DNA of 25,358 bases from IMG/VR virus record IMGVR_UViG_3300021178_000041, positions 1-25,358 of that record, one strand, 5' to 3'. Position 1 is the stretch's first letter. Every line of letters begins with the position of its first letter. Positions 1 through 25,358 of the stretch are shown one piece after another. The notes beneath the pieces were generated by a model. The model saw nothing but the letters and a program-made list of their open reading frames with translations. It ran no database searches and was not told the origin of the DNA. The position numbers and the translations under genes were made by a program. This DNA is from a virus.

Positions 1-387
1 ATACCCGAGCGCACGCCGCATGAGTTGCTGAAGACCTGCGCCGCCAGCACCGCCCATACCTGCGCCGCCAATCGCTCCCGCAGGTCCGCCTTCTGAGCCA
101 ACCATAGCTCCAATTGTCGCTCCCGCTGCTGGGGCCACATCCGCCGTGCTTGCTCCCGCTCGCCACAATCCCTGCTTGAACCATTCCTTTGTGAACGGTT
201 TCGGCTGTGCGCGGATTCCCGTGGCCTTCGAGAGCGTCTGGTTAAATTCGTTGGGAGGAGTTGCTTGTGCCTGAACCGCAGTGCCTCCGTACTTCTTTGC
301 CAAATCATCCAAGCTAGACGCCGCAATGACGCCGCCATGCTTCTGCGCGAGCGCATCGAAATCAACGGTTTGTGTGCCGTTCGGCAT
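1..387 (-). CDS. Virion (internal-protein-like) protein, N-terminal part, runs off left edge
   Basis: This is an open frame of 129 codons entering from the left edge; its C-terminus lies outside the window. It begins MPNGTQTVDFDALAQKHGG. Two copies of a short motif are visible near the start (FDALAQKHGG at about residues 10-19 and LDDLAKKYGG at about 26-35). Such D-x-LAKKxGG motifs recur near the N-terminus of phage internal or DNA-ejection virion proteins. A Gly/Ala-rich stretch at about residues 80-120 could be membrane-active, as in ejection proteins. The start ATG overlaps the stop of the 617-residue gene by one base (TAATG), so translation is probably coupled. The role is inferred from motif and position at the end of the virion operon. 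A tail protein is an alternative. Confidence 0.6.
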   Translation of the reverse strand, partial: MPNGTQTVDFDALAQKHGGVIAASSLDDLAKKYGGTAVQAQATPPNEFNQTLSKATGIRAQPKPFTKEWFKQGLWRAGASTADVAPAAGATIGAMVGSEGGPAGAIGGAGMGGAGGAGLQQLMRRALGY

Positions 388-2240
388 TAGGGAATTTTCG
401 CTTCTTTCTTAAACGAGTCCAAAGACTTCTGATCCTTGAAGGTGTAGGTTTTTCCCCCAGCCGTAACGCTGAAACTACCAATACCAGCGGCCTTCCCCGG
501 ATGCGCGATGCCGGTTTTGAGTATTTTCACTTGATTATCGAACGCATCCAACTGCTTGTTCATCATTTCCTTGCTGCCCGAGCGAATCCCCGGAATCATC
601 GAACGAATCGCCGTGCGCAAGTCCTGAGCGCCCGCGCCCATGCCTGCCACGTTTCTTAGCGACATGGCCCGCTCGTTCAACTGTCGCGCCCAGATTACGA
701 AGTCTTGCTGCTTCTCCGTCAAATTCTGCGTTGCCAGAGTAGACAGTTCCGTATTCGCCAGCGTGGGGTCTTCCGATGACATCGCATAGTACAGTTTCGC
801 AATCTGGTCAGGAGTGAATTTCTTGTCCAGAGCGTTGATCGCCTCACGGGTCTTCTGGGAAGCCACCTGAATGTCATTGATCTGCGCCTCGCGCGGCTTC
901 AGCTTGATGCCTTCCCCGGCTCCGGCCATCCCTTGTTCAATGGCCTTCTTTGCGGTCGTGTAGAACACGTTCCCATCCGCGTCCATTGCCTGAACCGGAC
1001 GGTATTCGTTGAATGCCTTCGCCCGCGCTTCCCCAGAGATGGCGGCTTTCTCCTCTTGCTTGGCGAAAACCGCCTTTCCCCAGGTCGTCAGTTCCTTGCC
1101 GTACTCGGGATCGCTCCTCCCTCCTTTGAATTTACCGGGATCGGGCGGATCGCCGACCATAGCCGCAATCGCCGGATCAACACGCAAGAATTGCTTTTCC
1201 TTCGCGCCGTTAACGGCAACGTCGAACATCTTCTGATCTTCCGGCTTCCACTCGGGATCGCCGGGCATTACGGGCTTGCCAGCATGGAATACACCAGCAG
1301 GCATCCCGTTTGCCATGTAGACTTGACCTTCCTTCGCCGCCGTTTTCCCTTTCACCGCTTCGCCAGTATCGGTATCGCGCAGTTGATGCGCGTCGGAACG
1401 GTCGTTCTTGTTCACCGCCCAGATGGACCCGTCCGCCGCTGGGATGTACTGATACTTCTGGCGGGCTTCGACTAGCGTCTTTTCGAGCGTCGAGAGTTCA
1501 TTGACCTGCTTGATGTCAAACACACCCGTAGTCGTGGGAGCCTTGTTGATGATTTCCTGCTCCATCTTCTTTTGCTCGTCAGGCGTGTATTGCGTCTGCT
1601 GGCCCTTCACCTTGTCGATCAGGCTCTTGAATATCTTCTGAATTCCGCCCTTCGCTTGCTGTTTTTGCTGGTCTTTCTGCTGCGTCTCGGCGGCTACGCG
1701 CTTCAAGGCTTCGCCATGCACGGTCGTCTTGTCGGGGTTCAGCCAATCCTGATTGAGCGCCTTCGCCATGAGTTTCAATTTCTTCGGATCGCCGAACACC
1801 ACATCCAGTTTTCCTTGCGCCGACTTCAACGCTTCCTGGTCGCCGCTCTGTTGCGCCGCGTAATACTCGTTCAAGGCTGATTGCGCGTACTCCCAATCCG
1901 CCGTGGCCTTCGTGATTTGCTGTTCTTTTTGGCGGTTGACCGCATTGCGAATCATCGACTGCACGCCGTACATCAACCGTTCCGCTCCCCAGGCGTGAGG
2001 ATTTGGCCCGCTAGTCATGTATGAAGGCGGGTTCATCGGATTAGCTGTGCCGGGAAGAGATACCGGGTGAGGTGTGCCAGCGGCTCTCTTTTGAGTAGCT
2101 GCCTGCGTCAACGCGGCAAGAATTCTCTTGGTCTGCTCGTCCACGCCTCCGCTCGTCGGCCCGCTTTGCGACTGCATGAACGGCGGTGTGCCAGGAACTT
2201 GTTCCTGCCCCGGCACTGCGGTTTGTAGTCCGTCTGGCAT
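387..2240 (-). CDS. Large hydrophilic virion-associated protein, unknown
   Basis: 617 residues. I do not recognise the family. The N-terminus is Pro/Gln/Gly-rich (residues 1-80). A charged, Gln/Lys-rich region follows that is likely coiled-coil (about 95-240, with a run rich in KQQ and DQQK), then a mixed domain in the C-terminal half. No signal peptide or clear membrane segment is seen. It lies between the 268-residue protein and the partial internal-like protein and shares the opening MP[DN]G-x-QT with the latter. The start has AAGGA six bases upstream. Size, coiled-coil content and place late in the virion operon suggest an internal or tail-associated structural protein. This is inference only. 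Confidence 0.75.
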   Translation of the reverse strand: MPDGLQTAVPGQEQVPGTPPFMQSQSGPTSGGVDEQTKRILAALTQAATQKRAAGTPHPVSLPGTANPMNPPSYMTSGPNPHAWGAERLMYGVQSMIRNAVNRQKEQQITKATADWEYAQSALNEYYAAQQSGDQEALKSAQGKLDVVFGDPKKLKLMAKALNQDWLNPDKTTVHGEALKRVAAETQQKDQQKQQAKGGIQKIFKSLIDKVKGQQTQYTPDEQKKMEQEIINKAPTTTGVFDIKQVNELSTLEKTLVEARQKYQYIPAADGSIWAVNKNDRSDAHQLRDTDTGEAVKGKTAAKEGQVYMANGMPAGVFHAGKPVMPGDPEWKPEDQKMFDVAVNGAKEKQFLRVDPAIAAMVGDPPDPGKFKGGRSDPEYGKELTTWGKAVFAKQEEKAAISGEARAKAFNEYRPVQAMDADGNVFYTTAKKAIEQGMAGAGEGIKLKPREAQINDIQVASQKTREAINALDKKFTPDQIAKLYYAMSSEDPTLANTELSTLATQNLTEKQQDFVIWARQLNERAMSLRNVAGMGAGAQDLRTAIRSMIPGIRSGSKEMMNKQLDAFDNQVKILKTGIAHPGKAAGIGSFSVTAGGKTYTFKDQKSLDSFKKEAKIP

Positions 2241-2249
2241 TTCTAGTCC

Positions 2250-3056
2250 TTAAAAACCAGCGAGAGCACCCGCTATCGTATCAAGTACCCCAGTATTCGC
2301 GTTGGGATTCGATGCTGTAATCGCGGCAGATGCGCCTGAAGCACCTGACCCGGCAAGACCCAGACCGCCCATAATCTTGTCCCAGATGCTCGGTCCCGGA
2401 GATGTCTTAGTCGCCGATCCCATCATCACGTCCATGTAGTTTGTGAGCGCCTGCTCGTACATCTGCGTGATCAGTTCTCCTTCGTTCAGGTTCACACGCG
2501 AAAGATAATCCCCCAAGCCGATCTGAGCGCCGCTCCCGAACCTGTTCCCCGATGCGCTGAACTGCGACATCAAATCTTCTTCCCCGCGCTGAATGCCAGG
2601 CTGCAACGATGCGAGCAAATTACTTATCGCCTGCTGATTGTAGCCCGCTCCTCCCTGCAAGAAATTGAAAATCATTCCGGCCATGCCGGGACCGTAAGCA
2701 TTCTTCAAGTCCGTCCAAAGTTGATGCTGCTGCTTGTCGCCGGTAGGAAAACCAAACATCGTGCTGCCGGGTGAACCAGGGGCGGCATTCAAGGGTCCGG
2801 CTCCCGTTGAGGTATACGGCCCAGTGTTCGCGGGGAAATTAGGCGGCGCAGTCGCGGGTGCAGCACCAGGCGTAGCAGGCACTACGTCGTATGGGTTGCC
2901 GCTTCCCGCCACGTTCGGAGAAAGATTCGTTTTCGGCAATAGAGGATTAGCGCCCTGAGTATTCGTCTGCTGCACGCCAGGCAACGCGATTTGATTGCCA
3001 GTTGGATTTTGTCCAGCGATGAAGTTTTGAAACAACGGGTTGATCGTGCTTCCCAT
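2250..3056 (-). CDS. Virion protein with Pro/Gly/Asn-rich N-terminus, unknown
   Basis: 268 residues. Residues 1-100 are low-complexity and rich in Pro, Gly, Asn and Ala, as in an extended linker or fibre. Residues 110-215 form a probably helical domain with the segment QRGEEDLMSQFSASGNRFGS and YLSRVNLNEGELITQMYEQA. The C-terminus is again Gly/Ala/Ser-rich. The start overlaps the stop of the adaptor-like gene by one base (TAATG). The helical segment resembles proteins often found at this place in short-tailed phage operons, but I cannot assign a function. It could be a tail or ejection component. Confidence 0.75.
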   Translation of the reverse strand: MGSTINPLFQNFIAGQNPTGNQIALPGVQQTNTQGANPLLPKTNLSPNVAGSGNPYDVVPATPGAAPATAPPNFPANTGPYTSTGAGPLNAAPGSPGSTMFGFPTGDKQQHQLWTDLKNAYGPGMAGMIFNFLQGGAGYNQQAISNLLASLQPGIQRGEEDLMSQFSASGNRFGSGAQIGLGDYLSRVNLNEGELITQMYEQALTNYMDVMMGSATKTSPGPSIWDKIMGGLGLAGSGASGASAAITASNPNANTGVLDTIAGALAGF

Positions 3057-3856
3057 TAGTATCTCGCCACGATAGGCGTAATTTGAATGGTAGACAATCG
3101 CCTATCCCGTTCTTGTTGCAGGACTCTCGCCGCAATCAAACCGGGTCTTCCAAGTGTCCCGTCTTTCATTTGGCTCGCCGGATCGCCGTATAATGCCTTG
3201 TGAAGGTAGTCTGCCTGATCGTTCCAGCGCAGCTTGATGGCTCCCCGCTCCGCCGCTGCCATCGAAAGAATGTCGAACCACGAATTCGGAATATAGACGG
3301 GCGATTGCTGCAAACTATCCTCGTTGAAGGGGTGCCTCAACTGATAGGGCAAATACGTAAGAAAGTTTTGCCCCGGTTGCGTACCGAACCAAAACTGATC
3401 TCCGAAGCGCGTATACTTGAACGGAATCCCTCCCGGAATTCCAAGCAAGGGAGCAATCGCTTTTGGCGTGAGATAATCCATCGGATAAGGCACGTTATTC
3501 AGCGTGGAAGCTGTTCCGACCGTTGCTCCCGTCAGGAAAATTACCGGGTCTTCCATCAACGTCACATCGTCGCCCGCATTCAGAAACGCGCTGACTTTGT
3601 ACTTGTAGTTGCTTCCGCCGATGCCCAGCCCCGGTCCAATCGTCACCATCGGCGGATTCGGCTGCCGCAATTCCTCGAATGGCATACTCTCGGTGATTTC
3701 GCGCAGCGCGTCCCGAATCCATGCCGAAGGCCGCATTTCGGGATTGGAGTTCGATTCGTTCACGTCTTGGCGATTCTGTAGGTCGGACTGGACCTTGGGG
3801 ATAAGGTCGCTGATTTTCGCCGTTGATGCGCCGGGGAGATTCATCCTGCTAGACAA
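3056..3856 (-). CDS. Putative head-tail adaptor-like protein
   Basis: 266 residues. The N-terminal helix region has the pattern seen in phage adaptor proteins (WIRDALREITESMPFEELRQ, about residues 46-65). A beta-rich middle follows. A C-terminal helix region resembles the end of P22 gp4- or SU10-type adaptors (WFDILSMAAAERGAIKLRW, then YLHKALYGDP). In those phages the adaptor forms a ring under the portal and joins it to the tail. Here it lies far from the portal, among virion genes, and its start overlaps the end of the AT-rich paralogue gene by 16 bases. The assignment rests on remembered motif patterns and not on an alignment. An unrelated virion protein is possible. Confidence 0.5.
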   Translation of the reverse strand: MSSRMNLPGASTAKISDLIPKVQSDLQNRQDVNESNSNPEMRPSAWIRDALREITESMPFEELRQPNPPMVTIGPGLGIGGSNYKYKVSAFLNAGDDVTLMEDPVIFLTGATVGTASTLNNVPYPMDYLTPKAIAPLLGIPGGIPFKYTRFGDQFWFGTQPGQNFLTYLPYQLRHPFNEDSLQQSPVYIPNSWFDILSMAAAERGAIKLRWNDQADYLHKALYGDPASQMKDGTLGRPGLIAARVLQQERDRRLSTIQITPIVARY

Positions 3857-4281
3857 AGCTCCAAATTGCCAGAGGTCGTCGATCCAGTAGTTATCGTCAT
3901 GGCTGTGATTCCTGGAGCTATCGCACTAATGGTCACAGCGCTTAATAAAGGAGATATATATAAGAAGACTCCCCCAACATCCAGATTCAATGCAGCGATT
4001 AAACCACCGCCAGTTGGAGTGATGTTTATTACAACATTCCCAGAACCTTGACCTCCAAAATTTCTTACGAATACAACAGCCCAAGAAATTACTGGTGCGA
4101 TAGGAGTAAATCCGGTCAATCCTCCCGCTGCTACGTTTACATATCCCTGATATTGAACCTCTAGAGCTTTGAAGTTTACGCTCGGAACAACGCGATTCAC
4201 GATTTGCGCACTCGAAACTATATCGCTAACCGAAAGCGTCGCTCCTGCAGTAACTATACTCGTCGGATTGGGAAGCGCCAT
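3841..4281 (-). CDS. Small beta-rich virion protein, AT-rich member of a tandem paralogue pair
   Basis: 146 residues, almost entirely Val/Ile/Gly/Thr/Ser, predicted all-beta. The C-terminal half lines up by eye with the next gene upstream in the operon: FVRN matches FVKN, GGVFLYISP matches GGVFIYLQP, and TAMTITTGSTTSGN matches TAMTLTASAGTIN. The two are therefore probably paralogues from a duplication. The gene is clearly poorer in GC (about 44% by hand count over 3901-4200) than its partner and neighbours, which suggests a separate origin or recombination. A repeated small beta protein in a virion operon could be a surface, fibre or decoration component. The exact role is unknown. Confidence 0.75.
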   Translation of the reverse strand: MALPNPTSIVTAGATLSVSDIVSSAQIVNRVVPSVNFKALEVQYQGYVNVAAGGLTGFTPIAPVISWAVVFVRNFGGQGSGNVVINITPTGGGLIAALNLDVGGVFLYISPLLSAVTISAIAPGITAMTITTGSTTSGNLELCLAG

Positions 4282-4287
4282 CTCTCC

Positions 4288-4683
4288 TCACTTCGCTACG
4301 AAAACTTCCGTGTTGATCGTGCCCGCCGATGCCGTCAAGGTCATGGCCGTAAATCCGCCCGCGCCCTCTGTCGGCTGAAGATAGATAAACACACCGCCCG
4401 GCACAAGCAAGAACGTGCTCGAACCAGCCGCACCTACAGCCGTCCACGCAACGGTCAGATTTGCCGCCGCGTCCAGATTCTTCACAAACGCGCACCAGCA
4501 CGTCGCCGCTGGCAGTGTGACCGCCGAACCTGCCGCCAACGCTTGAAAGAACGGGTCGTAGAATACAACCGTTCCGGCGAGCGTTGGGTTATTCAGGTTG
4601 CGCGTGACGATGGTCGCGCTCGGCGAAAGCGTCGTGTCTGTCGCGCTGAGCGTGGCGTTCAAAAGAACGGAGATATTCGGCAC
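4288..4683 (-). CDS. Small beta-rich virion protein, GC-rich member of a tandem paralogue pair
   Basis: 131 residues, predicted all-beta, rich in Ala, Thr, Val and Ser. It shares the C-terminal pattern FVKN, then GGVFIYLQP, then GGFTAMTLTAS, then a short terminal strand with the adjacent 146-residue protein. The N-terminal halves differ more. It uses GC-rich codons typical of the rest of the operon. It is separated by only six bases from the paralogue, so both are likely made from one transcript. It could form a small trimeric or decorating domain on the virion. No catalytic motif is seen. Confidence 0.75.
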   Translation of the reverse strand: MPNISVLLNATLSATDTTLSPSATIVTRNLNNPTLAGTVVFYDPFFQALAAGSAVTLPAATCWCAFVKNLDAAANLTVAWTAVGAAGSSTFLLVPGGVFIYLQPTEGAGGFTAMTLTASAGTINTEVFVAK

Positions 4684-4691
4684 TTCGCCTC

Positions 4692-5072
4692 CTAAATTAC
4701 CACGACATTATAAGCCGCTGTCGCAGTCGTGCAGCGCAGTGTGATCGTGGTTTTTGTCCACGCGGTTACGCTGGAACGGTACAACAATCCGCCGTTGTTC
4801 GTATCCTGCGCCGCAATCGTGATCGGAATTCTGCCTAAACTGTGGGTGATGGTGAAATCCGTGTTCGCCGCTCCCGGAGTCGTCCCGCTCGCTTTCCAGC
4901 ACTGGATATTTCTTCCAGGTTCTTTGTTTGTCATCGTGTCGCCGAAGCTGACATTTCCTGCGAGCACTCGCGAATGGTTGATCATCCAGTCATGCAAGCC
5001 CTTCAACGTCAGATTCGAGAGTACGATGCGTTGGGCTTTCAAGCGTATTCCCCTGTCTCTACTCGTCCGCAC
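4692..5072 (-). CDS. Small virion or fibre-type protein
   Basis: Up to 126 residues. The C-terminal part contains NTDFTITHSLGRIPITIAAQ followed by alternating beta strands. This layout (a 'tDFtitHsLGriP' strand, then a short beta sandwich) is common in small phage tail or fibre domains. The start is uncertain. The long form begins with GTG at 5072 and overlaps the upstream gene by 34 bases without a clear SD. A TTG at 5042 overlaps the upstream stop (TTGA) and has AGGGGA six bases before it, so the 116-residue form is a good alternative. The function is inferred from fold pattern and context. Confidence 0.65.
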   Translation of the reverse strand: MRTSRDRGIRLKAQRIVLSNLTLKGLHDWMINHSRVLAGNVSFGDTMTNKEPGRNIQCWKASGTTPGAANTDFTITHSLGRIPITIAAQDTNNGGLLYRSSVTAWTKTTITLRCTTATAAYNVVVI

Positions 5073-5512
5073 AGCAGAACTTTAGCAATCGAAAGAGGTC
5101 CGGCTCCAGCCGCCCGCGTGATCATCAACTGAATGTTTTGCGCTGAAAGAGAAATCCCCACGAATATCGTCATCAACTTCCCCGTCGCCAGAGCGTTGCC
5201 CATCTGAACAACTTGCATCGAGCCTTGTCCGGTCAGACCTCCCACCACCTGATTGTCCTGCGTTCCCGTCAACGTGAAGACAGCCGTGACCAGTCCCAAG
5301 TCCCGATAGGTCACAATGACCCGGCTGATCGTCGGCGTCCTGCCCTGCATGACATCCTCGACCTTGAACGCATAAAACGAACTAGCAAGCGGATCGTTAT
5401 AGCCTCCCGCTGGGTCGAAAGCGTAGAACCCGATGATGCCCGTGACGGCGTTCTGCATCGGGTAGAGCGTGAGTCTGCTTGTTGTTGCGACGCCACCCGT
5501 CGATTGCGCCAC
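5039..5512 (-). CDS. Virion protein, unknown
   Basis: 157 residues, beta-rich with few charged residues. I do not recognise it. It starts MAQSTGGVATTSRLTLYPM and contains a central region (FYAFKVEDVMQGRTPTISRV) and an N-terminal aromatic patch. No signal peptide, metal site or catalytic motif is visible. It lies between the 445-residue stabilisation-like protein and the small fibre-type protein and ends with the stop that overlaps the next gene. A structural role in the tail or fibre is likely from position only. Confidence 0.7.
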   Translation of the reverse strand: MAQSTGGVATTSRLTLYPMQNAVTGIIGFYAFDPAGGYNDPLASSFYAFKVEDVMQGRTPTISRVIVTYRDLGLVTAVFTLTGTQDNQVVGGLTGQGSMQVVQMGNALATGKLMTIFVGISLSAQNIQLMITRAAGAGPLSIAKVLLCGRVETGEYA

Positions 5513-5526
5513 GCATCACTCCTCAC

Positions 5527-6864
5527 TCAATTCGGATTCCCGCCACGGAATGGACCTCGACCAACTCCGCCCCCTCCGCTGCCACTCCCGCTACTGCCGC
5601 CCCCAGTAACACCCGTTCCTACCGGCTGCGCTCCGATAGGCAGGCTCCCTAGCGTGCCTGTCCATACTTCTTCACATCGGCCCGTCTGAAGAAGTCCCGG
5701 CGTATCGAACGCCATCCAGTTCTTGTCTTCGATGGAGTACCAATAGTGTCGCGTGAACGTCGTCAGAGGAATCGAAATCCTGTAGGTCAAGTAAACGTAG
5801 CCAAGTCTCTCCGTGGGAACGATGGCCGCTGTAGGAACTCCGCTCGTCAAAGCCAAGTCCGCCATGATCGCGTCTCGAGCTTTCCCTCCAATCGCCTCGA
5901 AACTCGCCACGCCCATTTGATAGATTTGCTCAACCGAGATGAAGCACACGATGGAACCGTAACTGTGGATCGACCAGGAGTAGACGTTGCCGATTCCATG
6001 ATTGGACGCCCAGAGATGATCGAACTGAAACGGTACGAGAGAACTTCCCGTTGGCGTAAAGAACGTGATTCCATTGGTGCGGAACAGGTAGCCGCTGACA
6101 CCAATCGTGACAAGTCCCGTGATGGCGTCCGGCACATCGAGGAAATCGTTCTCTCCCGCGCTGGTATTGGACGCGAAATCCCACTGCGTTGGTATTCCGT
6201 TTGCGCTCCACCATAGACGGTTTGGGAAACTGTAGATGGTTCCGTTGGGATTATCGAGAAGCGAAATGTTGGCGAGCAAGAGTTGGTTGTTCAACTCTCC
6301 GAGAAATAATCCCCCAAACGAAAGCGGACCCGTGGAACCCGGCACGATGGTCGGCGCATCCGCTGTCGCTATCGCCGCAACCGAAGTTGCGCCGGGCGCA
6401 CCGGAATTAGAAGCTGTGGGCGACGTAGCGATGCCGTCCCACGACGAGAGAAACGTTCCTCCGTTCGTGTAGTAAAGAACGTTGGCGAATGCCTGATACG
6501 CGACAGGATTCCCAGCAACCAGATTCGGACCGCCGAGAATCGACCACGGCGACAGCGCACCAGGAGGAAGTCCCGAGGGAGCTAGTTGCCACAGCCCGCG
6601 CGTATTCCAGCCTACAGTGTGTGTAACGGAATTTACGTCGTTGAAACTATAAAGACCGAGCGCCGGGTTGATGGCATCCATTCCGGCGTACTGGAGCGCG
6701 AAACTCGCACACGACCGAAGCTCTTTGTTTCTGATTTGGAAATTGTTTGCGAAAGGAGTGCAATTGTCAGGAATTTCGGTCTCAGGCTCCTGGACGTTGA
6801 GGCCTCCGTCGAAGCCTTTGTAAGTTATTTCGAAGTATCCAGCCTTGCCCCATTGAATCGACAC
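5527..6864 (-). CDS. Putative DNA-stabilisation or tail-hub-like virion protein
   Basis: 445 residues. The N-terminus carries FDGGLNVQEPETEIPDNCTP followed by FANNFQIRNKELRS. This 'GGLN...IPDN..P...NN' pattern is typical of phage proteins annotated as packaged-DNA stabilisation or tail hub proteins (P22 gp10-like, propeller-type). The middle is beta-rich with many Gly, Trp and Phe, consistent with a repeated-blade fold. The last about 30 residues are Gly/Ser-rich (a run of GSGSGGGG type) and probably flexible. In P22-like particles this protein plugs the portal channel after packaging. The identification is by pattern; a siphovirus-type tail protein is the main alternative. Confidence 0.6.
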   Translation of the reverse strand: MSIQWGKAGYFEITYKGFDGGLNVQEPETEIPDNCTPFANNFQIRNKELRSCASFALQYAGMDAINPALGLYSFNDVNSVTHTVGWNTRGLWQLAPSGLPPGALSPWSILGGPNLVAGNPVAYQAFANVLYYTNGGTFLSSWDGIATSPTASNSGAPGATSVAAIATADAPTIVPGSTGPLSFGGLFLGELNNQLLLANISLLDNPNGTIYSFPNRLWWSANGIPTQWDFASNTSAGENDFLDVPDAITGLVTIGVSGYLFRTNGITFFTPTGSSLVPFQFDHLWASNHGIGNVYSWSIHSYGSIVCFISVEQIYQMGVASFEAIGGKARDAIMADLALTSGVPTAAIVPTERLGYVYLTYRISIPLTTFTRHYWYSIEDKNWMAFDTPGLLQTGRCEEVWTGTLGSLPIGAQPVGTGVTGGGSSGSGSGGGGVGRGPFRGGNPN

Positions 6865-6873
6865 ATGCGCCCC

Positions 6874-7392
6874 TCAGTTGATCGTGATCTGGAGCGTTCC
6901 TGATCCAGTAAATGTATTGATAACGAGTCCGCGAATCCAAAACACCTTGCCGTATGTGTAAGGTCCGATAGGTGGTGCTGCTGCCGATGTTGGTTTCCAC
7001 ACTAAGTTACCGAATACATCCGTCAGAGACAGCGTATCTCCCGCCGCTTGGGGCGACCAAAGAATTTGCTCCGCACGAATCATGTCTAAGTACGCGGCTG
7101 GCGTGAGCATGTTCCCCGTTGCCCCCGTGTTCGCCAACCCTCGATTCTTCATTTGGTTCTGAAGCAAGACCGTCGTCGCGCTCGGAACGTTTACCACACG
7201 ATAGCCGCCTGCATAGTTTCCAATCGTCCCGCCCTGCAAGCTGATTGCCTGCCCGCTCGAACCCACCGCAAATCCGTGCGCCGCGCTCGTGACCAGCAAC
7301 GACTCGCCTTGATTGACGATGCTCGTCAAGGCAAGCGTAGTCGCCGCATCAGCGGCTACGAAACTCCAGGGATTAGCGGCTATTTGAGCCAT
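6874..7392 (-). CDS. Virion protein, unknown
   Basis: 172 residues, beta-rich, starting MAQIAANPWSFVAADAATTL. It has alternating hydrophobic strands, several Gly-rich turns and no catalytic motif. The C-terminal strand set (GKVFWIRGLVINTFTGSGTL) suggests a small jelly-roll or sandwich domain, but no family is recognised. It sits seven bases after the 307-residue gene and ten bases before the 445-residue gene, on the same transcript. A structural role is inferred from position. Confidence 0.7.
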   Translation of the reverse strand: MAQIAANPWSFVAADAATTLALTSIVNQGESLLVTSAAHGFAVGSSGQAISLQGGTIGNYAGGYRVVNVPSATTVLLQNQMKNRGLANTGATGNMLTPAAYLDMIRAEQILWSPQAAGDTLSLTDVFGNLVWKPTSAAAPPIGPYTYGKVFWIRGLVINTFTGSGTLQITIN

Positions 7393-7398
7393 AGGAAC

Positions 7399-8322
7399 TC
7401 AGTCGTAATTGAACGCACAACTTAGCGTCATTCCAATAATGTCTATCGTCGTAGCCGCTCCCACATTGAAATCCATCTCGATGGCGACCAGCGTATTCGG
7501 AGTAACGATGAAACCGCGATTTGCTATCGGCACCGGAATGGGCGTCGTGTACGCCTGCGCATTTGTCGCCGTTTGCAAGTTGTTGGTCGCCTGAGCGATC
7601 AATGTCGTGACTGTTGGAGCCGTGAGATTCGGATACTGGACCGCAAACATTCCAATTGTCGGAACGGTCAGGTTCGCTCCGGTAATTAGGTAAGTCACCT
7701 GCAAGGCCGTCAGAGAAATTCCCTTGGGTCTCGCCACCGTCACGGGCGTCAGTTGCGATAGCCCTGTGAACGGAGGGCGTCCGCTCACGTCGGCTGGAGT
7801 CGTGAATATGTTCTGCGTGATGGGAGCGCCGCCCGTAGCCGCCCCGGTATGCGCGTTGGCGAGCTTATTCACGGTGATGTGCGTGGCGTCAGGGATGGCG
7901 GTGATCTGCGCGAACTCCTGAACTCCGCTCGCTACCGTATCGACCGTGACGAATGAACCAACTGTGAATCCGACGCTGGAAAAAACGGCTAGGTTTACAG
8001 CAGACCCGGCGACAGAACTTGACGTCATCAGGGTAATCGGGTTCCCCACTGAAAGACCCTGCGCTCCTCCGGCACGCGCCGAACCGAAGAACTCTTGAAC
8101 ATCATCCTGCGAACCTGTGCGGAAGATCAGACCTGTAACACCAGCAAAAACTACAACAGCGCCAGCGGCAGCCGCGTAGTGAAGCGAAAACTCGCCCGTC
8201 GCAATCTTCGTGATCGTGAATGCGGTCGCCCCGGTATTGACAATATCAGCGCCGGGCGCGAGAGGAATCAGGCCATCAAATGAAGGGGTATCGGACTCTA
8301 GGCTCGCTCTGGTACGGGACAT
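7399..8322 (-). CDS. Virion protein rich in Ala/Thr/Val, possible fibre or decoration component
   Basis: 307 residues, unusually rich in Ala, Thr, Val and Gly with almost no Cys or Trp. It contains repeated short strand-turn units such as FTVGSFVTVDTVASGVQEFA and ITAIPDATHITVNKL, which resemble immunoglobulin- or hub-type beta domains of phage surface proteins. The start has a strong SD (GGAGGAG, seven bases upstream). No enzyme motif is seen. It follows the small-protein cluster downstream of the capsid gene. The call is by composition and place only. Confidence 0.7.
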   Translation of the reverse strand: MSRTRASLESDTPSFDGLIPLAPGADIVNTGATAFTITKIATGEFSLHYAAAAGAVVVFAGVTGLIFRTGSQDDVQEFFGSARAGGAQGLSVGNPITLMTSSSVAGSAVNLAVFSSVGFTVGSFVTVDTVASGVQEFAQITAIPDATHITVNKLANAHTGAATGGAPITQNIFTTPADVSGRPPFTGLSQLTPVTVARPKGISLTALQVTYLITGANLTVPTIGMFAVQYPNLTAPTVTTLIAQATNNLQTATNAQAYTTPIPVPIANRGFIVTPNTLVAIEMDFNVGAATTIDIIGMTLSCAFNYD

Positions 8323-8386
8323 TCGTTTTCTCCTCCCACCGGGTCAATACTTCGCACCGGCACATGGGTTCGTTGAGGATCAATTA

Positions 8387-8653
8387 CTAATAAACTCCGC
8401 TGCTGGCTGGCAGCGTTTCTATTTGAAGAGCAGGATCAACTGGATTGATGAGCTTAGGTTCAGGTACGCGCTCCTGTCGGTCGCGCCCTACTTCCTTCGC
8501 CCACGCCAGTTCCAGACTCCCGTTAATCGCGCCGTCGATGGAACAGTACAGCCTGCATACCAACCTGCCGTTGTCCCATTCCATATCGTCAATGGGAGCT
8601 TTGCGCTGACATCTCATGCAGGTAAAGTAAGGTCCGAGTTGACGTAAGATCAT
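8387..8653 (-). CDS. Small zinc-ribbon-like protein, unknown
   Basis: 88 residues. The N-terminal half has CMRC (residues 12-15) and a second Cys pair in VCRLYC (residues 32-37), spaced like a zinc ribbon. The C-terminal half is Pro-rich and probably extended. The start overlaps the stop of the 92-residue gene by four bases (ATGA), so the two are translationally coupled. Small zinc-ribbon proteins are common between capsid and tail genes of metagenomic phages, but their function is unknown. It could be a structural cement or a regulatory protein. Confidence 0.65.
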   Translation of the reverse strand: MILRQLGPYFTCMRCQRKAPIDDMEWDNGRLVCRLYCSIDGAINGSLELAWAKEVGRDRQERVPEPKLINPVDPALQIETLPASSGVY

Positions 8654-8928
8654 TCGCCCGCCGCCTCTGCCTTCTCTTCCGGCTGTGGTTCGACCTTCGC
8701 TGGCTCCTCTTGCTCAGGAACCTTCTCCGGCTGCGGGATAGGCACCGGCGCTACCGTTGCATCCTGGAATTCGGCTGAGTTGATGCCCTGAAGCCGCGAC
8801 AAGTGCATCGCCAAATAGTCTCTAGCCTCCTGGTGGCTGGCGAAATCTCCCGCCGTTGAGCAAGAGCACTCCGCATGGTAGGGACGATTTTCAACTTTTC
8901 CGAACGTGATCTTCGCTACGTGGTGCAT
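8650..8928 (-). CDS. Small protein with acidic Pro-rich tail, unknown
   Basis: 92 residues. Residues 1-50 form a compact His/Cys-containing domain (MHHVAKITFGKVENRPYHAE then CSC), possibly metal-binding. Residues 55-92 are a Pro/Glu/Lys/Ala tail (PEKVPEQEEPAKVEPQPEEK) that is likely disordered. It starts three bases after the stop of the 81-residue gene and overlaps the following gene by four bases. The family is not recognised. Place directly downstream of the capsid gene suggests a head-associated or regulatory role, but nothing in the sequence proves it. Confidence 0.65.
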   Translation of the reverse strand: MHHVAKITFGKVENRPYHAECSCSTAGDFASHQEARDYLAMHLSRLQGINSAEFQDATVAPVPIPQPEKVPEQEEPAKVEPQPEEKAEAAGE

Positions 8929-8931
8929 AGG

Positions 8932-9177
8932 TCAACTCGCAATCGTTGGCAGTCCAGTGCCCGGATGCAGAATCTTTCCCTGATTCGCGTCAATGTATTT
9001 TCGGATCACGTCCTTCGCCGCTTCCATCATTCCGAAACAGATCACCGCGTTCTGGATCGGCCCTGTGACGTTGAGCGCCCCAGTCACCTGATCGAACGTG
9101 ATGACCAGTTGCAGCGCCGTCACAGCCATCGGCGGGACGCCCGCATCCTTCCGCGTTGGATTACCGTTTTCAGCCAT
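8932..9177 (-). CDS. Small unknown protein downstream of capsid gene
   Basis: 81 residues, starting MAENGNPTRKDAGVPPMAVT. A beta segment (TALQLVITFDQVTGALNVTG) is followed by a helix (NAVICFGMMEAAKDVIRKYI). This layout looks like a small mixed alpha/beta protein. The helix pattern (CFGMMEAAKDVIRKY) is reminiscent of small phage proteins of unknown role. AAGG lies upstream of the ATG. It lies 17 bases after the capsid gene, so it is probably translated at a high level. No function is assigned. Confidence 0.65.
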   Translation of the reverse strand: MAENGNPTRKDAGVPPMAVTALQLVITFDQVTGALNVTGPIQNAVICFGMMEAAKDVIRKYIDANQGKILHPGTGLPTIAS

Positions 9178-9194
9178 GTTGTTACCTTAATCCT

Positions 9195-10142
9195 CTACGG
9201 CCCGAAGCTGCCGAACGTTCCGTACCAGGTCGTAGCTCCCACGGAAAATCTCTGCGTGCTCAAGAACAGCAACACCTGCGTCGCAAAGTCGTCGTCAGTC
9301 TGCGCCATGATCGGCTCGCGTTCGTAGAATTTCATCTGATGGCCCTCTTTCTCGGCAATCAGGAACCATGCGCTCGCGCTCGTCAAGTAGTTCAATTCCA
9401 GACCTTGCAGGTTATCGGCTTGCAGCGCATTCAGTTCGTTGTCGTTGGTGTAGGGCTTTCCCGGAGAACCGAGAATCTCGCGCACGATCCAGCGCAACTC
9501 GGGCGGATGAATCAAGTGCCGTGGCTGTACGTGAACGGGGATGCCGCGTCCATCGGGCATTCTCGTAAAAATGTTGATGGCCTGCTGTAGCGCCGTGAAA
9601 CTCAGGTCCGCGTCCGGGTTCGGACGATTGGGATATGTTCCGCTCGACGTGATGATGTTTGATATGCCGGGCGCCAAGTTCGTTGCTTCCGCGCCGCCTA
9701 GCAACGGCTGCGACGTGTTGAATAGCGAGATTCCAGTATTCGTCAGCAGCGTCGTGCCGCCCAGATTGAAGATCGACGCCGACACGGCTTCGCGTCCGAA
9801 CAGCGCCGAACGTCCATGCGCCTTCGGTATTTGCCGGATGATGCCGTACTTGTCGTCGGCGATCAGTTGCCGCGTGGCCTGCGAAAGAAGCCCGTACTGG
9901 AGATGCACGTACTTCTTCGTTCCGCCCTGCACGATGCCGTCCGCAATCGGTCGCGTCCCTTCCGGCATTTCCGGCATCGGGCCGGTCCCGGACAATTCGT
10001 AGTCGATCTCATACGCATCTTCCGAAGTCATCTCGTTCAGGTAGTGCGTGTACTGCGGGGAGCGTTGCTTAAGATCGAAGAATTGCACGAAAATATGACG
10101 CATCCCAGGAGCCAGCAGTGGCGGGAAGTTTGCGCGGCTCAT
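9195..10142 (-). CDS. Major capsid protein (HK97 fold)
   Basis: 315 residues. The pattern of an HK97-type major capsid protein is visible. An N-terminal arm (residues 1-30) is followed by a Y-rich region and the segment KKYVHLQYGLLSQATRQLIADD, which matches the spine-helix entry of Mu-type and related head proteins. Further on come YGIIRQIPKAHGRSALFGRE, a P-domain-like HLIHPPELRWIVREILGSP with TNDNELNALQ, and a C-terminal strand set ending YGTFGSFGP. It would assemble the procapsid shell with the scaffold and portal. The gene lies downstream of the scaffold-like and decoration-like genes, the usual order. The annotated ATG lacks a nearby SD; a perfect AGGAGGT lies 25 bases upstream (see the separate entry and finding), so the true start could be an ATT at 10160. 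Confidence 0.87.
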   Translation of the reverse strand: MSRANFPPLLAPGMRHIFVQFFDLKQRSPQYTHYLNEMTSEDAYEIDYELSGTGPMPEMPEGTRPIADGIVQGGTKKYVHLQYGLLSQATRQLIADDKYGIIRQIPKAHGRSALFGREAVSASIFNLGGTTLLTNTGISLFNTSQPLLGGAEATNLAPGISNIITSSGTYPNRPNPDADLSFTALQQAINIFTRMPDGRGIPVHVQPRHLIHPPELRWIVREILGSPGKPYTNDNELNALQADNLQGLELNYLTSASAWFLIAEKEGHQMKFYEREPIMAQTDDDFATQVLLFLSTQRFSVGATTWYGTFGSFGP

Positions 10143-10157
10143 TTGCGTATTGAATGG

Positions 10158-10173
10158 AATTTTTCTACCTCCT
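10158..10173 (-). promoter_or_regulatory. Perfect SD with in-frame ATT start candidate for the capsid gene
   Basis: On the minus strand, AGGAGGT (10173 to 10167) is followed after six bases by ATT (10160 to 10158), which is in frame with the capsid ATG 18 bases further on. No ATG, GTG or TTG lies between the in-frame stop upstream and that ATG. The distance from the SD to the ATG (about 25 bases) is too long for normal initiation. Either ATT is used as a rare start, adding six residues (IPFNTQ), or the SD acts at a distance through leader structure. Confidence 0.5.
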
Positions 10174-10206
10174 GTGGCTGCTAATTATTTTTAGTCAGTC
10201 CACTTA

Positions 10207-10824
10207 TCACGCGAACAATTGCGCTGCGCCGTTTTGGATCGTGAAGAACACATGGCCGCCAACAGTGCCGATCGCTTCAAGCGGAGAAATGGCAACGATG
10301 TTCACCGTGTTGGTCTTGTTGGTATCCACAAACCAGAAGTTATTGCCGGGGTCTTTCGTCAAACCAGCGAGCGTTCCGACTTGAGTTTGAGCCGTCGCCA
10401 CCGGAGTGTTCGTCGCGCTCGTTCCCAACTTGGCGATAAACACCGTGCCTGGTGCGGCAAGCCAGAAACGCAAGCGGCCATCAGACATGGGAACCATAGG
10501 CGGGGTAATAACTGCTGACGCCTGATTAGGATTCGCCGCAAAATTCCCGACGACGGAACCAATTCCCAAGATCGGCGAGAATCCTACAGGAGCGCCGCTG
10601 CCCGTTGCGCCGAGGTTGTTGCCAGCCTCCATCGCTATACCGGCGATTCCTTGCACAACTGTCGCGCCATCCCACGCTTGCAGCCCGCCGTCCGCAGCCT
10701 TGACTTGCACAGGCGTGCCAATAACGAAGGTCTGTCCAGCTTCTTCGATTTGATAGCCGACAGCGAAACTCACAGCCCCGCCGAGATTCTGTACTGGAAA
10801 AATTGCATCCGCGAAATTACTCAC
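10207..10824 (-). CDS. Putative capsid decoration protein
   Basis: 205 residues, Gly/Ala/Val-rich, predicted all-beta, no Cys. It has the segments SFAVGYQIEEAGQTFVIGTP and VQVKAADGGLQAWDGATVVQ, typical of a small beta-tulip or barrel such as phage head-decoration proteins. It is encoded immediately upstream of the major capsid gene, where decoration or head-stabilising genes usually sit. The start is GTG with an AGGGGG-type SD about nine bases upstream. The call rests on position and beta-rich composition. A head fibre or a second minor head protein is an alternative. Confidence 0.55.
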   Translation of the reverse strand: MSNFADAIFPVQNLGGAVSFAVGYQIEEAGQTFVIGTPVQVKAADGGLQAWDGATVVQGIAGIAMEAGNNLGATGSGAPVGFSPILGIGSVVGNFAANPNQASAVITPPMVPMSDGRLRFWLAAPGTVFIAKLGTSATNTPVATAQTQVGTLAGLTKDPGNNFWFVDTNKTNTVNIVAISPLEAIGTVGGHVFFTIQNGAAQLFA

Positions 10825-10830
10825 GAGACT

Positions 10831-11466
10831 TTACCCCCTCGTTTTGTTGATCGAATCCTTTGACACCACACTCGCGTTCCCGCGAATCTGCCCGTCAGCT
10901 AAATCCTTTGCCGCGTCGCTCACTACTGCCCGTGCGCGGATGTCCTCAATCGGCTCGTCGGTAACCGTCGTTCTCACGCCGGGTATCAGACTTTGCACGC
11001 CCATGACTGTCCCGTCGTCGCCCATCGCTTTGCCGCGCGGGTTCATCATCATAATGGCCTGTAGTTGCTGGCTCTTGCGAATCTCCAACCAACGTTGCTT
11101 GGGAACTTTCATCAGTCGCAAGTCGCCGTTGCGAATTTCGTTCGAGAAGCCCTTGTCGTCCTTGCCCTTAATCACGTCGTCCACGGCCATCTGTACGTCT
11201 TTGGTCGTGGCGTATTCAAATCCCACGGCACGCAAGCGGTCAACGCGCTCGTGATAAGGGTTCTGCCCCAGACGGTCGAACGCCCAGAAGTATTCCATCT
11301 CCCGGTTCAAGCGTTTCTGGATTTGCCCAGCCATTGGAACGTGCAGAGGTCTTGCGGTGATCGAAGGATTGAAGAGTGCGTCCGCTTCTTCGTTCTGCCC
11401 CGGACGGTACGATGGAGCCGCTTCCCGGAATTGCTGGACGAATGAGGCCGGTAGTTCCCCTGCCAT
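10831..11466 (-). CDS. Head-region protein, unknown
   Basis: 211 residues, charged and mostly helical, unlike the beta-rich genes around it. It begins MAGELPASFVQQFREAAPSY. A central basic region (GDLRLMKVPKQRWLEIRKSQ) is followed by a segment with repeated Met (AIMMMNPRGKAMG). The start overlaps the stop of the scaffold-like gene by one base (TGATG). Genes between scaffold and decoration proteins often code for head-maturation or scaffold-associated factors. I see no protease triad (no clear Ser-His-Asp pattern), so I do not call a protease. Confidence 0.7.
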   Translation of the reverse strand: MAGELPASFVQQFREAAPSYRPGQNEEADALFNPSITARPLHVPMAGQIQKRLNREMEYFWAFDRLGQNPYHERVDRLRAVGFEYATTKDVQMAVDDVIKGKDDKGFSNEIRNGDLRLMKVPKQRWLEIRKSQQLQAIMMMNPRGKAMGDDGTVMGVQSLIPGVRTTVTDEPIEDIRARAVVSDAAKDLADGQIRGNASVVSKDSINKTRG

Positions 11467-12155
11467 CAGACCACGCCTTTCTTGATGCTTTCAGCGAACT
11501 CTTCGGGCTTGATGCCCAGCTTCGCTAGTTGCTGGCTGGCCGAGACAACCTTGCCAGAACGCGGGTCGGTCCAAGCCATGTCGCCTGCGAGAAAATCATA
11601 CTGCTGGTTCTCGCCGCCCTTGCCCCCAGCATCCTCTAGAAAGAACTTCTTGTTGTTGCCGTCGAAGCGCAGTCCGCCCGTTCGCGCCGCCTCTCCCACA
11701 ACCATGTTGACGATGTTCCGGCAATACACGGCGTAGTCGGCCTGTCCCTTGCGGTCGATGGGAGTGTTCTGGAAATACTCTTTGATCTTGGGAATGAATT
11801 CGCTAAGTCCTTGCGTGGAAACTTCTCCGAGGATTTCGCCTTCCGTGATGCGGGCGTTGGTGGCAATCGTCAGGGCCAGATGCTTGCGGTTGTTCAATTC
11901 CAGCTTTTGCTCGGGGGTAAGTTCCTCGCCGCCTCCGCCGCCATTGTCAGAGCCGTTGTTTCCTCCGCCCTCTCCGGCTGCTTTTTCCAGCGCCTCCCAC
12001 TTCGTCTTGACAGCGCCTACTTCCTCGCGGATGGGCTTGAGTTTTTCTTCGAGTTTGGCTTCGAGGCTCGTCCCGATGCGGTCGATGAAAGCGTCTAGTT
12101 CTTTCTTGGCATCGTCTTCGGTCTGCCCTTCCTTCTTTCCAAACGGCCACGCCAT
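11466..12155 (-). CDS. Putative scaffolding protein
   Basis: 229 residues. Residues 1-62 form a Lys/Glu-rich probable coiled coil (DAFIDRIGTSLEAKLEEKLK). A Gly/Asn-rich flexible linker (about 62-76) and a helical C-terminal domain follow. Length, high charge, coiled coil, lack of Cys apart from one residue and position shortly upstream of the major capsid gene fit a phage scaffolding protein, which helps procapsid assembly and then leaves or is cleaved. The start has AGGGG eight bases upstream. No protease domain is visible. A head-associated DNA-binding protein is possible. Confidence 0.55.
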   Translation of the reverse strand: MAWPFGKKEGQTEDDAKKELDAFIDRIGTSLEAKLEEKLKPIREEVGAVKTKWEALEKAAGEGGGNNGSDNGGGGGEELTPEQKLELNNRKHLALTIATNARITEGEILGEVSTQGLSEFIPKIKEYFQNTPIDRKGQADYAVYCRNIVNMVVGEAARTGGLRFDGNNKKFFLEDAGGKGGENQQYDFLAGDMAWTDPRSGKVVSASQQLAKLGIKPEEFAESIKKGVV

Positions 12156-12206
12156 GCGGTTTCCCCTCAGCGCGTAAGTGTCCTACTTTCCTCAACGAAA
12201 AGAAAC

Positions 12207-12389
12207 CTAACGTCTATTATTCTTATATAACTGTGCGAGAGGTCTGTTCGTAAGCAGAACTACGATGTAGCGGCGCAATGAGAGGTTCTTGGGCTTTTCT
12301 TCGCGTAGTTGGCACTTCAACTCTTCCGGCAGTTCAATCAGGAATGGCGAGCTTTCTTTTTTCATCGCTACTTGTGCGACTGCTGCCAT
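12207..12389 (-). CDS. Small ribbon-helix-helix-like protein
   Basis: 60 residues. The core FLIELPEELKCQLREEKPKN, then LSLRRYIVVLLTN, matches the strand-helix-helix pattern of Arc/CopG-type ribbon-helix-helix proteins (ELPEELK... then SLRRYIV.LL). A GAGGAG sits eight bases upstream of the ATG. The start overlaps the preceding gene by 22 bases. Such proteins bind DNA as dimers and could regulate the virion operon. The pattern is suggestive but short. A gap of about 50 bases with no feature follows before the scaffold-like gene. Confidence 0.55.
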   Translation of the reverse strand: MAAVAQVAMKKESSPFLIELPEELKCQLREEKPKNLSLRRYIVVLLTNRPLAQLYKNNRR

Positions 12390-12652
12390 TCTTTCATCTC
12401 CTCTTCAAACTCCAGGAGCCGTTCCAGGATCGCCACTTGACCGCGTTGAAAGTTCTGCTCCGCCTGTCCTTCCGGCGTTGGTTTGATCTCATGCACTACG
12501 CGATGGGAGAGGTCCGCGTGCAGCAGCCGCAGGTCCGTTAGGAGATTCGCCCATGCCGGGTGTGCTACCAGGGACTGCGCTTGTTCCAGACGGGCGAAAC
12601 TGCTGGGCCATCTGAACGACTCTTGGATCGACTCCACCCGGCGCTTGACCAT
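12368..12652 (-). CDS. Small helical protein overlapping the 3' end of the portal gene
   Basis: 94 residues, almost all helical (residues ARLEQAQSLVAHPAWANLLT, then GQVAILERLLEFEEEMKEW). The first 164 bases overlap the portal gene in another frame. An AAGGAG lies about nine bases upstream of the ATG, inside portal codons for Glu-Glu-Gly-Ala, and the protein has a normal phage-like composition, which supports a real gene. The 'HPAW..LL.DL' pattern with a later 'G(Q)xAxLExLL' is one I associate with small phage proteins encoded next to portals. Its function is unknown. A shorter form starting after the overlap would lack an obvious start codon. Confidence 0.6.
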   Translation of the reverse strand: MVKRRVESIQESFRWPSSFARLEQAQSLVAHPAWANLLTDLRLLHADLSHRVVHEIKPTPEGQAEQNFQRGQVAILERLLEFEEEMKEWQQSHK

Positions 12653-14537
12653 TGGGTTTCGCTCCTTCTTCTTCCGGGAACTCCACGTCAGGAATGTATT
12701 CCTCCGGTTGGTCGGACAGATTGAAGTCCCGCACGATCTGCTGCATGAGCCGCGTTCGAGACTTGATGATGCTCACGAGCCACTTCTTATAGAACGGCGG
12801 CGCTTGGGCATTCTGCACTGCCTGAATCATGGTCGAGGCTTCTTTGACATACAGCATGGTCGCCTGATTCAAGAGAAGCTCGTTCTGCTTGGTGACTTCC
12901 TTGTTGGCGCTGGCCGTCGCCGCGCGAATGGGAATCTTTACGCGACGTTCCAAATAATCCTGCAGCGCCTCGTCAAGCAAACGATCATCCAATCCGAAGA
13001 GCGATCCTTTTCTTCCGAGGCCCATAGCCCCATACATGTCAGTAAGCAGCCCGAATAGCTTGACGTGAGCGTGTCGGAAATCACTCGTTCGGTGAGCCAC
13101 GCGGGTATTCGAATCTTGCATGACGGCGAGCGTCCCCATGCTTCCGTATTGCGCATTGCGCCCCCTTCCCATCAATCCGCCCGCGCCCTGCCCCGCCACA
13201 GCCGGACCCACGCCCGCCCGCTCCCGCGCCTGCTGGATCATGGCCGCTTCGTTCTCCAGCGACAGGCTTCCCATCATTGGATTGCCCACGTCGTAGTGCT
13301 CGAACTCGTCCTTGTTGAACGGAACTGCCGCGCCGGGGAATATCTTAAAGTTTCTGTCAATGTTCTTGTTCATCGGGCTGGCACGATTGATGCCCAGCAT
13401 TCCCCAAGTGATCGCGTCCGTGCGCTGGTTCTTGGCCGTGCTGATCTCTTCCTGCGAATACTTCAGCATTGACGCATAGCCGGTGCCGTTCATGCCTTTC
13501 TCTCCGCTCGACAGCCGCGTGCGCACCACGGGAATCTGGTTTTCAGGGATGAAGTTGAACACCTGGTTCATCACCGTTTTTGTCTCGTAATGAAACCACG
13601 CAATCAGGCGGAACTTCTTGTGATTGTGATACCAGTAGAAATAGCACTCTTCGATGTCCCACTCGGCGAGAACCTTGTCTTCGCTCGCGTCGCCCGTGCC
13701 CTTCGTCTTCTCCGCTTTGCGCCGCGTCTCGTCAGGGCCGTAACGGTCGGGATGCCCGAGAATCAAAGCGACCGAGCCTTTCTTGTAGAGACCCTTGAAC
13801 TCGCGCTCTTGCAGCATCCGTCGCGTCAGCGTCACCTTGCGCGAGAAGAAGTCGGAATCTTCCGGCGTATCCACTTCTGGATCGTAGAGCGTGTCCTCAT
13901 CCCGTAAGTTCAGCACACGCGGACCTTCGTACAGCGTGGCCTCTTCAAAGTTCGATCCCTTCGCCGTCTTGTCATAGCCGACAAAGACTTGCTCGACGCG
14001 CTGCTCCGGCACGGCGCATATCCAAGCTGTCCCCAATTTTGCTGAATCGCTGAACCAGATGTTCTCCCGATTCCACAGGTCCAGCTCGTTCGGCTCGTAG
14101 GCGAAGTAATCCATCGCCTGTTCGAGTATCTTCGACTTCTTCGCGTTGTTTTCGATTTCCTGCGGGTCTTTGGACTTCGTGAAGTAGCGATAGAGAGCGA
14201 TGGGAGCCGTGGCCCAGATAATTCCCATGACGCGAGCCGCCAAATCGTCCGTGGCTTCGCCTACGATTTGATGGACGAGATTCGCGCAGTTCTCAAACGG
14301 CCACGACTTCTTCTCTTCCTTCGGTCTGCCCTCCGCGATGCGCCGCCACTCGGGTACCAGTTTCTTGTGCCGATTCTCTAGTTGCCTTCGTCGCGCGCGG
14401 ATTTGCTCGTACAGCCAAGTCTTGATGGCTTCGTCCACGTCCTTTGAGAACGAAGTCTCACGCATTTCAAATTTACGCTTGCTGCGATAGCTTAATTTCG
14501 GGGTTTGCTCAGGAGCGATCTGCGGGAGCGTTGCCAA
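12489..14537 (-). CDS. Portal protein
   Basis: 682 residues, a size close to P22-type portals. It lies just downstream of the large terminase, the normal place. The N-terminal third is helical and charged (ETSFSKDVDEAIKTWLYEQI) with KSWPFENCANLVHQIVGEAT, a pattern of large portals. The middle has the wing/clip-type beta segments, then a helical crown, and the C-terminus is Pro/Gly/Ala-rich. The portal forms the dodecameric ring through which DNA enters. The start is TTG, supported by GAGGAG six bases upstream, which lies in the last codons of the 36-residue acidic gene. The next in-frame ATG is about 24 codons in. The identification is by position, length and overall pattern. Confidence 0.75.
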   Translation of the reverse strand: MATLPQIAPEQTPKLSYRSKRKFEMRETSFSKDVDEAIKTWLYEQIRARRRQLENRHKKLVPEWRRIAEGRPKEEKKSWPFENCANLVHQIVGEATDDLAARVMGIIWATAPIALYRYFTKSKDPQEIENNAKKSKILEQAMDYFAYEPNELDLWNRENIWFSDSAKLGTAWICAVPEQRVEQVFVGYDKTAKGSNFEEATLYEGPRVLNLRDEDTLYDPEVDTPEDSDFFSRKVTLTRRMLQEREFKGLYKKGSVALILGHPDRYGPDETRRKAEKTKGTGDASEDKVLAEWDIEECYFYWYHNHKKFRLIAWFHYETKTVMNQVFNFIPENQIPVVRTRLSSGEKGMNGTGYASMLKYSQEEISTAKNQRTDAITWGMLGINRASPMNKNIDRNFKIFPGAAVPFNKDEFEHYDVGNPMMGSLSLENEAAMIQQARERAGVGPAVAGQGAGGLMGRGRNAQYGSMGTLAVMQDSNTRVAHRTSDFRHAHVKLFGLLTDMYGAMGLGRKGSLFGLDDRLLDEALQDYLERRVKIPIRAATASANKEVTKQNELLLNQATMLYVKEASTMIQAVQNAQAPPFYKKWLVSIIKSRTRLMQQIVRDFNLSDQPEEYIPDVEFPEEEGAKPNGQAPGGVDPRVVQMAQQFRPSGTSAVPGSTPGMGESPNGPAAAARGPLPSRSA

Positions 14538-14540
14538 AGG

Positions 14541-14651
14541 TTACTCCTCGTCGTCTGCGTCTGAATTATCCGGGCCGTATTCGTCGTCTAGCATCTCGTC
14601 CACAACGGACTCAGGGAACTCTTCTTCCGTGGCGATTGACTCTTGTGGCAT
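14541..14651 (-). CDS. Acidic 36-residue protein between terminase and portal
   Basis: A short frame encodes 36 residues starting MPQESIATEEEFPES and ending DADDEE. Sixteen of 36 residues are Asp or Glu and only the start region is uncharged. It begins four bases after the terminase stop and ends three bases before the portal start, so it fills the gap exactly. The portal SD (GAGGAG) is embedded in its last two Glu codons. The upstream SD is weak (GAGGTG touching the ATG). It could be a DNA-mimic or capsid-assembly peptide, or only a coupling leader. Its reality as a protein is not proven. Confidence 0.5.
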   Translation of the reverse strand: MPQESIATEEEFPESVVDEMLDDEYGPDNSDADDEE

Positions 14652-14655
14652 CACC

Positions 14656-16329
14656 TCAGTATCCCCCAGGCCCCGCTTCCCGCGAAGCGAACGCCTCTTG
14701 CTGCCCCGCAAACCACTTCATTGCGTTCTTGTCCCGCACCATGTTCAACGTCTGCGGAACGTAACCCAACGTGTCCAGCACGTCCTTCAACCCAGCGGGA
14801 TAACTATTGTACTCACTGATGAATGCCGTTTGGCTTCGGTGGCACCAGAACTGTCCGTTCTTGAACATCGGCTCTTCCGCCTCGATGCGGTTCGTCTTTG
14901 CATTTTCGGAATTATCATACGGCAATTCGTTCACGTAAATCGGTCTTTTCTCCTTGGTGTTCCGCTCGTCAAGATAGAACTTCATCAAGTTCTGCGCCGC
15001 GACCGTTTCCAAATACGCCTCGCGCATTCCCCAGCGGTGGCCGATCTCGTAATACTTGTCCACCAGCACCGAGTACTGCGTATTCTGCGCCCACACTTCC
15101 AGCAAGTACAGTCTGTCATCTTCGGGATTCCAACCCACAACCAGGATGACGTGATTGCAGCGGCTTTTCTTCTTGGCATGATTGAGGTCCACGATCATGC
15201 GCCGATGCAGCACGCCCGCCGGCACATCCTCAATCGTCTGTCCGTTGTAGACTTCGTGCTCAATAAGAAGCTGGTTTCGTAAATCTTCCAAGTCCAGGTC
15301 AGGCCGAGATTGCTTGAAGCGAAAGTACTTCAGCCACTCTGGTTTGAAGATGCACTCTTCCGGCAGCACGCTCTGATTCAGATAGAAGTGCGCATAGTCG
15401 TAGGTGCCGATGTCAGCCCGCTTTTGCGCCAGACGAACCATTGACCATTCTTCGGGAAAGATTGGCTGATTGGCTGGATGACGTTTGCAGCAACCGCCCT
15501 CCGCTGAGTGTGTCTCAAATGTGAATTGCTTTTGATTGGCCTTGATCCAACTGTTCAAGTCGGCGTGCCCCCAGCGGTTCCCGATGACGAGTTGCCGACC
15601 GATGCTTGACGCGTCAAAGGCCGCAGTATCAAGGCGGGTGGTAAGCTGGCGGTGCCATCGAATAAGACCTTCCAATACTCGACCATCACCATGAAGCATC
15701 GACTCCTGCGCAGCACGCCCCATGTTGTCATCCTGAATCGTGGAGTCCGGGTGGATTCCTTGCAGAGCCTGACCAACACCGCGATACTCAAACGTCCCAG
15801 TCGTAGCGTCAATGTTGGCGGCTCCCTTCATCCGCTTGTGAAACTTGCTGTGATCGTTCCAGGTTACTGTGTTCGACGGAAGAATGTCCTCAAACACATG
15901 CCTGAAACGGTCGTTCTGCTGGTAGTGCTCATCCACTTCCTTGCCCATGTCGATAGCCCGGCCTTCAATCTCATGCGTCACGAGCGTGCGGGTGTTCTGG
16001 TCGTGCGCGAACTTCATCCAGCGTATCCACGCATCGTCATAACCAAGCTCGCGCATGAGAAATTCATCGCGCTCCGTGAACGGCAGCGCCCACCACATGC
16101 TTAACCCGATTCCGATGGTCGTCTTGAAATGGCCCATCGGCTCTTCAAGGACCAAGTGCAGGTCTTCCTTCTCGACGGACTTGCACATCTGCCAGTGGAG
16201 TTTCGCCAGGCGGGTCTTGCGCAGAACGTAGTTGTTGAAGAAAAACAGTTGACCGAGTGCGTTCAGGCGTACTGCGTCTTTGTAGGCTGTGGGATCGTCA
16301 GTGGGGATCGGCAATACGAGCCATTTCAC
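14656..16329 (-). CDS. terL: Terminase large subunit
   Basis: 557 residues, with both motor and nuclease regions. The ATPase part has a Walker A-type loop (PMGHFKTT, residues 64-71) and a Walker B (STIQDD, 196-201). A coupling-type segment follows (VIGNRWGHADL, about 248-258). The C-terminal nuclease has Asp381 (MIVDLNHAKKK), Glu441 (YLETVAAQ) and Asp517/Asp520 (LKDVLDTLGY), in the RNase H-like order of phage terminases. It packages DNA into the procapsid through the portal. The start overlaps the stop of the chaperonin-like gene by four bases (ATGA). The Walker A lacks the usual GKT spelling (HFKT instead), which is common in this family. Confidence 0.93.
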   Translation of the reverse strand: MKWLVLPIPTDDPTAYKDAVRLNALGQLFFFNNYVLRKTRLAKLHWQMCKSVEKEDLHLVLEEPMGHFKTTIGIGLSMWWALPFTERDEFLMRELGYDDAWIRWMKFAHDQNTRTLVTHEIEGRAIDMGKEVDEHYQQNDRFRHVFEDILPSNTVTWNDHSKFHKRMKGAANIDATTGTFEYRGVGQALQGIHPDSTIQDDNMGRAAQESMLHGDGRVLEGLIRWHRQLTTRLDTAAFDASSIGRQLVIGNRWGHADLNSWIKANQKQFTFETHSAEGGCCKRHPANQPIFPEEWSMVRLAQKRADIGTYDYAHFYLNQSVLPEECIFKPEWLKYFRFKQSRPDLDLEDLRNQLLIEHEVYNGQTIEDVPAGVLHRRMIVDLNHAKKKSRCNHVILVVGWNPEDDRLYLLEVWAQNTQYSVLVDKYYEIGHRWGMREAYLETVAAQNLMKFYLDERNTKEKRPIYVNELPYDNSENAKTNRIEAEEPMFKNGQFWCHRSQTAFISEYNSYPAGLKDVLDTLGYVPQTLNMVRDKNAMKWFAGQQEAFASREAGPGGY

Positions 16330-16916
16330 GCCGCTGTCCCTAGTGCCGCCGACTTCTTTACACGACGAAGTTCAAGGTGGCCGCTGATCTTCGCCAGCAC
16401 TTCCGACTCGCGCAAGATGACGATGGTGATTTGCACAGGATTTCCTTGCATGTCCTCCGCCGTCAGATCGTAAGCATGGCCCGCGAAGGAAGGATAGATT
16501 ACCGACTGCCCGCGCTCGAAATGCGTCACTTCGTTCCCGATACTCGCTATCGTTCCCGTCGTCGGTCTGCGCTCGCTCGCGTCCGGCACGATGATCACGC
16601 CGCCCTTACCTTCACAAGCGGGACAACGAACGAGACCTCTTCCTTCGCAGTGGGAACATTTGACCTTAAGATCGTCGGCAAGATCACGCTTGCGCCAGTT
16701 GAAACCAAGTCCGCTACATTCGGGACAAATAACGTGCGAAACTTGATTGATGACGTTCTTGCCGCCGCACACCGTACACTCGTACCCACTCACAAACGGG
16801 TCTTGCACAATCAGCAGGCGATCCGCATGAGCCTGCATCGTCATGGTCCCAAGTTTCAGGACGTTCGTTTCCAGCGCCGAAGCCAAATCTATCTCAGGCA
16901 CGTCAGTACCTCTCAT
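16326..16916 (-). CDS. GroES-like co-chaperonin with inserted DnaJ-type zinc domain
   Basis: 196 residues from ATG 16916 (GGAAG upstream; 14-base overlap with the preceding gene). A longer form from 16967 would overlap it by 65 bases. Residues 30-40 (HADRLLIVQDP) match the first strand of GroES (LHDRVIVKR). Residues 105-127 (GGVIIVPD then TTGTIASIG) match its GGIxL and RGEVLAVG strands, 136-146 its GDxVxF strand, and 163-177 (ITIVILRESEVLAKI) its C-terminal EEVLIMxESDILAI. Between the first strand and GGVII, where GroES has its mobile loop, sits a zinc domain with four Cys pairs: 47/50, 64/67, 87/90, 98/101. The last three are perfect CxxCxGxG, with spacings 17, 23 and 11 close to DnaJ. It probably acts with host GroEL on phage head proteins, as T4 gp31 does. 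The insertion is unusual. Confidence 0.8.
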   Translation of the reverse strand: MRGTDVPEIDLASALETNVLKLGTMTMQAHADRLLIVQDPFVSGYECTVCGGKNVINQVSHVICPECSGLGFNWRKRDLADDLKVKCSHCEGRGLVRCPACEGKGGVIIVPDASERRPTTGTIASIGNEVTHFERGQSVIYPSFAGHAYDLTAEDMQGNPVQITIVILRESEVLAKISGHLELRRVKKSAALGTAA

Positions 16917-17103
16917 CTTTCTTCCGATAGGTCGCGTAATTGATCGGCGTCCCCGGCTGTGAATCAATCAGCGTACGGTAGCCGCGACAGGACTTGCATC
17001 CGCAAAACTGCCATTTCGAATCCGCCGTGTGCTCCTCGGTCCCAACAATCTCATTCCCTTTCGGCATGTGAGCCACATGTCCCACTCCCGGCATCTCGTT
17101 CAT
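16903..17103 (-). CDS. Small Cys-containing protein, unknown
   Basis: 66 residues from the ATG at 17103, which overlaps the upstream stop (ATGA) and has AGGAG nine bases before it; a 17-residue longer form from 17154 lacks this support. The core is WQFCGCKSCRGYRTL, with three Cys that could bind one metal or be redox-active. The N-terminus is rich in Gly, His and Met. It sits between the ribbon-helix-helix gene and the chaperonin-like gene. The family is not recognised. Confidence 0.6.
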   Translation of the reverse strand: MNEMPGVGHVAHMPKGNEIVGTEEHTADSKWQFCGCKSCRGYRTLIDSQPGTPINYATYRKKDERY

Positions 17104-17423
17104 CGGTTGCACTCCTGGTGTTTGCAGAGTCCTGGGTACGCGCCATGCTTGCAAGGTTCGACAGGTGCGGGAACTGACTTAGGTCCACGACTGCGCCGTT
17201 GCTCCACAGATGGCGACTCAACCCGTGGCACGTTCGCTTCTCGATGATCTGCGGTCGGTTCATTCAGCCTCTCGATCACATAGTTCTTCAAACTCTTCCC
17301 CGCCAAACTTGCGCTCGCCTTCCATTGCCTGAACAGTTTTTCCTCGATGCCGCGAATCGTCAGCGTTGCCATCGTCTCACTTGTAGCATAAGTCTCATTC
17401 GTCGCATAAGTGGAAGAAATCAT
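17100..17423 (-). CDS. Ribbon-helix-helix protein with Cys-rich C-terminus
   Basis: 107 residues. Residues 19-54 (MATLTIRGIEEKLFRQW to YVIERLNE) match the strand-helix-helix of Arc/FitA/VapB-like DNA-binding proteins. A Pro/Arg-rich linker follows and then CKHGAYPGLC with a third Cys five residues on, possibly a metal knuckle. The ATG at 17423 overlaps the previous stop (ATGA). An internal ATG at 17370-17372 would remove an N-terminal stretch with two copies of TYAT[NS]ET, encoded by an imperfect 18-bp direct repeat. No toxin gene is adjacent, so an antitoxin role is unlikely. A transcriptional regulator of the operon fits better. Confidence 0.65.
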   Translation of the reverse strand: MISSTYATNETYATSETMATLTIRGIEEKLFRQWKASASLAGKSLKNYVIERLNEPTADHREANVPRVESPSVEQRRSRGPKSVPAPVEPCKHGAYPGLCKHQECNR

Positions 17424-17854
17424 TCCTCTACGATCTCTCCGTCGATAATCTCTTCGCTGTCTTCATCGCCCGCAAACGCCGCAATGCGCTTTAAGCTCTC
17501 GGTTGCTTCTTTCTTTTCAGTGGCCGTCAACGTGTGAAGAATCTGTCCGCTATGCTGAATTTCTTGCGCGGGCATTCCCAGTTTGTACTGCAACAGCGTG
17601 CGCCAAATACCCACTGCAATCTCCGCCGACTTCAAACGAGCGGCCCAGTTAATCGTCTCGCGTGAATCAGTCACAACTCCTTCATGCGCAAAGAACTTAG
17701 TCTCCATCGCTTCACGCGCTGGATGAGTCATCAAGCGGCAAGCGAATGCTTCAAGACCGCCCGTGTCACCGCCCTTCGCCAAGCGGTTCTCAATCCGGCG
17801 CACGAAAGCCCGAACCTCTGGAAGTTTGCTCTTGCTGCCTATAGGACGCGCCAT
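17420..17854 (-). CDS. terS: Putative small terminase subunit
   Basis: 144 residues. It begins MARPIGSKSKLPEVRAFVRR, a basic DNA-binding-like opening often seen in phage small terminases. The middle has a helical region with INWAARLKSAEIAVGIWRTL then LQYKLGMPAQEIQHSG, which resembles the 'RLkAAelll.....GkP.q.vehsg' pattern of small-terminase-like proteins. The C-terminus is acidic (DEDSEEIIDGEIVEE). It is the first gene of the packaging operon, three small genes before the large subunit. No SD is seen before the ATG, so initiation may be near-leaderless from the promoter proposed at 17870-17898. The call is tentative. Confidence 0.5.
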   Translation of the reverse strand: MARPIGSKSKLPEVRAFVRRIENRLAKGGDTGGLEAFACRLMTHPAREAMETKFFAHEGVVTDSRETINWAARLKSAEIAVGIWRTLLQYKLGMPAQEIQHSGQILHTLTATEKKEATESLKRIAAFAGDEDSEEIIDGEIVEE

Positions 17855-17869
17855 AATATGTTAATGGGA

Positions 17870-17898
17870 GTTATAGCGTAGTTTTTTTGCGGTTTCCA
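17870..17898 (-). promoter_or_regulatory. Possible promoter for the packaging operon
   Basis: On the minus strand, TGGAAA (17898 to 17893; four of six to the -35 consensus) and TATAAC (17875 to 17870; five of six to the -10 consensus) are 17 bases apart. Transcription would begin about nine bases before the ATG at 17854, leaving no room for an SD. A stretch of T's lies between the boxes on the plus strand. The match is moderate and unproven. Confidence 0.4.
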
Positions 17899-17958
17899 TA
17901 GGTACTATCGGGGTTGTTGCCAAACGTCGCTCATCTTGAAACTTCAGCCCCGCGTCCC

Positions 17959-18192
17959 TCATGCAGGCACCAACCTGCCTGCCGGCGAGGCAGGTCGCTG
18001 CTGAGGCTTGGCCGGTTTGCTTGCGTGATATGTTTCCAGCGTGGCCTCAATGCACTCCGCGCAACAGATATATCCCCGCTTGGCCTTGCGAATACAACAC
18101 CGCGTACAAATCCTCTGCAATCTACACTTTGCACGCAATTTGCGCTTGTATTGCCTCTGGTAAGCAGTCGCATTTACAGGGTCTCGCCCCAT
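17959..18192 (-). CDS. Small Cys-rich, Arg/Lys-rich protein, unknown
   Basis: 77 residues from ATG 18192 (a TTG seven codons upstream is an alternative). The pattern YQRQYKRKLRAKCRLQRIC, then CCIRKAKRGYICCAEC, is the 'Rx(Y/L)R..g.C..Cg......C..C' layout of small phage and plasmid zinc-binding proteins. The C-terminus is Ala/Pro-rich. The -10 box at 18204 to 18199 places the transcription start at or next to the ATG, so the message may be leaderless. The end of the gene contains a perfect 8-bp inverted repeat (17973-17995). It may be the first product of the leftward transcript. Its function is unknown. Confidence 0.6.
   Translation of the reverse strand: MGRDPVNATAYQRQYKRKLRAKCRLQRICTRCCIRKAKRGYICCAECIEATLETYHASKPAKPQQRPASPAGRLVPA
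17973..17995. repeat. Perfect inverted repeat, ACCTGCCT / AGGCAGGT
   Basis: Two 8-base arms (17973-17980 and 17988-17995) surround a 7-base loop, GCCGGCG. The element lies within the 3' end of the Cys-rich small gene, where it encodes part of a Ser-Pro-Ala-Gly-Arg stretch. No T-run follows on either side, so it is not a typical intrinsic terminator. It resembles short GC-rich palindromes scattered in some bacterial genomes. Only one copy is seen here. Confidence 0.6.
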
Positions 18193-18198
18193 GTTCCA

Positions 18199-18226
18199 AT
18201 TATGCACATCCAAAAATCTTTGTCAA
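18199..18226 (-). promoter_or_regulatory. Leftward promoter of the divergent pair
   Basis: On the minus strand a perfect -35 TTGACA (18226 to 18221) is 16 bases from CATAAT (18204 to 18199; five of six to TATAAT). The predicted start of transcription falls at about 18192, the ATG of the Cys-rich small gene. It faces away from the rightward promoter, with 15 bases between the two -35 boxes. Confidence 0.65.
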
Positions 18227-18241
18227 TAGCTCATTTTGTGC

Positions 18242-18268
18242 TTGACAACAATTTGCGGATTGTATATT
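18242..18268 (+). promoter_or_regulatory. Rightward promoter of the divergent pair, with operator-like palindrome
   Basis: TTGACA (18242-18247) and TATATT (18263-18268; five of six) lie 15 bases apart; TATTCT at 18265-18270 gives a 17-base spacing. Between the boxes is a perfect palindrome, ACAAT-6-ATTGT (18248-18263), similar in form to lambdoid 434-type operators (ACAA-6-TTGT). A repressor bound there would cover the promoter. Transcription would start around 18275, just before the SD (GGAG, 18279-18282) of the first plus-strand gene. Confidence 0.65.
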
Positions 18269-18291
18269 CTCTGTGCATGGAGACCAACACA

Positions 18292-18504
18292 ATGACCTAC
18301 CAAGAGCGGTATCAAGCAACAACGACCTGGCAAGCGCGGCACATCGCCAAGGACATGATGGAACTGCACGAGAACGAACAAGTCAGCGAGCAAGACGAAA
18401 TCAAGCTCCAGATCGCTGAATACGCTGATGCAAATGACATGCCGTTTCACGTCGCAGCAGCGATTTGCAGGCTCGAAGGCAAGCGGCTGATTCAGAAATC
18501 GTAA
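18292..18504 (+). CDS. Small helical protein, first gene of the rightward operon
   Basis: 70 residues from ATG 18292, chosen because GGAG lies nine bases upstream at 18279-18282. An ATG at 18277 would give five more residues but would be nearly leaderless. The sequence is helical and charged (ARHIAKDMMELHENEQVSEQ, then LQIAEYADANDMPFHVAAAI). There is no metal site or membrane segment. Its place directly behind the controlled promoter suggests an early or regulatory role. The family is not recognised. Confidence 0.65.
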   Translation: MTYQERYQATTTWQARHIAKDMMELHENEQVSEQDEIKLQIAEYADANDMPFHVAAAICRLEGKRLIQKS

Positions 18505-18606
18505 CTTTGTGAGCACCCATCTCCAGACCGCTTGGGGGGTGCCGTACAGAAACTTTTGTAGCCTTAGCGGGGGAACCCGTCTTGTAACTGGGAAGGGAGA
18601 TCGTAC
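18505..18606 (+). other. Intergenic leader with three short hairpins
   Basis: No gene is seen. Three inverted repeats follow each other: GCACCC/GGGTGC (18513-18518 and 18537-18542), TACA/TGTA (18545-18548 and 18554-18557, approximate), and CGGG-GGAA-CCCG (18567-18578). A strong SD (AAGGGAG) and the next gene follow. There is no T-run, so this is not a classic terminator. It may be a structured leader. Short stems of this size can occur by chance. Confidence 0.4.
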
Positions 18607-18870
18607 ATGACTGAACTCGAAAGTAAAGTACCGGTGCACACTCTACCGGGACTCAAACGGTACATCGAAAATCACATCGAACCGGGCGGATTCTTGTCCG
18701 CTGTCCTCAGCAATGATTTGAAAGAATCGTTTGGACGCGCCGACCAAGAGAACCGTGAGCACTTGTTCGACATCGTGAATTTTCTCTACAACGAAGCACC
18801 TGCTACTTGCTGGGGCAGTCCTGAAAAAGTGAAAGCATGGTTGCGGGAACTGTACGTAGATTACAGCTAA
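18607..18870 (+). CDS. Conserved-looking small phage protein, unknown
   Basis: 87 residues. The layout LPGLKRYIENHIEPGGFLSA, then VLSNDLKESFGRADQENR, then LFDIVNFLYNEAPATCWGSP is one I recall from small uncharacterised phage proteins ('G.fl.avL.Ndl..afgrAd..nr..lfdiv.flyn.aP...wGSpe'). It is helical and without metal motifs. The SD is AAGGGAG. It lies in the early region before several other small genes. The function is unknown; conservation of the pattern suggests a real role. Confidence 0.7.
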   Translation: MTELESKVPVHTLPGLKRYIENHIEPGGFLSAVLSNDLKESFGRADQENREHLFDIVNFLYNEAPATCWGSPEKVKAWLRELYVDYS

Positions 18871-18905
18871 CAATATGTCTTTTACCTGACAGGAGGGAGC
18901 GGACA

Positions 18906-19106
18906 GTGAGCAAACCAAAGTTGCGCAACCTGCTTTTTGTATCTATCAAATCCGATGGTGACGAAGGCTGGCTTTCAGCGAATGAGTTGCCTGAAGATGC
19001 GATTGAAGATAATGGGCCTACGCTCGTCGCCACCTACAAACTGGTAGGCAAGCGAACGCTTATCAGGGGCATGCAAGAAGTCCCCAAAAAACGGCGGAAA
19101 CGGTGA
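18906..19106 (+). CDS. Small basic-tailed protein, unknown
   Basis: 66 residues from GTG 18906, which has a perfect AGGAGG nine bases upstream (18891-18896). It has a strand-rich first half (LRNLLFVSIKSDGDEGWLSA), an acidic middle (ELPEDAIEDN), a further strand (LVATYKLVGKRTLIR) and a very basic C-terminus (KKRRKR). The stop overlaps the next GTG start by four bases (GTGA). The family is not recognised. The basic tail could bind nucleic acid. Confidence 0.65.
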   Translation: MSKPKLRNLLFVSIKSDGDEGWLSANELPEDAIEDNGPTLVATYKLVGKRTLIRGMQEVPKKRRKR

Positions 19107-19279
19107 GTGCGCTCCCACAAGCCTTAGAGGAGCTTCATCGCCTACTCGCCGCCGCCAAGCGCAACGGAGTGCAATCCCTCGTGCTGCTGCGCCGCAACCA
19201 GATTGAAGTGCTGGAGAATCGCTTGCTCTATGAGACTCAACAAACGTACTTTGCCAATTTGGAGAAGTTATCTCAATGA
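19103..19279 (+). CDS. Small helical protein, unknown
   Basis: 58 residues from a GTG that overlaps the previous stop (GTGA). The sequence is helical (LPQALEELHRLLAAAKRNGV, then LLRRNQIEVLENRLLYETQQ), with a possible short coiled coil. It ends with TGA at 19277-19279, and the SD of the following gene lies just after. Codon use matches its neighbours. The tight overlap and open length support a gene, but no family is recognised. Confidence 0.55.
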   Translation: MSALPQALEELHRLLAAAKRNGVQSLVLLRRNQIEVLENRLLYETQQTYFANLEKLSQ

Positions 19280-19300
19280 CCGCCGATTGGAGGCTCTGAA

Positions 19301-19768
19301 ATGAGCGAAATACCAAAAGTCGCCTATCACAGCGTCGAGATCGAATACCGCGAATCAGAAAATAAATGGTATTTTGAACTGCGCGGACGCGAACGGTCCG
19401 CCCATACGCTGAAAGACGCAAAGGAAATTATTGACAAGCCGGAGCCAAAAGAAAAATCCACGTTCAAGCGCGTCAACGCTATCCGCATCGGCTATTCGCC
19501 AAATGACATTGAATTCATTGAAGTCACCTCCATCGCCGAAAAAGGCCGATACGACAGGGAAACATCTTTTTGGACCGTGGCTAACGGTAACAGACAGAAA
19601 CGCGATGGACGCAGCATTTATAGTGACAACGAATTCAACCGCGCCGTCGTCGCCAAAATCGACTCGCTTGCCAAAGAAATTGAAACCCTCGAAAAACAGC
19701 AAAAAGAATTAGTTCAGTCCATGTCGCATCTGGAACTGGACCTGAAAGCAGAGGCTAAAAATGCGTGA
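19301..19768 (+). CDS. Early-region protein with C-terminal coiled coil, unknown
   Basis: 155 residues. The SD is GGAGG, seven bases before the ATG. Residues 1-105 are mixed strand/helix with many charged residues (HSVEIEYRESENKWYFELRG). Residues 115-150 form a clear coiled coil (AKIDSLAKEIETLEKQQKEL). It ends overlapping the small membrane-protein gene by eight bases. No catalytic or metal-binding motif is visible. A self-associating or scaffold-type early protein is possible. I do not recognise it. Confidence 0.7.
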   Translation: MSEIPKVAYHSVEIEYRESENKWYFELRGRERSAHTLKDAKEIIDKPEPKEKSTFKRVNAIRIGYSPNDIEFIEVTSIAEKGRYDRETSFWTVANGNRQKRDGRSIYSDNEFNRAVVAKIDSLAKEIETLEKQQKELVQSMSHLELDLKAEAKNA

Positions 19769-19898
19769 GTCCGATGTCATCAACTTTGAGCGCCGCCAGT
19801 CCCGCCTCACCCGCCAGCGGGCCGTCAACGTGCTATGGGAAGTGCTTTCCGTTCTGGTGATCGTCGGCTGCGTGTGGCTCCTGCTGGAGTGGAAATGA
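19761..19898 (+). CDS. Single-pass small membrane protein
   Basis: 45 residues. The N-terminus is polar and basic (MRESDVINFERRQSRLTRQR), and residues 25-43 form one hydrophobic helix (VLWEVLSVLVIVGCVWLLLE). The charge pattern suggests an N-in orientation. AGAGG lies about six bases before the ATG. It overlaps both neighbours (8 bases before, 4 after). Such small membrane proteins in phages may be lysis-related, superinfection-related or of unknown use. There is no endolysin gene in the window to support a holin call. Confidence 0.6.
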   Translation: MRESDVINFERRQSRLTRQRAVNVLWEVLSVLVIVGCVWLLLEWK

Positions 19899-20086
19899 GT
19901 AAATACTCTGAAAGATACCTCGTGTACGCGCTCGGTTCGCTGTTTGATTGGTCGGTTGCTATCGCGGCTTACGTGCTGATAAATCACCTGACAGGCTGGA
20001 TTCTCATTGGCCTGGCTGCGGGTGGCGACATTTCACGAGGCATTGGACTAATCAAATTAGAAAAAGCGGAGACCCAACATGGCTGA
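19895..20086 (+). CDS. Two-helix small membrane protein
   Basis: 63 residues from ATG 19895, overlapping the previous stop (ATGA) with GGAG six bases upstream. Two hydrophobic stretches are visible: about residues 9-29 (LVYALGSLFDWSVAIAAYVL) and about 32-45 (LTGWILIGLAAGG). A short charged tail follows (IKLEKAETQHG). Together with the preceding gene it makes a coupled pair of membrane proteins. A holin-like pair is one possibility but is not supported by any nearby lysis gene. Confidence 0.6.
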   Translation: MSKYSERYLVYALGSLFDWSVAIAAYVLINHLTGWILIGLAAGGDISRGIGLIKLEKAETQHG

Positions 20087-20240
20087 CTGGCAGAAACTAG
20101 TGCGCGAGATCATTGTCGAACCACAACTTTTTCTCAGAAAGGAATTCGCCATGCAAACACCCGAAGAAGCCTTGCAGGATGCCAAAGGCGTCAACGAGCC
20201 GGAAGAGGAAGAACCGGAGCAAGAGTCCGATGAGGGTTAA
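20079..20240 (+). CDS. Small acidic protein, unknown
   Basis: 53 residues from ATG 20079 (CGGAG about eight bases upstream; overlaps the previous gene by eight bases). A shorter form from ATG 20151 has AAAGGA upstream and may also be used. Residues 1-24 are mixed; residues 39-53 are very acidic (EPEEEEPEQESDEG). No family is recognised. About 110 bases to the next gene hold a TGCTGC/GCAGCA hairpin (20282-20287 and 20296-20301) and no clear gene. Confidence 0.5.
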   Translation: MADWQKLVREIIVEPQLFLRKEFAMQTPEEALQDAKGVNEPEEEEPEQESDEG

Positions 20241-20350
20241 AAGCACAACACCCCCTGAGAGGGATCGTGCTTGGACTGGAATGCTGCGCTGTCAGGCAGC
20301 ACTCAACGAATGGTTTACTAACTTAGTAGATTCTCTTGGAGGAAAACGAA

Positions 20351-20899
20351 ATGCCGATGAAGCCGCTGTCAGCAAAAGGAAACTTCACTCCCGCGCCGGA
20401 AGGACTCTGGCCGGGCGTGTGCGTGGACGTGGTAGATAAGGGAATCGTCAAGTCCGCGCTGTACAAACCGAGGCACATGATTCAGATTCGCTGGGTCGTG
20501 GATGCAGAGCCGCCGCTTGAAGATGGCAGGCCGCATATCTGTTCGCGCATGTTCGGATACACGTTGGCCGGAGAAAACAACAAACTTCGCCCCTTCCTTG
20601 AAGCCTGGCGCGGGAAGGCGTTCACGGAAGATGAATTATTTGCCTTCGATCCCGAGAAACTTCTGGGCGTCAACGGTCAGGTGCAAATCATTCACAACAA
20701 AAAGAACGGCAACACCTATGCCAACGTCCAGGCCGTCGTCCCCTACCCGCGCGGGTTGAAGCAAATGGAAATCCCGAAGGACTACATTCGGCAGGAAGAA
20801 CGCGACCGCCGCGCCGCGCTCGAAGCTAACCCGGATGGCAATGCCGACGAAGAGTCCGAAGCTCCGTACCCATCAACTGACGAAGACATTCCTTTTTAG
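20351..20899 (+). CDS. Phage single-strand DNA-binding-type protein with SSB C-terminal tip
   Basis: 182 residues from ATG 20351, chosen over an upstream TTG because GGAGG (20338-20342) lies eight bases before it. The core has the beta pattern of an OB-fold (GVCVDVVDKGIVKSALYKPR, then MIQIRWVVD, then QVQIIHNKKNGNTYANVQAV), as seen in phage proteins of the DUF669 / single-strand-binding type. The C-terminal about 25 residues are acidic and end in DEDIPF, almost identical to the DDDIPF tip of bacterial SSB that recruits repair and replication proteins. It probably coats single-stranded DNA during replication or recombination. It is followed seven bases later by a PD-(D/E)XK nuclease gene, a fitting partner. 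Confidence 0.75.
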   Translation: MPMKPLSAKGNFTPAPEGLWPGVCVDVVDKGIVKSALYKPRHMIQIRWVVDAEPPLEDGRPHICSRMFGYTLAGENNKLRPFLEAWRGKAFTEDELFAFDPEKLLGVNGQVQIIHNKKNGNTYANVQAVVPYPRGLKQMEIPKDYIRQEERDRRAALEANPDGNADEESEAPYPSTDEDIPF

Positions 20900-20905
20900 G
20901 TTCTT

Positions 20906-21706
20906 ATGACTAAATCCAAACGAGTGCCGAAGGAGAACAAATGGGGAGATCGCAGCCGTTTCTACAAAGTCGGGGACAAGGAATATCCCAGCGTTACTAC
21001 CATACTTTCTTCCATCGCGAAACCTGCCCTGGTTGCTTGGAGTGCCAAAGTGGAACGGGAGATGGTCTTGGAAGCCTCAGCGAAACTGTACCTGGACGTG
21101 CAGACAACGGAGAAGATGTCGGAGATCGGCTGGAGGACCGCGCTCGCCGACAGGCTCGGCAAGATGAAAGCGAGCCAGAAAGAATTGCAGAAAGCGAGCG
21201 AAATTGGATCACAGGCCCACGAGTGGATTGAACACAACATCAAGGCCCAGCTAATGCACGACGTTGGGCCATGCCCAGTTATCAGCGATGCGGCGATGCT
21301 GGCCGTGGGAGCTTGGGAGCGATGGAGAAACTCCGTCAAGTTCAAGCCCCTACTCTGCGAGCAGCCCGTCTGGAGCCACGAGCACCGCTATGCGGGCACA
21401 ATGGACTTACTGGCCGAGATCAACGGCACCACAACACTCTTGGACTGGAAAACGGGCAAAGCGGTCTATGCGGAGGCCAAACTCCAGAACGCAGCCTACC
21501 GGCATGCGCTCCGCGAAATGGGACTCGCTGACGTGATGGACGGCATGATCGTCAGACTCCCGAAGATAGAGGGCGATCCTGATTTCGAGGTTGTGCCTGT
21601 GATTGAGCATGAGGACGCGCTGATGGAAGTGTTCCTGCAAGTGCGCGGTCTGTGGGAGTGGCTGAACGCCAAAGAGGAGTTGATCGAAGTAGGGGCGCAA
21701 ACCTAA
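20906..21706 (+). CDS. PD-(D/E)XK nuclease (RecB/Cas4-like exonuclease)
   Basis: 266 residues. The RecB-type nuclease motifs are present in order: His105 in GSQAHEWIE, Asp167 in YAGTMDLLAEI, Asp180 and Lys182 in LLDWKTGK, and the QxxxY motif at Gln194/Tyr198 (LQNAAYRHAL). The N-terminus carries YPSVTTILSSIAKPALVAW, typical of phage members of this family. There is no Cys cluster for an iron-sulfur centre, so it is not a full Cas4. It would act on DNA ends in recombination or repair with the adjacent single-strand-binding protein. No CRISPR genes are near. Confidence 0.82.
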   Translation: MTKSKRVPKENKWGDRSRFYKVGDKEYPSVTTILSSIAKPALVAWSAKVEREMVLEASAKLYLDVQTTEKMSEIGWRTALADRLGKMKASQKELQKASEIGSQAHEWIEHNIKAQLMHDVGPCPVISDAAMLAVGAWERWRNSVKFKPLLCEQPVWSHEHRYAGTMDLLAEINGTTTLLDWKTGKAVYAEAKLQNAAYRHALREMGLADVMDGMIVRLPKIEGDPDFEVVPVIEHEDALMEVFLQVRGLWEWLNAKEELIEVGAQT

Positions 21707-21746
21707 CGCAAGGCGTGTTTTGCTTTTAACCCCTGCTTTGACTTGC

Positions 21747-21771
21747 GGAGCCTGCCGGGAGAGTAGGCTCC
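21747..21771. repeat. Inverted repeat GGAGCCT / AGGCTCC
   Basis: Perfect 7-base arms (21747-21753 and 21765-21771) surround an 11-base loop, ten bases before the ATG of the next gene. There is no T-run. It could shape the translation start of the Cys-rich gene or be an RNA processing site. The remainder of the 75-base gap holds nothing else. Confidence 0.5.
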
Positions 21772-21781
21772 AGAGTGTGAG

Positions 21782-21979
21782 ATGGACGAACAAACGGCCA
21801 ATTTCATTAGGCGCTGCGAAGAGATTCAGAAACGGTGCGCCTGCGTTGCCTATGATGCGAAAGAGTGTATGAGTATTCGCAATCCCGCCGACGAATGGGA
21901 CGAGCCGAACGATCAGGAATGCGAATGCGCTTGCCACGAGGAAATTGCCGAAGAAGAAGGCGATCAGTTGTGGCCTTGA
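21782..21979 (+). CDS. Small Cys-rich acidic protein, unknown
   Basis: 65 residues with seven Cys. They occur as CEEIQKRCAC, then KEC, then CECACHEE, so one or two metal sites are likely. The middle reads MSIRNPADEWDEPNDQE, and the C-terminus is acidic. I recall a similar 'RC.C.Ay....C...RNP..wd....C.C.CH' pattern in small phage proteins without known function. The SD is weak. A perfect hairpin lies just upstream. Confidence 0.65.
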   Translation: MDEQTANFIRRCEEIQKRCACVAYDAKECMSIRNPADEWDEPNDQECECACHEEIAEEEGDQLWP

Positions 21980-22009
21980 GTTTGCTGTTCGTCTTCCCCG
22001 CAGCAATAG

Positions 22010-22056
22010 GCCGGGAGTGCGGAAGAACGTGCGGGCCACGGCTCCGCGCTCCCGGC
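22010..22056 (+). ncRNA. Long GC-rich stem-loop in the gap before the HNH gene
   Basis: GCCGGGAG (22010-22017) pairs with CTCCCGGC (22049-22056). The stem continues through one G-U pair and GCGG/CCGC (22019-22022 with 22044-22047), making about 13 pairs. The 21-base loop contains a second small hairpin, CGTG/CACG (22028-22031 with 22037-22040). No T-run follows, so it is not a standard terminator. It could be a structured RNA or a processing site. The rest of the 160-base gap (21980-22138) shows no gene. Confidence 0.55.
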
Positions 22057-22138
22057 GAATGATTCAATGATAAAAACATAGCGACAAAATGTTACTTGTT
22101 ATGGATCATCGGGAACGCTGAGGGGCAGAAAAGAGCCT

Positions 22139-22501
22139 ATGCCCCTGAACGGCTTCAAACGCGATGAAGAGGCCACTGGGAAAGCTGGATTCCTGGACCG
22201 GGCGAGTTATGTCACCTTGCCGAAATTCGGGGAGCCTCACGTCATCCTGCATGGTTTGGACAAGGAAGCCCAACGGCGTGCGCTATTTGCTAGAGAGAAA
22301 AGCATTTGCCAGAAATGCAGCATACGAGTGTACTGGGAAGGCCCGCTCTGGCAGGTCGGCGAGTGGTCGCATATCGAAGATTCAATCGGCAAGAAGTGCG
22401 ATTGTTTACACAACGCGGAGTTGCTGTGCCACAACTGCCACCAGGGGCCGGGATCGAAGCACTACCTACGTCGGCCCCGGTTGGGCACCCCGTCTATTTA
22501 G
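22139..22501 (+). CDS. HNH-type endonuclease-like protein
   Basis: 120 residues. The zinc site is formed by Cys57/Cys60 (CQKC) and Cys97/Cys100 (CHNCH). The HNH-like core has His78 (EWSHIED), Asn92 (HNAELL) and His101, in the usual order H-N-H. The usual DH pair is spelled SH here, so catalytic strength is uncertain. An extra Cys pair (KCDC, 87-89) sits within the fold. HNH proteins in phages cut DNA and many act in packaging, but this one is in the early region away from the terminase, which suggests a homing- or restriction-type role or a free DNA-nicking enzyme. Confidence 0.7.
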   Translation: MPLNGFKRDEEATGKAGFLDRASYVTLPKFGEPHVILHGLDKEAQRRALFAREKSICQKCSIRVYWEGPLWQVGEWSHIEDSIGKKCDCLHNAELLCHNCHQGPGSKHYLRRPRLGTPSI

Positions 22502-22514
22502 GAAAGTGGGGGCT

Positions 22515-22560
22515 GGGTTGGAGCTTCGATTAGTTTACTGTAGCGTTAGTTAGGCAACCC
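22515..22560. repeat. Inverted repeat GGGTTG / CAACCC
   Basis: Perfect 6-base arms (22515-22520 and 22555-22560) enclose a 34-base spacer in the gap before the 71-residue gene. The SD of that gene (GGGAGG, 22577-22582) follows. It is weak as a structure because of the large loop; chance is possible. Confidence 0.3.
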
Positions 22561-22591
22561 GCGTTTGTTGGGAGTTGGGAGGTCGCACGGA

Positions 22592-22807
22592 ATGAAACTC
22601 GAATACTACGTTGTCGTTCCCGATGAATTGGCGGCTGGCATTCGCGGATTCACCGATGAGATTACCGTTGAGATTAGAAACGGCTCACCGGAGAAGGAAA
22701 CCGTAGAAGCCTGCACGGAGCACTTCAGGCAGGCAATTAGCGAATGGTACGACGCTGGCCGGGTGTACACGAAGGCTGAGTTCCATGACTGGAGCCAAGT
22801 TGAATGA
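22592..22807 (+). CDS. Small protein coupled to the methyltransferase, unknown
   Basis: 71 residues from ATG 22592, which has GGGAGG nine bases upstream; longer in-frame starts lack this. The sequence is mixed strand and helix (YYVVVPDELAAGIRGFTDEI, then HFRQAISEWYDAGRVYTKAE). The stop overlaps the methyltransferase start by four bases (ATGA), so the two are made together. No DNA-binding or metal motif is visible. It may be a small partner or simply co-transcribed. Confidence 0.65.
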   Translation: MKLEYYVVVPDELAAGIRGFTDEITVEIRNGSPEKETVEACTEHFRQAISEWYDAGRVYTKAEFHDWSQVE

Positions 22808-23487
22808 GGCCTTATTTTGAGGAGGAGTGCCAGACGATATATCACGGAGATTGCCGGGAAGTATGGGCCCGAATCGCGAAGCCTTGCGATGTGATCGTGA
22901 CGGACCCGCCTTATGGAATATCTGGAATGCGCCACGGATTAAGCCCAAACAACGGCTATGCCAGCAAGGGAGATTATGATACCGACGAGTTCGAGGACAC
23001 GCAGGCCTATGTTTCTACGGTTGTCGTGCCAATTTTGAATGAGATGCGCCTGCTAGTTCCGCGCTGTGTGCTCACCCCTGGGCAGGTGAACATTCACAAA
23101 TATCCAGAGCCGGAGCACATTGGCGCTTTTTACTATCCGGCAAGCACGTCAATTTCGAGATGGGGTATGCGTCTCTGGCAACCGATTTTCTACTATGGCA
23201 TTGATCCTTACCAAGGGCAGTTAAAGCCCGACGGCATCATTTGCTATGACTCCGACCGCGAAACTGAGCATCCATGCCCCAAGCCTATCAAATCGTGGAA
23301 ATGGCTCGTCAACCGCGCTTCCGTTCCCGGGGATGTTGTTCTTGACCCCTTCCTGGGCAGCGGAACCACGCTCAGAGCTTGCAAGGATTTAGGTCGGCGG
23401 GGAATTGGGATAGAAATAGAAGAAAAATACTGCGAGATTGCCGCAAAAAGATTGTCTCAAAAAGTTTTCAACTTCGATGCGAAATAA
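22804..23487 (+). CDS. Beta-class DNA methyltransferase (adenine-N6 or cytosine-N4)
   Basis: 227 residues. The catalytic motif DPPY is at residues 34-37 (VIVTDPPYGIS). The AdoMet-binding motif comes after it, at 181-189 (DPFLGSGTT), preceded by a motif like HPxxKP (HPCPKP, 156-161). This order marks the beta class. At 227 residues it is short for the family and has only a small target-recognition region (about 45-140). No restriction endonuclease gene is next to it, so it is an orphan, probably used to protect phage DNA from host restriction or to regulate. The target site cannot be read from sequence. Confidence 0.88.
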   Translation: MRPYFEEECQTIYHGDCREVWARIAKPCDVIVTDPPYGISGMRHGLSPNNGYASKGDYDTDEFEDTQAYVSTVVVPILNEMRLLVPRCVLTPGQVNIHKYPEPEHIGAFYYPASTSISRWGMRLWQPIFYYGIDPYQGQLKPDGIICYDSDRETEHPCPKPIKSWKWLVNRASVPGDVVLDPFLGSGTTLRACKDLGRRGIGIEIEEKYCEIAAKRLSQKVFNFDAK

Positions 23488-23490
23488 CTT

Positions 23491-23869
23491 GACAGATTCC
23501 CGCCGCGCGTGCCAACATGCCAGTGTCGGGCGGGGCGGTCCTCTGGTTAAATTCTTAGCCGGATTGCCGCCAGTAACCGCCCCAACTCGACTTGGTAATC
23601 CGGCTAATGACCATAAAATCGTCCACGGAATTTGTGATCGCGTGCATGGGTCGTTCGCCATTTTCCCGCGTCCCCAAGCTAGAAATAAGTCCTGCGCTGA
23701 GTGGCCACTTCTCAACAGGCGACTGCCTATAGCGCAAGGACGTGGTGTGTGTAGTGGTAGTTGGCAGGGGAGAAAGAGTAACTGCAACACCGTTGAACAT
23801 GTTACTGGCTACCCCCAACTACAAATTCAAAGTCTAAAGTCAAAGGCAGGAAAAGAAGTGGCGGGTGTC
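23491..23869 (+). ncRNA. Gene-free region with extensive nested and interleaved inverted repeats; candidate structured RNA
   Basis: No convincing gene fills this 387-base gap. An outer pairing joins GACA..CCCGCC (23491-23494, 23499-23504) with GGCGGG-TGTC (23860-23869). Inside: GGGGCGGT/ACCGCCCC (23532-23539 with 23576-23583) interleaves with an 11-base pair TTAGCCGGATT/AATCCGGCTAA (23555-23565 with 23597-23607), a pseudoknot layout. Next, GACCAT/ATGG-TC with CACG/CGTG (23609-23652). Then GTCCTGCGCT with AGCGC-A-AGGAC (23689-23698 with 23731-23741) holding AGGC-GACT-GCCT (23717-23728). Last, GTAGTTGG/CCAACTAC (23757-23764 with 23815-23822) enclosing GGG/CCC, AGTAAC/GTTACT and CAAC/GTTG. It does not match tmRNA, RNase P RNA or group I intron cores I know. 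The strand is assumed from neighbouring genes. Confidence 0.55.
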
Positions 23870-23874
23870 TCTAA

Positions 23875-24090
23875 ATGGTTCAAGATCACAACACAGCAAC
23901 GCGCGAATCTCTGGAATTGAAAGCCAAACTTCGGCGCACGCGGGATGATGGAACTTGCCAAGACTGCGGTGACGATGTTCCCCATCGGCGGGTTCGCTGT
24001 CCACATTGCAAGTTGCTGGTCTGTGGCTGGTGCTATAACCATGTCCACGGGATTTGGGGAGGCCATGAATACCAAACTAAAAGGGCTTGA
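23875..24090 (+). CDS. Small zinc-finger protein, unknown
   Basis: 71 residues. Cys pairs CQDC (residues 28-31), CPHC and CGWC, then a HVHG, form a compact 'C2-C2-C2-H2' array (DDGTCQDCGDDVPHRRVRCP, then LLVCGWCYNHVHG) that should bind two zinc ions in a treble-clef or B-box-like fold. The N-terminus is helical and basic. The SD is weak. It follows the structured gap. The function is unknown; such proteins may act in protein-protein or nucleic-acid contacts. Confidence 0.65.
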   Translation: MVQDHNTATRESLELKAKLRRTRDDGTCQDCGDDVPHRRVRCPHCKLLVCGWCYNHVHGIWGGHEYQTKRA

Positions 24091-24274
24091 ACCTGCGGAA
24101 GAAAATGCAAATCGGACGCTCGGGGTGAACGCTTGGAATCAACAGCCGATCCAGAAGCACCAGTTGGCGAAACATGAATGCCCGAATCTTGATGAATACG
24201 ACCAGGATGGGATGGTAGAGATTGACGGCCCGTACATTCCGATAACCCGACCGCGAAGAAAGTACAGGCGATGA
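24065..24274 (+). CDS. Small hydrophilic protein, unknown
   Basis: 69 residues from ATG 24065. The preceding gene overlaps by 26 bases in another frame, so start choice matters; earlier starts would overlap still more. It is polar, with Asn/Gln/His-rich middle (VNAWNQQPIQKHQLAKHECP) and a basic end (ITRPRRKYRR). The stop overlaps the next ATG by four bases (ATGA). No motif is recognised. Confidence 0.55.
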   Translation: MNTKLKGLEPAEENANRTLGVNAWNQQPIQKHQLAKHECPNLDEYDQDGMVEIDGPYIPITRPRRKYRR

Positions 24275-24492
24275 CGATTCTACGCACCTTCGTTGAAACC
24301 GTTTGCCCGGTCTGCGAGAAAGAGAAAGACCCAAACACGGCGTTTTGCAAACGCTGTTACCGGGAACTGCCGATCCCGATGCAGCGGGCGCTCTGGAAAA
24401 GGTTCGGGCAGGGCTTCGAGAAAGCGTTTGAAGAGGGCTACTGGTTTTTGAAGAATCGGCCAGATCAAGAGCAAGGAAAGTTGCCGCTGTGA
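24271..24492 (+). CDS. Small zinc-ribbon protein, unknown
   Basis: 73 residues. A zinc ribbon is formed by CPVC (residues 12-15) and CKRC (26-29), followed by YRELPIPMQRALWKRFGQGF and a helix with AFEEGYWFLKN. I recall this 'CP.C...k...FC..CY..LP..m..aL.......f..a...a..fL' layout in small uncharacterised phage proteins. It overlaps the upstream gene (ATGA). A role in transcription or in a complex is possible, but unproven. Confidence 0.7.
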   Translation: MTILRTFVETVCPVCEKEKDPNTAFCKRCYRELPIPMQRALWKRFGQGFEKAFEEGYWFLKNRPDQEQGKLPL

Positions 24493-24527
24493 GGGAAAGA
24501 CCAGGGAGTAAACTCGGGGTGTCGCAA

Positions 24528-24547
24528 CGCAGAGCGCGGAATCTGCG
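24528..24547. repeat. Inverted repeat CGCAGA / TCTGCG
   Basis: Perfect 6-base arms (24528-24533 and 24542-24547) enclose an 8-base loop in the 71-base gap, just before the SD (GAGGTG, 24553-24558) of the next gene. There is no T-run. It may influence translation of the two-gene unit at the right end. Confidence 0.45.
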
Positions 24548-24563
24548 AATATGAGGTGACAAA

Positions 24564-24872
24564 GTGAAAATCTATCGGCAAGGCGATTTGCTATTCAAGA
24601 AAGTAAAGTCAATCCCGAAAGGCGAATGGAAGAAGCGCCGGTCAGGTCACATTCTGGAAGGTGAAGTCACGGGGCACATTCACAAGATTGCGGACCTCGA
24701 AGCCGCCGAAGTCTTGGAATGCGGTGAGGGTATGTGCTTGACAGTGACGGCAGAGGGAGGCGTTGCCATCGTGCATGAAGATCATGACACGCTGACTCTC
24801 CCGGCAGGGAATTACGAAATCGTGCAGCAGCGCGAATACACGCCCGAACAAATTCGCAATGTAGCCGACTAA
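24564..24872 (+). CDS. Beta-rich protein paired with the tandem-repeat gene, unknown
   Basis: 102 residues from GTG 24564 with GAGGTG five bases upstream. The sequence MKIYRQGDLLFKKVKSIPKG, then ILEGEVTGHIHKI, then GGVAIVHEDHDTLTLPAGNY and QQREYTPEQIRNVAD is a pattern I recall from bacterial proteins encoded beside DUF6745-type repeat genes ('rQGDvll..v...p....r.....l.eGEatGHaH.i...HeeH..l.LppG.Y.v..QREY.p..ir.vaD'). The conserved GHxH and HExH could bind a metal. It ends one base before the next start. The association with the repeat gene suggests they act together. The function is unknown. Confidence 0.7.
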   Translation: MKIYRQGDLLFKKVKSIPKGEWKKRRSGHILEGEVTGHIHKIADLEAAEVLECGEGMCLTVTAEGGVAIVHEDHDTLTLPAGNYEIVQQREYTPEQIRNVAD

Positions 24873-24873
24873 A

Positions 24874-25358
24874 ATGAAAAAGATCACCGAACTCACCGAG
24901 GCGCAGGAAAAACGGTTAGTCGATCTCCGGGAAGAGTGGTTGCGGATTGGCTATAGCACTGCGCCTTTGGACCGCAAAGTCTGCACCGAAATCATCGGCG
25001 AATTTTACTCTCGCATTGGTCAACCCAAGCCTCTTGTGCTGTTTTTCAGTTCCCCCATGATGTGCATTCTCGCTTGGGGAGTTTTGAAATCTCTCTTGAA
25101 GAAAAACAAGACAGGCGAGCCGGTTCGGGCCCAGTTGGGGGCCCAGTTGAGGGCCCAGTTGGGGGACCAGTTGAGGGACCAGTTGTGGGCCCAGTTGAGG
25201 GACCAGTTGTGGGCCCAGTTGGGGGCCCAGTTGGGGGACCAGTTGAGGGACCAGTTGAGGGACCAGTTGGGGGCCCAGTTGGGGGACCAGTTGGGGGCCC
25301 AGTTGGGGGCCCAGTTGGGGTACCAGTTGAGGGACCAGTTGGGGGCCCAGTTGAGGGC
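24874..25358 (+). CDS. DUF6745-like protein with tetrapeptide repeats, runs off right edge
   Basis: 161 complete codons are visible; the end is outside the window. Residues 1-80 resemble the start of DUF6745-type proteins: ...EWLRIGYSTAPLDRKVC..., then IGEFYSRIGQPKPLVLFFSS, then PMMCILAWGV. From residue 85 the protein is a pure tetrapeptide repeat [RGW]-[ADY]-Q-L with 19 full copies here. Related bacterial proteins carry (V/L)-[RWG]-[DA]-Q repeats in the same place. It starts one base after the stop of the GHxH protein gene, so the two form an operon. The repeat may make a helical or solenoid surface. The role is unknown. Confidence 0.7.
   Translation, partial: MKKITELTEAQEKRLVDLREEWLRIGYSTAPLDRKVCTEIIGEFYSRIGQPKPLVLFFSSPMMCILAWGVLKSLLKKNKTGEPVRAQLGAQLRAQLGDQLRDQLWAQLRDQLWAQLGAQLGDQLRDQLRDQLGAQLGDQLGAQLGAQLGYQLRDQLGAQLR
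25126..25358 (+). repeat. 12-bp tandem repeat, NGG-GMC-CAG-TTG
   Basis: Nineteen full 12-base units (25126-25353) plus five bases of the next reach the window edge. The last two codons, CAG TTG, never change. The first codon is NGG with all four bases used at position 1 (GGG 10, AGG 6, TGG 2, CGG 1). The second is GCC (10) or GAC (8), with one TAC. The units are in frame with the gene, so copy-number change would not shift the frame. Confidence 0.95.

Follow-up and report, generated by a model that had tools for sequence, protein, structure and literature searches.

Large, ornate RNAs of phages and bacteria include GOLLD, ROOL, and OLE (PMC12286853, PMC2864571). GOLLD and ROOL are large, structured RNAs that occur in phages or prophages and in metagenomes, and the segment studied here, a 387-base gap between two genes in a phage metagenome record, is likewise structured. 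It is smaller than these RNAs, however, matches none of the three in Rfam, and belongs to no demonstrated conserved or covarying family. Structured elements in the intercistronic regions of phage mRNAs form a general class that offers a second comparison. Judged from sequence alone, the gap resembles these elements in its position between co-directional genes, its strong hairpins, and its lack of a promoter or terminator of its own, but it is much longer than a typical phage intercistronic hairpin.

The window analyzed is the entire 25,358-base IMG/VR virus record IMGVR_UViG_3300021178_000041, to which all window coordinates refer. Its source is an uncultivated soil phage lineage. The record represents a tailed phage, with terminase, portal-like, and capsid-like genes on the minus strand and early genes on the plus strand. 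The gap extends from the stop codon of a DNA methyltransferase (MTase) gene to the first ATG of a small Cys-rich gene (Table 1), and its length is that given in the original prediction. The real start of the Cys-rich gene may be TTG 23917 rather than this ATG, because the N terminus would then be nearer in length to those of its counterparts in phages L082 and L143. The single promoter-like site in the gap is weak and at chance level, and a search of the gap for its own terminator found none. As neither signal is convincing, the gap is probably cotranscribed with its neighbors. Elsewhere in the record, the contig end (25128-25358) carries tandem repeats of the type (A/D)QL(G/R/W), and a phage 99.98% identical over 12 kb (L083) lacks window positions 16908-17333 and 18591-18876, which marks recent indels between near-identical phages.

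Table 1. Features in and around the gap between the MTase and zinc-ribbon-like genes (window coordinates).
Feature	Coordinates	Strand	Evidence
DNA methyltransferase (MTase) gene, N6_N4_Mtase	22804-23487	+	Pfam PF01555 E 9.7e-26; PHROG 67 E 1e-41; adjoins gap on 5' side
Open reading frame, 147 codons plus stop	23477-23920	+	Spans gap
Gap, candidate structured RNA	23488-23874	+	Fold z -3.87; noncoding-like codon profile; no Rfam match
Closing helix CCCGCC/GGCGGG	23499-23504/23860-23865	+	Pair probability 1.0
5' domain, long bulged hairpin	23516-23612	+	-42.5 kcal/mol; z -3.58; 1/200 shuffles as low
Alternative 11-pair helix UUAGCCGGAUU/AAUCCGGCUAA	23555-23607	+	Interleaves with 8-pair helix
Middle stem-loop GUCCU+GCGCUG/UAGCGC+AGGAC	23683-23745	+	z -2.94
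Three-level hairpin (inner levels 23777-23806, 23785-23795)	23757-23822	+	Pair probabilities 0.8-0.99
Small Cys-rich (zinc-ribbon-like) gene 3' of gap	23875-24090	+	L082 60% identity over residues 28-60; L143 48%

We tentatively interpret the gap as an untranslated, structured, unclassified intercistronic RNA segment in a polycistronic early-region transcript that includes the MTase and zinc-ribbon genes. This interpretation is supported by the excess stability of the plus strand, strong stem-loops, noncoding-like codon usage, and the absence of a match to any known RNA family. The plus strand of 23485-23875 folds at -142.8 kcal/mol, and none of 100 dinucleotide shuffles reached so low an energy. 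The minus strand gives a z of only -1.12, so the excess is confined to the coding strand. Among 104 tiled plus-strand windows in the record, the gap has the lowest z (-3.66 in the tiling). The signal is not unique, however, as coding DNA of the same record reaches -3.27 in the tiled scan. Selection on RNA structure, as originally suggested, is supported in part, by the excess folding.

Within the gap, the folding signal is concentrated in the 5' domain and the middle stem-loop. The latter contains the predicted 10-pair stem, found as 10 to 11 pairs at 23689-23699/23730-23741. The predicted three-level nested hairpin also exists, with high pair probabilities, but the region around it (23750-23835) has a z of only -1.66. 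Near its ends the gap is complementary as CCCGCC/GGCGGG, as was proposed, and these six pairs have a probability of 1.0 in the ensemble, but end-to-end complementarity is not above chance (p 0.094 versus shuffles). A separate intergenic stretch in the early region (21975-22140), for which no DNA relatives were found, forms a long GC-rich hairpin and folds still more strongly (z -4.40, 0/200 shuffles).

The perfect 11-base inverted repeat TTAGCCGGATT (23555-23565/23597-23607) and the 8-base inverted repeat GGGGCGGT (23532-23539/23576-23583) lie in a-b-a'-b' order. In 1000 dinucleotide shuffles this combination never arose, whereas an 11-base repeat of any kind turned up in 0.3%. The repeats and their order, from which an H-type pseudoknot had been proposed, are therefore real and above chance. 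Formation of the pseudoknot itself is not supported by energy modeling, in which nested folding appears as good or better (-36.5 kcal/mol, compared to about -33 kcal/mol for both helices with a standard penalty in the same region). In the ensemble for the whole gap, which by design cannot contain pseudoknots, the pair probability of the 11-base helix is 0.0. The 8-pair helix GGGGCGGU/ACCGCCCC is part of the 5' domain, and the 5' arm of the 11-pair helix can instead pair locally with UCUGGUUAA. UUAGCCGGA can thus pair in two ways that rule each other out, and, speculatively, this choice might serve as a switch. The gap hairpins would separate the MTase and zinc-ribbon genes within one message, and may protect the 3' end of the MTase mRNA and/or limit read-through translation into the next gene.

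No covariance model in Rfam 15 (including those for tmRNA, RNase P, group I intron, GOLLD, ROOL, and HEARO) matched the gap at its gathering score. Permissive thresholds yielded just two chance eukaryotic matches (E 3.8-6.6), and ARAGORN found no tRNA or tmRNA genes in the window. The earlier exclusion of tmRNA, RNase P RNA, and group I introns thus holds at the Rfam and ARAGORN thresholds used. Relatives were equally elusive: blastn against phages and plasmids returned chance-length matches at most, and comparison with 396 genomes sampled around an acidobacterial genome gave only chance-like matches of 20-31 bases. Infernal models of two sub-domains of the gap detected no relatives in about 0.8 Mb, nor did one of the two in 38 whole records. 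Scans with the MTase, the terminase, two early proteins, and the zinc-ribbon protein recovered syntenic loci, none of which held a homologue of the gap. The collections searched thus appear to contain no close homologue, and this, together with the lack of demonstrated covariation, counts against a structured RNA segment. So do the strong folding of a coding window, the syntenic region of L143, which lacks the stretch, and the spanning open frame, which offers a competing reading.

The phages L004 (IMGVR_UViG_3300050821_002521) and L091 (IMGVR_UViG_3300049793_000239) both have long low-coding stretches 3' of their MTase genes. The MTase is 62-63% identical in L004, where the figure is 62%, and in a further phage, L002. 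The terminase and portal-like proteins of L091 are 63-66% identical to those of the window, and L091 has a homologue of the 24564-24872 gene. The gene context of the gap is similar to that of both stretches. In sequence, the similarity between the L004 and L091 stretches covers most of both (p 0.001-0.002), and the 3' half of the gap is weakly similar to the L004 stretch (p 0.001-0.016 versus shuffles, depending on scoring; p 0.0003-0.005 versus real phage segments). This last similarity is suggestive rather than secure, because three pairs were compared under several scoring schemes. The gap and the L091 stretch have no detectable similarity.

Structural comparison did not establish a shared structure. 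Alignment of the 3' halves of the gap and L004 scores only 1.9-2.9 z units above shuffles. Over the whole stretches, Sankoff-type alignment reaches z 1.2, and the gap gives no significant full-length result with either L004 or L091. The gap/L004 consensus fold is weak (-13.3 kcal/mol, compared to -74 and -83 kcal/mol for the sequences alone), and RNAalifold, applied to the alignments of these stretches, returned weak consensus structures. The fold z is -2.79 for the L091 stretch and -1.65 for that of L004. In their post-MTase stretches, the two phages have in common CTGGAACCTnGC...AAACACGACTTTG, at L004 2090-2126 and L091 654-691 (minus strand). The copies differ in register by one base and therefore do not represent one conserved frame. 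An IMG/VR scan with the pattern GGAACCTnGC...AAACACGACTTTG recovered L004 and L091 only, and a looser pattern recovered mostly coding KHDF motifs. The L004 motif includes pairing of the GACTTTG/CAAAGTC type. A group I intron reading of GACTTTG...CAAAGTC in L004 and L091 was set aside without Rfam support, as even permissive Rfam thresholds gave no match in either stretch.

The interleaved repeats, the likeness of the 3' half to L004, and the shared MTase context nevertheless suggest an RNA segment. It is improbable that the window, L004, and L091 hold the first, highly diverged members of a new phage RNA class of roughly 390-530 bases, located 3' of DNA MTase genes in soil phages. If the gap is a functional RNA, it would be an unclassified structured element, possibly tied to DNA-methylation cassettes, in a soil phage lineage that is uncultivated, and it would illustrate the number of phage RNAs that family libraries miss because relatives are lacking.

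The foremost alternative, which deserves attention but which we consider unlikely, is that the spanning frame is a small, fast-diverging gene for a basic orphan protein of 147 residues and that the RNA structure is incidental. The gap had been described as gene-free; this was too strong for a segment with a plus-strand frame open throughout. The codon usage is nevertheless noncoding-like, with no coding signal by codon profile in any gap frame. The ATG of the frame overlaps the MTase stop and its TGA overlaps TTG 23917, and such overlaps of stop and start are typical of coupled phage genes. The probability that any plus-strand frame stays open through the gap is 0.0115 by shuffling, and the equivalent stretch of L004 also has an open frame throughout (p 0.0025). 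Aligned over their full length, the two translations outscore shuffled residues (p 0.001-0.011) and almost every one of 1238 real ORFs (p about 0.002-0.005, with the self-match counted). The codon scores of the gap frame (-0.08 per codon) and the L004 frame (-0.03) are below those of called genes (0.11-0.34, or at least 0.07 where both frames are compared). Codon usage does not discriminate perfectly in this case, because the zinc-ribbon gene, a genuine small gene with homologues, also scores negative (-0.13 to -0.18).

The DNA comparison is less favorable to a protein. The alignment of the gap with L004 is mostly out of phase, its in-phase blocks have 71/62/70% identity at the three codon positions without a codon-position pattern, and in the codon alignment third positions agree no more often than under the null. 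The L091 stretch is related to that of L004, but its corresponding frame is broken by many stops. Searches of the gap-frame translation against Pfam and PHROG and by tblastn found no homologue, and ATG 23477 has no Shine-Dalgarno sequence 5' of it.

It is also rather doubtful that the gap is functionless spacer or decayed DNA, such as the remnant of an old gene or mobile element after the MTase cassette, in which inverted repeats fold well by chance. Such an origin would accord with conservation limited to marginal similarity with one phage, L004, and with the situation in L143, whose exonuclease is 70% identical and which also carries the zinc-ribbon gene, but whose syntenic region lacks the stretch. 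Moreover, part of the excess stability reflects selection of the locus, because the original prediction chose the most structured gap, and z values down to -3.3 occur elsewhere in the record. Phage genomes, however, seldom retain as many as 387 spare bases, and neither the stability of the gap and its 5' domain relative to shuffles nor the residual similarity to L004 in DNA and translation is expected of a spacer. Were the gap coding or spacer, the case would show that folding energy and inverted repeats are, by themselves, poor grounds for identifying a phage RNA. A DNA-level element, in which the three perfect inverted repeats of 8-11 bases serve as protein-binding sites or as part of a replication origin, is very improbable, as the stability excess is strand specific and therefore does not come from palindromic DNA sites alone.

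Two further observations concern other phages in the comparison. A 4-kb contig (L096) has terminase-like sequence in two inverted copies and is probably an assembly palindrome. In a related phage, L101 (IMGVR_UViG_3300021170_000033), positions 7166-7309 match the Y RNA-like family YrlA (RF02553) with 27.7 bits (E 8e-4), which falls short of the gathering score of 69. Five clustered tRNA genes lie close to this match, at 6182-6718.
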